Origin: a virus | Reading direction: 5' to 3' (one strand) | DNA length: 55,837 nt | Virus record (IMG/VR): IMGVR_UViG_3300035072_000033 | Location: 1 to 55,837 of that record | In this document: piece by piece, positions 1 to 55,837 of the stretch | Position numbering within the stretch: the stretch's first letter is position 1 | Layout of the letters: every line of letters begins with the position of its first letter | Notes under the pieces: model-generated | Seen by the model: the letters and a program-made list of their open reading frames with translations, nothing else | Told to the model about the DNA's origin: nothing | Database searches by the model: none | Translations under genes and position numbers: made by a program

Positions 1-37
1 CGCGAATGGCGAAGGTGATATATCGCATGATCGCCAT

Positions 38-127
38 GGAAGGGTGGCCGAGTGGTTTAAGGCAGCGGTCTTGAAAACCGCCGTGGGGGAAACTCCACCG
101 TGGGTTCGAATCCCACCCCTTCCGCCA
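38..127 (+). tRNA. tRNA-Ser (anticodon UGA)
   Basis: A class II tRNA of 90 nt with encoded CCA. The acceptor GGAAGGG pairs with CCCTTCC, the anticodon stem GCGGT/ACCGC encloses the loop CTTGAAA (anticodon TGA), a long variable arm follows and the T arm contains GGTTCGAATCC. The 3' part from base 65 on is the left copy of the attachment core. In the lysogen the host therefore uses a hybrid gene: host 5' part (38-64) plus phage-supplied 3' part. The host's own original 3' part now lies at 55711-55773. Confidence 0.97.
65..127 (+). repeat. attL core (63-bp direct repeat, left copy)
   Basis: Identical over 63 bp to 55711-55773. The identity begins exactly at the first base of the anticodon stem and ends at the CCA of the tRNA; the flanking bases differ on both sides. 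Tyrosine integrases commonly cross over at the anticodon stem-loop, whose dyad symmetry fits the pair of core-binding sites. Confidence 0.95.
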
Positions 128-196
128 TTTCAGAGGGTTATCGCTATTTTTGGCCCGCGCATTGGGCGCATTGGACGTGAACGGACGCGGTTCGTC

Positions 197-505
197 TTGG
201 CACGGGAGTCGGCACATTTCGTCGCCGTTGTGTTCCTGATTCTCGCCGGCGTCCTGGCGCTCGCTCCGCCGGTGGCCGCGAAGGCGCATCGGTCCGGGTG
301 GGCGCGGATGGCGTTTCGGGAGGGGCATCCTTGCCCGTCGACCGGCGCGACGCGCGGGAGTTGCCCCGGCTGGATCGTCGACCATATCGAGCCGATTTGC
401 TTTGGCGGGGCCGATGCGCCGTTCAACATGCAATGGGAGCCGCTACCCGAGTCTCTCGACAAGGACCAGCTGGAGCGCGCGGTTTGCCACGCGATGAGGA
501 GGTAA
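197..505 (+). CDS. Small exported HNH-type protein
   Basis: 102 residues if translation starts at the TTG at 197. The frame is open back into the tRNA, but the tRNA-derived part cannot be the true N-terminus. The chosen start gives a basic and then hydrophobic signal-peptide-like segment (about residues 8-27, ending near Val-Ala-Ala). The rest carries a compact HNH-like motif: two cysteines near residues 46 and 56, Val-Asp-His at 61-63, a Cys-Phe-Gly-Gly element and Asn-Met-Gln-Trp near 77-80. This pattern is familiar from small HNH endonuclease-family proteins of proteobacteria and their phages. Its role is unclear; it is the first gene inside attL and is followed 3 bp later by the next gene. 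Confidence 0.6.
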   Translation: MARESAHFVAVVFLILAGVLALAPPVAAKAHRSGWARMAFREGHPCPSTGATRGSCPGWIVDHIEPICFGGADAPFNMQWEPLPESLDKDQLERAVCHAMRR

Positions 506-508
506 GCC

Positions 509-733
509 TTGGCTCAGGTCATGATCGATTTGACCGACGGGATTGCCGATTATCGGGGCGACGATCTTCCAGATGGCACATTCTGGATTGATGACGGAAA
601 TATTTGCCTTCAGCTCGGCGACCTCCAAATCACAATGTCCTATGGGCAGGCGGAGCGACTTTTCGGCGCGTATCGTCAATGGCTCGACAGCGTTCCACCC
701 GAGCCTAACTTTGATTGTTCGACGTTCCCATAA
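509..733 (+). CDS. Small hypothetical acidic protein
   Basis: 74 residues, TTG start. A strong GAGGAGG at 496-502 lies six bases upstream and fixes this start. The protein is acidic and rich in Asp and Gly, with no recognisable domain. It follows the HNH-type gene by 3 bp and precedes the HTH gene by about 37 bp, so the three probably form one rightward transcript at the left end of the prophage. Function not recognised. Confidence 0.6.
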   Translation: MAQVMIDLTDGIADYRGDDLPDGTFWIDDGNICLQLGDLQITMSYGQAERLFGAYRQWLDSVPPEPNFDCSTFP

Positions 734-770
734 AACGCAAAACCCCAGCCGCGATGAGGAGGTGATGGCG

Positions 771-1049
771 ATGACGAGACCGGCGTCGAAGATTGATCCA
801 CAAAAGCGCGATGAGATGATGGCGAGATATTTGGCGGGTGAAACCAGCAAATCCCTCGGCGCCGAATATGGCGTGAGCGCTTCTTATGCGCGCTCTTTCG
901 CGTCGGCGAGCGGAAAGACGAGGAATGGGAAGTGGCGCGGCGAAACCCAGAGGCGCGAGATTGCCGCCGCTCTCCACTCGCTCGCGGGCAGGCTTGGTGT
1001 CTCGCCGAACTACCTTTTCCTTTGCGCTAATGAGTTCCCGCCCGGTTGA
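771..1049 (+). CDS. Small helix-turn-helix protein
   Basis: 92 residues. A GGAGG ends eight bases before the ATG at 771; another in-frame ATG at 765 is too close to it. Residues about 8-40 look like a resolvase/homeodomain-type HTH: a basic helix, a Leu-Ala-Gly turn, a second helix ending in a Gly-Val-Ser turn, then a recognition-like helix rich in Ala, Tyr and Arg. The C-terminal half is basic and predicted helical. It may be a regulator or DNA-binding accessory protein; the target is unknown. It converges on the late operon over the hairpin at 1061-1095. Confidence 0.55.
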   Translation: MTRPASKIDPQKRDEMMARYLAGETSKSLGAEYGVSASYARSFASASGKTRNGKWRGETQRREIAAALHSLAGRLGVSPNYLFLCANEFPPG

Positions 1050-1060
1050 ACCTAAAACGC

Positions 1061-1095
1061 AAAAAGCCCCGCCGACCTCTCGATCGACGGGGCTT
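1061..1095 (-). terminator. Rho-independent terminator of the late operon
   Basis: A 12-bp stem with one mismatch (arms 1064-1075 and 1084-1095, AAGCCCCG/CGGGGCTT at the base) around an 8-nt loop. On the minus strand it is followed by a run of five T, so it is best as the end of the leftward late operon just after the gene ending at 1131. On the plus strand it is followed only by TTAATT and would be a weaker terminator for the convergent gene ending at 1049. Confidence 0.8.
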
Positions 1096-1130
1096 AATTG
1101 CCGGAAAATCCCGTAATTAACGCAACACGC

Positions 1131-1487
1131 TCACCCGATGTTGAGCGCCTTCTTCAAAGCCGGCCAACCGACGTTCGTCACGATCCACATCGCCACGCCG
1201 CCAACGCCAGCGGCGATGAAGCCGGCGACGCCGATGGCGATGTTGCGCTGGGTCTTGGTGATGATGTCGGCCCGCTCGAGCGCGGTGACGCGAACTTCCT
1301 TGTTCTCGCAGAGCCGCTCGATCCGCTCGGCCGTCGCGGCCAGGGAGTCAAGACGCTCGGGCAGCGGCCTTAGTTCGTTGATCGCCGCCCATAGGTCGCG
1401 GCGGTCCTTCTCGCAAAGCTCATTGTCCTTTTCGAGCGACGCTACGCGCTCGTTGATCGCTCTTTCCTGGACCGCTCTTTCCTGCAT
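1131..1487 (-). CDS. Coiled-coil protein with C-terminal membrane segment (XhlA-like)
   Basis: 118 residues. The first ~70 are charged, with heptad-like Leu/Ile spacing (coiled coil). Residues about 82-105 form one hydrophobic segment rich in Gly, Ala, Val and Ile, ending in a Trp-Pro interface and a short basic tail. This arrangement resembles the XhlA/haemolysin-like family of phage lysis-associated membrane proteins. It is the last gene of the late operon, 24 bp after a two-TM holin-like protein, which supports but does not prove a lysis role. Confidence 0.55.
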   Translation of the reverse strand: MQERAVQERAINERVASLEKDNELCEKDRRDLWAAINELRPLPERLDSLAATAERIERLCENKEVRVTALERADIITKTQRNIAIGVAGFIAAGVGGVAMWIVTNVGWPALKKALNIG

Positions 1488-1511
1488 CTTCGCGCGCCGC
1501 TCCGTGTTCGA

Positions 1512-1748
1512 TCAAGCCTTGGGCGGAACGAGCGGCCCAGCCTTATCCGACGACAGCGCGCTGATCAGCGGCGCGACCGCCAGCACGAACACGCCGACGA
1601 TGAAGGCGTCGGTCTGCTGGATCGCGTGCGTCGCGGCCGCCGGGATGTAATCCGGCAGCGCCAGCGTGCCCTTGGCGATCGCGTCGAGCACGGCGACCGC
1701 GCCGGCGACGACGAGGCCGGTCCTGGGATCGATGGTCGGAAACTTCAT
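1512..1748 (-). CDS. Putative holin-like two-TM protein
   Basis: 78 residues with two hydrophobic segments (about 12-32 and 47-65) separated by a short loop with one Asp and a Pro-rich stretch, and a charged C-terminal tail. Size and topology fit class II holins, which let the endolysin reach the cell wall. It overlaps the preceding gene by an ATGA (1745-1748), so translation is coupled. The endolysin gene lies about 4 kb upstream in the same operon, so the holin and endolysin are not adjacent; other small membrane proteins near the endolysin are rival candidates. Confidence 0.55.
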   Translation of the reverse strand: MKFPTIDPRTGLVVAGAVAVLDAIAKGTLALPDYIPAAATHAIQQTDAFIVGVFVLAVAPLISALSSDKAGPLVPPKA

Positions 1749-1972
1749 GGGGTCCCTCGCTTATAGAGATTGCAGGCCGTCACCAGATCGGCCCATTCGG
1801 CGTCGGAGAGGCGCATCTCGGCCAGCGGCCCGGGGAGGTCGTAGCCGCGCGCGTCGTCGCGGACCCTTTTGCCGCGGATCGTCACGACGATGGCGTTGCC
1901 CACGTCGTCGACCGAAATGAACGGCGGATAGCTCGATTCGGCCGGGGTATGTGAGGCGATGGTTTTTCGCAT
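1745..1972 (-). CDS. Small hypothetical protein
   Basis: 75 residues with a GGAG seven bases before the start. No membrane segment and no recognised domain; the middle looks like a short beta-rich unit and the C-terminal third is helical. It is translationally coupled to the holin-like gene through an ATGA overlap. Function not recognised. Confidence 0.6.
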   Translation of the reverse strand: MRKTIASHTPAESSYPPFISVDDVGNAIVVTIRGKRVRDDARGYDLPGPLAEMRLSDAEWADLVTACNLYKRGTP

Positions 1973-1990
1973 TTTTGGCGCTCCAGTGGG

Positions 1991-2812
1991 TCAGGCCGCG
2001 ATCTTGCCGCCGAGCGCATCGAAGTCGGCGACGAGCCCGGTCCAATCGAGCCCGGCCGGCGTCTTGGCGGTCGCGCGGGCCAGCGCGTCTTGCGAGATCA
2101 CCGTCCACAGCTCGCCGCCATAGCTGTTGGCGACGTATTTCTCGACCGCCGCCCAGGTCTGTATTCCGATCATGCCCCATGTATCGATCGTGACGCCGGC
2201 GAGGCCATAGCCGACGCCCACGAAGCAATGGCCGTTGTTCGGGTCGGACGCGCCGGCGACGTCCCAGGCGAAGCCGGAGCCGGACGGCATCGGGTCCACG
2301 TAGGCGCTCGGCAGCTCCTCGCCGAAATAGAGATTCTCGAACAGCCACAAGGCCGTCTTGATCTCGGTGAGATTGGCGGCGTCGACCGAAAGATAGCCGG
2401 CGATCTTGTGCGTCCCGTCGGCCAGCAGCCCGTGGTCGCGCCAGTAGCCGAGCACGGTCTCCTCGTCGCCGCCATTGTCGGTCGCGGGATCGCCAATCAC
2501 ATAGCCGGTCGAGCGGGCGTAGAACGCCTCCACCTGTTCGTCGCTCCAGGTGACCGGCGCGCCCGCTACGCCGAGCATCACGCCGTCGATATGGAACGCG
2601 CCGCTGGCGGTGCAGCAGCCGAGCCGGTCGTTGCACAGCACCTGCGCCAGCACGGCCGGGGCCTCGCTGGAATAATAGACAGCCGCGGGCGGCGGCGGCA
2701 GCGGCGGCGCCAGATAATCGCGCAGGAACAGCCGCGGACGGCGGATGGCCGGGCGCTTGCGGCCGAGCTTGTAGCTCTTGCCGGTCAACGGATGGATCAG
2801 CGTCTTGACCAT
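1991..2812 (-). CDS. Papain-like cysteine peptidase family protein
   Basis: 273 residues, with AAGGA eight bases before the start. Three blocks match the order of a papain-fold active site: Gly-Cys-Cys-Thr-Ala-Ser near 65-70 (Cys66/67), Asn-Gly-His-Cys-Phe-Val-Gly-Val-Gly-Tyr near 193-202 (His195) and Asn-Ser-Tyr-Gly-Gly near 229-233 (Asn229). The N-terminus is basic and then Pro-rich (about 35-45), with no signal peptide. It sits among cargo-like genes after the fibre and lysis genes. It could be a virion-associated or injected protease; the substrate is unknown. The catalytic assignment is by motif only. Confidence 0.65.
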   Translation of the reverse strand: MVKTLIHPLTGKSYKLGRKRPAIRRPRLFLRDYLAPPLPPPPAAVYYSSEAPAVLAQVLCNDRLGCCTASGAFHIDGVMLGVAGAPVTWSDEQVEAFYARSTGYVIGDPATDNGGDEETVLGYWRDHGLLADGTHKIAGYLSVDAANLTEIKTALWLFENLYFGEELPSAYVDPMPSGSGFAWDVAGASDPNNGHCFVGVGYGLAGVTIDTWGMIGIQTWAAVEKYVANSYGGELWTVISQDALARATAKTPAGLDWTGLVADFDALGGKIAA

Positions 2813-2839
2813 GATTTTATCCTTGAGGGGGAAGAGGGG

Positions 2840-3784
2840 TTAAAGCGCGTTCACGTCCTCGTTGCGCGAACGCAGATAGCGGTCGAACGCGCGCTCCAGA
2901 TCGGGCTTGGCGCCGGAGAATTCGAGCACGCCAAAAGTGTTGCGCTTCAAGTCCTCGATCGGGTCGAAGTCGTGCTGGACGAACGTCTCCCAGCGGCCGA
3001 CATAGGCGCGGTCCTGCTTGCGGCCGTGGAACAGATGCTCGATGCCGCCCGGCACGTAGCCGAGCTTGCCGTTGACATGCGCCTGTGCGCGGGCCTGCCA
3101 GCGCATCACCGCCGCGCGATAGGCACCGTTGACGTTGGCGGGAAGCGAGCGCTCCGCTTGGCCGGCGAGCGCCAGCGCCATGTGATGATCGCCCGAGCCC
3201 ATGCCGCCCTGCTCGAACAGGCCGCCGATGCGGTCGAGCGTCTCGCGCGTCCAGGCCCAGGCATAGCCGGAATGCGGATAGCAATAGGGGCCGCCGTCCG
3301 ACTGCCAGAAGGCCGCGCCCTTGCTCGTGACCGGGCCGCCCTCGTGGAACACCCGGCAGAAGCTGCGATGCGTCTGGATATGTTCGTCGTTGGGGCCGAG
3401 GTCATAGGCGGTCGACCACGGCTGCACGACCGGATAGAGCTGCAGCGCGTGCAGCGTCTCGGTGGCCCAGCCGGGCTTGCGAAAGGTGATGTCGGCGTCG
3501 AGCGTCGCGACATGGGCGGCGCCATCGGGGAGCCGCGCGATGCCGAGATTGAGCAGGCATTCCTTGTTCCACACCAGCGTGCGGGCGCGGACGGGAACAT
3601 GCGTGACGCGCGGGCCGGCGAGACCCGCCAGCTCGTGCGGCCGCGCGCCATAGGCGCATTCGACCAGCGTGACGTGAACATTGGGCTCGTCGAGCCAGGA
3701 CTCGATCGCCAGGCGCGCCAGATGAATGCGGCTCTCCCAGCGAATCGGATTGGCGATCGCCGCGACGATGTGAAGCAAATCCAT
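2840..3784 (-). CDS. GT-A-fold glycosyltransferase-like protein
   Basis: 314 residues. The N-terminus has alternating beta strands and helices, Asn-Lys-Glu-Cys-Leu-Leu-Asn near 73-79, and a DxD-type metal/nucleotide-sugar motif Leu-Asp-Ala-Asp-Ile at 95-99. A His-rich block Gly-Ser-Gly-Asp-His-His lies near 197-202. These features fit GT2-like transferases. The gene follows a strong terminator (3806-3837) and lies next to an Omp25/31-like porin gene, so it may alter host surface glycans or decorate a virion protein. Acceptor and donor cannot be inferred. Confidence 0.65.
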   Translation of the reverse strand: MDLLHIVAAIANPIRWESRIHLARLAIESWLDEPNVHVTLVECAYGARPHELAGLAGPRVTHVPVRARTLVWNKECLLNLGIARLPDGAAHVATLDADITFRKPGWATETLHALQLYPVVQPWSTAYDLGPNDEHIQTHRSFCRVFHEGGPVTSKGAAFWQSDGGPYCYPHSGYAWAWTRETLDRIGGLFEQGGMGSGDHHMALALAGQAERSLPANVNGAYRAAVMRWQARAQAHVNGKLGYVPGGIEHLFHGRKQDRAYVGRWETFVQHDFDPIEDLKRNTFGVLEFSGAKPDLERAFDRYLRSRNEDVNAL

Positions 3785-3805
3785 TTAAGCCTCGCTCCGA
3801 ACGAG

Positions 3806-3837
3806 AAAAAAGCGCGCGGGACCATTCGCCCCGCGCG
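3806..3837 (-). terminator. Intra-operon Rho-independent terminator
   Basis: On the minus strand a GC-only stem (arms 3813-3820 and 3830-3837) with an 8- to 9-nt loop is followed by GC and six T. It lies directly after the 92-residue gene 3851-4129 and before the glycosyltransferase. It would reduce transcription of everything further left (glycosyltransferase, peptidase-like, holin-like genes) unless polymerase is antiterminated, which fits the NusG-like protein encoded at the start of the late operon. Confidence 0.75.
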
Positions 3838-3850
3838 AATCTGCGATCAA

Positions 3851-4129
3851 TTATTTTTCGAAGTTCCAAAGCGGTTCGATTTCCAGTTTCAAGCCGTTGA
3901 CCATTGGACTGTCCGCCTTATTCCAATCGAGCTTACCCTGTGAGCCGGAAGCGCTCACTTTGACCGCGAACTCAGGCGGATAAGTTTCCAGCGCCGCCGC
4001 GACGATCGCTGCCGCGCCATTTTTCAGCGACTGCTCCGGCTCATGCAGTCCGTGAATCCCATCAAAGTCTTTCGCTATTTTCTCCGCCACGGCGGAGGAA
4101 AAGCCCATACGGCTGACTGACCAACTCAT
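3851..4129 (-). CDS. Small hypothetical protein in a hairpin-flanked cassette
   Basis: 92 residues starting at the ATG at 4129, preceded by GGGAGAA. The longer open frame reaching 4192 has no ribosome site and crosses a hairpin. The N-terminal half is helical, the C-terminal half beta-like with an Asp/Lys/Glu-rich end. It resembles short proteins seen beside phage cargo genes but carries no domain I can name. It is flanked by two near-identical GC-rich hairpins (4156-4183 and 3812-3837) and reads as an independent cassette. Confidence 0.6.
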   Translation of the reverse strand: MSWSVSRMGFSSAVAEKIAKDFDGIHGLHEPEQSLKNGAAAIVAAALETYPPEFAVKVSASGSQGKLDWNKADSPMVNGLKLEIEPLWNFEK

Positions 4130-4155
4130 CGTCTTCTCCCGTTTATGAAGGTCGA

Positions 4156-4183
4156 GCGCGCGGGGCCCACTCGCCCCGCGCGC
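4156..4183. repeat. Perfect 10-bp-stem hairpin, partner of 3812-3837
   Basis: Arms 4156-4165 and 4174-4183 are perfectly complementary (GCGCGCGGGG) around the loop CCCACTCG. The terminator on the other side of the small gene has an almost identical stem and the loop ACCATTCG. This copy lacks a T-run on either strand, so it is more likely an mRNA-processing or stability hairpin than a full terminator. Confidence 0.7.
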
Positions 4184-4198
4184 GGAAAACAATCGGGC

Positions 4199-5224
4199 TT
4201 AGAGCCCCGCCTTGGCGACCGCCGAGGACAGGGCGCCGGCCGGCAGCGCGTTCGAGATCGCGCCGTTGATGCCGGCGGCCCCGCTCGTCAGATTGCCGTT
4301 GAACGTCGCGATGTCGTTGGCGATGTTGCCGGTCGGCACGAAGAACAGCCCGTTATTGCCGCCAAGGAAATTGGTGTGATAGGTCAGGCCGATTCGCACG
4401 CTCTCCTCGGTGAAGCGCTTGGTTCCGAGGAATTGCGACTGCTGCGCCGCGAACAACGCCGGCGTCGCGCCATAGAGCAGCCCGGCGCCCGCGACGGTGT
4501 GCGAGCCCCAGTCGGCGTGATCATATTCGAGCTTCACGCTCCAGCCGGGCATCGCCATCCATTCGACGCCGCCCTTGGCGTGCCAGCCCATGAAGGTCGG
4601 CCCCTGCGTCCCGAAGCCGCTGGCGACGTTATAGGGGCTGCCGGCGTAGACGCTCGAATTGGTCTTCAACATCGACGGACCACCGCCGGCGTAGGCCTGC
4701 AACGTCGGCGTCACGAGCCAGCCGACCTTGCCGGTTCCGTCGAGCCGGAAGGACCAGCCGGAGCCGATCTGCGCGACGGCGGGATAGCCGGCGAGCAGCG
4801 CCGGCGTCGCGAAGGTCACGGACTTTTCGTCGCCGCCCACCGGCAGGTCGGCGGAAGCCTCGAGCCCCAGCACCCAGTTACCCGCCTGATAATTGGCGCC
4901 GAGATTCGGGCTGAAGAAAAAGGCGCGGTTGTTGAGAACGGCGGTCGCGCCGCTGGCGTAGGCGTAGGGCTGAAACCCGGTCCCGACGCCGCTGTTATAG
5001 GCTTCCAGATTCATCGTCGGCGCGGAGTCGAAGGCGTAGCCGCCGGAGACGCCGAAATAGAGCCCGGTCCAGGAGACCACCGGCGCCTGGATCGGAACGG
5101 GCGCGGGAGCGGCCTTTCTGTTGGGAAGGTCGGCGGCGAAGGCGGGACCGGGAACGATCACAGGCCCGAACAGCAGCGCCAACGCGAGGGCGAGCCCCGC
5201 GAGGAGGTGATAAAACTTGGTCAT
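4199..5224 (-). CDS. Omp25/Omp31-type outer-membrane beta-barrel protein
   Basis: 341 residues. A signal peptide (about 1-30, ending Ala-Phe-Ala-Ala) is followed by Asp-Leu-Pro, a Pro/Ala linker and Trp-Thr-Gly-Leu-Tyr-Phe-Gly, the start of the barrel in alphaproteobacterial Omp25/31-like porins. Alternating amphipathic strands run to about residue 285. The final ~50 residues, rich in Gly, Ala and Asn, extend past the usual C-terminal aromatic strand and are atypical. It is a bacterial surface-protein family in a phage late operon, so it is probably cargo: it could change phage receptor exposure (superinfection exclusion) or be acquired host DNA. Confidence 0.8.
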   Translation of the reverse strand: MTKFYHLLAGLALALALLFGPVIVPGPAFAADLPNRKAAPAPVPIQAPVVSWTGLYFGVSGGYAFDSAPTMNLEAYNSGVGTGFQPYAYASGATAVLNNRAFFFSPNLGANYQAGNWVLGLEASADLPVGGDEKSVTFATPALLAGYPAVAQIGSGWSFRLDGTGKVGWLVTPTLQAYAGGGPSMLKTNSSVYAGSPYNVASGFGTQGPTFMGWHAKGGVEWMAMPGWSVKLEYDHADWGSHTVAGAGLLYGATPALFAAQQSQFLGTKRFTEESVRIGLTYHTNFLGGNNGLFFVPTGNIANDIATFNGNLTSGAAGINGAISNALPAGALSSAVAKAGL

Positions 5225-5265
5225 AAGGAATCCTCGATTGACCGGGGAACCGCCCGGCGCGGACG

Positions 5266-5289
5266 CGTCGTCTTCGGCCGAAAACGACG
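5266..5289. repeat. 24-nt inverted repeat upstream of the porin gene
   Basis: Arms CGTCGT (5266-5271) and ACGACG (5284-5289) enclose a further TTCGG/CCGAA core, giving a near-continuous 11- to 12-bp stem with one wobble/mismatch. It lies in the 72-bp gap before the porin gene. No T-run follows on the minus strand, so it may be a leader structure or operator rather than a terminator. Confidence 0.5.
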
Positions 5290-5296
5290 AATTTCG

Positions 5297-5770
5297 TTAG
5301 CGCCCCTCGCGCCAAGCCTCGAATGTCTTTTCGCGGATTTGCGGCTCAAGCGTTTCGAGGTAGGCGTCGCGCGTCGCAGCATCCACGCGCTCGCACCAAA
5401 AGCGCGACGAATTATCCGTGTAGTCTTGCACGGTCCCCTCGCACACATCCTTGAGCATCAGCACGTGGATGTCGCAGTTCTTAGTCCAAGTGGAATCGCA
5501 AAAGGCATAGAGGTCGCCGTAGCTCCGCTCAGATGCATGCACGTTGTCGATCTTGAACATCACGACTTCGAGAACGATCAGCGCCGCGAGCGCCAGGCGC
5601 GATAGGATTCTGAAATCACCGCTCCACGCCAGCACCAGCAAGACGCCGACGAAAATATGAGCCAGCGTCTCATAGAGACCTGGCCATCCAGCGAGGCCAT
5701 GGCCGGGTATCGTGAAACGCCCAAGCCCGCACAATGCCGAAGCCACGATAATTAGTATTGTCTTGTGCAT
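5297..5770 (-). CDS. Small integral membrane protein
   Basis: 157 residues. Three hydrophobic segments occur in the first ~75 (about 4-20, 35-50 and 56-73), followed by a soluble C-terminal domain with four to five cysteines (near 90, 98, 109 and 125) that could form disulfides if outside the cytoplasm. It ends in a charged helix. It directly follows the endolysin gene (1-bp gap) and precedes the porin gene. Function not recognised; a superinfection-exclusion or lysis-accessory role is possible. Confidence 0.55.
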   Translation of the reverse strand: MHKTILIIVASALCGLGRFTIPGHGLAGWPGLYETLAHIFVGVLLVLAWSGDFRILSRLALAALIVLEVVMFKIDNVHASERSYGDLYAFCDSTWTKNCDIHVLMLKDVCEGTVQDYTDNSSRFWCERVDAATRDAYLETLEPQIREKTFEAWREGR

Positions 5771-5771
5771 G

Positions 5772-6302
5772 TCAGGCTCCCTTGATCGCCTGCTTGGCGC
5801 GGCGCAGATAGACCGCGCGATCGGCGAAGCCGTTGAGGCCGCCGTTGATGCGCAGGGTTATGGTCTTGATGTCGTCGCGATCGGCGAAGACGTTCAGTGA
5901 ATGCTCCTTCCAGAACACGCCGGCGACATTGGCTGCGTGCGGGAACGACGCGACGATCTCCGGCCGCGACAGGAAATCGACCGCGAGGGCCTTCGACAGC
6001 CGCGCGTAATTGGCGCGGCCGGTCAGCATGCACAGACCGCGCCCCTTGAAGCGCTCGCCGTCGCCGGCCTGCGTGTTGCCGAGGTCGCGGCGTCCTTCAT
6101 AGGCGCGCCCGCTCGCTTCCTCGGTCAGATGCGTGTAGCCGTCCGTCTCCTGCGCCCATTGCGCGAGGAAATGCGCTTGGCGCAGCGGCGTCGAAAGCTC
6201 GAACCGCGCGCATAGCGCCGGGAAGAGGTCGGCGAGCCCGTGCGCGATATCGAGATGCGCCTGCGGCGCGATGCGCTTGACGACGAAGAACCAATCGGTC
6301 AT
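5772..6302 (-). CDS. Endolysin, glycoside hydrolase 19 (chitinase-like)
   Basis: 176 residues, soluble, no signal peptide. The block Ala-Gln-Glu-Thr-Asp-Gly-Tyr near 50-56, the acidic Thr-Glu-Glu near 60-62, and Gly-Asp-Gly-Glu-Arg-Phe-Lys-Gly-Arg-Gly near 80-89 match GH19-type phage lysozymes; the first glutamate is the likely acid catalyst. It would cut peptidoglycan glycan strands at the end of infection. It needs a holin or pinholin for export; three small membrane-protein genes lie immediately upstream and a two-TM candidate lies at 1512-1748. Confidence 0.85.
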   Translation of the reverse strand: MTDWFFVVKRIAPQAHLDIAHGLADLFPALCARFELSTPLRQAHFLAQWAQETDGYTHLTEEASGRAYEGRRDLGNTQAGDGERFKGRGLCMLTGRANYARLSKALAVDFLSRPEIVASFPHAANVAGVFWKEHSLNVFADRDDIKTITLRINGGLNGFADRAVYLRRAKQAIKGA

Positions 6303-6351
6303 CGCGGCCGTTCCTTGTTTGGCGGGGAAAGTTGGGGGCTCGGAGCCGGCG

Positions 6352-6432
6352 CTAGCGAAACAGCGGCGCGGCGAGCGAGGCCGCGAAGGCGCACAGCCAC
6401 GCGATGACGACGAGCCAGAGAAAGCCGCGCAT
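6352..6432 (-). CDS. 26-residue single-TM protein
   Basis: Very short: a Met-Arg start, one hydrophobic helix rich in Trp, Leu, Val and Ala (about 4-22) and a short basic end. Its ATG overlaps the stop of the previous gene (ATGA at 6432-6429), the same coupling seen throughout this operon. The conserved overlap and the clean membrane segment argue it is real. It could be a lysis regulator or a small membrane accessory. Confidence 0.45.
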   Translation of the reverse strand: MRGFLWLVVIAWLCAFAASLAAPLFR

Positions 6433-6662
6433 CAAAACGCCTCGGCGAAGTGAAGCGCGGCGACGACCGCCGCGAGCGTGAAGGCGAGATAGAAGCATTG
6501 GATCGCGGCGCGCTCGATCAACGCGCGGCGCGGACGCCGCCAGGTCGCGCGGTCGGAGAGGACGACGGGGCGCGGCTTCGCGGAATCGCGCCGCGCCCAA
6601 TCGAACACCAGCGCGCCGACGATCACCGCGGCGGCGAGGAAACAAAAGCCGGCGAGCGTCAT
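6432..6662 (-). CDS. Small two-TM membrane protein
   Basis: 76 residues from the ATG at 6662, preceded by a GAGGAAGG-like site. The longer frame reaching 6692 overlaps the upstream gene more and lacks a site. Two hydrophobic helices (about 3-20 and 55-72) flank a basic, Arg-rich middle. Coupled by ATGA overlaps on both sides to the 43- and 26-residue membrane proteins. Next to the endolysin, so a holin/antiholin role is plausible. Confidence 0.55.
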   Translation of the reverse strand: MTLAGFCFLAAAVIVGALVFDWARRDSAKPRPVVLSDRATWRRPRRALIERAAIQCFYLAFTLAAVVAALHFAEAF

Positions 6663-6790
6663 CGCGCCTTCCTCTTGTTCGAACGCCCGCACGCGGCGCG
6701 CAGGATGATCGCCGCCGCGGCGAGCGGCAGGCCGATCAACGTCGGCGCGGCGAGGAGGGTCTCGACGAAATCCGCGCCGCGTCGACGCAT
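6659..6790 (-). CDS. 43-residue single-TM protein
   Basis: Starts at the ATG at 6790 with GGGAAG a few bases upstream; the stop TGA at 6661-6659 overlaps the next ATG. It has a basic N-terminus, one hydrophobic segment (about 12-33) and a strongly basic C-terminus. First of three coupled small membrane proteins between the fibre gene and the endolysin. Confidence 0.5.
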   Translation of the reverse strand: MRRRGADFVETLLAAPTLIGLPLAAAAIILRAACGRSNKRKAR

Positions 6791-6823
6791 GGCTGCTTCC
6801 CGATGATCGGCGGCGGCGTGCTT

Positions 6824-8428
6824 TTAAGCCACGTTCTGCAACAGCAGCTTGTTGACTGGCACCGCAATCGTCGGCGCGAGATAATCGTAACCCAGCCCGC
6901 TCGAGTGCAGGCCGTCGGGATAAAGCGCGCTGTTCCCGATAGCCGCGTATGGCCCCATCGTCGGGTCCGAGCCTACGTCAGCCAGCGCATCCGCCACGCT
7001 CGCCCACCCGGCAGTTACCAGCGGATTGAATACCTGCCTATATGTATCTCCGCCGCCTATGTCGCGCGGTAGCATCGTGACCAGCACGATTTTGTAACCG
7101 GCGGCGCGAACAATGCCGCAAAGGGTTTGCAAATCCGCCCACACCTGCGCCTCTTGAGTTGGCGTGGCGGCGAGGGAGTTCGTGCCGAGCCAGACAACCG
7201 CGATGTTGGTCGCGCCCGCTCGATAGCTCTGGGCAAGCCACGCGGCGGTGTATGCCTGCGCGGAAACGCATGTCGCGCCAGGGACGCCCTGATTAATGAT
7301 GCGCATGGGGCGGGCGAGCAGCGGGGCCAGCTTTTGCGGCAAATTGTCGATCTGCGCCTTTTGGCCATACAAGATGCTGTCGCCTACGAGAACAAGATTC
7401 TCCCGGATTTGCGGCTTGATGTCGAAAGCACAGAACGTCGCGAGTTGAAGCGTGGTCAGTTGCGCCGTGGTCAGCGCGGAATTCCAGACGATGAAGCCCT
7501 GCCAAAGCGCCGCAGCCTGAAAAACCCCAATGCCGCCAAGATTGCTCTCGCCGATCAATCCGCCGGCGGATACGGCTGTCGTGGAGAACGCGGCCCCGGT
7601 TACTTGATCCGTATTCGTGAACGAAGTGTAGCCGGACGCGCCGCTAATCAATCCGGCGAGGCAAGTCCTGCCGCTGTATTGTGCTTGAGCGTTATAGACC
7701 GTGCCATCGGATTTCACGAAGGTGTAAGAGGGGATGGTCGGGACGCCAACGAATCTGATAGAGGTCAGCGTTCCATTGGACGAAAGGTCCCATTCCAATT
7801 GCCCGTCGCCACCTGGCATTCCGATACAGGCGACCGAGAAGTTTTCCCGTGTTACCGCGACCCCCGATGGCAGAACGAAGTATTGAACGGTGCCCGACGT
7901 TTGGTCCATGCTGATCGCGGGGCGACCGTCAAGGAAGTGCTTGCCGATGGTAGGCCGGTTCGCCGCCGTGGGCTGCGTGGCGTGGTTCGCAGTGCTGTAG
8001 TGGTCATACCAAGTCGCGGATACCAAAGACGTATTCGCCATGAACGCGGACGCGCTATCCCAGTCTATCCAACCGCTCGAAAGAAACCCCACGTCAAGGT
8101 TAGCGCCGTCCGAAGCGCGCACGATATTAACGCAAGGTCCGCTGTAAGAATTAACAAGCTTCTTTATGCCGTATGCGCAAAGAACGGCCACACCAACGGC
8201 GTCGACGACCGGAGCGGAATTATTATAGAGCGTTTGCCACGCGGCGGCGCCCGCCGTATTACGGACGCATTTCCAGACATTCCCGCCGAACTGCCAATAA
8301 TCGTTTACGAGATACCCGGCGTTCACGTCGTCGTTATTATCCGGGGCGCGTTGATCGACTGTCTTTTGAGCAAGACGCAGGGCGGCCGCTTGGCCAAGGC
8401 TAAATGGAGGAGCTATCGGGCTAAGCAT
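6824..8428 (-). CDS. Tail fibre/spike with C-terminal SGNH (GDSL) esterase domain
   Basis: 534 residues. The N-terminus has a short helical attachment region and a small carbohydrate-binding-like unit. Residues about 100-320 look like a concanavalin/LamG-type beta-sandwich. The last ~200 residues form an SGNH hydrolase: Val-Gly-Asp-Ser-Ile (block I, nucleophile Ser) near 345-350, Gly-Thr-Asn-Ser (block III) near 415, and Asp-Gly-Leu-His-Ser (block V, Asp/His) near 507-511. Such domains deacetylate surface polysaccharides, so this is probably the receptor-modifying spike. It is last of the fibre genes, just before lysis. Confidence 0.8.
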   Translation of the reverse strand: MLSPIAPPFSLGQAAALRLAQKTVDQRAPDNNDDVNAGYLVNDYWQFGGNVWKCVRNTAGAAAWQTLYNNSAPVVDAVGVAVLCAYGIKKLVNSYSGPCVNIVRASDGANLDVGFLSSGWIDWDSASAFMANTSLVSATWYDHYSTANHATQPTAANRPTIGKHFLDGRPAISMDQTSGTVQYFVLPSGVAVTRENFSVACIGMPGGDGQLEWDLSSNGTLTSIRFVGVPTIPSYTFVKSDGTVYNAQAQYSGRTCLAGLISGASGYTSFTNTDQVTGAAFSTTAVSAGGLIGESNLGGIGVFQAAALWQGFIVWNSALTTAQLTTLQLATFCAFDIKPQIRENLVLVGDSILYGQKAQIDNLPQKLAPLLARPMRIINQGVPGATCVSAQAYTAAWLAQSYRAGATNIAVVWLGTNSLAATPTQEAQVWADLQTLCGIVRAAGYKIVLVTMLPRDIGGGDTYRQVFNPLVTAGWASVADALADVGSDPTMGPYAAIGNSALYPDGLHSSGLGYDYLAPTIAVPVNKLLLQNVA

Positions 8429-8438
8429 CGGCGCATCC

Positions 8439-9092
8439 TCACTTGTAAAACGCGAGATTGACGGTCGCGGCGGCGCCGGACTGCGACACGAGCTGAATTG
8501 CGGAAAGCGAGCCGACGTAAGGCCACGCGACGCCGGCGGAAATCCTCACGCCCACGCTATTGGTCGGGGCCGTGCCGTCGTCGCGATAGCGAATGTCGGC
8601 GCCCCCGATTTCAGGCTCGATGTAAACCAAGGTCGCGCCGGCCGGGATTGAGGCCCCAATCGCCGTCGCCAAGGTTTCCGCCGTCGTCACGCTGACCTGG
8701 TAAACCCCAAGGGGCGTGCGGACGCCATCGACCGTTGACAGCGGAGTAGCGGCCGAACCCGCGAGGCCGTTGGTCACCTGCAGGGTCGCCCCGGCGGATT
8801 GGATCGCCCGCGCCCATACCTGCGAGGTCGTGTTGAATACCCGCGGCTGCGTCGCCGGTTGCGACAGATCGAGCGGCTCGCCGAGCGCGCTGGCCGACGG
8901 CTGCGCGTCGGCGACGATCAGATAGACGCCGGCGACGCTGTTCAGGCTGACCTGCAACGGCCCCGAGCCCAACGAGATATAGGCGCCGTTGGTCGGCGAA
9001 TATTGCGTGGTGTAGGTCGTCGCCAGCGCCGGGCCGATCGCCGCGAGGGCGAGCGCCAGCGCCGCGACGGCGAGCCGCGTCAAGAAGTTCAT
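8439..9092 (-). CDS. Exported or virion beta-rich hypothetical protein
   Basis: 217 residues. GGGGA lies seven bases before the ATG. The first ~24 residues form a textbook Sec signal peptide ending Ala-Leu-Ala. The mature part is beta-rich, with Ser/Thr/Gly/Ala repeats, like head-fibre or decoration proteins, and has no enzyme motif. A signal peptide on a gene between two fibre genes is unusual. A similar combination occurs at 31947-32669. Confidence 0.55.
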   Translation of the reverse strand: MNFLTRLAVAALALALAAIGPALATTYTTQYSPTNGAYISLGSGPLQVSLNSVAGVYLIVADAQPSASALGEPLDLSQPATQPRVFNTTSQVWARAIQSAGATLQVTNGLAGSAATPLSTVDGVRTPLGVYQVSVTTAETLATAIGASIPAGATLVYIEPEIGGADIRYRDDGTAPTNSVGVRISAGVAWPYVGSLSAIQLVSQSGAAATVNLAFYK

Positions 9093-9108
9093 ATCGGGTC
9101 CCCGAGGT

Positions 9109-9531
9109 TTAAGGAATGGTCACCGGCTGCGCCGGCCAGCTGGTCGAGCCGGTCTGCTCGTCGACGACGACGGCGGAGGCGAATTTGCCGATCGCTTCGG
9201 CGAAGCTCTGGAACTGGGCGACGGTGAAGGTGTGGAACGCGCCGGATGCGTCGGGCCACGCCAGCGAGGCCGTTCCGTTGAGGAACTCGCCGGTCGCCAG
9301 GATGGAGGCGACCTCCGATGTCAGGTCGTCCTGAACGGGCGGCGTGATCGAATATGTCCCATTCAGCGCCGGCGCGCCGGTCGAGACGATTTGCAGCGTC
9401 GTCGGGGGCCGCGCGGCGGCCAGCGCCGCTTGCCAGGCGGCGACTTGCCCCGATGTGGCGGCGCTGTCGCCAACGCGCATGTCGCCCGCGTAGATCGAAC
9501 CGTCGACGGCGCTGATCCAATAGCTCGCCAT
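9109..9531 (-). CDS. Tail-fibre-associated protein (DUF4376-like)
   Basis: 140 residues. The start at 9531 overlaps the stop of the fibre gene (ATGA); the longer frame upstream is the shadow of that gene. Residues about 65-130 resemble the DUF4376-type C-terminus of phage fibre proteins: an Ala-rich helix, Leu-Asn-Gly-Thr-Tyr, then a Phe-Xaa-Xaa-Gly...Trp-Pro-Asp element and a helix with Phe-Ala-Glu-Ala-Ile. Likely part of, or chaperone to, the distal fibre. Confidence 0.55.
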   Translation of the reverse strand: MASYWISAVDGSIYAGDMRVGDSAATSGQVAAWQAALAAARPPTTLQIVSTGAPALNGTYSITPPVQDDLTSEVASILATGEFLNGTASLAWPDASGAFHTFTVAQFQSFAEAIGKFASAVVVDEQTGSTSWPAQPVTIP

Positions 9532-11051
9532 CACCAGCCCCGCGCCGCCTTGAGACGATAGGCCCATTGCGACGTGGTGAGCGCTATGGTGCTGGCGCCG
9601 TATTTGTCTAGCATCGAATAGTTTTGCCCGGTCGTCGTCGCCCAATTGGCGCTGTTGCGATCGACGGCGACAATTGCCTGCGGATAACTGATTGTATTTC
9701 CCCGCAACGGCATGACGTCGCCTACGGAATAGCCATTATTCGCCGTCAGGCATTGGATGTAGATTTCGGCCTCGTCAGGGACGAGGCCCAGATTATGATT
9801 GAAATTCGTCGGGGTTCCCGATGGCGTCGGCAGCGTCGCGTTCCACGGCCCCTCGTAAATTCCATTGTATGCATAGGCCTTGGCGCTGGTCACCGTCGAC
9901 GGGCCGGTGACGCATTCGCCGACGAACACCAGCGGCGTGGCCGGCGCGATCGAGCCATTGCCCATGTAGCCGGTCATCTGGGAAATATTGAAGGTGAATT
10001 GCCCGTTCGTCGTGCTCGGCGTCCCGCCCCATTGATAGATCGGCTGGTGCGAGGTGAAGCCCTTCGCACCGGTGCTGGCGTTGACATAGAAATAGAGCGT
10101 CGAATTGGCGGTGAGGCTCGACCAGGAAAGATTCGACGTCGAGCCGAAGCCGTAATCCGTTGGCCCTTGCGACGTGAAGCCTTGCGCCGCCGTGGCGACG
10201 AACGGGGCCGAGGACGAGACGTTCTGCGTCGTCAGCGCGAGCGAGCCGAATGTCGCCGGGAACAGCGTCGGCAGGCCGTTGGCGTCGACCGGGCCGGCGG
10301 CAACGGTCTGGCGCACCACGAATTGCGGAGGCACCGTCACCGGCGCCGGCGTGCCGGACAGGTCGCCATAGGCTCCCGACGCCGCGACCATCGCGAGCCC
10401 CAAGGCCGCGCGCTGCGCCGCCGCGCTTGCCCCGATGAGCAATGCGCGGCCAAAAGCAGTGGCGTCGGCGATGTCGCTCGAATTTACGGTCTTGCCGCGC
10501 AGCTTGTTCCAGACGCCATTATAGAAATAGGCGAAGTCGCCGACGTTCCAGCTTGTTATGCCGTCGAGCGCGGTCGTTCCGGCCGTCGACACCACGTAGA
10601 GATAACCGGCCGTTCCCGTTCCGGAGGCCAGCGCCGGGGAATTGGTGTTGGCGTTCCATGTCCCGAGCGGCAGCATCGCGCCGACGGCGGCCAGCGCCAG
10701 CGCCGTCCATTTGGTCGGGTCGAACGAGCCGCCGCTGGTGTGGGACGTCGTGCAGACATAGGTCGTGCCGCTATAGATCACCAGCGACGCGGGCGCGGTG
10801 GCGCTATAGGCCGTCGACGCCGCCCAAGCCAAGACTCCGGCCCACGGCGACGCCAGCAGTTGCGCCCAGTCGGGTCCGACGCCCGGCGTCGCCGAGGTCT
10901 GCGTGGTCGCGAACCACAGCGCGCCGCCATAGCTCGCGACCGAACCCTTGGCGTAATCGCCGGCGGTCCATGCGCCGCCCGAGACCGGATGCAACCCCCA
11001 GGCGTCGAGATTGGCCGAGTCGGTGATGTCGACGACGATTTGCGTGGGCAT
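9531..11051 (-). CDS. Tail fibre protein
   Basis: 506 residues. The N-terminal ~110 contain two carbohydrate-binding-like units with the pattern Trp-...-Gly-Asp-Tyr-...-Val-...-Tyr-Gly-Gly-...-Trp, as found in chitin-binding modules fused to phage fibres. The middle is Ala/Ser/Thr-rich beta structure. The end has aromatic strands and a Trp-Gly-Gly element. It overlaps the next gene by ATGA. It probably binds host surface sugars or acts as a fibre shaft. Confidence 0.7.
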   Translation of the reverse strand: MPTQIVVDITDSANLDAWGLHPVSGGAWTAGDYAKGSVASYGGALWFATTQTSATPGVGPDWAQLLASPWAGVLAWAASTAYSATAPASLVIYSGTTYVCTTSHTSGGSFDPTKWTALALAAVGAMLPLGTWNANTNSPALASGTGTAGYLYVVSTAGTTALDGITSWNVGDFAYFYNGVWNKLRGKTVNSSDIADATAFGRALLIGASAAAQRAALGLAMVAASGAYGDLSGTPAPVTVPPQFVVRQTVAAGPVDANGLPTLFPATFGSLALTTQNVSSSAPFVATAAQGFTSQGPTDYGFGSTSNLSWSSLTANSTLYFYVNASTGAKGFTSHQPIYQWGGTPSTTNGQFTFNISQMTGYMGNGSIAPATPLVFVGECVTGPSTVTSAKAYAYNGIYEGPWNATLPTPSGTPTNFNHNLGLVPDEAEIYIQCLTANNGYSVGDVMPLRGNTISYPQAIVAVDRNSANWATTTGQNYSMLDKYGASTIALTTSQWAYRLKAARGW

Positions 11052-11065
11052 TCAGCCGCCTCGGT

Positions 11066-11995
11066 TCAGGAAATTCTGGTTAAGAAAATCTGCAAGCAAG
11101 TCCAGTTCGGGCGATTGACAAACCAACCGGAGATTTTCCAGTCTCCGGTCAATGACCCGAACCATGATTGATATGACGTGGCCTCGCCGTAATTATTGCC
11201 GCCGAGGTCGTAGCCGGATTCGTTTTGCATGTATTGCGTGCTGTCGCCCGAAAACGGCACGGTTCCACTCATGATTTGGGCGGCGGTGACGACCTGACCT
11301 ATCGTCAGGCCGACCGGATTGCTCAGATGATAAGCTGTGCTCCCGGTCAAGCCGACCATTATGCAAATCCATTGGCCGACGTCGGTGCCGGGCCCTCCCT
11401 GGCCAATCGCCGCCAATGGCGCGCCAGGCGACCCGTCGCCGGAGATCGTCACGCCGTCGGAGACGACGCGCGTGGTCGGCAACGCCAGACGAAACGCGGT
11501 TCCGTCGAAAACGGCGGCGTTGAGCTTGCCGGCCGCCGCGTCACCATTCTGAAGCGGCGTGCCGTCCGGCCGCGTGAGGTTCTTGGTGACATTGCCGCTC
11601 GGCGTCAGATTGATGGTCAGCGACGAGGGGCCGGTGACCGGATTCAATGGGAGGAAAAAGATCGTGAAGCCGACGCCGACGCCGGCGCAGGTTGGCGAAG
11701 GCGTCAGAATATAGGCGTTGGCGAGGCCGGAATCGACGCCGTAATGCACCAGCGAGGCGTCGGACGGCGCGCCGCTCGGCGTCGGGATCAGCGTGAGAAT
11801 CGCCTGATAAAGCTGATTGAGTTGCGCCCCGTCGGGCGTGAGCCCCGCGCCGGTGATGACCGCGAGGAGTTCCGCCTGCACGTTATTGAAAAACGCCGCC
11901 GGCGGCACCGAGCCGTCGACGCCGGCGGCGGCGTTCATGTCGACAAAGGGCGCGGCCGGATTCGAGGGCTGATCGAATGGTTGAAGATATTTCAC
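11066..11995 (-). CDS. Proximal tail fibre / collar-type protein
   Basis: 309 residues from a GTG at 11995 with TGGAG seven bases upstream; the open frame extends much further but only as a low-complexity Arg-rich shadow of the neighbours. The N-terminal Lys-Tyr-Leu-Gln-Pro-Phe-Asp-Gln and Gly-Ser-Val-Pro-Pro-Ala-Ala-Phe are typical of phage tail-fibre attachment domains. The rest is beta-rich with Gly-Asp-Gly-Ser-Pro-Gly repeats. Lies between the tail-tip genes and the main fibre. Confidence 0.65.
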   Translation of the reverse strand: MKYLQPFDQPSNPAAPFVDMNAAAGVDGSVPPAAFFNNVQAELLAVITGAGLTPDGAQLNQLYQAILTLIPTPSGAPSDASLVHYGVDSGLANAYILTPSPTCAGVGVGFTIFFLPLNPVTGPSSLTINLTPSGNVTKNLTRPDGTPLQNGDAAAGKLNAAVFDGTAFRLALPTTRVVSDGVTISGDGSPGAPLAAIGQGGPGTDVGQWICIMVGLTGSTAYHLSNPVGLTIGQVVTAAQIMSGTVPFSGDSTQYMQNESGYDLGGNNYGEATSYQSWFGSLTGDWKISGWFVNRPNWTCLQIFLTRIS

Positions 11996-12018
11996 GGGGC
12001 GGCTCCAGGATCGTCGGA

Positions 12019-12381
12019 TCAGGTGTAGGAAATCGCCAGCGTCTGGCCGGAGCCGGGGACCAGCACGATCCCGACCGCGTGCGGCCAGTCGAAGCTGTAA
12101 ACGCCGACGGTGTTGGGGATCACGCCGACCTGGTTCGCCGTCGCCGCCGCGCCCGTCGTCGCGCAATCGTTGAGCGTGCCCACCGCCGAACCGGCGACGA
12201 TCACCGAGACCTTGTAGGCGCGGCCTGGCGCGGCCTTGACCAGCGTCGCGGCGGTGATGTCGAGATGCGAATATTGGCCCGCTTCGCTCTGCACCCGGCT
12301 CATGTTGACGCCGCTCGGGTCGAGGAAGGTGGCGAGCGATTGAAGCAGGCCCGCCGCGTCGAGGATCTGAAGAGCCGCCAT
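12019..12381 (-). CDS. Small tail-tip or fibre-junction protein
   Basis: 120 residues. A short N-terminal helix is followed by alternating Thr/Val/Ala strands compatible with an immunoglobulin-like or jelly-roll fold. It sits between the gp48-like gene and the fibre attachment protein, 3 bp after the former. It resembles small beta-sandwich virion proteins; no firm family name. Confidence 0.5.
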   Translation of the reverse strand: MAALQILDAAGLLQSLATFLDPSGVNMSRVQSEAGQYSHLDITAATLVKAAPGRAYKVSVIVAGSAVGTLNDCATTGAAATANQVGVIPNTVGVYSFDWPHAVGIVLVPGSGQTLAISYT

Positions 12382-12384
12382 GGA

Positions 12385-13158
12385 TCACCCGAGCGAGAGA
12401 GGGACAATGTTGCCGGAATAGGCCGACCGCGAGAAATTCGCGCCGCCGGTGTAGCGATAACGGAAGACGATCTGCGTGTGCGCCGGCTTCCATTTGTCGA
12501 GCATGCATTCAAGGTCGAGATGGCGGCCGAAGGCGCCGAGCGGCGTCAGGCCGCATCGCCCCTGGCCGCAGCGAAAATAGCTGACGGTCGGCGTCGTGAT
12601 ATTGACGCGCCAGAAAACCTCGTTGATCGCCAGCCCGATCCCGTCCTTGCCGCAGCGCCCGACGCCGCAGCGAAACGGGATATATTCGTCGACGGTGATC
12701 GAATAGCCGAGCGACGCCGCGAGGCAGGTGAAATAGGCGATCGACTGGCCGCCCTGGTCCATGATCTTGGAGCGCAGAATGATCTTGCGCTGGGCGACCG
12801 GGAAGGTCTCGAAGGCGGTGCAGGGATCCGGCAGGCCCCATTCGGCCTCCCAATCCTCCAGCGCGTCATTGTCGGGGTCTTCCGGCCCCGACAGCGTGCA
12901 AGCGGTCGAGGCCAGCGCCAGCTTCCACAGCTTGCCATAGAGCCACGCCACCGGCGTCGCGACGGCCGTCCAGAAGCGATGCTGGAAGCTGTTGTCGTCG
13001 GCGTCCTGCGTTTCGTCGGTGCGCCAGGCCGGTCCGCGCGGCGTCTGGGCGATGATCGACGGCAGCAGCTGCCCAGCGGTCGGCGCGGTCAGCGCGTCGG
13101 CGAACGGCCGCGGCGGCGCCGGCGGCGGCGCGCAAACGATGGGCGCGGGAAAGGTCAT
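12385..13158 (-). CDS. Tail protein, Mu gp48 / YmfQ family (DUF2313)
   Basis: 257 residues. The order of elements matches the family: Pro-rich start, Leu-Leu-Pro...Gly-Pro-Ala-Trp, a Leu-Asp/Glu-Trp-Glu block near 110, and a C-terminus ending Lys-Pro-Ala-His-Thr-Gln-Ile-Val-Phe. Two Phe-Arg-Cys-Gly-Xaa-Gly-Arg-Cys-Gly units lie near 162-170 and 197-205. It links baseplate to fibres. It is coupled to gp47 by an ATGA overlap, as in Mu. Confidence 0.85.
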   Translation of the reverse strand: MTFPAPIVCAPPPAPPRPFADALTAPTAGQLLPSIIAQTPRGPAWRTDETQDADDNSFQHRFWTAVATPVAWLYGKLWKLALASTACTLSGPEDPDNDALEDWEAEWGLPDPCTAFETFPVAQRKIILRSKIMDQGGQSIAYFTCLAASLGYSITVDEYIPFRCGVGRCGKDGIGLAINEVFWRVNITTPTVSYFRCGQGRCGLTPLGAFGRHLDLECMLDKWKPAHTQIVFRYRYTGGANFSRSAYSGNIVPLSLG

Positions 13159-14264
13159 GAGCCGAAGTCGATATTGCCGAGGATCGGCAGTTGACCCGGC
13201 GTGAAGGCGACTTCAGTTCCCTGCGGCTGCACCAGGTCGGAGCGCACATAGCCCGTGCTGCGCGCGATGGCCTCACCAATCCATTGAGTGGGCAGCGTGA
13301 AGGCGTTCGACGCGGTGACGACGGGGCAGCGCTCGAATATCATCGCCGTGAGATTCTTGGTGATCGAGGCGCGCAGCGTCGGCGAATCGTTTTGCAGATT
13401 GGAGATCTGGACGTTGACCGGCGTCGGCCGCGCGGCGGCGAGATAGACGCGCGAGGTCACCGGCCGCAACGGATCGATATATTGCGCGACGGCGAGCAGA
13501 TCGAACGCCGTCGGCACGCCATTGACGCGGGTGTCGTCGAACAGCGGATAAATGGTCAGCGGGACCGCCGCCTGCGTCGGCTCGGTGACCAGAAACGGCG
13601 AGACGAAGCAACGGGTGACGCCGGGGACTTCCAGCGCCCACTGTTCATAATCCGAGGCCGAGCCGCCATGCGGCGGAGCCTGCTTGCGCAGTAGCACGCG
13701 GGCGCGCAGCTCGTCGTCGGTCTCGACATCGGCGCCGCCGCCCATTCCCTGCGGCCCGACCGTCCCCGCGCCCGGCATCGACGGGTAAAGCGAATTGGCC
13801 GCGAACACGACCGGCGTGTTCGGCAGCTGATTGGTGATCGCGCCATTGGTCGTCGCCTGCGCTTGCACCGTGCAATTGCCATTGCCGTCGGGAACGGCCG
13901 TCGCGAGGAAGGCGTAGATGACGCCGTTCGGCGCGGTGAAATTGTAACCGGCCGGGATGGTGGCGAAAGGCGCGGTTTGCTGGAACGAAACATAGCCGAT
14001 CGCCGGCGCCGACGGCTTGCGCGCCAGGCCGAGTTCGAACGCATGGCGATATTCGAGATGATAGCCGTCGGCGCTTGATGCGAACAGCTGGCGGTAGAGG
14101 TAATTGACCCGCTCGTAGACCGATTCGATGATCAGCGAGAAGGCGCGGCCGACCACCGAAAGATTGTTCGGCTCTATCCAGGCGTCGGTGCCCGGCAAAT
14201 AGGCGCGCATCGCGTTGCGGGTGCGCGTCCAGATGTCGAGCAGGCTCGGCGTTGTGAATGCCAT
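13155..14264 (-). CDS. Baseplate J-like wedge protein (Mu gp47)
   Basis: 369 residues, close to the family length. N-terminal helices (Thr-Arg...Ala-Glu/Ser-Leu-Ile-Ile-Glu-Ser-Val-Tyr-Glu-Arg) are followed by a beta domain with Gly-Tyr-Val-Ser-Phe and Ile-Pro-Ala-Gly, a Glu-Thr-Asp-Asp-Glu-Leu-Arg-Ala-Arg motif near 178-186 typical of baseplate J proteins, and a C-terminal mixed domain. It forms the wedges of the contractile-tail baseplate. Confidence 0.92.
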   Translation of the reverse strand: MAFTTPSLLDIWTRTRNAMRAYLPGTDAWIEPNNLSVVGRAFSLIIESVYERVNYLYRQLFASSADGYHLEYRHAFELGLARKPSAPAIGYVSFQQTAPFATIPAGYNFTAPNGVIYAFLATAVPDGNGNCTVQAQATTNGAITNQLPNTPVVFAANSLYPSMPGAGTVGPQGMGGGADVETDDELRARVLLRKQAPPHGGSASDYEQWALEVPGVTRCFVSPFLVTEPTQAAVPLTIYPLFDDTRVNGVPTAFDLLAVAQYIDPLRPVTSRVYLAAARPTPVNVQISNLQNDSPTLRASITKNLTAMIFERCPVVTASNAFTLPTQWIGEAIARSTGYVRSDLVQPQGTEVAFTPGQLPILGNIDFGS

Positions 14265-14328
14265 TTATGTCGGGCTCCGCCGTCGCCGATGCGAGATTCT
14301 GTGCTTATCCGGTTTAGACGCACAGCCG

Positions 14329-14766
14329 CTATTCCTTGCCCTCGACATGATCGGCAATTCGGTCACGCGCCTTGGAGAGCAAAGTAACGGCATCGGTCAA
14401 CGCAGGACTGGCACCTGCCTTTTCGACGGCATACATCGCTTCACGGGTTGCTAATTCGGCTGCCGTCAACCAATTCGTGTCGATGCGCGTTGGGATGCCG
14501 TCAAGGCGTTTGGCTGGGCGCACACCACCGTCTTTCTTCCAAGCATCAAGCGCGACGTAGTTGGGATCAGCCGCGCTATCGGCGGCCAGTTTTTCCTTTT
14601 TCCAATCTCGGAACGGACAATATTTGTGCGTGCAAAAGTGCGCGAGCATCATTTCCGATGCTCCTTCCTCGCCCAAGCCGCACTTCGGGCATTTCGTGAG
14701 TTTGCCTACATCCACGGTCTTGCAAAAATCACGAACCCGATCATCGTCTTGTTCAGTCCAAGCCAT
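14329..14766 (-). CDS. Zinc-ribbon-like hypothetical protein inserted in the tail cluster
   Basis: 145 residues from the ATG at 14766, with AGAGGC upstream; the longer frame is a gp46 shadow. Cysteines at 26, 29, 45 and 50 with His43 and His47 suggest a zinc ribbon. The C-terminal half is helical and charged. It interrupts the otherwise Mu-like gp46-gp47 order, is not coupled to either neighbour, and has lower-GC codons, so it looks like a later insertion (moron). Confidence 0.6.
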   Translation of the reverse strand: MAWTEQDDDRVRDFCKTVDVGKLTKCPKCGLGEEGASEMMLAHFCTHKYCPFRDWKKEKLAADSAADPNYVALDAWKKDGGVRPAKRLDGIPTRIDTNWLTAAELATREAMYAVEKAGASPALTDAVTLLSKARDRIADHVEGKE

Positions 14767-14786
14767 GTCTAGCCTCTTTGTAAGGG

Positions 14787-15455
14787 TCAAGGCGCGAGCG
14801 GAAACAGCACGCCGTTCGACGCCTGCCACATCAGCGAGAAATTCAGCGAGGCGACGAGCGTCCCGTCCTGCTCGTAGGCCTTGACGCGCAATCGCAACTG
14901 GCCCTCGGCCAGCGCCGCCGTCGCCGATATATCGAACGCCGCCACGGCGCCCTGGTCGATCAGCGTCTGCAGCGCCTCTTGCGCGTAAATCTCGGCGAGC
15001 TGCTCGACTTCGGGGGTCAGGATGCTGCGGCGCAGCAGCCACAGCCGCGAGCCGAGCGGCGCGATCGTCGGGTCGATGCCATCGCCGGCCCAGCCGCGCG
15101 GATCGCCGGAGCCATCGGGGATAAAGTCGTTGGCTTCGGCGCGCCGGTCCGACATCAGGCACAGCAGGATCGCCGTCTGCAGCGGCGCGCGCGCGCGAAA
15201 GCCGCCCGACAGCATCGAGCCGTTGATGACTTGCGTCGGGGTTGGCTCGGTCTCGGCCGCCCATTGCGCCGCCCAAGGCGCGTTCCACGCCTGGAACGGC
15301 GGCGCGGCCCAGGCGTTGCCGAAGGGCGGCTCGCCAACATAGGCGCCCGGCGTCAGATCCGGGGCCCAGTCGCCGACGAAGCCGTCCCAGGTCGTGTCCC
15401 ACAAGAGGTTTGGGGCGTTGACCGTCTGCGACAGGACCTCGAGGACCGTGCTCAT
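14787..15455 (-). CDS. Baseplate protein, Mu gp46 family, with Trp-rich insertion
   Basis: 222 residues. The family signature is clear: Leu-Gln-Thr-Ala-Ile-Leu-Leu-Cys-Leu near 90-98, then Ser-Asp-Arg-Arg-Ala, Arg-Gly-Trp-Ala-Gly-Asp near 118-123, Gly-Ser-Arg-Leu-Trp-Leu-Leu near 133-139, and a C-terminal strand-helix domain. Between Gly-Asp-Trp (28-30) and the 90s lies an unusual ~55-residue insertion rich in Trp, Ala and Pro that recurs in the protein at 23732-24841. Coupled to gp45 by ATGA. Confidence 0.85.
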   Translation of the reverse strand: MSTVLEVLSQTVNAPNLLWDTTWDGFVGDWAPDLTPGAYVGEPPFGNAWAAPPFQAWNAPWAAQWAAETEPTPTQVINGSMLSGGFRARAPLQTAILLCLMSDRRAEANDFIPDGSGDPRGWAGDGIDPTIAPLGSRLWLLRRSILTPEVEQLAEIYAQEALQTLIDQGAVAAFDISATAALAEGQLRLRVKAYEQDGTLVASLNFSLMWQASNGVLFPLAP

Positions 15456-15952
15456 AGCGCCGCGAACACCTTGCTCGAGGGACCATTGACGGTCGACACC
15501 GCATAGGTGTTTTTGCCGTCCTTGCTGGCGAGATAGACGTTGCCCTTGACCGAATGCACATAGGCGTGGCCGTTGGCGTCGATCAGCACGGTGCCGTTGG
15601 GCGTCGACACGGTGGTGTCGCCCTTGTTCGTCGTGATTTGGACGCCGTTCTTGCCGGCGAAATAGATGATGTTGCCGGCGGAATCGTAGAGCTTGGCGTC
15701 GCCGGGATTGAGGCCGGTCGGACGGCCCGACTCGCCGCCGAGAAACACCGCGCGCGAGCGCTCGCCGCCGAGCGAGACGACGAGTCCGGTCGAGCCCTTG
15801 GGCGGCGAGGAGGAAAAGCCGAACGGCTGCGGTCGATAGACACCGCTGTGCTGCTCGCCTTGCAGCCCGTGATAGGAGACGGCCTGCTGCGCCTGGCTAT
15901 CGTCGACGTCGATCAATTCGGCAAGCGCGGCGAGGGGATGATAGCCGCGCAT
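15452..15952 (-). CDS. Baseplate assembly protein V (Mu gp45)
   Basis: 166 residues, close to the family length. An N-terminal helix is followed by an OB-like domain (Val-Tyr-Arg-Pro-Gln-Pro-Phe-Gly and Pro-Pro-Lys-Gly) and by C-terminal short beta repeats (Gly-Asn-Ile-Ile-Tyr, Gly-Val-Gln-Ile-Thr, Gly-Thr-Val-Leu-Ile, Gly-Asn-Val-Tyr-Leu) forming the membrane-piercing beta-helix spike. It sits between the hub protein and gp46 as in Mu. Confidence 0.9.
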   Translation of the reverse strand: MRGYHPLAALAELIDVDDSQAQQAVSYHGLQGEQHSGVYRPQPFGFSSSPPKGSTGLVVSLGGERSRAVFLGGESGRPTGLNPGDAKLYDSAGNIIYFAGKNGVQITTNKGDTTVSTPNGTVLIDANGHAYVHSVKGNVYLASKDGKNTYAVSTVNGPSSKVFAAL

Positions 15953-17002
15953 TTAGCCCGTCTCCCAAGCCGAATTGGAATCGCCGCCGGCGCTCTTGCC
16001 GCCGAGCGCCTTGGGATCGACCATCGACAATTCGGCGATCGTGCCGTCGCCGCTGTTCTGCCGAAAATGCACGTGTTGCAGCGCCATCATCTGCGCGATC
16101 TTCAGCTTTTGGCTTTCGACGTAATAGAGCTTTTCCGGATCCCACAGATTGCCGTCGCCGTCGCGCCAGCCCATCACGGTGATTTCCGCCGTGGTGCACC
16201 AGCCGGCGTCGCGCGCCACCTGCCATTGCGCCCGCTGCTGCACGCGCTGCTGGTCGGTGTCGCCCTCGACGATGACGATCTTCGGTCGATAGCGTTGCAC
16301 GGTCGAATCCGGCGCGATGAATTCGAGCCGCAGCGATTGCGACCCGGAGCCCTTGCTCTTCTGGCCGCGCGCGTGAACCTTGTCGTGCTTGTGCTTTTCC
16401 GACAGCTTGGCCGAGGCGTGCTTGATGTTGACGCCCTCCATCAGATAGCCGCCGCCCATCTGAAAATTATCGGCCTTGGTCAGCTTGATGTTGCCGTCGG
16501 CCGTGCCGATCAGCAGCGCGCCGGCCTGCCGCGCCAGCACTTCCAGCTCCTCGAACACGCTGGAGCCGGGCGCCAGTCGCCACACCGGGATCGGCTGCAA
16601 ATTGCTTAGGTCCGTGGTCAGCTGCAATCCAAACGGCTGCAACAGGTCCTTGGCGATGTCGGTGAATTTCTTGTTGAGCCATTCGCCGCTTTGATGCACG
16701 GCGGAAGAGTCGACGATGTCCTTGGCTTTCGAGCGCGCGTAGATCGCCGCTATGTGCGATTCCCCGTCGAACTCCGGGCAATAATCGTCGACGTAGCCGG
16801 TCAGCATGGCGTCGCCGCCGGCCCTCACGGTGATTTGCGCGCCGGGCTGGAACACCCAGGCGGCGGAAATCGCCTGATTGGGCTCGGCGGCGATGATCTC
16901 GCATCTGCGCACCGCCTTGGCCGCGCCGGCCTCGACCGACACGCTCTCCCAGGTCGAATAGCTCTGGCCGCCGACCTCGACGGTGATGTTTTCAAGCGCC
17001 AT
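15953..17002 (-). CDS. Baseplate hub protein, Mu gp44 / GpD-like
   Basis: 349 residues from the ATG at 17002, which overlaps the previous stop (ATGA); the upstream extension is a shadow. The N-terminus has strands with Val-Gly-Gly-Gln-Ser-Tyr-Ser-Trp-like spacing, then Pro-Gly-Ala-Gln-Ile-Thr-Val, Leu-Thr-Gly-Tyr-Val-Asp-Asp, and a His-Gln-Ser-Gly-Glu-Trp block, all typical of the contractile-injection VgrG/GpD/gp44 fold. It forms the central hub between tail tube and spike. Confidence 0.88.
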   Translation of the reverse strand: MALENITVEVGGQSYSTWESVSVEAGAAKAVRRCEIIAAEPNQAISAAWVFQPGAQITVRAGGDAMLTGYVDDYCPEFDGESHIAAIYARSKAKDIVDSSAVHQSGEWLNKKFTDIAKDLLQPFGLQLTTDLSNLQPIPVWRLAPGSSVFEELEVLARQAGALLIGTADGNIKLTKADNFQMGGGYLMEGVNIKHASAKLSEKHKHDKVHARGQKSKGSGSQSLRLEFIAPDSTVQRYRPKIVIVEGDTDQQRVQQRAQWQVARDAGWCTTAEITVMGWRDGDGNLWDPEKLYYVESQKLKIAQMMALQHVHFRQNSGDGTIAELSMVDPKALGGKSAGGDSNSAWETG

Positions 17003-18204
17003 CAGCTCGCCGCTGCCTCGAACACCGTCGGCATGAAGCAGGGCGTCTCGACCTGGTTGCGATCGACCAGCTCCTGCCCGCGCGTCGGATCGCCATAGAG
17101 CCGCCACGCCAACACGTTCGAGGGCAGCGAGGCGTTGAGGCTAAAGAGCAGGATCGGCGCGAGATTGGTGATCTTTTGCGAGACATATCGCGCGGCGGCG
17201 CCGAACATCGCTTCGAACGCCGCCGCCGCGTCGGCGCCGAGACTGGCATAATAGGGGCCGACCGTATCGGCCAGCGCGGCGATCCGCGCGCGCGCCGCGA
17301 TGGCGTCCTGGCGATTGGTGTAGGCGGCCGTCGCCAGCGCGCGCGTGGCCTGCGCGGTCAGCGCGGCGGCGCCGGCCAGCGGCGCGATGAAGATCAGCGG
17401 CGAAAGCCCCCAGGTCGTTCGCAGATCGCTCGCCGCCGTCAGCAGCGTCGCGGCGGCGTTGCTCAGCACATTGGCGACCTGGTTGGGCGTCGCGGCCCCG
17501 GCCTGCGCGGCGACCATCGCGTCGAGCTGATTGAACAGCCTCGCCGCAACGGCCCCCGGATCGACCGATGGACCGCCGTCGAGCGACAGCACGCTCGCGG
17601 CGATGGCCGTCCGCGCCGCGCTGGACACCGCGTCGGGCAGCACCAGCGACTGACGCGCGGTCTCGATCACCGCGCCGACATTGCCGACGGCGGTCGCCAT
17701 GTCCGCACGCGCGAAGCCGGATCGCGGCTGGCCGATCAGCGCGGTCGAGATCGCCGCGCCGAGCGTCGCGCCGAGGCCCGAACCCATCGCGGCGAGCGTC
17801 GCCGCGCCAAGCCCCAGCGGCGCCGGCGCGTTGGCCGGGTTCTCGCCGATGAACACCATCGAAAAGCCGACGTAATTCAGCTTTTCCTGACCCCAGGCCG
17901 GGTCCCAGCTTTTGACGCGCGCCTGAAACGCCCCGAACATCGGCAGGATCAGCAGGCCGGGGCCTTGTTGCGCCAGCCGCGCCCGCAACGCCGCCGAATC
18001 CGTGTCGGCGGTCTCGGACAGGAAATAGGCCGTCAGCTCGTAGCGGTCGGCGCAGCGGCCGAGGTCTTCATTATCCCAGCGCTCGGAGCCCGGATATTCG
18101 TGGGTGATGACGCGCCGCGCGCCGGGAATGCGCTGCGCGTCGACATAGAACACGATGCCGTCGAACGACGCCGGCGGCATCCGCCAATCGCGACCCTGGG
18201 CCAT
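17002..18204 (-). CDS. DNA circularisation-type tail protein (Mu gp43/N)
   Basis: 400 residues. The N-terminal ~95 match the DNA-circulation N-terminal family: Pro-Ala-Ser-Phe-Asp-Gly-Ile-Val-Phe, Arg-Arg-Val-Ile-Thr-His-Glu-Tyr-Pro-Gly, and Glu-Asp-Leu-Gly-Arg. The remainder is Ala-rich helical. In Mu this gene lies between the tape measure and gp44 and is needed for the tail tip. Here it keeps that place apart from one inserted gene. Confidence 0.85.
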   Translation of the reverse strand: MAQGRDWRMPPASFDGIVFYVDAQRIPGARRVITHEYPGSERWDNEDLGRCADRYELTAYFLSETADTDSAALRARLAQQGPGLLILPMFGAFQARVKSWDPAWGQEKLNYVGFSMVFIGENPANAPAPLGLGAATLAAMGSGLGATLGAAISTALIGQPRSGFARADMATAVGNVGAVIETARQSLVLPDAVSSAARTAIAASVLSLDGGPSVDPGAVAARLFNQLDAMVAAQAGAATPNQVANVLSNAAATLLTAASDLRTTWGLSPLIFIAPLAGAAALTAQATRALATAAYTNRQDAIAARARIAALADTVGPYYASLGADAAAAFEAMFGAAARYVSQKITNLAPILLFSLNASLPSNVLAWRLYGDPTRGQELVDRNQVETPCFMPTVFEAAAS

Positions 18205-18212
18205 GCGCGTTC

Positions 18213-19070
18213 CTATTTATCGGCTGGCGGCGCGGGGGAAGCCGCCGGCGCGGGTGACGGCATAGGCGCCGCCGTGGCGGGCGGGGCCGGATTGGCCAAA
18301 TGATTTCTGTAGGCTTCCTCGGCCAACCGCCGACGCTCGGCGTCGCTGTGAAGCGGGACCAGTGGGCGCTCGTAAAGCTTGTTTGCGATATGGGCCTTTT
18401 CGGAAACGGTCCGGGCCCGCTTCATCGCCGCGTAGGCGGCGGATTCGCGGCCGTGCATTTCGTTCCAGATATGATCGACCTGAGCCTGCATGCTTGGCGA
18501 GGCGAGCCCCGCCTTGCGCTTGCCTTCCCACTGCGCCGCGCCCCAGGCGGCGTCGCCGCTGTCGCCGCCGGTCCGCGGGTTCAGCACGATCGGATGCCCC
18601 GGCAACTGGTTGCCGCCGCTCTCGTGCATCAGATTGCCGGCGATCGCCGCGGCGTCTTCCGGCGAGAAGCCCTTGCGAACCAGCGCATGGACGAATTCCT
18701 GATGCGGCACGACGCCGCGCCGGTCCATATGCGGCGCCCAGTTCGCGCCGGCGTTTGGATCGACCGGGGCCTCCGCCCTGTGCCCGAGCCGCGCGCGGGG
18801 CCGCAGGTAATGCTCTTTCGGCGCGGGCTTCGGCTTGTCGCCTCTGTGGCCAAGGCGCGCATGCGGATTGTGAAACACCTGCCGCTCCTCGCCGCGATGG
18901 CCGAGCGCGACGCGGCCATGACCCGAATGCGGCGCCGAGGGCGAAAGGTTCATGCCATCGTCCAACGGCGAGATCGGCTGGTCGGGCGCTTCATAGGACG
19001 CTTGACGCGCGCCCCCGCCGGCTATCTCCGGCCCAAATACCAGCCGCGACGTCAGGGTGATCGACCTCAT
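18213..19070 (-). CDS. Tail-associated lysozyme with Leu-Gly-His-Arg repeats
   Basis: 285 residues. Residues about 120-240 match the phage tail lysozyme domain: Phe-Val-His-Ala-Leu, Gly-Phe-Ser-Pro-Glu-Asp-Ala-Ala-Ala-Ile-Ala-Gly-Asn-Leu, a catalytic-type Met-His-Glu-Ser-Gly, then Gly-Ala-Ala-Gln-Trp. The N-terminal part has three copies of an Arg-(Val/Ala)-(Ala/Arg)-Leu-Gly-His-Arg motif near 53-100 in a basic, Pro-rich region; the C-terminus is Pro/Ala-rich. It would thin peptidoglycan during DNA entry. It is inserted between tape measure and gp43 and overlaps the tape-measure stop by ATGA. Confidence 0.8.
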   Translation of the reverse strand: MRSITLTSRLVFGPEIAGGGARQASYEAPDQPISPLDDGMNLSPSAPHSGHGRVALGHRGEERQVFHNPHARLGHRGDKPKPAPKEHYLRPRARLGHRAEAPVDPNAGANWAPHMDRRGVVPHQEFVHALVRKGFSPEDAAAIAGNLMHESGGNQLPGHPIVLNPRTGGDSGDAAWGAAQWEGKRKAGLASPSMQAQVDHIWNEMHGRESAAYAAMKRARTVSEKAHIANKLYERPLVPLHSDAERRRLAEEAYRNHLANPAPPATAAPMPSPAPAASPAPPADK

Positions 19071-21100
19071 TGCGTCGGGGCCATCGTCGTGCCGGTGTCG
19101 TCGCGCAGATTGCCGCTGGCGCGGATGAATTGCGCGACCTTCCTGACCACCGAGTCGCTGTCGGCGGAGACCTCGATCTTCAGGTCGATCCCGGCCGAGC
19201 CTTCGAGCTTGACCGGCGTCGGCGAGCCGCCGGGCCCGAAACCGAACGACGATAGCCCCGGCGAAACGCCGCCAATGCCGGCGCGTTTCAGCTGACTGCC
19301 CGGCGACCAGCGGCCCCAGCCGGCCCAGTGATCGAAATTATCGCCCATGCGCTCGGCCCAGTTGCTGGGCGGCGACTCGCCATCCATGGCGTTGTAATTC
19401 TTGTAGGCCTCGTAGCCGACATATCCGAGCCCGGCGAGGCCAAGTCCCTTGCCCAACAGCCCCATGCGGCCAAGCGCGCCGCCGCCGAGGCCGCTGATCG
19501 CCGCCGCCGAGGCGGGATTGCCGGCCATGGTCTGCACCATCGCGGCGGTCTTCAGCGCCGTTTCGAAGCCGACAACGGCGGTCGCCGCCGCGCCGAGGCC
19601 CGTCACGAAGCGCAGCGTCGAATCGCCGCCCTCGACCATCGCCTGAATGAGCTTGCCCTCCGCGTCGGTCAGCGGCGTCATCCAGCCTTCGTTGGCGCGG
19701 CCAAGCGCGGTGAGAAAATTCATCTTCGCGCCCGCGAGCCGCGATTCGGCGCCGGCGAAGCCGCCCATGCGCTCGGCGCCAATGCCACTGGCGAAGCCGG
19801 CCGGCGTATGCGCCAGCGTATCGCGGAAGCTCAGGAACTCCGCGAGGCCGCGCTGCGACATGGTTTGGAAACGGCCGCCCTGCTGCTTGGTGAAGATCGT
19901 ATTGGCCTGCGCCGCGGAAGGGTTGGCTGAGATGATGTCGCGCAGCAGCCTTTCTGTGTCGACGCTCTCTATCGACGCTTTCCAGAAATCGCCGACCACC
20001 TTGGCGATGGTGTGCGCGTCCTGCGCCTTCAACGCGCCCTTCTTGTTCTTGTCGAACGACTCGCCGATGATCGGCGTGATTTCGCGCGTGAAGTCGTCGC
20101 GATTGCCGGCGATATCGGGGTTCTCCAAAATCTCGGCGATGCGCGCCTTCTGCGAGTCGCTGAGCCCCTTGCCCATCTCTCTCTGCGTCGCGAGGCCGAG
20201 ATTATCGGCGCTCATGCCGCCGGGCATCGTCGTGTATTTGTTGAAATCGATGCCGAGCGCCGACAAGGCCATCAAAGCCTTCTTGGTCGGACTGACCAGC
20301 GAGCCCGAAATCGAGCGAATGGCCACGCCGGCCTCGTCGCCGGTGATGCCGCCGCGCGACATCATCGCCCCCATGGCGCCCATGGTCTCGATCGACAGGC
20401 CGGCGGCGTGCGCCGCCGCGCCGCCAAACTTGAACAGCATCTGAATGCCCTCGGCGGACAGACCGCCGATCTTCGCCGTCTTGACCATCAGGTCGGTGAC
20501 GCGCTGGCCGTTCTTCAAGGCGTCCGCCGCCGTCTCCATGTTCTGGCCGGTCGAAAACAGCGCGCTTTCGAGCACCTTGGCCGATGTCGGCAGATCAATG
20601 CCCATCGCCTGGCCGAAGTCGGCGGCGAATTTGGTGATCGGCTGGATGAGGTCGGTCTTGATGCCGCGTTGCGCCAGGCTCAATTGCGCGTCGAGCACCT
20701 GCAAATCGTTGAACTTGGTCGTCGCGCCCATATGGATCGCCTGGTCGATCAAGGGCTGCTGCGTCTTCTTGTCGATGCCGAGAATGGCGCGCTGATAGCG
20801 CACCAGGTCGTCGTATTCCTTGTAGGTTTCCGCCGTCCGCCGCGCCAGTTCGGAAACCTTGTCGATGCCTCGCTCCGCCGCGATGAGCGCCGCCGCGCCG
20901 ACCGCCGCGCCGGCCGCCGTCATCGCGCCCTGGCGCTGCATCGTGCCGTTGAGATTGGAATTGACGGCGTTGACCCGGCCATTGGCGCGCTGCGTAGCGC
21001 CCTCCATGGCCTTGAGCTTTTGCGCCACCTGGGCGAATGTCGCCCCGGTCTGGTCCTGGGCCGAAATGATCGCCTTGGTTTCGATCGTCTTGACGGCCAT
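19067..21100 (-). CDS. Tail tape measure protein
   Basis: 677 residues. An N-terminal helical TP901-type domain (Ala-Lys-...-Ala-Gln-Asp-Gln-Thr-Gly-Ala-Thr-Phe) is followed by long helices, conserved Gly-Ile-Lys and Ala-Glu-Gly-Ile-Gln elements near 220-260, a Gly/Ala-rich hydrophobic stretch near 540-580 that could enter the membrane, and a short C-terminal tail. It sets tail length and is ejected. It begins directly after the TAA of the frameshifted chaperone, as expected. Confidence 0.93.
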   Translation of the reverse strand: MAVKTIETKAIISAQDQTGATFAQVAQKLKAMEGATQRANGRVNAVNSNLNGTMQRQGAMTAAGAAVGAAALIAAERGIDKVSELARRTAETYKEYDDLVRYQRAILGIDKKTQQPLIDQAIHMGATTKFNDLQVLDAQLSLAQRGIKTDLIQPITKFAADFGQAMGIDLPTSAKVLESALFSTGQNMETAADALKNGQRVTDLMVKTAKIGGLSAEGIQMLFKFGGAAAHAAGLSIETMGAMGAMMSRGGITGDEAGVAIRSISGSLVSPTKKALMALSALGIDFNKYTTMPGGMSADNLGLATQREMGKGLSDSQKARIAEILENPDIAGNRDDFTREITPIIGESFDKNKKGALKAQDAHTIAKVVGDFWKASIESVDTERLLRDIISANPSAAQANTIFTKQQGGRFQTMSQRGLAEFLSFRDTLAHTPAGFASGIGAERMGGFAGAESRLAGAKMNFLTALGRANEGWMTPLTDAEGKLIQAMVEGGDSTLRFVTGLGAAATAVVGFETALKTAAMVQTMAGNPASAAAISGLGGGALGRMGLLGKGLGLAGLGYVGYEAYKNYNAMDGESPPSNWAERMGDNFDHWAGWGRWSPGSQLKRAGIGGVSPGLSSFGFGPGGSPTPVKLEGSAGIDLKIEVSADSDSVVRKVAQFIRASGNLRDDTGTTMAPTQ

Positions 21101-21546
21101 TTACTTGTCTTCCCGATCCTTCTGAAACGCGAAAAATTGCTCCGCCCAGAAATTCAAACAACCAAACGTCATATCCTCGACGGTTCGAATGTCCTGTCCT
21201 CGCTCGAAGACGAGGTATCGGGCGAACCTGTGGAGCGCGTCGACGCCGATCTGGTTCGCGCCTCGATAAAAAAATCATTCACGGTGTCCCGCAACGCGAT
21301 CGTGTCGGCGAGGCAAAGCCGCTCCATGAAGTTCGGATCGCAATCGGCCAGACGCTCGACCCAGACGCGTATCGCGCTCGGCGTCTCCTGCTGAAAGCCG
21401 CCGCCATTCTCCAGCCGCACGTAGATGACCGGGAGATCGAGCTCCATGTAGTCGCGATATTTTGGCTCGCGCAGCGTGATCGCGCTGATCTGCTTGCCGC
21501 CCGGTCCCTTGATCGGCTCGAGCAGCTCTATCGTTTTACTGGACAT
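21101..21546 (-). CDS. Tail assembly chaperone, -1 frameshift fusion
   Basis: Seven consecutive T on the minus strand (21274-21268) give the heptamer T-TTT-TTT in the 0 frame. A -1 slip there continues the reading frame for 55 further residues with a well-formed sequence (Phe-Ala-Arg-Tyr-Leu-Val-Phe-Glu-Arg, Leu-Asn-Phe-Trp-Ala-Glu-Gln-Phe-Phe) and ends at a TAA (21103-21101) immediately before the tape-measure ATG. The fusion is 148 residues. Programmed -1 frameshifting of this gene pair is well established in P2, Mu-like and lambda-like phages; here it is inferred from sequence. Confidence 0.88.
21169..21546 (-). CDS. Tail assembly chaperone, 0-frame product (Mu gp41/GpE-like)
   Basis: 125 residues if no frameshift occurs. 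The N-terminal ~90 match the gpE/gp41/gp14 family of tail chaperones (Leu-Glu-Pro-Ile, Ile-Thr-Leu-Arg-Glu-Pro-Lys-Tyr-Arg-Asp-Tyr, Leu-Ala-Asp-Cys-Asp-Pro). After the slippery T7 run the 0-frame tail is Ser/Thr/Arg-rich and looks like non-selected sequence up to the TGA at 21169. The gene lies between the tail tube and the tape measure, exactly where such chaperones occur. Confidence 0.85.
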   Translation of the reverse strand: MSSKTIELLEPIKGPGGKQISAITLREPKYRDYMELDLPVIYVRLENGGGFQQETPSAIRVWVERLADCDPNFMERLCLADTIALRDTVNDFFIEARTRSASTRSTGSPDTSSSSEDRTFEPSRI

Positions 21547-21553
21547 TCAACCC

Positions 21554-21949
21554 TCACGTCGTCGATTGCACGTAGTTCGAATCGTCGGTCATGATCGACA
21601 GGCCGGAAACCTCGCCGGTCTCGGTGTCGATCTTCGGCTGGCCGACGATGGTCGCGTTGGAGAAGGTGTGCAGCACGCCGGTGTCGATCTCGGCGATCGT
21701 CACATTGACGAATTGCAGCATGAAGGCGGTGTTCCACTTCGGACGCGCGGTGTTGGCGCTGGCGTTGCCGCGATCGAAGGTCAGCTCGGCGCCGACCGGC
21801 TTGGCGTTGGTGGTGCGGACCACCGTGCCGTCGTGATTGGCGACGGCGCTGTTGGCGACGCCGGAACTGTCGATCACCGCCTTGCCGCGCGGGCTGTAGC
21901 GCGCGCCGCCGAGGGTGATGGTGATTCTACCGCCCGCTTGATAGGCCAT
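21554..21949 (-). CDS. Tail tube protein (Mu gpM-like)
   Basis: 131 residues, near the usual length. Gly-Gly-Arg-Ile-Thr-Ile at the start, a Thr-Phe-Asp-Arg-Gly-Asn strand-turn, and a C-terminal beta region with Val-Ser-Gly-Leu-Ser-Ile-Met match FluMu-type tube proteins. It forms the inner tube inside the sheath, and is encoded directly after the sheath gene. Confidence 0.88.
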   Translation of the reverse strand: MAYQAGGRITITLGGARYSPRGKAVIDSSGVANSAVANHDGTVVRTTNAKPVGAELTFDRGNASANTARPKWNTAFMLQFVNVTIAEIDTGVLHTFSNATIVGQPKIDTETGEVSGLSIMTDDSNYVQSTT

Positions 21950-21986
21950 GGCTTAGATCCTGTGCGCGAGGTTGAGCAAGCCGGGA

Positions 21987-23501
21987 TTAAAGGCCTTGCG
22001 GGTTGAGGAAGGTCGTGGCGTTGACCGCCATGACGCGCAGCTGATTGACCGGCTGGAACGGCAGATAGGCGTCGAGCCGGTTGGGATCGGCGTCCCAGTT
22101 GACGATGATGGCGCCGGCGAACTGCGTCGGGTTCTGCATGACGCCGGCCTGGCACAGCGACGTATACCAATGGATGAAGGACGCCTTGACGTCGGTCGGC
22201 GTCGCGACGCCCTGGTTGGCGGCGGGATTGTCGGCGGCCAGCGCGCTGCGCGGATAGGTCGCGGTGAATTGCTGCTTGATGTAGCGCAGCGCGTAGGCGA
22301 CCTGGTAGCGGGTGTCGATGTCGAGCCAGGTGGTGTCCGGGCTACCCCAGGCGTTGAGCTGATAGGTGGTGATCAGCCGGTCGATCGCGACGCCGCCGCC
22401 GGGCGCGACGGTGAAGGCCGATATGCCGTCGTAATAGAGCGTCTGCCGCTCCTGATCGGTCCAGTAATTGGCCTTCGACGCCGGCGGCAGCACGCCGAGC
22501 AGCTGCAAGGTCTGCATCGGGCGGGAGATTTCGACCGCGTTGGTCAGCGTCGCGCCGAGGTTCTTGTGCAGCTGCGCCTGCGCGCCGATCGCGCTGGCCC
22601 AGACCCAGGGCGGCGTCGGCGACGACAGCACGCCCATGATCGAGACATTATCGTCGTTGCGGGCGGTTCCGAGCGTGGTCAGCGCCGACTGAGTGCCGAA
22701 TTGCACGCAAAAGGCCGTGCCGTAAATATCGAACATCGGGTCCCAGCGACCGCCGGAATCGGCGAGGAAGGACTGCAAGGCGTTCAGCGTCGTCGTGTCG
22801 GCCCAGGGGCAGGCGATCATGTCGAACGGCGCCGCGCCGAGCGCCGCGAGACCGGAGGTCAGCGTGGGGATTCCCGTGCCGCTGGTCATCGGAGTGATCG
22901 CGATATTGGCCGCGTTTGGCCCCTCGTTGCCGATCAGGTTGTTGTCGAGCTCGATGTTGTTGCCGAGCACGCCGACGTGATTGGCGGTGATCGTAACGAC
23001 GCCGAGCGAGGAGGTCGCGACGACCGGGAATTTGAGCGAGGCGCCCTGCAGATTGACATAGCCGGCGTTGATCGCCGCCGCCAGCGCCGTGGCGATCGTC
23101 GTCGGCGTGTCGGTCGAGCCGACCGACACGGCGATCTGGATGCCGCAAATATAGACGATCGCCACGCCGGGCGTCAGCGTGCCGGAGACGGTGATCGCGC
23201 CGGCCGCCTTGGAGCCGGACGGATCGGCCAGCGGCAGCGCCCAGAATTCGCCCAGCGGATTGTTGAGCGCGGCGTTGAGGATCATGTCGACCAACATCGA
23301 GCCGGCGCCGAACAGCGTGGCGATGTTGTTCAGCTGGATCTGCGTCGGCACGTTGGCCGTCGCCGTGCCGCTGGAGAGCATTTGCCCGAGCAGCAGCAGC
23401 TTGCTGTTGCCGGCGAAATAGGAGACGCCGCTGTTGACCTCGGCGCGAAAGCCGGGGACGCGCAGATTGGTCGGCATGCGGTTGAAGCCAACGGAGGCCA
23501 T
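21987..23501 (-). CDS. Tail sheath protein (Mu gpL-like)
   Basis: 504 residues, AAGGA-type site upstream. N-terminal Pro-Gly-Phe-Arg-Ala-Glu-Val-Asn-Ser-Gly is the typical sheath start. Inserted Gly/Thr-rich beta domains follow, and the C-terminal part has Arg-Leu-Ile-Thr-Thr-Tyr-Gln, Asp-Ile-Asp-Thr-Arg-Tyr-Gln and Arg-Tyr-Ile-Lys-Gln, matching the conserved contractile-sheath core. Its presence shows this is a myovirus. Confidence 0.93.
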   Translation of the reverse strand: MASVGFNRMPTNLRVPGFRAEVNSGVSYFAGNSKLLLLGQMLSSGTATANVPTQIQLNNIATLFGAGSMLVDMILNAALNNPLGEFWALPLADPSGSKAAGAITVSGTLTPGVAIVYICGIQIAVSVGSTDTPTTIATALAAAINAGYVNLQGASLKFPVVATSSLGVVTITANHVGVLGNNIELDNNLIGNEGPNAANIAITPMTSGTGIPTLTSGLAALGAAPFDMIACPWADTTTLNALQSFLADSGGRWDPMFDIYGTAFCVQFGTQSALTTLGTARNDDNVSIMGVLSSPTPPWVWASAIGAQAQLHKNLGATLTNAVEISRPMQTLQLLGVLPPASKANYWTDQERQTLYYDGISAFTVAPGGGVAIDRLITTYQLNAWGSPDTTWLDIDTRYQVAYALRYIKQQFTATYPRSALAADNPAANQGVATPTDVKASFIHWYTSLCQAGVMQNPTQFAGAIIVNWDADPNRLDAYLPFQPVNQLRVMAVNATTFLNPQGL

Positions 23502-23540
23502 GGGCGAAAATCCTTAAAGCGAGGGCGCGAGAGAGGGCGA

Positions 23541-23735
23541 TCAGGCGGCCGCTGGGGCCTCGGGTGCCGGCTCGGGCGGCGTGGCCTCGATCACGTCGCC
23601 GTGCAGAATGCGGCGCCGCCAATACATGTTGTCGGGCACAAAATCGCCACCCTGCGGCAGCGGCGTGAATTCGCGATGCGGGCGGCGCACGAGAGCGCCG
23701 TCGACGGCGGGCTTGACGAAGATTTGGCCGGTCAT
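23541..23735 (-). CDS. Small DUF2635-family protein (Mu gp38-like)
   Basis: 64 residues from the ATG at 23735, overlapping the previous stop. Core Ile-Phe-Val-Lys-Pro-Ala, Asp-Gly-Ala-Leu-Val-Arg-Arg-Pro and Tyr-Trp-Arg-Arg-Arg-Ile-Leu-His-Gly-Asp-Val are the hallmarks of DUF2635, found just upstream of the sheath in Mu-like phages. Exact function unknown; the Pro/Glu/Ala tail is low complexity. Confidence 0.85.
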   Translation of the reverse strand: MTGQIFVKPAVDGALVRRPHREFTPLPQGGDFVPDNMYWRRRILHGDVIEATPPEPAPEAPAAA

Positions 23736-24841
23736 GATTGCGGTGACTCCCAGTCGTCGACGCGCGGGGCGTTGGCAGGCGTTCCGGGCGCGGAGCTGTT
23801 GGCGGGGGCGGGCAGGGTGACGTTCACGTCCTTGAACGGCGGCGGCGAGGTTCCGGCGAGGGCGGCGGCCATGGCGGTCGCCTTTTCCTTTTCGGGGCCG
23901 GGCGGCCATGCGGCGGCGATGGCGGCGAACGGTTGCGGCAAACGATTGAGCCCCGTCAGGCCGGAGGTCGTGATCGGGATTTCGTTGTCGTCGATCTCGA
24001 TCTTGTAGATCACGTAGCGCGTCGCCAGCTTGTCGCCGCCCTTGGGATCGGTGAAGCGGATCGACTGCTTGTGGCGCGAGAATTTCGCCGCCTTGCGGAA
24101 CAGCGCCGAATTTGGCGCGTTGGAGCGAAACAGCGCCAGCTCGGCCTGCGTCTCGATCAGATCGAGCGAGGCCTCGAGCTCGTCGTCGGTCTCCGGCGTG
24201 AACAGCTGAAACGAGCCGTTGCTCTGCACCGGGCCGATCACCTGCATCGAGATTTCGAGCACCAGCTCGACCTCGGCGACGAACGGCGGCCCGTCCATCT
24301 TGTCGAGCGCCTCGCCGGAATCCTGCTCGGTGTAGACGGCGATCGCGCCGGCGATATTGGGCTCGACGGTGATCGCGAAATTATCGCCGCCGATGAAAGC
24401 CGCGTCGCCGGCGGCGACGGTGAAGGAAATCTGCGTCACGAACGCCTCGCCGACCACGCCGGAACCGACCAGCGCGTTGTGTGGATCGGTGACGTTGAAT
24501 TGCGTCGGCGACGTGAAGGTGACGAGATAGCCGCCAAGCTGCGCGCCGGCCAGCATCGGCGCCGTGGGGTCCAGGATCAGCGAACCGTTGCCGATATTGG
24601 CCACCGCCGCCGCCGCCCAAAGGGCGACCCATGACGCGTTCCACGCCGAAAAACTCGGCGCCGCCCATGCGTCGCTAATCCGCCCCGCCGCCGCGACAAC
24701 CTGACCCGGACCAAGCGGCGAATTGGCCGCGAAATTCACCGCGTCGATGCGGCTGTCGAACACGTTCTGCCCGGCGATCGTCGTGCCGCGCAGCGCGGCG
24801 ACGGCGGAAAGGCGCAGACAGGCGCGCGAAAGGGCGCTCAT
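23732..24841 (-). CDS. Tail-completion-type protein (Mu gp37-like) with inserted domains
   Basis: 369 residues. The N-terminus (Arg-Leu-Ser-Ala-Val-Ala-Ala-Leu-Arg-Gly-Thr-Thr, Val-Phe-Asp-Ser-Arg-Ile-Asp) and a C-terminal half with Glu-Val-Glu-Leu-Val-Leu-Glu-Ile and Leu-Asp-Leu-Ile-Glu-Thr-Gln fit a tail-terminator/gp37-like role. Residues about 40-160 look inserted: a Trp-rich unit like that of gp46, then a Gly-Asn-Gly-Ser...Gly-Gly-Tyr-Leu-Val-Thr-Phe...Gly-Asp domain resembling phage head-decoration domains. It overlaps DUF2635 by ATGA. Confidence 0.65.
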   Translation of the reverse strand: MSALSRACLRLSAVAALRGTTIAGQNVFDSRIDAVNFAANSPLGPGQVVAAAGRISDAWAAPSFSAWNASWVALWAAAAVANIGNGSLILDPTAPMLAGAQLGGYLVTFTSPTQFNVTDPHNALVGSGVVGEAFVTQISFTVAAGDAAFIGGDNFAITVEPNIAGAIAVYTEQDSGEALDKMDGPPFVAEVELVLEISMQVIGPVQSNGSFQLFTPETDDELEASLDLIETQAELALFRSNAPNSALFRKAAKFSRHKQSIRFTDPKGGDKLATRYVIYKIEIDDNEIPITTSGLTGLNRLPQPFAAIAAAWPPGPEKEKATAMAAALAGTSPPPFKDVNVTLPAPANSSAPGTPANAPRVDDWESPQS

Positions 24842-25248
24842 GTGGAGACGCCGAGCCGCACGACGCGAAAGGTCACATGATCGAACTCCGTCGCTTCAAC
24901 GGCGGAGATTTCGAAGATGACGCCATCGGCCACGCGCATCATGCGGTCCTTGTTACGCAGGGCGTAGGGCGTCGCGGCCTTGGCGATTTCGATGAGCGAG
25001 GCGGTCGTCGCATGTTCGGCGACCATATTCGTCACATTGGAGCCGCCGCGCCGCCCGCGGGGCTCATCAAGCGCGACATTTTGGGTCAGGATCGCCGTCA
25101 CGCCGAGAACCGCGGAACGCGATGAATCTGCGATCCATTTTCCGCCGATAAGCGCCATCGGCTGGACGTTGAAGCCGACGATGTCGCCGAACACGGCGTC
25201 GAGCGTCGTGGCCGCCACAGCGGCGTAATTGTAGAAATTCGTCGTCAT
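24838..25248 (-). CDS. Head-tail connector/neck hypothetical protein
   Basis: 136 residues from the ATG at 25248, which overlaps the preceding stop. A helical N-terminus is followed by mixed strands; the C-terminal ~50 (Ala-Asp-Gly-Val-Ile-Phe-Glu-Ile, Phe-Arg-Val-Val-Arg-Leu) could be the beta barrel of a head-closure protein. Position between head genes and the sheath fits a neck protein. No firm family. Confidence 0.55.
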   Translation of the reverse strand: MTTNFYNYAAVAATTLDAVFGDIVGFNVQPMALIGGKWIADSSRSAVLGVTAILTQNVALDEPRGRRGGSNVTNMVAEHATTASLIEIAKAATPYALRNKDRMMRVADGVIFEISAVEATEFDHVTFRVVRLGVST

Positions 25249-25574
25249 CTGATCAGCACACGAAAGCAGCGGGTGAGATTGGTCCCGTCGGCCAGCGCGA
25301 CCGTGGCGTAGACGGTCGAATAGCAATCCTGATTGCCGCCGGACAGCTGGATCGTCTGGACGAGCCCCGTCGCCCCCTTATCCGCCGCCGACACGCCGCC
25401 CAGGCTGAGCGGGATGTCGTCGCCGTAAAAGTAATCGGCGAGATTTTCGGTGTCGACGGCGACCGAATGCGCCGCTAAAGCGGTCGCGCCGCTCGGCAGC
25501 AGCGTCGTCCAGTCGATCGAGACGTTTTTGACGTCCGACGGGGCCTTCTGGACCGGCGGCCAAGCCTCGATCAC
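25245..25574 (-). CDS. Small structural hypothetical protein
   Basis: 109 residues, ATGA-coupled on both sides. Beta-rich, with Val-Ser-Ile-Asp-Trp, Leu-Ala-Asp-Tyr-Phe-Tyr-Gly-Asp-Asp and a C-terminal strand pair with two cysteines, ending Arg-Val-Leu-Ile-Arg. It resembles the Ig-like small virion proteins found in head-tail regions. Function not recognised. Confidence 0.5.
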   Translation of the reverse strand: MIEAWPPVQKAPSDVKNVSIDWTTLLPSGATALAAHSVAVDTENLADYFYGDDIPLSLGGVSAADKGATGLVQTIQLSGGNQDCYSTVYATVALADGTNLTRCFRVLIR

Positions 25575-25792
25575 GCGCTGGCGCCCGCGCCCTTGCCGGG
25601 TTCGCGCGCCGGCTTGGCGTAGCCAAACTCAAGCGGCTCCGGGATGCGCTCGCCGACGTTCTTGGGCTGTCCGCTCCCGTGCAACTTGACGAAGCCCTTG
25701 CCGATCAGTTTGTCCGCGATGTGGTCCTTGAATCCCGCGACGTCGCCCTGGCAATAAGGCAGGTCGTTCTTGATGAATTCCACGATTTTCAT
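25571..25792 (-). CDS. Small head-region protein, paralogue of 26905-27135
   Basis: 73 residues, with GAGGAG eight bases before the ATG. The first ~37 (Ile-Val-Glu-Phe-Ile...Pro-Tyr...Asp-Val-Ala-Gly-Phe...Ala-Asp-Lys-Leu-Ile) align with the start of the protein at 26905-27135 and resemble small Rho-N-like or LEM-like helical units of phage structural regions. The C-terminal half is Pro/Gly/Lys-rich. It is the first gene after the 1.1-kb ORF-poor stretch. Confidence 0.6.
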   Translation of the reverse strand: MKIVEFIKNDLPYCQGDVAGFKDHIADKLIGKGFVKLHGSGQPKNVGERIPEPLEFGYAKPAREPGKGAGASA

Positions 25793-25814
25793 GAGACATT
25801 CTCCTCGTTGGCGA

Positions 25815-26890
25815 GATTGTGGCGAGCGACGGGCTGAGCCCCTACGGTCTTGCCGTCCTCAATGAGTGCTGGCGGCCTCGCGAGCCGGACCAGATCGCCC
25901 TGGGTATTCGGAATGGGAGCGCCTAGCGCCTCTTTGGTGGTCGTCGCCAATGGACGCTAGGCATACCGGCGTCGTTTCCGGCTTTCCGGCCTTCGTTGTC
26001 ACTGGATTAACGCGCCGGCCCGGCGCATCGTCTGGTGAATAAACCCACGGCTGCATTTTCGGCTGCCCGCGACTGGACCCGTGACCACTGAGAATGCGTC
26101 GTCACCGACCATTGCTTCCGAGCGGGCCGGGCGCTAACCGGCTTTCCGCAATTCCCGGTGCTAGGCCTACGCACCGCAGCGCCTGGCGCGCTCCGGATTT
26201 TGCACAGCCGTTGATTTCAGCCGTTGAAGATACGGGGACCATGGCCGCGTGTCTGCTTTCCACGCCGCCGCTCGAAACTTCACTGCTCATCGAGCGAATT
26301 GTCGCGCTTTCGGCCTTCTGTTGAAGCGCCATGCGCGCCGGATTTCGCCTTTCGCCTCCCCCTCCCAAATCCGGGAAATCAAGGGGTGCTATCGCCGGTC
26401 ATTGCTCCCGGCATTTCCATTGCCCATTCGGGCGAATAAGTTGCCGTCTCTCCGGCTGTCACCGCGCTGCCGGGCCTGCAAGGCCTTGCGGTTCACCCAT
26501 CTACGACCCCCGGCTGGAGGAGACCCATAATTTCTCTAGTGGTCTCATTGTCGCTTTACCGCCGCCGATTTCCGCGAGAGCGGTCATCATTGAGCGTAGG
26601 GAGACAAAAGCTCTGTCGAAACTTCGCTCGCGGCCCATTCGCCGCGAGCAGGCGCCATTCCGCGTAGCGCGCGCCTACTCCGAACCCTTTCCGGCAGTCC
26701 CCTCGTGGTCGGGCCGGATTTGCCCCCGGTTCGTTTCGCCCTGGGATTCACAAAAAAGCGCCGGCTTGTCCGATTGCTTCCCTGTCGAAGGCGACCCGAA
26801 AGCGCCCGCTCCTCGTATCGATCGGACCGTGTTTGCGCTGCTGGCCGGCCAGATCAGCGGGAGGCCGAGGGGCTGGGAAAGCTGGGAATC
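25815..26890 (-). ncRNA. Candidate large structured RNA in the late operon
   Basis: About 1.1 kb without a convincing gene on either strand, inside an otherwise tightly packed operon. Perfect or near-perfect complementary arms are dense: 25921-25928/25955-25962 (8 bp) enclosing 25934-25939/25945-25950; 25966-25976/26009-26018 (10 bp, one bulge); 26130-26135/26178-26183 enclosing 26156-26161/26171-26176; 26269-26275/26290-26296 (7); 26304-26309/26324-26329; 26338-26345/26367-26374 (8); 26394-26398/26408-26412; 26520-26525/26541-26546; 26626-26634/26641-26649 (9). On the minus strand several GNRA-like loops appear. The ends are uncertain. Known large phage RNAs (GOLLD, ROOL) are the comparison; identity with them is not shown. 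Confidence 0.55.
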
Positions 26891-26904
26891 CGTCGATGAG
26901 CGGT

Positions 26905-27135
26905 CTACGGCTGAATCGACGGCCATTGCAGTGAAGGCGGACGCGCCTTTTTCGGCGCGGCCTCCAAAGCCTTTGTGTCTTCGTCCGCCGGGTCGGGCTC
27001 CGCCGCGAGGCTTGGCTCCGCCAGCGGCGCGGCGAGGCCGGCGGCGATCATCCTGGCCGCATGGGCGTCGGAAAATCCGGCGACCTCGTTGATGGCGTAA
27101 GGCGGGTGATGCCTTACGAATTTAACCAGCATCAT
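26905..27135 (-). CDS. Small head-region protein, paralogue of 25571-25792
   Basis: 76 residues from the ATG at 27135, preceded by GAAGGGG; an upstream GTG extension would bury that site. The N-terminal half (Leu-Val-Lys-Phe-Val...Pro-Tyr...Glu-Val-Ala-Gly-Phe...Ala-Ala-Arg-Met-Ile) aligns with the protein at 25571-25792. The C-terminal half is Ala/Pro/Glu/Asp-rich and different. The two copies flank the structured-RNA candidate. Confidence 0.6.
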   Translation of the reverse strand: MMLVKFVRHHPPYAINEVAGFSDAHAARMIAAGLAAPLAEPSLAAEPDPADEDTKALEAAPKKARPPSLQWPSIQP

Positions 27136-27161
27136 CGCCGCCCCTTCCACGCGCCAGCAGA

Positions 27162-27584
27162 TTAGATCGCCGGATGTTCGGTGGCTCCGCCGAGCACGAT
27201 CGTCGCGGTGAGCGGAATCGCCGGGCCGCTGCCGCCGACAAATGTCGGAGTGACCTGCGCGCGGATATAGCCGCGCGTTCCGCGAAGGTTGAACTTCACG
27301 CTGGCCTGTCCATTGTTCGCGGTGATCGGGGTGATCGACGTGCCGGAAACGGGAGCCCAGGAGGTCGTGCCGTCGGGACTGTCCTCGATGTCGGCGGCCA
27401 CCGAAAAGCTCGTCGGCGTGCCGGTCGCGGCGCCGACGCCAACGACGAGAACGCCGCTCTGGTAGTCATAGCCGGGGCCGACCAGCTGAATGGCGGCCCC
27501 GTCGACTTCGACCGCCGCGGCGGCGGCGAGGACATTCACCAGCGCTTTGATATAGCCGCCGATGTCGGTGATGGAGGGAAGCAT
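27162..27584 (-). CDS. Beta-rich virion protein after the capsid gene
   Basis: 140 residues. A short helix precedes a beta-sandwich-like domain with Val-Gly-Pro-Gly-Tyr-Asp-Tyr, Asp-Ser-Pro-Asp-Gly-Thr-Thr-Ser-Trp and Arg-Gly-Tyr-Ile-Arg-Ala, features seen in small decoration or fibre proteins encoded beside capsid genes. There is no clear Shine-Dalgarno sequence before the ATG at 27584. Exact role unknown. Confidence 0.55.
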   Translation of the reverse strand: MLPSITDIGGYIKALVNVLAAAAAVEVDGAAIQLVGPGYDYQSGVLVVGVGAATGTPTSFSVAADIEDSPDGTTSWAPVSGTSITPITANNGQASVKFNLRGTRGYIRAQVTPTFVGGSGPAIPLTATIVLGGATEHPAI

Positions 27585-27611
27585 GGCAGGAGCTTTCGAA
27601 GGAGGAAGAAT

Positions 27612-27631
27612 AACGCGCCGCGCGGCGCGTT
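27612..27631 (-). terminator. Perfect palindrome after the capsid gene
   Basis: A 20-bp perfect palindrome (AACGCGCCGC plus its complement) between the capsid stop and the next gene. On the minus strand it is followed by a short T/C-rich tract, so it may act as a partial terminator or 3' stabiliser that sets capsid mRNA above downstream genes. The T-run is weak. Confidence 0.45.
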
Positions 27632-27644
27632 GGCGGCTTGCCGA

Positions 27645-29123
27645 TTACTGCCAGACGACGCCGGTGAGCACGCCGATCGCCGAGGTGTGCTTGACGTTGC
27701 AGTCATGCTCGGCGATCACCCGGATCACCGTCTCGTCCTGGTCGAAGGCGCTGTGCAGATTGGTTCCGTCCGAATAGGTCGCCTCCTGCGAGGCGTCGAT
27801 CATCAGGCCGGGCACGTCGGCGATGATGAATTCGTCCATGTCGACGAGATAGACCTCCGACGCATTGGCGCCGCCGCCGAGATTTTGCGGGATGCTCTGC
27901 GTCCACGAATAGGGGATGCCGCGGAAGAAGCCGCGATCCATCTCCGCCCGGAACAGGAAGCCGCCGACGGCGTCGCGCGCGTCGTAAAAGAAGTTCTTGG
28001 TGCGCTGCGAGAAGAACCAATGCGGCGCGGTCATCGGCACGGCGGCCGATTCCAGCGCGTTGATCAGCGACGTCATGTCGGCGATCGCCGTGGCGACGTT
28101 GAAGGCCTGATTGGAGCCGATGATATTGGCCGCCGCCGCGAGATAGCGCATCCCCTTCGGCGTCCACACCGTGCCGGCGCCGCGCAGGAAAGACGCGTCC
28201 TCGAGCACCGCCAGCTGGCGAATGAGATCGTCGCGGACCATCGCGTCGGCCGAGCCTTGCGCGAAGCGGATCAGGTCGTTGGAGACCGGCACGATCGCCT
28301 TGGCCTTGCGCGCGGTGAAGTTGATGTCGCCGATCACTTCCTGCGTATAGGCCGACGACTGGCCCTCGCCGACGTAGCCGATCGTCGCGCCGGCGTTGAT
28401 GCGGCCCATCGTCAGATTGCCGCGCGGGATCGAAATCTGCCGCGAATTCGGGGTCGCCTTGCGCACCACGGTGCGCGGGCGCAGCAGGTCGATCAGCTCG
28501 GCGGAAAGCTCGATCGGAATCATGTAGCCGCCGGCGCTGCCAATGCTGGCCTGCAGCGCGCGCACGACGATGTCGCCCATGCTATGACGGGTGGCTGCCT
28601 CGATTGGCGACACGCCGAATTTCTTGCCGACCGCGACGGCGGCGATCATCCGCATCGCCAGTTCGCCCTGTTCAGGCTCCTTGCGCTTTAGGCCGGGGAG
28701 GTAGGTCGGGTTGTTGAGCCCGCGGTTGACGCCGTCGGTCGGGGCTGAACGGTCGATCTTGGCGGCCTCCTCGATCGCCGCGACGCGGAAGGCGTCGAGC
28801 GTCGTGTTGGCGCGAATATGCTGCGTCGCGAACTCCGCCGGCAGGCCGAGTTTGGCGGACGTGTCGGCTATGGCGTCGCGGCGCCCCTGCTCAGCGGCAA
28901 GCGACTGCGCAACGCGGCCTTCGATATCGACCCGCTCGGCCTCCTCGAGCGCGGAGCGAGCCTCGGCAATGTCGGCGACTAGCTCGTTATGCGCCCTTTC
29001 GATTCCACGAACATCGGCGTCCGACAAGCCGTCCTTCAGCTCAAGGAGCTTTGCAGCCGACCGCCCTTCCAATTCGGCGATGATGCTACGCAGCTCCGCC
29101 GCTTTCTTTCCCTTGAACTTCAT
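27645..29123 (-). CDS. Major capsid protein, HK97 fold
   Basis: 492 residues from the ATG at 29123 with GGAG seven bases upstream. The N-terminal ~110 are coiled-coil, the usual delta/scaffold domain removed by the protease. The rest shows the phage major capsid family pattern: Gly-Gly-Tyr-Met-Ile-Pro near 204-209, Leu-Leu-Arg-Pro-Arg-Thr-Val-Val-Arg, Glu-Gly-Gln-Ser, Lys-Ala-Lys-Ala-Ile-Val-Pro-Val-Ser-Asn-Asp-Leu-Ile and Gly-Ile-Pro-Tyr near 400. Follows the prohead protease gene. Confidence 0.93.
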   Translation of the reverse strand: MKFKGKKAAELRSIIAELEGRSAAKLLELKDGLSDADVRGIERAHNELVADIAEARSALEEAERVDIEGRVAQSLAAEQGRRDAIADTSAKLGLPAEFATQHIRANTTLDAFRVAAIEEAAKIDRSAPTDGVNRGLNNPTYLPGLKRKEPEQGELAMRMIAAVAVGKKFGVSPIEAATRHSMGDIVVRALQASIGSAGGYMIPIELSAELIDLLRPRTVVRKATPNSRQISIPRGNLTMGRINAGATIGYVGEGQSSAYTQEVIGDINFTARKAKAIVPVSNDLIRFAQGSADAMVRDDLIRQLAVLEDASFLRGAGTVWTPKGMRYLAAAANIIGSNQAFNVATAIADMTSLINALESAAVPMTAPHWFFSQRTKNFFYDARDAVGGFLFRAEMDRGFFRGIPYSWTQSIPQNLGGGANASEVYLVDMDEFIIADVPGLMIDASQEATYSDGTNLHSAFDQDETVIRVIAEHDCNVKHTSAIGVLTGVVWQ

Positions 29124-29208
29124 AATGTGCTCCAAAGTGCCGGACAAGAATTTTCGCTTATCTGCGGCCGGCGACGCAGCGGCGGGGCATTTGGGTTGGC
29201 TTTACTCG

Positions 29209-30195
29209 TTACCCAGCGGCGCTACGACGCATCATGCGCATGCGCGTGCGGGCGACATCGACCTTCGAGGCGGTAGAGTTTTCGGACGGAGCGCCGGACA
29301 TGGCGCGGGCCGGCCGCAGGGCGCGGAAGCCGGCGCGCGGATCGGCTGGGATGGCGACGGCGCTAACTTCATGCGGCTCCCAGTCGGTCGCATTGCGCGT
29401 GGGCGGCGAGGTCGTGTCGTCGACCTCGAATTTGTGGGTCAAATAGCCGACGGAAACGTGCCGCAACACGCCGTCCTTCATGTCCTGGAAAGCGCGTTCG
29501 CCTTCGTCGGAGCGCGAGAATTTGATGCGCGCGCGCAACTCGCCCTTTTCGACCCGCGCCGAACCGGGAACCACAGCGCCAAGCATGGCGCCGGTGCCCC
29601 CCCAATAATTATGCGAGTCGATAAACGCCGCACCGCGATTGAGCCGCTCCAGCCGGATCGCCTTGGGGTCCATCGACAGTTTTTCGATATAGTCGCCGTC
29701 GCGCCAGTCGCTGCGCTTGACCGGCGCGCCGGTGGAGATTGCCGCGTCGACCGTGCGCTCATCTTCATCGACCGTGCTGGGCACCATGTCGGTAGCGCGC
29801 GTCAGAATGCCGATGTTTGACGCGCCGCGCCCCTCGTCTTCCTCTTCCCCGTCGCCGGCCTTTTTATTCAGCGCGTCGATCAGCTTGCCGGCGGCTTTGA
29901 AGATCGCGTCAGATCCCTGCTGGCTGGCGCGCGAGCGGCTGGCGCGCAAGGCGGAGGCATAAACCTTGCCGTCCTTGATGAGCGGATATTTCCAGCGCGC
30001 CTTGGTGGCCTCGTCGGCCTCGTCGTCCTCGCCGAGATGGACGGCGGCATAAGCCTTCCAATCGTCGCCGTTTTCTCCGAGCAGCGCGTCGCCGTCCTCG
30101 GCCGAGAATGACCAGGCGGCGTCCTTATCGTATTTTCCGGCGGCGATCAGCGCGGCGGCGTGACGCTCGCCCGCTTTGTTGAGCTTGACTGTCAT
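29209..30195 (-). CDS. Prohead protease (HK97/S78-type) with N-terminal extension
   Basis: 328 residues, longer than a minimal prohead protease. The first ~110 are charged and helical, an extra domain. The catalytic part has Phe-Ile-Asp-Ser-His-Asn near 190-195 (catalytic His), Val-Ser-Val-Gly-Tyr near 248-252 (Ser) and Glu-Val-Ser-Ala-Val-Ala-Ile-Pro-Ala-Asp-Pro near 278-288, the family signature. It would cleave the capsid delta domain during maturation. Sits between portal and capsid. Confidence 0.88.
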   Translation of the reverse strand: MTVKLNKAGERHAAALIAAGKYDKDAAWSFSAEDGDALLGENGDDWKAYAAVHLGEDDEADEATKARWKYPLIKDGKVYASALRASRSRASQQGSDAIFKAAGKLIDALNKKAGDGEEEDEGRGASNIGILTRATDMVPSTVDEDERTVDAAISTGAPVKRSDWRDGDYIEKLSMDPKAIRLERLNRGAAFIDSHNYWGGTGAMLGAVVPGSARVEKGELRARIKFSRSDEGERAFQDMKDGVLRHVSVGYLTHKFEVDDTTSPPTRNATDWEPHEVSAVAIPADPRAGFRALRPARAMSGAPSENSTASKVDVARTRMRMMRRSAAG

Positions 30196-30213
30196 GCGGT
30201 GAGCATCCCTTGG

Positions 30214-31722
30214 CTATTGATCGGCGGTGGTTCCCGGCGGCGGCGCGACATTGGCCGTCCCGGTCTTGCCGGTCTGCGCCGGATTGGCGTCGGAGACGAC
30301 GCCCTGCGCGGCAAGCCGCCTGTTCCATTCGGCTGTTTCAGCCAGCACGGATTCCGGGTCGTAGCCGCGCCGGCGAATAGCCTCTTGCGGCGCCATCAGC
30401 ACCGAACGCACCGCGGCAACGTCGCCGTCGACTTCCTTCAGCGGATCGACGGCCTCGAACTTCGGCGTCGTCCATTCGACGTCGTAAGGCGTTTCCGCCG
30501 GCAGTCGGCCGGCCGCTATATTGTGGTCGATAAAGGCGCGCCACAGCGGCGACAGCATCATCGGGGCCACCGTGGAAAATTGCAGCACCTCGATCGAGCG
30601 GCGGAATTCGTTGATGCCGGCCTTGATCGACGAAAAATTGACGCGGCTGAGATCGCCGGTCAGCAGCTCGTAGGTCATGTCCCAGGCGGCGGCCAGCGAC
30701 TGCAATTGCGTGCGCTTGTATTCGGCGTAGGAGCCCGTCGGCGCCGGCGAGGTGAATTTGATGTCCTTGGCGCCGCGCGCGATGGCGATGAGGCCGGGTT
30801 CGAACTGCTCGACCTTTTCGCCGTTGGCGTCGACGACCTTGGGCGCGATGCCTTCCTGCGTCTCGTCCTCGGCGCCCATGACGATCGCCGCGACGCAGGA
30901 CTCGATACGCTTGCGGACGAGCTCGGCTTCCTCATAGGTGTCGAGTTCGCGCGCCTTGAGCAGGCCCGGCGCGAACCACGGGACGCCGCGGATTTGGCCG
31001 ATGCGCTGAATCTCGTAGAGATGCAGCACGTTCTTGGCGTCGACGAAATCCGAGACGAAGGATTCGGGGATCACATAAGGAAATTCGCCGGGATGGTTGC
31101 GGAACAGCCAATAGCCGAGCCGTTTGCCTTCATTGTCGAAGGATATTCCCTGATGCACGAAGCCGCCGTTGGTCACCTCGTTCTTGCGGTGATCGATGTA
31201 GTCGCCCTCGAGCAACTGGATCTCGAACGGCATGTTTTTTCCGGCGCGCCGGCGGATGCGAATGACGGTCTCGCCGCCCTCCAGCATCGAGCGGACGGCG
31301 AGGCGCTGCAGGCCGTAGAAATCGAGCTGGCCGGCGAAGTCGCAGCCCTCGATGAACTCTTTCCACAGCGCGTCGATTTTCTTGTTCAGCTTTTTGTTCG
31401 GCGTGCGCGCGACGCCGCTGATCCCCGTGCCGATCGCGTTATTGACCAGAACCCGCAGCGCCTTCGACACATGCGGATTGTTGCGCACCAGATCGCGCGT
31501 GCGGTTGCGCAGCGTGATCAGCGCGTAATAGACCTCGGCGTTGGCCGAGGTGCTGGGGCTCAGCCATCCCCAGGTCGCCCGCGTCACCCTGCCGGCGTCA
31601 TAACCGCGCTTGACGAGCTCCTTGGTGACCTCGCGCGTCACCGCGCTTTGCAGCCGCGACATGTCGCGCCGCGCCGCCGCTCGCGCGGAGAACAGCGCCG
31701 CGACATTATCGAACAGCCCCAT
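30214..31722 (-). CDS. Portal protein, lambda gpB family
   Basis: 502 residues from the ATG at 31722; the open frame continues upstream as a shadow of neighbouring genes. Lambda-type portal motifs: Arg-Asn-Arg-Thr-Arg-Asp-Leu-Val-Arg-Asn-Asn-Pro near 72-83, Gly-Thr-Gly-Ile near 98-101, Trp-Lys-Glu-Phe, Glu-Gly-Gly-Glu near 149-152, His-Leu-Tyr-Glu near 234, Gln-Ile-Arg-Gly-Val-Pro-Trp and Tyr-Lys-Arg-Thr-Gln near 333. It forms the DNA entry ring, next to GpW as in lambda. Confidence 0.93.
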   Translation of the reverse strand: MGLFDNVAALFSARAAARRDMSRLQSAVTREVTKELVKRGYDAGRVTRATWGWLSPSTSANAEVYYALITLRNRTRDLVRNNPHVSKALRVLVNNAIGTGISGVARTPNKKLNKKIDALWKEFIEGCDFAGQLDFYGLQRLAVRSMLEGGETVIRIRRRAGKNMPFEIQLLEGDYIDHRKNEVTNGGFVHQGISFDNEGKRLGYWLFRNHPGEFPYVIPESFVSDFVDAKNVLHLYEIQRIGQIRGVPWFAPGLLKARELDTYEEAELVRKRIESCVAAIVMGAEDETQEGIAPKVVDANGEKVEQFEPGLIAIARGAKDIKFTSPAPTGSYAEYKRTQLQSLAAAWDMTYELLTGDLSRVNFSSIKAGINEFRRSIEVLQFSTVAPMMLSPLWRAFIDHNIAAGRLPAETPYDVEWTTPKFEAVDPLKEVDGDVAAVRSVLMAPQEAIRRRGYDPESVLAETAEWNRRLAAQGVVSDANPAQTGKTGTANVAPPPGTTADQ

Positions 31723-31730
31723 CGGCCCGC

Positions 31731-31943
31731 CTATTGCTTGAAATAAACGCTGCGGTTGGCCAACGGGCGCTGAACGGCGTCGCTCTGATTTTGAATGTCG
31801 TTCATCATGCGGTCGCGCAGCGCCAGCATGTCCTTGAGCGAGGCGTATTTGACCTTGCGGCCGCCGGGATATTCGACCTCGACGACGCCCAGCGCGATGG
31901 CGGCGGTGAGCGCGTCGACCTGAGCCTGGGTGAAACCCGACAT
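31731..31943 (-). CDS. Head-tail joining protein, GpW family
   Basis: 70 residues, the usual size. Gln-Ala-Gln-Val-Asp-Ala-Leu...Ala-Ile-Ala-Leu-Gly-Val, Val-Glu-Tyr, Lys-Val-Lys-Tyr-Ala-Ser-Leu-Lys-Asp-Met match lambda gpW. It stabilises packaged DNA and prepares the portal for tail joining. Encoded 8 bp before the portal, the lambda arrangement. Confidence 0.88.
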   Translation of the reverse strand: MSGFTQAQVDALTAAIALGVVEVEYPGGRKVKYASLKDMLALRDRMMNDIQNQSDAVQRPLANRSVYFKQ

Positions 31944-31946
31944 CGT

Positions 31947-32669
31947 TTAGCCCTGATACGCGACGGAATAGATCGTGCCCGTGCCCGCGCCCGCCGAGGT
32001 CGTCACCAGCATCACCAATTCCAGCGCCACGTGCTGCCCCGGCGTCAAATTCGTGCCGGTGATCGTGAACACCAGATTTCCCGCCGTCGCTGGAATCTGC
32101 TGCGCCGCCGAAACGGTGAGCGCGGCTTCGGCGCCGTTGGTCTCGGTGTAGGCCGCGACGGTCAGCGTCGTGCTGGCGGCGGTGATCGTGCCGCCAGTCG
32201 CCGCGCAATTGACCGTGACGGAGATATTGGCCCCGGCCACGTAGGTGTCCGGCAGATTGAATTCAAACAGAGCCTTGTCGGTCTTGGCGCTCGACGACGT
32301 CGCCTCGCCGACCAGCGCCATGCTGGTTCCCGCGGTGCGCGAAACGCCGACGGTTCCCGACGGCGTGCCGGCGGCGGCGGTCATGGGAACGCCGAGATCG
32401 GACTTGGCGTCAGTCAATTTGAGATAGCGCGCCAGGCCGCCGGAGCCGACCGGCACGAAGGACTGCGCGAGCCCCACAGGATCGCCGGACCCGGCCTTCT
32501 TGAGCGCGGAGACATAGAGCGTGCCGCCGCTGACGGCATAGCTCTGCATCAATAGTTCGGTGTTTCCGGTCGTGAAGGGAGGATTGGGCTGGTCGAAAAC
32601 CGCCGATTGCGCGAACGCCACGGCCGGCAAGAGCAGCACGGCCATCGCGACAAAAAATCTCTTCATCAT
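31947..32669 (-). CDS. Exported protein of unknown function in the head operon
   Basis: 240 residues. GAGGGAGA lies about eight bases before the second pair of Met codons, favouring the start at 32669. It has a clear Sec signal peptide (hydrophobic 5-17, ending Ala-Phe-Ala). The mature part is beta-rich, Gly/Thr/Ala-rich and without cysteine pairs apart from one Cys, compatible with one or two Ig-like domains. Placed between the terminase and GpW, where no exported protein is expected. Confidence 0.6.
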   Translation of the reverse strand: MMKRFFVAMAVLLLPAVAFAQSAVFDQPNPPFTTGNTELLMQSYAVSGGTLYVSALKKAGSGDPVGLAQSFVPVGSGGLARYLKLTDAKSDLGVPMTAAAGTPSGTVGVSRTAGTSMALVGEATSSSAKTDKALFEFNLPDTYVAGANISVTVNCAATGGTITAASTTLTVAAYTETNGAEAALTVSAAQQIPATAGNLVFTITGTNLTPGQHVALELVMLVTTSAGAGTGTIYSVAYQG

Positions 32670-32698
32670 CACCATTTCTCCCTCATAAGCCGGCGCTG

Positions 32699-34687
32699 TC
32701 AAAGCCATCCCTTGCGACGGCCGCCGAGAAATCCACCCTTGGAATCCGGCGCGGGCGCTGGGGCCGGCGCCGCCGGAAAGCGCTCCGCCGTGACGGGAAG
32801 CTCCGGAGCGAAAAGATCGGGCGCCGCGTTGGCGCCGTGGCGATCGCTAAGGATCTGCGACCATTTGTTGCGCTCGATGCGGTCGACCCCCATCCCGTTG
32901 GGATAGGGCCCAAAGGCCAGCGCGCGCGCGTAAACCGCGAGATCGAGCGCCTCGTTGCGGGCGCGGATTTTCTTCCATTCCTGAACGACCCGGCCGTCGC
33001 GGCGCTCGCGCCCGACCAGCACCTCGGCGGTCATCTGCTCGAGATAGGCGATGTCGGCGATCTGATCGGTCAGATGCAGGCGTCCGGGGATCGCCTTATC
33101 CTGCTCGATCGCGCCGAGCGCATGCGACAGCCAGAGCTTCAGTTCATGGCCGCCGACGAAATACAGCGGCACGCGAAACAGCTTGTAGTCGCACCTGTCC
33201 TTGACGGTGATCCATTTCGGCGAGGACAGGATCACCGAGTCGCGCTGGCTGGAGCCCTTCAGCGCCCGCCATTTCTTCTTGCGCCAGACGAAGCGATAAA
33301 CCGCCTGGGTGTGATGGCCGCCGGTGTCGATGCCATAGGCGTCGGCCGGGAAGGCCATGCCGCCCTGATGCGGCCACTGGCGCGCGGCGAGCGCGTCGAG
33401 CTCGTCCCACGGCGCCTGCGTCGTCAGATCGCCCTCGATGATCCCGGCCGCGAGCAGCCATTGCTCCGGCGCGGAGGAGGTCGGCGGCGGCCCGAAGCCG
33501 TAGAGCGCCCATTCCAACCGGTCGTCCTGCGTATCGACCACCAGCGCGGTGCGCCCGACATTGGCGGGCACCTCGTTGCGCGGATAGGATTCTAGCTTGA
33601 CCGCGATCTTGCCGGGATCGATCTCGGAGCCGGTTTCCTCGTAGCTTTCGCCGAGCCAGAGGTTGACGAAGGCCTTTTCGGCGAGCGGGTCGCCCTCGGC
33701 CTTTAGCCATTCCGACCAGATTTTGTCCCAGCTGGTGATCAGCGAGGCCGCCGACCAGATCGAGAAACTGGGCTGGCGGCCAAAGCCCGGGCGCGTGGCG
33801 CGCCAGCGATAGGCCTGGACCATGGCGCGCTGTTGCCAGGAGTCGATCTGCGCGCCGCAGCATTGCGCCATGTAATGGGCGTTGTGGGGCGCGACCCGTT
33901 CGCCGCGCATTTGCTCGAAGCGAAAGTCGATGTAGTCGCCGCAATGCGGGCAGGGGAACTCCAGCACGCGCTGGTCGCCGGCCTCGTAGCCGCGATCGAT
34001 GCGCGAGCTGCCCTTGATCGTCGGCGTCGATATGACGAGCTTCTTTTGGCCGCCGGAGCGCGAGAAACTGATCTGGCGCGCGTCGAGCAGCGCCATCGGG
34101 TCGCCTTGGCCGTCGATGTCCTGCGGCCAGCGGTCCACCTCGTCGCAAAGCGCGTAGCGGACGGTCTTGCTGGACAGGTCGGCGGCGGAATTGGCGCCTG
34201 TGAGGATCAATCGGCCGCCGGCGAATCGCTTCGACAGCGTGGTCGAGCCCTCGGCCGACCGGGAATGTTGCGGGCGCACGCGGCGGCGCAGCGGCGCCGT
34301 GGATTTTATGACCGGATCGAGCTTGCCCTGGTTGAACTCGCGCGCCGCCATTATGGTCGGCTGCACGATCATCATGTCATCGGGCGCGGTGTCGATCAAG
34401 CAGCCGAGCCAGACGAGGCCCAGCGTCGACAGGCCGGTTTGCGCCGATTTCTTGACCGTGACCTCGGTCCAGGGCGAATCGGGACGCAGCGCGTCGAGAA
34501 TTTCGACGACATAGGGCGTCAGCGACAGGTCGAGCTTCTGGCCTTTTTGCGGGCCGTCCGGCACGACGAAATGGTCTCGCCCCCAATCGGCCGGGGAAAC
34601 CACCGGACGCGGACGCACGCCCCTGGCGAAGGCGGCGAGGAGGCCGGATACCTCCTCACGATGCTGGGCCGTCGCTGTCGCCGTCAC
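32699..34687 (-). CDS. Terminase large subunit, GpA family
   Basis: 662 residues, GTG start at 34687 inside the small-subunit gene (32-bp overlap). GpA-type elements: Pro-Tyr-Val-Val-Glu-Ile near 57-62, Lys-Ser-Ala-Gln-Thr-Gly near 83-88 (Walker A-like), Cys-Asp-Glu-Val-Asp-Arg-Trp near 181-187 (Walker B), a zinc-like Cys-Pro-His-Cys near 245-248 and the nuclease part with Val-Val-Asp-Thr-Gln-Asp-Asp. It powers DNA packaging and cuts concatemers. Lambda-type head genes follow, so packaging is probably at cos. Confidence 0.92.
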   Translation of the reverse strand: MTATATAQHREEVSGLLAAFARGVRPRPVVSPADWGRDHFVVPDGPQKGQKLDLSLTPYVVEILDALRPDSPWTEVTVKKSAQTGLSTLGLVWLGCLIDTAPDDMMIVQPTIMAAREFNQGKLDPVIKSTAPLRRRVRPQHSRSAEGSTTLSKRFAGGRLILTGANSAADLSSKTVRYALCDEVDRWPQDIDGQGDPMALLDARQISFSRSGGQKKLVISTPTIKGSSRIDRGYEAGDQRVLEFPCPHCGDYIDFRFEQMRGERVAPHNAHYMAQCCGAQIDSWQQRAMVQAYRWRATRPGFGRQPSFSIWSAASLITSWDKIWSEWLKAEGDPLAEKAFVNLWLGESYEETGSEIDPGKIAVKLESYPRNEVPANVGRTALVVDTQDDRLEWALYGFGPPPTSSAPEQWLLAAGIIEGDLTTQAPWDELDALAARQWPHQGGMAFPADAYGIDTGGHHTQAVYRFVWRKKKWRALKGSSQRDSVILSSPKWITVKDRCDYKLFRVPLYFVGGHELKLWLSHALGAIEQDKAIPGRLHLTDQIADIAYLEQMTAEVLVGRERRDGRVVQEWKKIRARNEALDLAVYARALAFGPYPNGMGVDRIERNKWSQILSDRHGANAAPDLFAPELPVTAERFPAAPAPAPAPDSKGGFLGGRRKGWL

Positions 34688-35294
34688 TGGCCTCGTCGTC
34701 CATCGGGGCCGACATCAGATCGGCGATGTTCTCGCACAGGGCGTTGGCCTTGGCGCGCAGCCAGGCGGTGAGCGCGGGCAGGCCGCCGGACTGGAACACG
34801 CCAGCGCATTCCTCCGACCAGGTGGGCAGCGACTGGATCGCCCGGGCGATCTTGCCGCCGGCGGTCTCGAAGGCTTCCATTTGCGCGGCTCGCGACACCA
34901 GCTCGCCGCGTTCCCGCGAAAGGCGCAGGCGCAGGATTTCGGATTGCAGCCCCTCCTTGGCGGTCTTGACCGTGAGAAGGGTCTCGGCGTCGTCCTTCGA
35001 GGCGGGGGCCGGGGCTTTCGGGACGGCGGCGGCGATCTCCGGGTCGAGTTCGGCGCCGAGCGAGCGGGCCATGTCGGCCAGCGCGGAATCGTCGATGCGG
35101 GCGCGCGAGAAGCGGAAGGCCTCGCTGCCCTCGTCGAGCTTGATGAACTTGCGGCCCTTGTAGCCCGGCTCCACGCGCAGGCCGGTCTCGTCATAGACGG
35201 GAACGCGGCCGACCTTGATCGCCTTGGAGACCGCCTGCGGCGTGACATCGACCGCCGCCGCGAAATCCTTCTGGGAGACCATCCCCGCAACCAT
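34656..35294 (-). CDS. Terminase small subunit with HTH
   Basis: 212 residues. Residues 5-30 form an Nu1-like winged HTH (Val-Ser-Gln-Lys-Asp-Phe-Ala...Val-Thr-Pro-Gln-Ala-Val-Ser-Lys). A linker and a helical domain follow (Arg-Leu-Arg-Leu-Ser-Arg-Glu-Arg-Gly-Glu-Leu-Val), with an acidic C-terminus that overlaps terL. It would bind the packaging site; five phased TCAACC repeats lie directly upstream. Confidence 0.82.
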   Translation of the reverse strand: MVAGMVSQKDFAAAVDVTPQAVSKAIKVGRVPVYDETGLRVEPGYKGRKFIKLDEGSEAFRFSRARIDDSALADMARSLGAELDPEIAAAVPKAPAPASKDDAETLLTVKTAKEGLQSEILRLRLSRERGELVSRAAQMEAFETAGGKIARAIQSLPTWSEECAGVFQSGGLPALTAWLRAKANALCENIADLMSAPMDDEASDGDSDGPAS

Positions 35295-35297
35295 CGC

Positions 35298-35347
35298 TCA
35301 ACCGTCCGTCAACCAAATCAACCGCATCAACCCTATTTCATTCAACC
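35298..35347. repeat. Five phased TCAACC repeats upstream of terS
   Basis: TCAACC at 35298-35303, 35309-35314, 35318-35323, 35327-35332 and 35342-35347 (GGTTGA on the minus strand). Spacings of 11, 9, 9 and 15 bp put four of the five about one helical turn apart. They begin four bases from the terminase small-subunit ATG. This is the expected kind of place for a small-terminase binding site (cosB/pac-like) or an autoregulatory site. Confidence 0.6.
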
Positions 35348-35406
35348 CCAACTAGCGAAAAACCGGGCGGCTGCGCGCCGCGTGGGGTGGTTTTGCTGGG
35401 AAGGAC

Positions 35407-35426
35407 CCATTGATTTACATCAATGG
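35407..35426. promoter_or_regulatory. 20-bp palindrome with perfect FNR/FixK-type half sites
   Basis: Perfect inverted repeat CCATTGAT-TTAC-ATCAATGG. The core TTGAT-N4-ATCAA (35410-35423) equals the consensus of FNR/Anr/FixK-family activators of alphaproteobacteria. It is 113-116 bp upstream of terS and just downstream of the preceding gene's stop. It may alternatively be a simple hairpin. No T-run follows. Confidence 0.5.
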
Positions 35427-35448
35427 TTGGAGCGATGGCCCTCCGGCG

Positions 35449-35976
35449 CTAGCCCAACTGCCGCAGTAGCCATTTCTCGACGGCTGGGCCGAGCAGTTCG
35501 CCCGAGACGCGGTAGAAGGTGCGCTCGGCTTCGTCCTTGACCATCTCTTTGGGGATCGCCGGTCCGAACAGCTTGTGAATGGGCAGCCTCGACTTGCCCT
35601 TGCGGGCGAATATGTGACCGCCAGGCCCGATGAAGGTGTGCGGGAAGACCCGGCGCTTGCCCCAAGGCGCGGCGGACACCCCCTTCGCGGTCTGGCGCGG
35701 CGCGAATTCCTTGAGCGATAACGTCGCGCCGCGAGCGATGATCTCGTATTGGCCTGAGCCAGCGCCCATCGCCTGGCGCGACGAGACGACGCCCTTGACC
35801 GCACCATATTTGACGCCAGCCTGCGCCGCCACCGCGCGCATTGTCTGGGTCTTGGTCTTGTTGCCGACCTCATCGAGCGCCTTGCCCATCGCGTAGACAG
35901 ACCCGAGGCCCGCGCGCTCGTATAAAGCGCCGATATCCTTGTCGAACTTGACGTTTACCGCGACCGCATCGGCCAT
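35449..35976 (-). CDS. Minor tail protein Z-like protein
   Basis: 175 residues from the ATG at 35976; the longer frame is not supported. Val-Lys-Phe-Asp-Lys-Asp, Ala-Leu-Asp-Glu-Val-Gly-Asn-Lys, a Thr-Gln-Thr-Met-Arg-Ala-Val-Ala-Ala-Gln-Ala-Gly block, Phe-Ala-Pro-Arg-Gln-Thr and a C-terminal Ile-Pro-Lys-Glu-Met-Val-Lys-Asp fit the prophage minor tail protein Z family. Its place before the terminase, away from other tail genes, is unusual. Confidence 0.7.
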   Translation of the reverse strand: MADAVAVNVKFDKDIGALYERAGLGSVYAMGKALDEVGNKTKTQTMRAVAAQAGVKYGAVKGVVSSRQAMGAGSGQYEIIARGATLSLKEFAPRQTAKGVSAAPWGKRRVFPHTFIGPGGHIFARKGKSRLPIHKLFGPAIPKEMVKDEAERTFYRVSGELLGPAVEKWLLRQLG

Positions 35977-36161
35977 GACGCTCGCACTTTCCGCAGTTTT
36001 CGCGCGAAATCTCGCGCGCCGGAGGCGACGGTGAAGCCGAGCGCCGGACCAAGGGCCCCGGCGTCGCCTTGCGCCAAGGCGCGGAACGCCGCGCCGAGCG
36101 CCTTCCGGCGTTGCGCGCATTGGCACATTCGAGGTCTCGATTGAAGGTCGAAAGCCGCCAT
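35955..36161 (-). CDS. Short hypothetical protein upstream of the GpZ-like gene
   Basis: 68 residues, basic, helical, no clear ribosome site; overlaps the next gene start by 22 bases. Another frame in the same stretch encodes 100 residues but is Arg/Ser-rich and shadow-like. Chosen because its composition is balanced and it fills the only gap here. It may be non-coding. Confidence 0.35.
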   Translation of the reverse strand: MAAFDLQSRPRMCQCAQRRKALGAAFRALAQGDAGALGPALGFTVASGARDFARKLRKVRASWPMRSR

Positions 36162-36195
36162 TGCGGCTGCACTGGACCGGGATTTTCCCCGTCCT

Positions 36196-36765
36196 TCAGG
36201 CCGACATCGCCAACTTCGGGGGCCGCTGGCCCATCACCCGTTCGGCTATGTGGCCCACCTCGAAAGGAATGGAGGTGAGCCGACCCATGAAGTTCATTTC
36301 TAGGCGCACGATTCCGAACTTGTCAAGGTCACGCACATCCGACACCGCGCCAAAATGCCCCGCGAAGGTCCCTTCGGTCACGTCGAACACCTGACCAATC
36401 CTGATCTTCGGCATATTTTTCGGCCGCGTCGGCTTATGCTCGCGCCAGAAGCAAATTTGCGCGTCCGGCACCACCGAAGGCGACGAATCACGCGTCGGAC
36501 GCAAAAAGCCGCGCACGTCGTCGAGTTGCTCGACCGCGTTGACCACCGCGTCGCTCAATTCGCAATGCAAAAACAGATATCGACCGAACCGCGGGATTTT
36601 CCGCTCCAGCCGGATCGAGTTCGAGGCCAATGCCCCGCGCCGGTCCCAGGAGCGCACCCGGTCGACCGGCCGCCAAACATCGAACCGCGCCCGCGCCAGC
36701 CTCAGACATGCGTCGAAATCCCGCCCCTGCACCGCCTCGACCACAAACCAGCGCAAACCGTCCAT
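36196..36765 (-). CDS. NusG/RfaH-like transcription antiterminator
   Basis: 189 residues from the ATG at 36765; GGAG inside an upstream ATG codon sits five to six bases before it and decides the start. An NGN domain covers about 1-110 (Leu-Arg-Trp-Phe-Val-Val-Glu-Ala, then Phe-Gly-Arg-Tyr-Leu-Phe-Leu near 60-66, Val-Arg-Gly-Phe-Leu). A KOW domain follows (Ile-Gly-Gln-Val-Phe-Asp-Val...Gly-Thr-Phe-Ala-Gly-His-Phe-Gly-Ala-Val, Asn-Phe-Met-Gly-Arg). Such proteins travel with RNA polymerase. As first gene before the terminase, it probably lets polymerase pass the internal terminators of the ~36-kb late operon. Confidence 0.85.
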   Translation of the reverse strand: MDGLRWFVVEAVQGRDFDACLRLARARFDVWRPVDRVRSWDRRGALASNSIRLERKIPRFGRYLFLHCELSDAVVNAVEQLDDVRGFLRPTRDSSPSVVPDAQICFWREHKPTRPKNMPKIRIGQVFDVTEGTFAGHFGAVSDVRDLDKFGIVRLEMNFMGRLTSIPFEVGHIAERVMGQRPPKLAMSA

Positions 36766-36805
36766 TACTGTCTCCATTCGCTAAATCGTTGAAAAGATGG
36801 AAGGT

Positions 36806-37086
36806 GACATACCTTGACATACCTTTTATTAATGAGATTAGAAGGTATGTCAGTCGTAACTCGCTGTTCTCGCTGGCATTTACAGACCTTGCCATACCTT
36901 GCCATACCTTTTTAGCCCCAGCCGAGAACGATCACCCGCTGTCATCATTCGCCGTCGCAAACCCTCGCGCGCGCGAGGGAAAAGGTATGGCAAGGTATGG
37001 CAAGGTCTGTAACCGCCTGTCATTTCAAGGGGTTATATGTGACAGACCTTTGATTTTGCTAAGAAAAAGGTATGTCGAGGTCTGTC
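36806..37086. repeat. Iteron array, candidate replication origin or operator cluster
   Basis: About 12 copies of a 10-bp unit (AAGGTATGTC, AAGGTATGGC or AAGGTCTGTC/TA and complements): 36806-36815, 36816-36825, 36842-36851, 36881-36890, 36891-36900, 36901-36910, 36982-36991, 36992-37001, 37002-37011, 37041-37050, 37067-37076, 37077-37086. They occur as tandem pairs or triplets in alternating orientation, one helical turn per unit. The stretch carries no gene except the end of 37059-37502 and is A+T-richer than its surroundings. It lies directly downstream of the primase-helicase genes. Confidence 0.8.
36880..37012. repeat. Perfect 33-bp inverted repeat around an 18-bp palindrome
   Basis: 36880-36912 is the exact reverse complement of 36980-37012; each arm holds three iterons. 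The 67-bp spacer ends in an 18-bp perfect palindrome at 36962-36979 (CCCTCGCGC plus its complement). The DNA could extrude a large cruciform, or the transcript could form a 33-bp stem. Seen directly in sequence. Confidence 0.9.
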
Positions 37087-37502
37087 ACTGATTTGACCTT
37101 TGTCATGCCTCCGCCGTTCGGCGCGACAATGCCGCGGCGGCCAATCTCTGCCTCGAAGCTGGCGCGGCATTCCTCCAGCGAGGGGAAGCGCCAGCAGTTC
37201 ACCCGCTTCATGATCATCGCGATGCGCCCATCGGAGCTCCGCGCATCGATCCAGTGAATGGATTTCCTGATCGTTATTCCCGGGCACAAGCGCCACATTC
37301 GCATCCCGAACGACGTTTCGAGCGCGCGCCGTAGCGAGAACTGGCCCCAAAAGCTGGCCTGGAATTCATCGACCAATTTGCAAATCGGCACTTCCGTCGC
37401 CCACTCCCCGCTGATTGACAGCTGCGAGCCCGCGTCGAGCCGCGTGGACCACCAGTCGTCGACCGGATCGGCCGGGATATATTCGCGATTAGACGCCCTC
37501 AT
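37059..37502 (-). CDS. Stand-alone paralogue of the primase-helicase C-terminal domain
   Basis: 147 residues from the ATG at 37502, overlapping the end of the primase-helicase gene by 14 bases. Residues about 39-125 align with the C-terminal ~100 residues of that protein: Val-Pro-Ile...Leu/Tyr, Thr/Glu-Ser/Phe-Phe-Gly-Met-Arg-Met-(Arg/Trp)-Arg-Leu, Lys-Arg-Val-Asn-Cys-Trp-(Arg/Val)-Phe-Pro-Ser-Leu-Glu-Glu. A tandem duplication followed by splitting off of the domain is the simplest reading. Its last codons run through the first iterons, so it could bind the origin next to it. Confidence 0.75.
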   Translation of the reverse strand: MRASNREYIPADPVDDWWSTRLDAGSQLSISGEWATEVPICKLVDEFQASFWGQFSLRRALETSFGMRMWRLCPGITIRKSIHWIDARSSDGRIAMIMKRVNCWRFPSLEECRASFEAEIGRRGIVAPNGGGMTKVKSVTDLDIPFS

Positions 37503-39126
37503 GCTCGCCTCCCTGGTCCCCACCCTCGTTCCATTCGATCGCCTGTCCCAGCGCACGCTGGAATTCGTCGCGCGCCTCCTCCAGCGAGGGGAAGACCCAG
37601 CAATTGACGCGCTTGAACACCGTCGTCGGCCGCCCATCGTCGCCGGTCTCCTCGACATCCTCGGTCGCCCGCACCACGCGCAGCGCCGGCATCAGCCGCC
37701 GCATCCGCATGCCAAATTCCGTCTCGCCGGAGCGCCGTCGCACGCCTTGCTCCTCGGTCGTGTGCTGATAATCGCGATAGAGCGTGCGAATCGGGATTTT
37801 CGGCCGCCACGCCGCCGCGCGATGGGTCTGCGAGCCGTCCATCAGCCGCCCCAGCCACCAGGCCGCCAACGGATCGAGCGAACGCACTTTTTGCTCCAGC
37901 AACGCGCCGGTCTTCGGGATATTGCGCAGGTTGGGCGCGTCGGCCGCGTCGAGATCGACCTCGAGCAAATCGGCCAGCAGCGCCTCGCGCCCGCCCGAAT
38001 TCATCTCGGCGTCCATCGCGCGGAAAAACCCGTGATCTTCCTTATTGCCCTCGCCGACGTCGAGCACGCAAAAACGCCGCTCGTCCATGCCGGCCGGGAT
38101 CACCCAGTCCTCGTTCGAGGAAATCAGCAGCCGGATGTAATTGGCCAGCTTGATCGGATCGACGCCCTTGGCCTCGATCATCTGTTCCGACGAGGTGATC
38201 AGCCCCTTGAGCCGCCCCTCGGCCTGCTTGTCGCCGGCCCAAAAACCCTCGTCCACCAGCATCAAGGTGCACCAGGCCATGTGCGCGTTGAACTGGCCGG
38301 TGACGAGATGCGGGCTGTCGATCGAGATGTAATGCGACGAGAACAGCGAGCCGATGATCTCGCCGACCTTGCTCTTGCCGGTGCCCATGCGCCCGCGCAT
38401 CACCAGCGCGGTGCCGATCCGCTCGCGCGGCCGCTGGATGAGATGCGCGAACCAATGCCACACCCATTTGAAAATAGCGTCGTCGCCGGCGCAGATGTTG
38501 GCGTAGAGATGATCGCGGAACTTGAAATATTTCTCGCTGCGGTCGCCCGCGCCGCGCTGGCGTGGGGTCGGCGGATTTGGGTCGGGGATAATCGAATAGC
38601 CGCGCCACAGATTGAAATAGCCAGGCGTCCCCGGCGCGTTGTCGCGATCGGGGAAGAATTCCACGCCGTCATATTGCCGGCGCCGCGGCGAATTCAGCCA
38701 AAAAGGCGCGTGCTTGCGCGTCTTCCAGACTTCTTCCCACTCGCCGCTGGCGGGGTTTCTTTGCCGCGAGAGGAAGCGCTCCGAGCGATTTTGCAAATAG
38801 GCCGCGAAAGCCGTGCGGGTCAGCATGCGAATGCGGTCGCGCTCCGGCGCGTCCGGCTGCTCGCGCATCACCACGGCGTCGCGGCCCATCAGCAAAAACG
38901 CCCATTCGCGGTTCATCAAATCGATCAAATCGCCGGAGCCGCCATCGTCTGGACCGCCATGCGCGTCATCGGGCGGCGGCGGATCGTCCGGCGGCGGCGG
39001 CTTGCCCCCGCCTTTCCCGCGAGAGGGAGACTTCCGCTTTTTTTCGGCGTCCTTCTCCAGCTCCGCGCGCGTCGAAAAGACGATAACCTTCGCGTCCTCG
39101 ACCGCCTTGACGATATCGTCGGTCAT
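37489..39126 (-). CDS. Primase-helicase (DUF5906/SF3-like)
   Basis: 545 residues from the ATG at 39126, coupled by ATGA to the previous gene. A low-complexity Pro/Asp/Gly stretch lies near 35-65. The ATPase has Walker A Gly-Arg-Met-Gly-Thr-Gly-Lys-Ser near 245-252, Walker B Leu-Met-Leu-Val-Asp-Glu near 287-292 and a sensor Leu-Leu-Ile-Ser-Ser-Asn-Glu near 332-338. The C-terminal ~100 residues form a separate winged-helix-like domain. It would unwind and help prime phage DNA. It works with the Toprim protein encoded 2.4 kb upstream in the operon. Confidence 0.85.
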   Translation of the reverse strand: MTDDIVKAVEDAKVIVFSTRAELEKDAEKKRKSPSRGKGGGKPPPPDDPPPPDDAHGGPDDGGSGDLIDLMNREWAFLLMGRDAVVMREQPDAPERDRIRMLTRTAFAAYLQNRSERFLSRQRNPASGEWEEVWKTRKHAPFWLNSPRRRQYDGVEFFPDRDNAPGTPGYFNLWRGYSIIPDPNPPTPRQRGAGDRSEKYFKFRDHLYANICAGDDAIFKWVWHWFAHLIQRPRERIGTALVMRGRMGTGKSKVGEIIGSLFSSHYISIDSPHLVTGQFNAHMAWCTLMLVDEGFWAGDKQAEGRLKGLITSSEQMIEAKGVDPIKLANYIRLLISSNEDWVIPAGMDERRFCVLDVGEGNKEDHGFFRAMDAEMNSGGREALLADLLEVDLDAADAPNLRNIPKTGALLEQKVRSLDPLAAWWLGRLMDGSQTHRAAAWRPKIPIRTLYRDYQHTTEEQGVRRRSGETEFGMRMRRLMPALRVVRATEDVEETGDDGRPTTVFKRVNCWVFPSLEEARDEFQRALGQAIEWNEGGDQGGEHEGV

Positions 39127-39785
39127 TTTTCGCGCGCCTTCGCGCCATCGATATTGGCGCGAATCACGCGAAACGAGATCGCGGTGACCCACGGGTTAAG
39201 CGACCATGACTCGGCGCCGTTGATCGATTCCCAAAGACCGCGGAAGGCGTTCGCGCCGATCTCTTGTCGGCCTTTGGCGTCAGCTCCAAAGAGCCACATT
39301 TGCCGCACCTCGCATCCCTCGGCGCGGACGTCCTGAAGGCTGATGTCATGCAGCCGTTCGACCTTCACGCCTTTGACGATAAGCGTCAGTCGCGAGGCCC
39401 AGCGAGGGAGAAACATGCCGGGGCGGTTCCGCCCAGTGACAACCCTTTCCGGATCGGCGGAATATTCTATAGCGTCGCCGACTGGGATATCCCGCGGCGG
39501 AAGATCATCATGCGCGGACGACGCGCGCCATGCCTCTCGCACCCAAAGCCGATCGCCAACGGAAATGGGAAGCAGCTCAAACAGCCGCGCGTCGCGAATA
39601 TCGTTCCACCGCGCGTGGGAGTCCCGAAAATGCCATTGATAACCATCGGTCGTTGACGGGCCAAATTCAGCGATCGCGCCTTTCCCGTTGAGGCGCGACA
39701 ACACCCGCCGCGTCATGGTCTTTCGCCCTTCGAGCAGCGCTCGAACCATCGGCGCGGAGAAGATGATCGGACGATCCTTGCTCAT
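39123..39785 (-). CDS. ASCH-like phage early protein
   Basis: 220 residues from the ATG at 39785, with GAGGAGG six to seven bases upstream. Ile-Phe-Ser-Ala-Pro-Met-Val-Arg-Ala-Leu-Leu, Gly-Arg-Lys-Thr-Met-Thr-Arg-Arg, Val-Gly-Asp-Arg-Leu-Trp-Val-Arg-Glu, Pro-Arg-Trp-Ala-Ser-Arg-Leu and Asn-Pro-Trp-Val are the signature of a very common phage early protein with an ASCH/PUA-like fold. RNA or modified-nucleotide binding is likely for the fold; the role in phages is unknown. Confidence 0.75.
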   Translation of the reverse strand: MSKDRPIIFSAPMVRALLEGRKTMTRRVLSRLNGKGAIAEFGPSTTDGYQWHFRDSHARWNDIRDARLFELLPISVGDRLWVREAWRASSAHDDLPPRDIPVGDAIEYSADPERVVTGRNRPGMFLPRWASRLTLIVKGVKVERLHDISLQDVRAEGCEVRQMWLFGADAKGRQEIGANAFRGLWESINGAESWSLNPWVTAISFRVIRANIDGAKAREK

Positions 39786-40222
39786 CCGCGCGCCTCCTCT
39801 GACGCGATCAGCGCGCGCAAAATCGCGAGGCACAGCACGCGCGCGGGAACGTCGCCCTCTGCCACGCCCAGCTCTCGCGAGGGCGTCAAATCCGCGTAAA
39901 CGACTGCGCCGAACATGGGCTCGTCGGGCCGAATCTGCCCTCTCCCTTCGAGGCAGCTACATTCGGGTAAGACCCGCTCAAACAGCGCGTGCGCGGCGTC
40001 CCGCGAGGAGGTGAAGGACTTGGCCCAGGCGGCGAGATAATGCGCGCGCGTGAGATCGGTCCGGCCGTTCTCGTGACACCAACCGCGGCAATGATCTTCG
40101 TGCGTGAAGCCGAAGAAATCATGCAGCGCGCCATTGAGCGGACGATCGATCGCCCGCGACGCCTCCAATCGCGCGGACAGTTCGCGCAATTTTTCGAGAT
40201 CGTATCGCTTGGGCTCACCCAT
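39782..40222 (-). CDS. Hypothetical early protein
   Basis: 146 residues, ATGA-coupled on both sides. Helical, with Asp-Phe-Phe-Gly-Phe-Thr, His-Glu-Asp-His-Cys-Arg-Gly-Trp-Cys-His near 43-52 (a possible metal site), Ala-Trp-Ala-Lys-Ser-Phe and a Cys-Ser-Cys pair near 88-90. Seen commonly among uncharacterised phage early proteins. Function not recognised. Confidence 0.6.
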   Translation of the reverse strand: MGEPKRYDLEKLRELSARLEASRAIDRPLNGALHDFFGFTHEDHCRGWCHENGRTDLTRAHYLAAWAKSFTSSRDAAHALFERVLPECSCLEGRGQIRPDEPMFGAVVYADLTPSRELGVAEGDVPARVLCLAILRALIASEEARG

Positions 40223-40704
40223 CACACATCCTCCGCCATGAACGGCCGCCTTGCGCGCTGGCTCGGCTTTCTCACCCTGATGTCGAACGCCAGTCCGTGG
40301 TGCGCGCGGCAATAGGGCGTCTCGCCGAACTTGGACGCGCCGCAAAAGCGAAAGCTCTCCAGATCGCGCGGGTCGCCAAGCGGCCAACGGCAATGATTTT
40401 CGCGCGCGGCGAACAGCGTCACGCCGTCGATCGGCGCGGGCGCTTCCTCGATGATGACGACCGCGCGCGCCTCTTCCGGCGAGCGCGAAACTTCCGCGAT
40501 TTTTGGCGGCGCCGGGGCCTTGGCGACGCGCGCGGCTCGCGGCTTTCGCGCGCAAGATCCGTCGTTGAGCCCCATCCGCTCGATCTTGCCGATCACCGCG
40601 TTGCGCGTCGCGCCCCCGCCGAGCTCGGCGGCGATTTCCGCGCAGGAAAGCCCGTCGCCATACAACTCCCGCAACCGCGCGACGCGCTCATCGGTCCAGC
40701 TCAT
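40222..40704 (-). CDS. GcrA-family cell-cycle regulator homologue
   Basis: 160 residues. The N-terminal HTH is classic GcrA: Met-Ser-Trp-Thr-Asp-Glu-Arg, Leu-Ser-Cys-Ala-Glu-Ile-Ala-Ala-Glu-Leu-Gly-Gly, Thr-Arg-Asn-Ala-Val-Ile-Gly-Lys. The C-terminal RNA-polymerase/sigma-interaction region has Cys-Arg-Trp-Pro-Leu-Gly-Asp, Phe-Cys-Gly and Pro-Tyr-Cys-Arg-Ala-His-His. In alphaproteobacteria GcrA binds sigma70 and activates promoters carrying CcrM-methylated GANTC. A phage copy in the early operon with an adenine methyltransferase gene suggests takeover or timing of phage promoters by the host cell cycle. Confidence 0.88.
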   Translation of the reverse strand: MSWTDERVARLRELYGDGLSCAEIAAELGGGATRNAVIGKIERMGLNDGSCARKPRAARVAKAPAPPKIAEVSRSPEEARAVVIIEEAPAPIDGVTLFAARENHCRWPLGDPRDLESFRFCGASKFGETPYCRAHHGLAFDIRVRKPSQRARRPFMAEDV

Positions 40705-41567
40705 GCGGCCCTCGCCTTGTCGACGAACGTCCGCAGCCGCGCCTTCGAGCCGGCGTCGAGCCGATAGCCCTCGCCAAACAGCGTCTCGATCGCGATCCCC
40801 AGCGGCGAAAGCTTGGCGCGCAGTTTGCACACCCATACATCGACGCTTTTGGCGTCGCGATCATCGTCGTCGGCGCCTGGATCCAACGTCGCGGCGAGCA
40901 GGCCCTCCTTGGAGACGCGCTCGCGCTTCAGCAGAACGTCGAGAATATCCCGCTCGCTCGGCGTGATCTTCACTCCGCCGATCTCGCACGGAAACGCGCG
41001 GGCCTTCGTCTCCATCGCGTCGACAAGTTCGTCGCGCGAAACCCGCCTCTCAAGGCCCCGCGCCGCTGTCGTGATCGGGAACGGTTGTGGCGTCGCGGGC
41101 CTCGGCGCGGGTTTCTGGACCGGCGCTTCCTCCCGCGCCTTCGGCGCGTCGCCCTGTCCCGGCAGCGCGAAATCGTCCGGCAGGGTCAGCACCAGGCCGC
41201 CCGGCGTCTCGACCCATTTCGCCTCGACATCGGCGCGGATTTCGTTCGGCCATAGGTTGACCAGCCCGATCCCGAGCCGCTTGACGCCCTTGAACCCCGC
41301 CGCCTCGAACGGCCCATTGGCCTGCCGGACGATGCGCAGCAGATTGCAGCCCTTGCCGCCGACCTGCGTCTTGAAGCGCGGCCCATGCGCCTCGATCCAT
41401 TCCGCCGCCGCGCGCCGCAGCCAAACGACCGCTCTCACCCGCGGCGCGACCTTCGGATTATGGCGCCCAGGCGCGGGCTTAAGCGAAATCGTGACATCTG
41501 GCTTTTGAACGGACGATGCCGAAACCTTTTCGAGATCGACCCAATCCTCGTCGTCGAAATCGCTCAT
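40701..41567 (-). CDS. Protein with C-terminal OmpR/CtrA-type winged helix
   Basis: 288 residues from the ATG at 41567. The last ~85 residues resemble a trans_reg_C domain: Ile-Thr-Pro-Ser-Glu-Arg-Asp-Ile-Leu-Asp-Val-Leu, Val-Asp-Val-Trp-Val-Cys-Lys-Leu-Arg-Ala-Lys-Leu, Ile-Glu-Thr-Leu-Phe-Gly-Glu-Gly-Tyr-Arg-Leu. The Val-Cys-Lys-Leu-Arg-(Lys/Ala)-Lys-Leu helix is especially CtrA-like. The N-terminal ~130 residues form another mixed domain of unknown type, joined by a Pro-rich linker. No receiver domain. Probably a DNA-binding early regulator. Confidence 0.7.
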   Translation of the reverse strand: MSDFDDEDWVDLEKVSASSVQKPDVTISLKPAPGRHNPKVAPRVRAVVWLRRAAAEWIEAHGPRFKTQVGGKGCNLLRIVRQANGPFEAAGFKGVKRLGIGLVNLWPNEIRADVEAKWVETPGGLVLTLPDDFALPGQGDAPKAREEAPVQKPAPRPATPQPFPITTAARGLERRVSRDELVDAMETKARAFPCEIGGVKITPSERDILDVLLKRERVSKEGLLAATLDPGADDDDRDAKSVDVWVCKLRAKLSPLGIAIETLFGEGYRLDAGSKARLRTFVDKARAA

Positions 41568-42787
41568 TCCGCCGCGCTCCGATGTTCGCTGGCCAGCAGC
41601 ATGTCGTTGAAATCCATTCCCGGCGCGGCCATCGCGATCCGAACGCTCAAGAAGGGATAGGCGCGCGAAAACCTTTTGGCGGCGCGCCGCAGCGCCATGC
41701 CGGTGGTGAAGGGATCGCTGTCGCCGTCGCCGAGCAGATAGAGTTCGCGCACGGTCGAGGGGACCGGGATCACCGGCCACGGCTCGGCGTCGGGTATCTC
41801 GTCGCACGGCACGCGCACCGTATATTCGCGCCCGGCCTTGTTGATCGCCTTGAGCGTCGGATGCGCGACCGAGCCCGCCGCCTTGCCGGCGATGTTGCCG
41901 AGATTGACCGAGGACCGAAATTCCGCGCCGTCGAGCAGCGGCGAACCGGCGCGCCGCAGCGCCTCGCGCATCGACAACACCGTCTCGATTCCCTCGCCGA
42001 TAAACAGCCGCGTCGGCTCCCTTTCGGCGCGCGCCAGCATGATCGACGCGCCCTTCCACGAGCCGCGCGTCTTCTTGGCGTCGGCGACCTCGCCGGTGTC
42101 GGGGTCGACGATCTCGGCCTTGCCCTTCGGCCGCGCCAGATCGAGATAGGTCAGATGCGCGCCGGCGAATTTGCCGTCCGGCCCGGCCATGGCGGCAATC
42201 ATCGTCGGACCCCTGTGGATCACCTTGCCGTTCGGCCAGGACGCGTTCCACAAGGCCGCGCGCGGCATGAATTTCAGCCGCGCGCCGTCCGGCAATGTCA
42301 GTCCGCGAAGGCTAAGATATTGCTCGACCGGCGCGCCGCGCGCCGCGCGGGCGCTGGTCCAAAGATCATGCGCGCGCCGGCGTTCCGCCTCGCGATATTT
42401 GTTAAACGCCGCGGCGGCCTGTTCCTGCTCCGCGTGGGCCGCCTCGACCCGCCGCGCGAAAGCCTGTTCGCGCGCCCGGCGCTCTTCGTCGGATTCGCGC
42501 CGCTCGCGCTCCGGGGCGGGACGCCCCAGCACCTCCTCGCAGGCGCCGAGAAAATCGAGCCCCTTGACGTGCTGGGCCAGCGCGATCGCGTCGCCGCCGG
42601 CGCCCGAGGCGCGGCACAGCCAAAGGTTCTTGCGCCCATTGACCGCGAAGCGATCGGTGCCGCCGCAGCACGGGCAAGGTCCGCCCTGTTCGTCGCGCAA
42701 AGCCTTGACCCCGAGCCGCCACGCGTAATCGACGACGGGCGCCGCCCGCGCCTCGGCCAGGAAATCGTCATGCGCGCGCGAGCTCAT
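41564..42787 (-). CDS. DnaG-like primase with zinc region and Toprim domain
   Basis: 407 residues. The N-terminal zinc-binding region Pro-Cys-Pro-Cys-Cys-Gly-Gly-Thr-Asp-Arg-Phe near 37-47 is paired with Trp-Leu-Cys-Arg-Ala-Ser near 56-61; the usual last Cys is Ser, so the zinc site is incomplete or variant. A coiled linker (105-140) is followed by the Toprim half: Leu-Phe-Ile-Gly-Glu-Gly-Ile-Glu-Thr near 245-253 and Leu-Leu-Gly-Asp-Gly-Asp near 345-350. It synthesises primers for phage replication. Confidence 0.83.
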   Translation of the reverse strand: MSSRAHDDFLAEARAAPVVDYAWRLGVKALRDEQGGPCPCCGGTDRFAVNGRKNLWLCRASGAGGDAIALAQHVKGLDFLGACEEVLGRPAPERERRESDEERRAREQAFARRVEAAHAEQEQAAAAFNKYREAERRRAHDLWTSARAARGAPVEQYLSLRGLTLPDGARLKFMPRAALWNASWPNGKVIHRGPTMIAAMAGPDGKFAGAHLTYLDLARPKGKAEIVDPDTGEVADAKKTRGSWKGASIMLARAEREPTRLFIGEGIETVLSMREALRRAGSPLLDGAEFRSSVNLGNIAGKAAGSVAHPTLKAINKAGREYTVRVPCDEIPDAEPWPVIPVPSTVRELYLLGDGDSDPFTTGMALRRAAKRFSRAYPFLSVRIAMAAPGMDFNDMLLASEHRSAAE

Positions 42788-43104
42788 GGCGTCGCCCCTT
42801 CGCGCTTCATCGCGCGCACCTTGGCGGCGGCGTAAAACTCGTCCCTTTCGCGCGCCCATTCGACGAACGCCGCGTGCAAATCCTTCGGCACCCAGCCGGG
42901 AACGGCGATTTTCCGCGCGCGCTTCTTGCGCAGATTCCTTTTCTCCGCCGCCGCCTTCACGCCCGCCGAGATCGCCGCTATGCGACGCGCGCGGAGCTCC
43001 GGGTCCTCCCATGCACGCGCGCTGCCGGCACGTAGCCGCGCGAGCCGCTCGGGATCGGCCAGCAATCTCTTGGCGTGCGCCGACCGCCTTGGATTGACGC
43101 TCAT
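42784..43104 (-). CDS. Small basic protein
   Basis: 106 residues from the ATG at 43104 (ATGA overlap and AAGGGA upstream). Very basic, helical, with Asp-Pro-Glu-Arg-Leu-Ala-Arg-Leu and Trp-Glu-Asp-Pro-Glu-Leu-Arg-Ala-Arg-Arg repeats like NUMOD3/HNH-associated DNA-binding segments, but no nuclease core. Probably DNA-binding. Confidence 0.5.
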   Translation of the reverse strand: MSVNPRRSAHAKRLLADPERLARLRAGSARAWEDPELRARRIAAISAGVKAAAEKRNLRKKRARKIAVPGWVPKDLHAAFVEWARERDEFYAAAKVRAMKREGATP

Positions 43105-43613
43105 AGCAGCAATCCCTTCTTGCGCAGGCGGCATTTGATGTTTCCGGCGTCCTTGGTGGAAATGCCCAATTGCGCCGCGACCGACGCGTTGGAATGCGAG
43201 GCGAGAAACATCGGCAGCCCCTCCGCCTCGAGGCCGAGAAGCTTGACGTCCGACGGCTCCGAATCCGGCGCGTCATGTTGCGGATCGTCGTCGTCCCCGC
43301 TCTCGATATAGGCGCGATGTTCGTCCGGCCAGAGCAGCGCGATCTGCGTGACGATGGCCTCGATCATCTCGACATAATCGCCATACGACCGCAGCGTCGC
43401 GGCTTCGAGCTCGATGGATTTCTCCGACGTGTCGACGACGATTCTCATGCCGCCGCTTCCGCCTTCCGGGAACACCGGCGCTGTGTCGAACGGCCATTCG
43501 CCGAGCACGGAATAGAGACCATGCGGCCCGCGAAGACTGGAGCAGATCCAGCCCAGCGCCTTGAACGCCGCGCGGCGCGAATGCGGAATGTAGACGAATG
43601 TGCGGATGTTCAT
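43101..43613 (-). CDS. Hypothetical early protein with C-terminal HTH-like end
   Basis: 170 residues. The N-terminal half is a mixed alpha/beta unit; an acidic Asp/Glu linker lies near 105-122. The last ~40 residues (Ser-Asn-Ala-Ser-Val-Ala-Ala-Gln-Leu-Gly-Ile, then a basic helix) look like a helix-turn-helix. Coupled on both sides by ATGA. Function not recognised. Confidence 0.5.
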   Translation of the reverse strand: MNIRTFVYIPHSRRAAFKALGWICSSLRGPHGLYSVLGEWPFDTAPVFPEGGSGGMRIVVDTSEKSIELEAATLRSYGDYVEMIEAIVTQIALLWPDEHRAYIESGDDDDPQHDAPDSEPSDVKLLGLEAEGLPMFLASHSNASVAAQLGISTKDAGNIKCRLRKKGLLL

Positions 43614-44623
43614 GACGACGCCTCAAATCCCTCGGCTTCCAGTCCCCACGCGTCCCAGCCCTCGCGCGCGGGGCCGCGCCGATTGAGCTCGATCTTGGGA
43701 AGGTTGGGGAAATAGCTTTCGATCAGTTCGAGAAAGACTTCCGGCTTGGCGGAATGCTCAGCAAGCGGCGCGTCGATCACCGAATCCCATTGCGTTCCCG
43801 CCGCCGGCGCGGCGATCGCCCCCCGGACGCCGATGAGCAATAGCTCGTGCTTGTTGCGGTTCCAGTAGCCCATGCCGATGCGGTTCTTGTTCCAGACGAA
43901 CTGCGATTTATAGGCGAACCCCCAGGCGCGCAGGACGCGCAGCGCATCTTCGATCATCGGCGCCGTCGCCCACAGGAACAGCGCGCAATCGTCGGCGGCG
44001 ATGGACGCCACGTCGCGCTCGGCGATGCCGGTTGTTTCCGTCGTCGGATAATGGTTCTCCGGCGCGCGATCCATGCCGGAGACGCGCGAATAAGGTTCGA
44101 ACCGCCATTCGGGATCGGCGAGAATCACGCCATAGCGCTTGTCCGGCAGCGCGCGTTGACGAACCGCCAATTCGCGCTCGCGCGCCTCGCGCGATTCCTG
44201 CTTTTCGCGCAGACGTTCGCCGGCCGGCCGCTCGATCGACGCGACCGCCTCCCGCTTGGCGCTTTCCGCGCGGCGTTCGAACTCTTCCTCGCCGAGAAGG
44301 GCGAGCTGTTGCCAGCGCGATGATTGCGACTTGCTGACGCCGAGATCGATCAGCTTCGGAGTCGCGCTTTGCGACCCCGATTTACGGTCGCCGCATCCCC
44401 GATCGCGCTCACCCTTTTCCGCCATGTCGCGCAAGATCTCGCCGGCGCGGCGTTCGGCGCGCATCCGAATGTCGGTCGCATAGCCGATTAATTCGCCGTC
44501 CTTCGCTTGCAACGCATAAGCGCGACAGGCGACGGCCTTGTCGCGAATCGCCTTCACCTCGTCGAAGCGAAACGCTTCGGCCAACGCCGCCCGCGCCATG
44601 TCATAGCGAGCGAGCCCGTTCAT
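43610..44623 (-). CDS. MT-A70-family adenine methyltransferase
   Basis: 337 residues from the ATG at 44623. The N-terminal ~150 are helical and charged, a target-recognition or ParB-like HTH segment (Leu-Gly-Val-Ser-Lys-Ser-Gln-Ser-Ser-Arg-Trp). The methyltransferase core has Ile-Leu-Ala-Asp-Pro-Glu-Trp-Arg-Phe near 167-175, where the usual DPPW reads DPEW, then Asn-His-Tyr-Pro-Thr near 193, Leu-Phe-Leu-Trp-Ala-Thr near 220 and Gly-Asn/Tyr-Trp-Asn-Arg-Asn-Lys-His-Glu near 260. It probably makes N6-methyladenine in DNA to evade restriction or mark phage promoters. Confidence 0.8.
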   Translation of the reverse strand: MNGLARYDMARAALAEAFRFDEVKAIRDKAVACRAYALQAKDGELIGYATDIRMRAERRAGEILRDMAEKGERDRGCGDRKSGSQSATPKLIDLGVSKSQSSRWQQLALLGEEEFERRAESAKREAVASIERPAGERLREKQESREARERELAVRQRALPDKRYGVILADPEWRFEPYSRVSGMDRAPENHYPTTETTGIAERDVASIAADDCALFLWATAPMIEDALRVLRAWGFAYKSQFVWNKNRIGMGYWNRNKHELLLIGVRGAIAAPAAGTQWDSVIDAPLAEHSAKPEVFLELIESYFPNLPKIELNRRGPAREGWDAWGLEAEGFEASS

Positions 44624-44898
44624 CGCCGCCCCGCGAGTCTTCGAATAATCTCCAGCCCGCGCAGCATCGCCTCGACATGATCTGGAAACCGCCAGTCGCC
44701 GCACAAAAACCACGCCAGCGCGACGCAAATCTCGTCGATCGCCTCGCGCGCCTGCGCCGGCATCACCGCCCAGTTGCGCGAGCGCCGAACGATGCCCTTA
44801 AGGATCTGCGCGACGCGCGCCGATTCGTCGAACTCGCCATGCGTCGCGTCGCGCTCCGCGCTTCGTTCCACGGGTGCGCGCCTGGTCTTCTTCCTCAC
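44620..44898 (-). CDS. Small hypothetical early protein
   Basis: 92 residues, ATGA-coupled. Basic N-terminus, helical core with Val-Ala-Gln-Ile-Leu-Lys-Gly-Ile-Val, Leu-Ala-Trp-Phe-Leu-Cys-Gly-Asp-Trp and a basic end. Not recognised. Confidence 0.5.
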   Translation of the reverse strand: MRKKTRRAPVERSAERDATHGEFDESARVAQILKGIVRRSRNWAVMPAQAREAIDEICVALAWFLCGDWRFPDHVEAMLRGLEIIRRLAGRR

Positions 44899-45104
44899 CG
44901 GCGGACCCCTTCATGCGCCTTGCAATGAAACACGAACGCCCCCGGCGAGACGCAAAACGCCAACCCGGTGAAAACGCCGCACACCCAGCACTTGTGCGCG
45001 TCGGGCGATTTCAGATCGCGAATGATCTTGGCCGCGCGCGCCGGCGCCTTTTCGCGCGATGTTCGGGGCGGCGGAGGGGCGAGCGAGGCGAGCAGATCGC
45101 TCAT
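44895..45104 (-). CDS. Small zinc-finger-like protein
   Basis: 69 residues, ATGA-coupled. Ala/Pro/Arg-rich start, then His-Lys-Cys-Trp-Val-Cys-Gly, a spacer containing Phe-Cys, and Phe-His-Cys-Lys-Ala-His near the end: enough Cys/His for one zinc finger. May be a small DNA- or protein-binding early factor. Confidence 0.5.
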   Translation of the reverse strand: MSDLLASLAPPPPRTSREKAPARAAKIIRDLKSPDAHKCWVCGVFTGLAFCVSPGAFVFHCKAHEGVRR

Positions 45105-45379
45105 GCGTCGACCGGCTTTTCAGCGCGCAGCAGCGCGTCGAGGCCGCCGAGTTGGAGAAGGCGGAAGCGCGATGGACAGAACACCCAGCCCGAATAAGGC
45201 GCGGGCAATCCAGCCAAGCGCACGAGACGAGCGCCGTCGATCAGCTCCCATGCCGCGAGCATGCATAAGTCGCCCTCGGCGAACGGCGGCGGCGGAATGT
45301 CAGCGAATGTCGGGCGCAATCCCCACGCGTCGATGCACACAATCTCGGCTCCCACCGGCGTATCGAGCGGCAATCCCAT
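45101..45379 (-). CDS. Small hypothetical early protein
   Basis: 92 residues from the ATG at 45379, preceded by GGGGAGGTGAGG; the longer frame runs into the previous gene. Beta-rich, with Val-Gly-Ala-Glu-Ile-Val-Cys-Ile, Leu-Ala-Ala-Trp-Glu-Leu-Ile-Asp-Gly and Gly-Trp-Val-Phe-Cys-Pro-Ser-Arg-Phe. Function not recognised. Confidence 0.5.
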   Translation of the reverse strand: MGLPLDTPVGAEIVCIDAWGLRPTFADIPPPPFAEGDLCMLAAWELIDGARLVRLAGLPAPYSGWVFCPSRFRLLQLGGLDALLRAEKPVDA

Positions 45380-45381
45380 CC

Positions 45382-45756
45382 TCACCTCCCCAAAAGCGCG
45401 CGAACCGCGGCCAGATGCGTCTCGATCTCGATCAACCTCTCGCCGCCAAACCCTTCCCCACATTGCCGCGCCAGTTGCGCGCGGTGGGTCAGCTCGGCGA
45501 TCTCCTTCTCGACCTCGTGGGCGAACAGCGCGGCGATCCGCGCATAATCGACCACCCTCACGCCCTTGACGCGCCCGGCATGGAACCGCTCGACCCGCCC
45601 CGGCGCGACGCCGAGATCGCGGGCCAATCCACGCCGCGCGTTGACCGCCGAACCCGAGCGCCGCGCATAGCGGCGCTGCAGGTGACGCACGCAGTCGCGG
45701 GCCAAACCGTCGCGCGCCGAGGCGGCGACCATTTCGTCACGAACCACTGACAACAT
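45382..45756 (-). CDS. First gene of the distal early operon, hypothetical
   Basis: 124 residues. Helical and Arg/Ala-rich, with a stretch Ala-Arg-Asp-Leu-Gly-Val-Ala-Pro-Gly-Arg-Val-Glu-Arg near 45-57 that could be a helix-turn-helix (compare NUMOD/XRE-like early activators), and a C-terminal coiled helix. It follows the 409-bp gap and terminator after cro, where a lambda-type phage would have its replication/activation genes. Function uncertain; a transcription activator is possible. Confidence 0.5.
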   Translation of the reverse strand: MLSVVRDEMVAASARDGLARDCVRHLQRRYARRSGSAVNARRGLARDLGVAPGRVERFHAGRVKGVRVVDYARIAALFAHEVEKEIAELTHRAQLARQCGEGFGGERLIEIETHLAAVRALLGR

Positions 45757-46165
45757 TTACGGGGACTCCCGTGCTGTCCTGCTCAAGACAGGAGGACGCA
45801 CGTCACGCTTCGAAATGACCCGTGGGACGGGCCCGAACCAACCGACGCGGCGAACGGGGGGCGATCGCCGCGCCGGCCAACCGACGCATCAAGCAACGCT
45901 ACGAAAACACGCCGGGCTTTTATCCACGCGATGCCCGGCCCCGCGCTTGCGGTCGACGCGAAGAACAACCCCCGCGCGCCGACGGAACTCTCACCCTCCC
46001 AAAAGCCCCGCGCGACGGGCGCCGCGCGGGGAAGTCAAGGGAGGAAACGCCCAAGGAGGGCTACGAAGCATCGGACACCCGAGGCTGCGAACCTCGCGCG
46101 GCCATCGAGCCCGCGCGAAGAGGGGAAGCGCCGGAGAGCCGGCGCGAAAGGGGAGGGGGCGGCGC
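45757..46165. other. 409-bp gap between cro and the early operon
   Basis: No supportable gene on either strand; overlapping open frames here are Arg/Pro/Ala-rich and follow GC bias. The gap contains the terminator at 46001-46031 and an 11-bp direct repeat CCAACCGACGC at 45838-45848 and 45877-45887. A short stem TCCTG/CAGGA lies at about 45776-45792, just upstream of the next gene. The layout recalls the nut/tR1 region of lambdoid phages, but no boxA/boxB pair was recognised. Confidence 0.5.
46001..46031 (-). terminator. Attenuator-type terminator after cro
   Basis: Perfect 9-bp GC stem (46006-46014/46023-46031) with an 8-nt loop; on the minus strand it is followed by C and TTTT. Located about 135 bp after the end of the Cro-like gene and 245 bp before the next early gene, it would limit early transcription to cro unless polymerase reads through, as tR1 does in lambda. 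Confidence 0.75.
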
Positions 46166-46420
46166 TCATTCGGCGGCCTGGTGGTTGGAGGGCGATTCGG
46201 GACGCGCGACGCCCTCGGGCCAGGGCGCGTTTTCGGGCCAGCATTCCGCCAGCTTTTCGAGAGCCTTGCGCACGGTGCGCGACCCCATGTCGCCGCCGCT
46301 CCGTAGCTCGCGAATCCGCGTCCCGCGCCCGAATATCCGCGTGGAGATGGTTGTCTCCGCGAGGCCCGTATGAGCCGCGAAGGAGTCGAGAACGCAAATG
46401 AGCTGGGCGATGTCATCCAT
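46166..46420 (-). CDS. Cro-like regulator
   Basis: 84 residues, ATG at 46420. Small HTH-type protein: Leu-Asp-Ser-Phe-Ala-Ala-His-Thr-Gly-Leu-Ala-Glu-Thr-Thr-Ile-Ser-Thr-Arg near 11-28 forms the HTH, followed by Arg-Ile-Arg-Glu-Leu-Arg-Ser-Gly and a Pro-rich tail. It is divergent from the CI-like gene, with three shared operators between. The promoter places the transcript start at or within a base or two of its ATG, and there is no ribosome site, so it is probably leaderless. Confidence 0.7.
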   Translation of the reverse strand: MDDIAQLICVLDSFAAHTGLAETTISTRIFGRGTRIRELRSGGDMGSRTVRKALEKLAECWPENAPWPEGVARPESPSNHQAAE

Positions 46421-46426
46421 GCCGAG

Positions 46427-46491
46427 AGCATAGCGTATCTTAATACGCCGTCAACGTATTTTAATGCGCTCGTATCAAGTATCTAAATACG
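46427..46491. promoter_or_regulatory. Switch region: three 14-bp operators and the leftward early promoter
   Basis: Operators CGTATCTTAATACG (46434-46447), CGTATTTTAATGCG (46455-46468) and AGTATCTAAATACG (46478-46491) share arms CGTAT/ATACG with centres 21 and 23 bp apart. On the minus strand TTGACG (46454-46449), 16 bp, TATGCT (46432-46427) forms the promoter for cro with the first operator filling its spacer. The CI-like gene reads rightward from just beyond the third operator; no strong -35 was seen for it, as is usual for repressor-maintenance promoters. Confidence 0.8.
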
Positions 46492-46503
46492 CGAGAATAA
46501 GCC

Positions 46504-47187
46504 ATGGAAAAGACTATAAATTCCGTCGTCGCGGCGATCGAACGCGAGGCCCGCGCCCAAGGCTTTACACTTACCTCGCTGGCGAAAAAAGCCGGCCTCG
46601 CCGACACGACCCTGACAAAAAAGAAATTCGATCGAGGCAACCCGAGCATGACGACACTGGCTAAGGTGGCGGCCGTGCTCGGATGCAAGCCAACCGATTT
46701 CATGGTCGATGACGAGCCGCCCGCGCAAAAACTCCTGGGCGAAGTCCGCGCCGCGCGCGTCAGCCGCCGCGCGCCGCCATCCCGCAAAAACCTCCCCGTG
46801 CGCGGCACGGCGTCCGGCGCTCTGGCCAACGGCTTCGAAATCTCGCCGCATATCATCGAATATGTGGATCGGCCGCCGGGGCTGGAAGGCGTCGACGACG
46901 CCTACGCGATCTACGTGGTCGGCGAATCGATGTGCCCAGAGCATAAGCCGGGGGAACTCCGCTTCGTGCATCCACACCGAAGGTATAGAGCTGACGACAC
47001 GATCATCCTGCAAACACGGGCATATCCAACCGCCGGCATCGAGGCGTATATTAAAAACTTCGTCCGCGAGACGCCGGACGAAGTGACGGTCAGGCAACTA
47101 AACCCGGCCGCGGTGATAAAATACAAGAAAAGCACGATTTTTGCCATACATAGAGTATTGACGGTAAACGAGCTTTTCGGTGTCTAA
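46504..47187 (+). CDS. CI/LexA-like repressor with S24 peptidase domain
   Basis: 227 residues. The N-terminal HTH spans about 22-60 (Leu-Thr-Ser-Leu-Ala-Lys-Lys-Ala-Gly-Leu-Ala-Asp-Thr-Thr-Leu). The C-terminal S24 domain has Val-Gly-Glu-Ser-Met at 139-143 (nucleophile Ser142) and Ala-Tyr-Ile-Lys-Asn-Phe with Lys184 as general base; the linker near 98-110 is Gly/Ala-rich for self-cleavage. It represses both early promoters through CGTAT-N4-ATACG sites and would be inactivated by RecA after DNA damage. Confidence 0.9.
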   Translation: MEKTINSVVAAIEREARAQGFTLTSLAKKAGLADTTLTKKKFDRGNPSMTTLAKVAAVLGCKPTDFMVDDEPPAQKLLGEVRAARVSRRAPPSRKNLPVRGTASGALANGFEISPHIIEYVDRPPGLEGVDDAYAIYVVGESMCPEHKPGELRFVHPHRRYRADDTIILQTRAYPTAGIEAYIKNFVRETPDEVTVRQLNPAAVIKYKKSTIFAIHRVLTVNELFGV

Positions 47188-47198
47188 TAGCGCCGGGG

Positions 47199-47231
47199 CT
47201 TCAGCTGAAAACCCTATTTTGGCGGCTGAAG
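47199..47231. repeat. Inverted repeat between convergent genes
   Basis: CTTCAGC (47199-47205) and GCTGAAG (47225-47231) are perfectly complementary across a 19-nt loop that contains the stop of the minus-strand gene. It is placed where a shared terminator for the repressor gene and the convergent exported-protein gene would be, but it has no T-run. Confidence 0.4.
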
Positions 47232-47909
47232 GACGCCAATGCCATCTTCCGCGCTTATCGTTGTTTGGTGGCCCAAGAGGCCACCGACTTCCATTTGCGA
47301 ATAACCCTCATAAGTGAAACGAATTAAAAACCTGCAGCGCCTCGACAAAGAGCCTTGCAGCGTATCGCAATTTTTTTCGACATAATCGCGCGCGGGCTGC
47401 GGGCCGACGAAACTGAAATCAATTCGTGAACCAGATGCTGGGATACAGCGATATTCGCGCGCGTCGGCATAAAAGCAGTTTGCGGTCGTTTGGATGATTT
47501 TACCATCCCATTTATGGGTCTGCACCGCTAGGTCGACCGGCTCGAGAACCTTAACCCGATCAAGCGTCGCCTTTTTGATTTTCGCCACGATCTCGCCAAG
47601 TGCAACATCGCTTTTTTCTTTTCCTTCCGCGACGCCTGCATCGCCAGCCATGGCGCATATTATGACCGTCGCGCGTAAGTTCATGGCCTGCCTCTCCTTG
47701 GGAGCCGCCGCCACGTCGAGACATCCTGAAAGGAACTCTGCCGTGAGTTTCGGGTGATTCGGACGGAGCGTATCCGCCATATCGAATGCAAATTTTGATC
47801 TGACGGCGGGAGGGCTCGCCGCATATTCCGCGAGCGTCTCCTTGTCCGCGTCGAGAGCGCTGGCGCGGGCCGAGGCGCACATAAGAATCATAATTAAAAT
47901 TCGCCTCAT
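47214..47909 (-). CDS. Exported protein of unknown function (likely lysogenic cargo)
   Basis: 231 residues. A signal peptide (hydrophobic 4-12, ending Ala-Arg-Ala-Ser-Ala) precedes a helical domain with Pro-Lys-Leu-Thr-Ala-Glu-Phe-Leu-Ser-Gly-Cys, and a C-terminal half with Cys pairs near 63/86, 145/155 and 180/192 that could be disulfides. It is opposite in direction to the repressor, isolated between the two early promoters, and lower in GC than its neighbours. Such placement beside cI is typical of genes expressed in the lysogen. Confidence 0.6.
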   Translation of the reverse strand: MRRILIMILMCASARASALDADKETLAEYAASPPAVRSKFAFDMADTLRPNHPKLTAEFLSGCLDVAAAPKERQAMNLRATVIICAMAGDAGVAEGKEKSDVALGEIVAKIKKATLDRVKVLEPVDLAVQTHKWDGKIIQTTANCFYADAREYRCIPASGSRIDFSFVGPQPARDYVEKNCDTLQGSLSRRCRFLIRFTYEGYSQMEVGGLLGHQTTISAEDGIGVLQPPK

Positions 47910-48009
47910 GCTCGCCTCTTGCTTGATACGCGAAAGCGCCTTCCCTCACGTCGAATAGTCTAGCTCCGCCGCGCCGAACCCGCAAAACGGCTTAAAATAC
48001 GCTTTCCGA

Positions 48010-48037
48010 TTGACAGCGTATTTTTATACGCTATTCT
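48010..48037 (+). promoter_or_regulatory. Repressor-controlled promoter of the rightward operon
   Basis: TTGACA (48010-48015), 16-bp spacer, TATTCT (48032-48037). The spacer carries a perfect operator CGTATTTTTATACG (48017-48030). The arrangement, including the GC pairs flanking the operator, matches the cro promoter position for position. A further half-site, ATACG, lies at 47998-48002. It should be shut by the CI-like protein and opens the operon from 48068 to the integrase. Confidence 0.82.
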
Positions 48038-48067
48038 CGCCTCGTCACCCACCCGGCGAGGCCCGCG

Positions 48068-48286
48068 ATGCAAAAAATCTACCCCACCGAGGCGCTGCTG
48101 ATTTCCGGCATGGCGCGGCTGCTCGAGCCGTTCGACTGCTGCGACCTTCCCTGTTTCGCGCGCGGCGTGCTGCGGCGCGCTGGCCTCGCCGCCGCCGATA
48201 TTGACAGTTTCCTGCCGACGGCGATGTCCTGGGCCCGCCAGGCGCGCGACGCCCGCGCCAAGCGCGGAGCGCCAGCTCGTGGCTGA
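48068..48286 (+). CDS. Small hypothetical protein, first of the rightward operon
   Basis: 72 residues with GGCGAGG upstream. Helical, with Asp-Cys-Cys-Asp-Leu-Pro-Cys near 23-29 (possible metal or redox site) and an Ala/Arg-rich end. Transcribed from the repressor-controlled promoter. Not recognised. Confidence 0.5.
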   Translation: MQKIYPTEALLISGMARLLEPFDCCDLPCFARGVLRRAGLAAADIDSFLPTAMSWARQARDARAKRGAPARG

Positions 48287-48548
48287 GCCGCTCGCCGAAC
48301 TGACGGTCAAGGCGCTGCACAACGCCAAGGGGCTGCTGTTCGAATCCTCGGGCAGCCTGACCTTCGAGCTGCTGGTCGGCCTGCAGCTTTATCTCGCCCG
48401 CTTTGCCGAAACCAGTTGCGATGGCCGCGTGCCGCCGGAGATCGCGGCCGAGCAGAAAGAGATCGCCACTCGCGTCGCCGCCCTCGCGCGCCGCATCGGC
48501 GCGGAAGAGCCGCGCGACATCCCCGCGCTCGGCGCGCGCCAACACTGA
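48279..48548 (+). CDS. Small hypothetical helical protein
   Basis: 89 residues from a GTG at 48279, overlapping the previous stop by eight bases, with GGAG about nine bases upstream. Almost entirely helical; Leu-Phe-Glu-Ser-Ser-Gly-Ser-Leu-Thr-Phe-Glu-Leu near 21-32. Not recognised. Confidence 0.5.
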   Translation: MAEPLAELTVKALHNAKGLLFESSGSLTFELLVGLQLYLARFAETSCDGRVPPEIAAEQKEIATRVAALARRIGAEEPRDIPALGARQH

Positions 48549-48558
48549 CGGAGACCAG

Positions 48559-48864
48559 ATGATCCCGCCCAAACCCGTCCTACGCCGCCTCGCCGCCATC
48601 GCGCTGCTGATGCTGTCCATGCTCGCCGCCATCGGCGCCGCCGATTGGACGTGGCTCGAGAGCGGCTTTTCCATCGTCGCCCTTTGGCTCGGCGCGGTCG
48701 CGCTGTTCGGCGGGGCCGCCGCTTTCATGGTTCTGCGGGCGCATCGCCGCCGCGTCGACCTCGACGACGAACTTTGGTCGCTTCGCCGGCTGGAGCAAGG
48801 CGAAGAGGCGGCGCGACGGCTGGCGCGCGCCGATCGGGCTCGCCGCGACCGGGGGGAGCCATGA
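48559..48864 (+). CDS. Two-TM membrane protein
   Basis: 101 residues from the ATG at 48559, preceded by GGAG. Two hydrophobic helices (about 10-28 and 36-56) and a basic, charged C-terminal half that would be cytoplasmic. In an early operon controlled by the repressor it could be a superinfection-exclusion or membrane anchor protein. Confidence 0.5.
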   Translation: MIPPKPVLRRLAAIALLMLSMLAAIGAADWTWLESGFSIVALWLGAVALFGGAAAFMVLRAHRRRVDLDDELWSLRRLEQGEEAARRLARADRARRDRGEP

Positions 48865-49202
48865 CCGCCGACAACATCATTCCCATGCGGCCCGCGGCCG
48901 CCCCCGTCATCCCGCTGCGGCCACCGCCGCCGGTAGGCCAATCGGCGAGTCAGCTCGAACTCGCCCGGGCCTGCGCGCGCGACATGTTCGACCGGCGCGA
49001 GCGCGCGATCCTTGAGGCGATGGAGCAGGGCGATCTGCGCCGCGCGATCGTTCATTTCGCCGGCCTGGTCGCCCCCGATCTCGGCCCGCTGGGCGCCAAT
49101 CTCAGCCAGGAGCGCGAGGCCCGCGCGGCCGTGCTGCTCGACCACATCGAACAGGCGGCGCGCTGCCATTTTCGCGACGCCGCCGACAAGGACGCCCCAT
49201 GA
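48861..49202 (+). CDS. Small hypothetical protein with Pro-rich start
   Basis: 113 residues, ATGA overlap with the previous gene and GGGGGGAG upstream. A Pro/Ala-rich first third is followed by a helical domain (Glu-Leu-Ala-Arg-Ala-Cys-Ala-Arg-Asp, Ala-Ile-Leu-Glu-Ala-Met-Glu-Gln). The next gene overlaps its end by 4 bp. Not recognised. Confidence 0.5.
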   Translation: MTADNIIPMRPAAAPVIPLRPPPPVGQSASQLELARACARDMFDRRERAILEAMEQGDLRRAIVHFAGLVAPDLGPLGANLSQEREARAAVLLDHIEQAARCHFRDAADKDAP

Positions 49203-51580
49203 CGATCACCGAAATAGACATTCCGCTCGCCAGCATCGCCGGCCGCTCGCGCCTCAACCCGCGCCAGGCCTCCGCGCCGCCCGAAAAGATCGAGGAGATC
49301 GCGGCGACGATCGTCGAATGCGGGCTGATCGAGCCGCCGCTAGCGATCGCCGAGGACGGCGCCTATGCGATGCTGAATGGCGGCAACCGGATCGACGCGC
49401 TGCGGCTGCTGCAGGCCAGGACGCCGGACAGCCCGATCGTCGTGCGCGCGCGGCTGTTCGAGGGCTCGGAGATCGAGGCGCGCGAGGCGGCGGCGGCGGT
49501 GTCGCTGACCCAGACCGCGCTGCATCCGGTCGACAAGATCGAGGCCTTCTCCGCGATGGCGAAATCCGGCCGCGCGGTCGAGGACATCGCCCGCATCTTC
49601 CACGAGGCCAGGCGCGACGTGGAGCGCCACATCAGGCTGGCGGCGCTGTCGCCGGTGGTGCTGGGCCTGTGGCGGCGCGGCGAGATCACAAGAGATGTCG
49701 CCATCGCCTTCACCCACGGCACGATCGAGGCGCAGGAGGCGCTCATCGAGACGCGGGCGACGCGGCTCGACGACGCCTTCGCGATCGCGCGAAAACTGCG
49801 CGCCGACGCGCTGGACCCGGATTGCGCCGAGGCGCGGTTTCTGGCGGCCGATCCGGCGCGGGCGGATCGCTATGTCGATAATGGCGGGCGCATCGATGAG
49901 GACCTGTTCAGCGAGGCGCCGATCTTTCTCGACGCGGCGATCGCCGCAAAGACCGTCAAGGCGCTGCTGACGGAGAAGGCCGAGAAGATCGCCGAGGCCG
50001 AGGACTGGGGCTTCTTCCTCGTTGACGAGGACCACGACGCCGAGCCGCTGGATATCTTTCTCGATCTACGTCCCGAGGAAACCGAGCGGCTGGCCGCGAT
50101 CGACGTCTTGATGAGCGGCGAGGAGGACGATGCCGCCCGCATAAGGCTGCTGGACGAAGTCGAGGCAATCGAGGCGCGCGGGCTGCTGCGTGTCGTGCGA
50201 CAAGCCGACCGCATCAAGCTGGGCGTGCGCGTCGAGTTGAACATCTTGGGCCGCGCCGTCACGACCCGCGCGATTCCCTTGGCCCCGCCGCGACAAGAAC
50301 CCACGTCGCAAGACCGCGAGCCGCCCGCGCCCAAGGGCAAGACAGCCGCCCCGCCGCCACTCCCGCCAACCGAGAAAATCGGCAACGCGGAAAAGACCAT
50401 CCGCGTCGAGGCGATCAACGCCGCGCTGCGCGTGGCTTGCGCCGAGGACGCCACGCTCGCGGCGGTGTTTCTCGTCGCGGCGCTCGGCTGCCAATGGGGC
50501 CGCGAGGGGATAGCCGTCGCCAGCGAGGGCGTCGTGTTCGGCCAGCCCAAGAGTGAGCTGCTGCGCAAGATCAGCGGTGAGAAATTTGCGAGCGCGCTGC
50601 TCAGTTGCGCGCAGGCGGCGGCGGGGCGCTTGCAGGCGCCGATCACCAACGCCTTCGCGGAACTGATCGGCCGCCATATCGAGGTCGAGGACGCCAACCC
50701 CGAGATCGCCAATCTGCTTCTCGCCGTCGCCTCGCGCTTCGACGACATCTACGCGCGCATGGCCGATGCGTTCGACTATCCCGAATATTTCCGCGCGGTT
50801 GGCAAGACCGGCGCGGTGGATGCGATCCGCGATCTCAACGGCGAGGCGGCGGCCACGGCCGCCGAGAAATCGAAGGTCAAGCCGCTCCTTGTCGCCGCGG
50901 CGAAGCTGGCCAAGGACAAGGAATGGCTGCCGCGCGACCTCGCGACCGCCTGCGGCGCCAAGCCGGAGCACGCGGCGCCCCAAAGCACGGCGCAAGCGAT
51001 GGCGGCCGCGATCGACGCCGACGAGGCTTCTTTGCAAAAAGCGCGAACAACCACGGACGAACCTGGGCCCGTCGACAACGCCGCCCGCGTGCGCCTGTTC
51101 ATCGAGAAGGCCTGCGTCGTCGATTGGCAGGCGCAGTGTTTCGTCAATGTGATCGTCGAGCGCTTCGGCCTGTTTGGCGCCGCGCGAGGATGGCCCTCGT
51201 TGGAGAACCGGAAATTTTTCGCCGCGATGAAGAAAGAGGGCTTCGGAAAGAACGGCCGCAGCTTCACCGGGCTCGCGCTGAAGACCGCGCCCGTCGCTTC
51301 GGGCGAAGAAGCCAGCGACGAAGACGCCGAACCCCTCGACGACGCCGCCCGCGTGCGCCTGTTCATCGAGGAGGCCTGCGAGCGGGTCAAGGACGCCAGC
51401 GTCAAGGCCGTTGACCTCGCCGCCCGCTACGACCCGTTCGGCGCGTTGCGCGGCTTCCCGTCGCTGGGTCAAGACGCGTTCTTCGCGGCGATGGCGGCGA
51501 ACGGCTTCCCCAAGAAATATTCATCCATCAAGGGACTGGGGTTGAAAGACCCCGCGCCAGCGAAAGGCAAGAGACGATGA
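49199..51580 (+). CDS. Large ParB-like protein with two C-terminal repeat domains
   Basis: 793 residues. N-terminal ParB/Srx domain about 5-110 (Ile-Pro-Leu-Ala-Ser-Ile, Leu-Asn-Pro-Arg, Gly-Leu-Ile-Glu-Pro-Pro, Leu-Asn-Gly-Gly-Asn-Arg), then a ParB HTH-like region to about 170 (Ala-Leu-His-Pro-Val-Asp-Lys-Ile-Glu-Ala-Phe). A long helical middle follows. Two ~70-residue repeats lie at about 626-695 and 714-783 (Ala-Arg-Val-Arg-Leu-Phe-Ile-Glu, Phe-Gly-Xaa-Phe/Ala-Gly, Phe-Phe-Ala-Ala-Met), like P4-type primase C-terminal winged helices. Phage ParB-like proteins may be nucleases, replication factors or CTP-dependent DNA clamps. Confidence 0.75.
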   Translation: MTITEIDIPLASIAGRSRLNPRQASAPPEKIEEIAATIVECGLIEPPLAIAEDGAYAMLNGGNRIDALRLLQARTPDSPIVVRARLFEGSEIEAREAAAAVSLTQTALHPVDKIEAFSAMAKSGRAVEDIARIFHEARRDVERHIRLAALSPVVLGLWRRGEITRDVAIAFTHGTIEAQEALIETRATRLDDAFAIARKLRADALDPDCAEARFLAADPARADRYVDNGGRIDEDLFSEAPIFLDAAIAAKTVKALLTEKAEKIAEAEDWGFFLVDEDHDAEPLDIFLDLRPEETERLAAIDVLMSGEEDDAARIRLLDEVEAIEARGLLRVVRQADRIKLGVRVELNILGRAVTTRAIPLAPPRQEPTSQDREPPAPKGKTAAPPPLPPTEKIGNAEKTIRVEAINAALRVACAEDATLAAVFLVAALGCQWGREGIAVASEGVVFGQPKSELLRKISGEKFASALLSCAQAAAGRLQAPITNAFAELIGRHIEVEDANPEIANLLLAVASRFDDIYARMADAFDYPEYFRAVGKTGAVDAIRDLNGEAAATAAEKSKVKPLLVAAAKLAKDKEWLPRDLATACGAKPEHAAPQSTAQAMAAAIDADEASLQKARTTTDEPGPVDNAARVRLFIEKACVVDWQAQCFVNVIVERFGLFGAARGWPSLENRKFFAAMKKEGFGKNGRSFTGLALKTAPVASGEEASDEDAEPLDDAARVRLFIEEACERVKDASVKAVDLAARYDPFGALRGFPSLGQDAFFAAMAANGFPKKYSSIKGLGLKDPAPAKGKRR

Positions 51581-52044
51581 CCCTCAACCGCGCCGAGCTG
51601 ATCGGCAATCTCGGCCGCGATCCGGAAAGCCGAACGACATCGACCGGCGGCAAGGTCGTGACCTTCTCGATCGCGACCAGCGACAGCTGGAACGACAAGA
51701 CGACTGGCGAGCGTAAGGAGCGTGTTCAATGGCACAACATCGTGATCTTCAACGAGAACATCGGCGCGGTCGCCGTCAAATACGTCAAGAAAGGCGATCA
51801 GCTTTTCGTCTCGGGCCAGATCGAAACGCGCGAATATACCGACAAGGATGGCGCCACGCGCCGCGTAACCGAAATCGTGTTGCGCCCCTTTAGCGGCGAA
51901 TTGAAGCTGCTCCGCAACGAGCGCCGCGCCGCCCCCGGCCCCGACGACTACGGCGAAACCCGCACCCGCGACCAGCCGATCAAGGATCACGCGGGCGGCG
52001 GCTCGCGTCTCGCGGATCAGCTTAACGACGATATTCCGTTTTAA
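51577..52044 (+). CDS. ssb: Single-stranded DNA-binding protein
   Basis: 155 residues, ATGA overlap with the previous gene. OB-fold start (Leu-Ile-Gly-Asn-Leu-Gly-Arg-Asp-Pro-Glu), Phe-Ser-Ile-Ala-Thr-Ser, Trp-His-Asn-Ile-Val-Ile-Phe and Tyr-Val-Lys-Lys-Gly-Asp are typical; the acidic tip Asp-Asp-Ile-Pro-Phe at the C-terminus recruits repair and replication partners. Supports phage replication or recombination. Complete in length. Confidence 0.95.
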   Translation: MTLNRAELIGNLGRDPESRTTSTGGKVVTFSIATSDSWNDKTTGERKERVQWHNIVIFNENIGAVAVKYVKKGDQLFVSGQIETREYTDKDGATRRVTEIVLRPFSGELKLLRNERRAAPGPDDYGETRTRDQPIKDHAGGGSRLADQLNDDIPF

Positions 52045-52067
52045 CCCGCCAAGACGAAAGGTCTGAA

Positions 52068-52547
52068 ATGCCTAGAATTTATGTCGCGTCGTCATGGCGC
52101 AATCCTTATCAGCCGAACGTCGTCGATCGCCTCCGCATGGCCGGGCATGAAGTCTATGACTTCCGCAATCCGCCGAACGGGGTGAAGGGATTCGCATGGT
52201 CGGAAATCGATCCGAACTGGCAAGCGTGGTCGGCCGACGACTATCGAAGCATCCTGACGACGAGTCCAATCGCCGCGCGCGGCTATGTGACCGATCTTCG
52301 CGGCATGGAATGGGCCGACACATGCGTGCTTGTGCTGCCGTGCGGGCGTTCCGCGCATCTTGAAGGCGGCTGGTTCGCGGGCCGTGGCAAACGGCTGATC
52401 ATTCTCACACAGGACGGCGAGGAACCTGAGCTGATGGCGCTCATGGCGAACGAAATCTGTGTCTCGATCGAGGAAGTCATCAAGCGCCTGTCGGAATCGC
52501 GGCCTTGCATAACGCGAGCGTTCACGGCGGCAGGGGTCGCGCGATGA
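52068..52547 (+). CDS. Nucleoside 2-deoxyribosyltransferase-like protein
   Basis: 159 residues. Ile-Tyr-Val-Ala-Ser-Ser-Trp-Arg-Asn at the start, Gly-His-Glu-Val-Tyr-Asp-Phe near 26-32, Met-Glu-Trp-Ala-Asp near 80, and Gly-Arg-Ser-Ala-His-Leu-Glu-Gly-Gly near 92-100 match the deoxyribosyltransferase/DUF4406-like fold (cleaving N-glycosidic bonds of nucleosides). In a phage it could recycle or modify nucleotides, or act on a nucleotide signal. The gene ends by overlapping the next start. Confidence 0.65.
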   Translation: MPRIYVASSWRNPYQPNVVDRLRMAGHEVYDFRNPPNGVKGFAWSEIDPNWQAWSADDYRSILTTSPIAARGYVTDLRGMEWADTCVLVLPCGRSAHLEGGWFAGRGKRLIILTQDGEEPELMALMANEICVSIEEVIKRLSESRPCITRAFTAAGVAR

Positions 52548-53395
52548 CCGGCAAGTGCAAAATCCAATTTACCGACGCTACCTGGAACCCGCTCGCCGGC
52601 TGTTCCATCGTCTCGCCGGGCTGCACGAATTGCTATGCGATGCGCCAGGCCGCGCGGATCGAGCGCATGGGCGGCGCGGATCATTATGTTGGCCTCACCG
52701 AAATGGTCAACGGCAAGCCCGTCTGGACCGGCAAGGTCGCGCTGGCGAGCGAAAGGACCCTGCTCGCGCCGCTGCGCTGGAAGAAGCCGCGCAAAATCTT
52801 CGTCAACAGCATGAGCGACCTCTTCCACGAGAGCGTGCCCGACGAATGGATCGACAGGATTTTCGCGGTGATGGCGCTGTGTCCGCAGCACACGTTTCAA
52901 GTGCTGACGAAACGGTCGAAGCGGATGAGGGAGTATCTCTTGACCCCATGGACTCGCGTCAATATCGGAGATCGCGTCGGGAATATAAGTGCCGACGGCG
53001 ATAATGATCATGACGCTTTCATAGACGGGCCATGGCCGCTCCCCAACGTCTGGCTCTGTGTCACCGCCGAGGACCAAACCCGCGCCGACGAGCGCATCCC
53101 CGATCTCAAGGATAAGCGCTCCACCGCGCAGGCGATGGCCGAGGCGATCGACGACGACGACGCCGGCAAGCAGGCCGTCGCCCGCTTCGTCGAGACCCGC
53201 GACTTCCCGCCCGAGGGGATCAAGGCGAGCCTGCTCTACGGAGATTTCGTCACCTGGGCCGAGCGCGAAAACGTCGCCCCGATGAGCGTCATCGCTTTTT
53301 CAAAGGCGCTCGAAGCCAATGGCATCGAGAAAAAGCGCACCAAAGCCGGCATCCATTATCTCGGCTTGAAAAGCCAGGCGGAGGCCGCGCAATGA
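52544..53395 (+). CDS. Chimeric Gp37/Gp68 (DUF5131) protein with winged-helix tail
   Basis: 283 residues from the ATG at 52544. Residues 1-187 match the N-terminal part of the phage Gp37/Gp68 family: Thr-Trp-Asn-Pro-Leu-Ala-Gly-Cys, Pro-Gly-Cys-Thr-Asn-Cys-Tyr-Ala (Cys20, 27, 30, a radical-SAM-like cluster spacing), Val-Asn-Ser-Met-Ser-Asp-Leu-Phe-His, Val-Leu-Thr-Lys-Arg and Trp-Leu-Cys-Val-Thr-Ala-Glu-Asp-Gln. From about 188 the usual C-terminal half is missing and is replaced by a Ser-Thr-Ala-Gln-Ala-Met-Ala linker and a winged-helix domain akin to the ParB-like protein's repeats. Activity of the hybrid is uncertain. Confidence 0.75.
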   Translation: MTGKCKIQFTDATWNPLAGCSIVSPGCTNCYAMRQAARIERMGGADHYVGLTEMVNGKPVWTGKVALASERTLLAPLRWKKPRKIFVNSMSDLFHESVPDEWIDRIFAVMALCPQHTFQVLTKRSKRMREYLLTPWTRVNIGDRVGNISADGDNDHDAFIDGPWPLPNVWLCVTAEDQTRADERIPDLKDKRSTAQAMAEAIDDDDAGKQAVARFVETRDFPPEGIKASLLYGDFVTWAERENVAPMSVIAFSKALEANGIEKKRTKAGIHYLGLKSQAEAAQ

Positions 53396-54075
53396 AGCCA
53401 CGCAACGCAACCATTCACCCCGCATTTTTGGAGCAAGCGCTTGATGCCGAGGCCGAACTTTGGGCGAAGCGAACCGACCTCGCGGAATTCATCGAGCAAA
53501 TATCCCCGGCGGATCAGAAAAACCGCGACGGGCTAGCCCGCTTTGCCAAGAACTGTTTTCGGGAAGGGCTGTTCGATGGCGTGTGCGTGGCCGTCGATGG
53601 AAAGGCGCTCAAGACGAGCATTCTCCAAGCTCGCGCCATCAGCGAAGTCGACCAATCGGCGAAGGCCGCCACGACGACAGGCTGGGCTTGGTATTATACC
53701 CAAGACAAGGAGCGCTGGAACCTCTCCGGCCCCACGCGCGACGACGCGATCCGCGACGGACTCACGGAATATTCCGGCGAGGGCTTTTCGATCTGCGAGG
53801 CGCGCAAGGAGCCGATTTCGCTGCGCTTCGATGGCGATTGCATCTTGGAGCGCCTCGCGGATCAAAACGAGGAGCTGCTCGATCCGGATGGCGACGGCCA
53901 TGTCTTCGATAAGCGGCCAACATATGACCAGGAGCGCGACCTAGCGGACGCTGTCGAGACCTGCATCCGCGAATGGGCGAAGCGCCACGATCTCGACACG
54001 CAATCATGGGTCTTCGCGGAAACCCGCTCCGAAGAGACAATCCCGTCGCGTATCGGAAACGAGCCCGAGCGATGA
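53392..54075 (+). CDS. Hypothetical phage protein
   Basis: 227 residues, ATGA-coupled on both sides. Mixed alpha/beta, acidic, with Trp-Ala-Trp-Tyr-Tyr near 103-107, an Asp-rich Asp-Pro-Asp-Gly-Asp-Gly near 165 and a C-terminal Cys-Ile-Arg-Glu-Trp-Ala-Lys-Arg. No domain recognised. Less GC-rich codons than its neighbours. Confidence 0.5.
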   Translation: MKPRNATIHPAFLEQALDAEAELWAKRTDLAEFIEQISPADQKNRDGLARFAKNCFREGLFDGVCVAVDGKALKTSILQARAISEVDQSAKAATTTGWAWYYTQDKERWNLSGPTRDDAIRDGLTEYSGEGFSICEARKEPISLRFDGDCILERLADQNEELLDPDGDGHVFDKRPTYDQERDLADAVETCIREWAKRHDLDTQSWVFAETRSEETIPSRIGNEPER

Positions 54076-54416
54076 GCCGCCCCAAAATCGGCGACACGCT
54101 TCGCGAGCTGTCGCGCCGCTTCCCCCAGGCCTTCGCGATGGAGGCCAAGGACAAGCGCCCGCTCAAGCGCGAGATATTCCAGGACCTTTGGGCGGCGGCG
54201 CCGGACATCGGCTACGACACGCTGCGCCAGGCGCTCGGACAATATGTCGGCGGCGTCACCTACCTCGAGCTGCTCCGCGAGGGCGCGCAACGCTTCGGCC
54301 TCTACGGCGAGCCGGCCGGCGACGTGACGGCCCGCGACGAGGAACAAGCGCGCGAAAAACTCGCGCGCATTTACGACCGGCGCGGGACGCCGAAATCGCG
54401 CGAGGCGGCGGAATGA
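54072..54416 (+). CDS. ProQ/FinO-domain RNA-binding protein
   Basis: 114 residues from the ATG at 54072. The ProQ/FinO core is recognisable: Phe-Pro-Gln-Ala-Phe-Ala near 16-21, Lys-Arg-Pro-Leu-Lys-Arg-Glu-Ile-Phe-Gln-Asp-Leu near 26-37, Leu-Arg-Gln-Ala-Leu-Gly-Gln-Tyr near 50-57, Tyr-Leu...Gly-Ala-Gln-Arg near 63-72, then Gly-Asp-Val-Thr-Ala-Arg-Asp-Glu-Glu. Proteins with this domain bind structured RNAs and terminator stem-loops and act as RNA chaperones. A phage copy fits regulation by small or structured RNAs. Confidence 0.75.
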   Translation: MSRPKIGDTLRELSRRFPQAFAMEAKDKRPLKREIFQDLWAAAPDIGYDTLRQALGQYVGGVTYLELLREGAQRFGLYGEPAGDVTARDEEQAREKLARIYDRRGTPKSREAAE

Positions 54417-54787
54417 CCCGCCGCGCCGCCCCACGCATCCGCGCCCCCGAGGCCGCCGCCATGCTTGGCGTCACGCTGCGCGGGCTGCAGGCGCTGGCGG
54501 CGCGCGGCGCCTTGCCAGGGGCGGCGAAAATCGGCACGCTATGGACCTTCGACCCCGAAAAACTCCGCCGCTTCATCGCGGCCAGGGAGGCGGAATGCGC
54601 GAGCCGAATCTCTATCAACGCGCCGGCGTCTGGTGGCTGCGCGCCACGATCCGTGGCGTCGAACACCGAGAAAGCCTACGAACGCGCGATGTCAAGACTG
54701 CTCGGCGGCTCCGCGACGCGCGGATCGAGGAAATCTCGGCCGCGCGCTGGCGCGGCGAGCGCGCGCGATCATGGCGCGACGCGGTGA
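54413..54787 (+). CDS. Excisionase-like HTH protein
   Basis: 124 residues from the ATG at 54413 (ATGA overlap). The first ~60 residues are a MerR/excisionase-type winged HTH: Arg-Ala-Pro-Glu-Ala-Ala-Ala-Met-Leu-Gly-Val, Leu-Gln-Ala-Leu-Ala-Ala-Arg-Gly-Ala-Leu-Pro, Trp-Thr-Phe-Asp-Pro-Glu-Lys-Leu-Arg. The remaining 60 residues overlap the integrase gene in another frame and look unselected (Ser/Arg/Ala/Gly). The overlap of 193 bp is unusually long. Likely assists excision and binds near the att arm sites. Confidence 0.7.
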   Translation: MTRRAAPRIRAPEAAAMLGVTLRGLQALAARGALPGAAKIGTLWTFDPEKLRRFIAAREAECASRISINAPASGGCAPRSVASNTEKAYERAMSRLLGGSATRGSRKSRPRAGAASARDHGATR

Positions 54788-55656
54788 CGGCGTGGGCCGA
54801 GCACGCCGCCGACCAGCTCGCCCCCTCCACCGGACGTCGCTACGCGGTCTCCCTCGGCATGATCGAACAGCATCTCGCGCCGTTCGACATCGACAGGATC
54901 GACGGGGCGTCAATCGCCACGCTGATCGCCGCCCGCCGGCGCGAAGGCGCGAGCCCGGCGACGGTGCGCCGCGACCTCACGGCCATCTCGCAGGTGCTTG
55001 ACCACGCCGAGGCGATGGGCTGGCGCGAGGGCAACCCGACCCTCTCCAAGCGCCGCATGCTCAAGGAGCGCCGCGACCCGATCGCGTTGCCCGACCCGGC
55101 CGACATCGAGGCGACGATCGCCGCCGCGAGCCCGCGCTTCGGCGCTCTGATCCGCGCGGCTTGGCTGACCGGCTGCCGCCAGGACGAACTGGTCACCGCG
55201 AGCTGGCGCCGCTTCGACGCCCGTGCCGGAACGCTCGAAATCATTGGCAAGGGCAACAAGCGCCGCACCCTCGCGCTGTCGCGCCAGGCGACGGCACATA
55301 TCTCGGCACAGCCGGCGACGCTTGGAAGCAACCTGATTTTTTGCCGCGAGGGCGGGCTGGCGTTCAAGGAGGCGGCCTCGGACTTCGGCCACTTGCGCCG
55401 CAAGGTCGAGACCGACGCCAAACGCGAAAAGCGCGAATTCCGCCGCTTCCGCTTCCACGACTTGCGTCACCTGTTCGCGGTCGAGTGGCTGAGGGGCGGC
55501 GGCAATATTTACGACCTATCGAAGCACCTTGGCCATACGAGCGTGAAGACGACCGAGATTTATCTCGATTTCCTCACGCCGGACGAAGCGAGCCGCGCCA
55601 AATCAGGGTCGACACATAACCCGGCACACGACCGGCGGTCTCGCGACGCCGGATAA
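54595..55656 (+). CDS. int: Tyrosine-family integrase
   Basis: 353 residues from the ATG at 54595, with GGGAGG upstream. A short N-terminal arm-binding part, a core-binding helical domain (about 60-150) and the catalytic domain. Catalytic set: Arg195 (Gly-Cys-Arg-Gln-Asp-Glu), Lys219 (Ile-Ile-Gly-Lys-Gly), His288-Xaa-Xaa-Arg291 (Phe-His-Asp-Leu-Arg-His), His314 (Leu-Gly-His-Thr-Ser) and Tyr323 (Glu-Ile-Tyr-Leu). It catalyses integration at the tRNA-Ser anticodon region. It ends 54 bp before the right att core. Confidence 0.95.
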   Translation: MREPNLYQRAGVWWLRATIRGVEHRESLRTRDVKTARRLRDARIEEISAARWRGERARSWRDAVTAWAEHAADQLAPSTGRRYAVSLGMIEQHLAPFDIDRIDGASIATLIAARRREGASPATVRRDLTAISQVLDHAEAMGWREGNPTLSKRRMLKERRDPIALPDPADIEATIAAASPRFGALIRAAWLTGCRQDELVTASWRRFDARAGTLEIIGKGNKRRTLALSRQATAHISAQPATLGSNLIFCREGGLAFKEAASDFGHLRRKVETDAKREKREFRRFRFHDLRHLFAVEWLRGGGNIYDLSKHLGHTSVKTTEIYLDFLTPDEASRAKSGSTHNPAHDRRSRDAG

Positions 55657-55710
55657 GCTGAAACGGATGTTAATACAATGATATACGTGACAAGGCAAAA
55701 AACAGCGCGC

Positions 55711-55773
55711 GCGGTCTTGAAAACCGCCGTGGGGGAAACTCCACCGTGGGTTCGAATCCCACCCCTTCCGCCA
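55711..55773 (+). repeat. attR core (63-bp direct repeat, right copy)
   Basis: Exact copy of 65-127; the preceding bases are not those of the tRNA 5' half, so this is a tRNA fragment (anticodon stem to CCA), not a gene. The bases after it (55774-55837) are host DNA; they show no gene in the short stretch available. Confidence 0.95.
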
Positions 55774-55837
55774 ATGAAAGCAGTTGGAATCGTTCTCTCC
55801 TCTTAAGCTATCGGCTGAATTTGAGGCGTGGTCAAAA

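Follow-up and report, generated by a model that had tools for sequence, protein, structure and literature searches.

A mosaic of separable structured RNA modules in a phage late operon suggests several novel types of phage RNA

Introduction

What does a phage keep in 1.1 kb of its late operon if not a protein gene? The DNA analyzed here, referred to as the window, comprises 55,837 nucleotides of viral sequence from IMG/VR (record IMGVR_UViG_3300035072_000033). Its late region is myovirus-like, lies on the minus strand and encodes terminase, portal, protease, capsid, small connector-region proteins and tail sheath. The window carries a tRNA-Ser gene at its left end (38–127) and a tyrosine integrase gene near its right end (54541–55656), and it is likely a prophage integrated at a tRNA gene. 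It also contains a suhB/mmgR small RNA, a family associated with Rhizobiales, identified with Rfam at 45993–46068 on the minus strand (44.4 bits, above gathering).

Within the late region, an ORF-free stretch separates two small genes that match one PHROG family, phrog_38773 (Table 1). An initial annotation, made from the sequence by itself, proposed that this stretch may encode a large structured phage RNA on the minus strand, reminiscent of GOLLD and ROOL. These are large structured RNA loci of phages and prophages that are often near tRNA genes and have no known function (PMC12286853).

Results

The initial annotation was right that the stretch holds no protein gene. Codon-phase GC spread is mostly 0.01–0.16 on both strands, compared with 0.2–0.46 in the flanking genes, and a search of its ORFs against Pfam and PHROGs gave no family, with a single, obviously spurious sub-cutoff match. 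In an alignment of the window with two loci drawn from the module A contigs described below (L122 and L105), single-base indels occur and no conserved protein frame emerges, since the only ORF with apparent similarity is broken in L105. The stretch is therefore non-coding, and the lack of codon-phase signal and family match, together with the frame-breaking indels, excludes a protein gene or pseudogene. The stems named in the annotation are also present, such as the 8-bp stem GCCTAGCG/CGCTAGGC at 25922/25955, which falls inside module G. Strong self-complementarity as an unusual property in itself did not survive comparison with shuffled controls, as the stretch contains 22 perfect 6-bp stems versus 18.0 ± 4.6 in shuffles. 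The minus-strand MFE z score was −2.6 (−1.8 to +1.3 for four coding controls), and 150-nt windows of the stretch were no more stable than its flanks. Taken alone, the stretch folds only slightly beyond chance; the MFE statistics are weak and not decisive, and a case built only on stems would be weak. Proof of structure thus has to come from relatives, rather than from stem density.

Relatives gathered via the capsid protein mostly lack the array and gave no usable alignment, p81 as bait returned zero matches, and searches for DNA homology of the stretch in phage and plasmid collections gave nothing useful. Promoter and terminator scans found none. In the close capsid relatives L002, L004, L005 and L041, the corresponding gap is only ~18–165 bp and module A was not found in it; in L002, tblastn synteny places the 73-aa gene 18 bp after a 140-aa gene, with the array absent. 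Since the gap in these relatives is short and without module A, the stretch is an accessory insertion. A DNA search across 298 genomes, which belong to the family of a Rhizobiales MAG, returned short hits covering various parts of the stretch, with E values down to 1e-17. Several of these loci fall within prophage head regions and are oriented like the operon, and two parts can co-occur at one locus in an order unlike that of the window. These features suggested a modular RNA.

Table 1. Features of the array and its surroundings, in window coordinates unless a locus is named
Feature	Position	Strand	Evidence or remark
ORF-free stretch	25793–26904		between two small minus-strand genes
Flanking gene, 81 aa	26905–27150	−	phrog_38773 match
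Flanking gene, 73 aa	25571–25792	−	phrog_38773 match
Segment H, first part of array	26760–26884	−	conserved in alignment with L122 and L105
Module F, conserved RNA core GCGAAA-NN-AACC / GGCAAA / GGTT-NN-GAGTAGG	about 26627–26759	−	pattern and covariation
Module E, ACCGC...GCGGT-GACAG-hairpin	26421–26523	−	81% over 105 nt in L075, L163
Module D	26333–26436	−	73% over 105 nt in L080; kept in L105
Module C, directly 5′ of B	26274–26341	−	82% over 68 nt in L076, from another genome; kept in L105
Module B, three-way-junction scaffold around variable insert	26118–26274	−	model R2, 55.9 bits
Module G, between B and A	25922–26118	−	kept in L122, absent as unit in L105; boundaries inferred
Module A, 88-nt multi-branched RNA with closing stem and four hairpins	25822–25909	−	strongest covariation of the set
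NusG-domain protein	36196–36777	−	PF02357, E 6.7e-8; upstream of array, same strand
tRNA-Met (CAT) in other loci	L077 9785; L084 9893; L113 6069; L128 1593; L145 656; L148 583

The conserved-hairpin pattern of module A occurs in 40 viral contigs, and a covariance model (R1) gave 52 matches, with 96.9% of cells paired. In the R1 alignment, which is fitted to the structure and with which a MAFFT alignment of 27 sequences agrees, two-sided changes affect 19 of the 24 pairs and amount to 151 double-changed cells (0/500 shuffles); pairing falls to 37–52% in slid controls. The closing stem and the last hairpin show compensatory GC/AU/CG changes. All 18 virus records tested contain one strong copy, and a genome survey with strict filters found A in 17 of 397 genomes of the order, as one copy in 16 and two in the other. 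It usually sits next to the gene for the major capsid protein in Mu-like prophages: the upstream gene is Mu gpT in 13 of 37 loci, placing A just after the major capsid gene, and the downstream gene is Mu gp36 in 10 of 36. On chromosomes, 15 of 18 loci adjoin capsid, neck or portal genes. Across the A loci, neighbors other than gpT and gp36 include portal, terminase, HK97 capsid and MT-A70 methylase genes. L003, which has the window's capsid type, carries A directly after the capsid gene.

In 28 of 31 loci, the closest gene downstream of module A has the same orientation as the module. Gene calls on the viral loci, made with a simple script, place it within a predicted ORF in more than 12 loci, usually in one frame (RSGTAREAPST...). 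In L103, L106 and L111, A is the region coding for the C-terminal tail of MT-A70-type DNA methylases; the window has an MT-A70 protein (43610–44728) without module A.

The window copy of module B is recognized by its model with an E value of 2.5e-8 in 1.1 Mb. An exact 20-mer of B, GGCGTGGAAAGCAGACACGC, occurs in at least 120 viral contigs with GC contents of 0.35–0.68, compared with one occurrence of B in 398 Pseudomonadota genomes. The 20-mer is followed ~45–180 nt downstream by a second hairpin, and the outer ends of the element pair. B therefore comprises a closing stem (P1), the hairpin GCGUG-GAAAGCAGA-CACGC (P2) and a hairpin (P3) with the loop TTAGCGC in the window and (A/G)GUAGCGN elsewhere. 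In an alignment of 65 distinct cores, pairing holds for 99.4% of cells, and double-changed cells number 215, versus at most 69 in shuffles. Exact-pattern searches bias the variation sampled, and since the exact 20-mer fixed P2 by construction, a second search left P1, P2 and most of P3 free. This search yielded 91 distinct cores; P2 is complete, with five pairs, in 84 of them, and P1, with seven pairs, in 77. P2 varies between GCGTG/CACGC, GCGCT/AGCGC, GCGGG/CCCGC, GCGTT/AACGC and GCATG/CATGC, and all three helices covary (307 double-changed cells versus a shuffle maximum of 96).

The inserts of B are highly diverse, with 62 clusters among 70, and are no more stable than shuffled sequences. 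A T-arm motif is present in three of the 70 (0.09 expected), too few cases for tRNA mimicry to be a general role of the inserts. Orientation bias is weak, as the upstream gene is in sense in 54 of 82 cases and the downstream gene in 66 of 95. Of 111 B copies, 21 have a −10-like box 9–16 nt upstream, versus 4 and 7 in control windows. Cultured carriers include the Pseudomonas phages Persinger, PotUPM1 and Orimi01 and the Ochrobactrum phage POI1126. In Persinger, B is followed by genes of the opposite strand, and in POI1126 B lies among small genes oriented opposite to the head operon. One B RNA is situated between the tRNA genes of a seven-tRNA phage array (L183, 84–2723), with similar arrangements in L199 and L283, and the B-bearing phage L177 has a possible group I intron at 1231–2035 (39.8 bits; gathering 50).

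The module F pattern was found in 24 viral stretches, one of which, L149, is apparently not a full copy. Two-sided changes affect 5 of 11 pairs, a level reached by 0 of 500 shuffles. The closing stem occurs as CG..CG, GC..GC, GG..CC and CC..GG, and the inner stem shows the matched variants CCGGC/GCCGG, CCGCC/GGCGG, CCGAC/GTCGG and CCCGC/GCGGG. Modules A, B and F thus all show compensatory changes beyond shuffled and slid controls, which we took as the test for a structured RNA. The remaining units of the array, C, D, E, G and H, are defined by conservation alone. E and many F copies (among them those of L096, L144, L146, L152, L156 and L162) have a 3′ motif in common, TGACAG with a hairpin with a GNNAGA-like loop, which is possibly one shared RNA sub-motif.

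The modules are separable. L122 retains the array in full, at 87% over 1068 nt, and there it is situated between terminase-like and portal-like genes. Since the L122 terminase is only 31% identical to that of the window and the L122 head module differs, the array appears to have spread horizontally. In L105 the array is present with E and G cleanly missing as whole units. Elsewhere the order changes: A is followed by E in L075 and L163 and directly by F in three loci (L096, L120 and L124), B is followed by F within 14 nt in L162, the D–F order in L080 is reversed relative to the window, with D 5′ of F, and in L146 E matches 3′ of F. The stretch is therefore a mosaic of separable structured RNA modules and not one GOLLD- or ROOL-like RNA. 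At least three independent structured elements, A, B and F, are shown here, and the array probably contains six or more. Phages exchange these modules as cassettes, such that one RNA turns up at different positions in unrelated phages, frequently together with a tRNA-Met gene. This gene ends a few nucleotides before A in L113 and L128 and before B in L084, and is near F in L077, L145 and L148. We are nearly certain of the combination of RNA structure, sense orientation, modularity and phage association.

The NusG-domain protein of the window is 97% identical in L122. NusG-domain proteins are encoded by 9 of 36 phage records with A or F and 4 of 40 with B, whereas 11 relatives that gave no module A match all lack one. 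The window protein is a possible antitermination partner of the array; presence in only part of the module-bearing phages excludes NusG as an obligatory partner.

Comparison of A, B and F with all 4227 Rfam 15 families gave no match. GOLLD and ROOL covariance models found nothing at gathering score in the window and nothing at E values up to 5 in 25500–27200. Further Rfam scans of the A and F loci and 20 B loci (for B, E up to 1) revealed only tRNAs, the sub-threshold group I intron and, elsewhere, a symR antitoxin RNA match that is also sub-threshold (L105, 4025–4095; 30.5 bits, gathering 61). A literature search restricted to open-access full text turned up no description of the elements; unpublished or closed descriptions, or those in large candidate sets outside Rfam, could escape such a search. 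The core proposal of the initial annotation, a phage-encoded structured RNA on the minus strand of the late operon, was thus borne out by comparison with relatives and by their covariation. As for the likeness to GOLLD and ROOL, what stands is an unexplained phage RNA of a kind often near tRNA genes; the single large RNA does not, as the modules are found apart, reordered and, in L105, two short, and neither does a match to these or other Rfam families.

Discussion

If the array is a set of RNA modules, what do they do? From their distribution and structure, we propose that the modules are exchangeable accessory phage RNAs that act in trans, a reading we hold to be probable by a slight measure. 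The array would be transcribed within the late transcript, and folded units would then be trimmed out of it. The P1 stems that join the ends of A and B and the tRNA-Met genes just before them fit discrete mature units, and a mature B unit is also hinted at by the −10-like boxes, from which B may start in other phages under its own promoter. The conserved loops could have a protein partner from the host or the phage, with RNA polymerase, RNases and RNA-targeting defense factors as candidates, and the variable insert of B would bear the phage-specific part. For processing, action in trans and the nature of the target, we consider the chances about even. The arrangements in Persinger and POI1126 oppose a purely cis action of B. 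For A, the frequent location inside an ORF argues against a trans role, which would require excision of the RNA from a message, and its preference for the site that follows the major capsid gene suggests local action in cis.

The main alternative, which we regard as unlikely but of real weight, is a cis-acting element of the late transcript that binds RNA polymerase or a specialized NusG for antitermination, or that marks where the transcript is processed or stabilized downstream of the capsid gene. LoaP/RfaH-type systems use specialized NusG proteins to suppress termination, and put-type RNAs bind the beta-prime zinc-binding domain of RNA polymerase. The put RNA of HK022, ~70 nt with two stem-loops downstream of early promoters, works without protein (PMC9378689), and the modules, likewise short phage RNAs in operon sense, may by analogy act on RNA polymerase. 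A single A per phage, in a head operon and in sense with the downstream gene, would suit such a signal, as would its tolerance inside ORFs, expected for a co-transcriptional signal and fitting A especially, and the conservation of the NusG protein in L122. However, NusG is missing from most A phages, including the sampled Mu-like ones, and present in only 10% of B phages; A is mid-operon rather than in a leader, a succession of several distinct modules would be redundant, and B can have no same-strand genes downstream. Moreover, the helix layouts of A, with its closing stem and four hairpins, and of B differ from the two stem-loops and ~70 nt of put.

Other explanations are much less probable. 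That the modules are new small self-cleaving ribozymes, candidates for freeing tRNAs or late mRNAs, strikes us as improbable. Theta ribozymes of gut phages, which are HDV-like, cleave at sites adjoining phage tRNAs (PMC10879173), and A and B likewise are small, lie a few nucleotides from tRNA-Met and have compact junction folds with invariant loops; their helix order is not HDV-like, however, with P1 joining both ends of each element, cleavage by A inside ORFs would destroy the message, and no Rfam ribozyme family matches. We give very little credence to an accumulation, in a tolerant gap, of mobile palindromic DNA repeats akin to Rickettsia RPEs or rhizobial RIMEs. The short length and variable order of the modules would be expected of these, and A, like RPEs, keeps to one reading frame within proteins that are otherwise unrelated. 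Such repeats are present in multiple copies per host genome, whereas A has one strong copy per phage record or genome, nearly always beside phage genes, with strong two-sided covariation, invariant loops and a preferred operon orientation. Least probable of all is one large ornate RNA of the GOLLD or ROOL kind with the modules as its domains. The size, the late-operon setting, the tRNAs near the modules in relatives and the full 1.06 kb kept in L122 would suit it, but the modules of 90–160 nt occur alone and reordered, L105 cleanly lacks two and no Rfam model matches.

Returning to accessory RNAs that act in trans, one form that we consider doubtful, though worth stating, is that B serves phages widely as an RNA chassis, in which an invariant three-way junction presents an exchangeable phage-specific insert (a decoy, tRNA mimic or guide), and that the array is an accessory-RNA island directed against host machinery or defenses. 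The diversity of the inserts and their lack of stability beyond shuffles weigh against action in trans. We know of no parallel for such a fixed scaffold whose insert is unrelated from one phage to the next.

The three strongly supported families without an Rfam match would reveal a layer of phage biology that is invisible to gene-based annotation, and one of them, B, spans phage contigs of 35 to 68% GC with very different hosts. As B is present in cultured Pseudomonas and Ochrobactrum phages, its expression, processing and partners are open to direct testing. A 2017 survey of candidate RNAs reportedly described a Mu-gpT-DE motif downstream of Mu-type gpT capsid genes. By that description it occupies a place similar to that of A, which also occurs away from gpT; the A loci just after gpT match no Rfam family even at E values up to 3. 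Finally, the Acb2/Tad1 hairpin domain, known from anti-CBASS proteins, is matched by 2 of the 36 genes just downstream of A, a hint of a counter-defense neighborhood.
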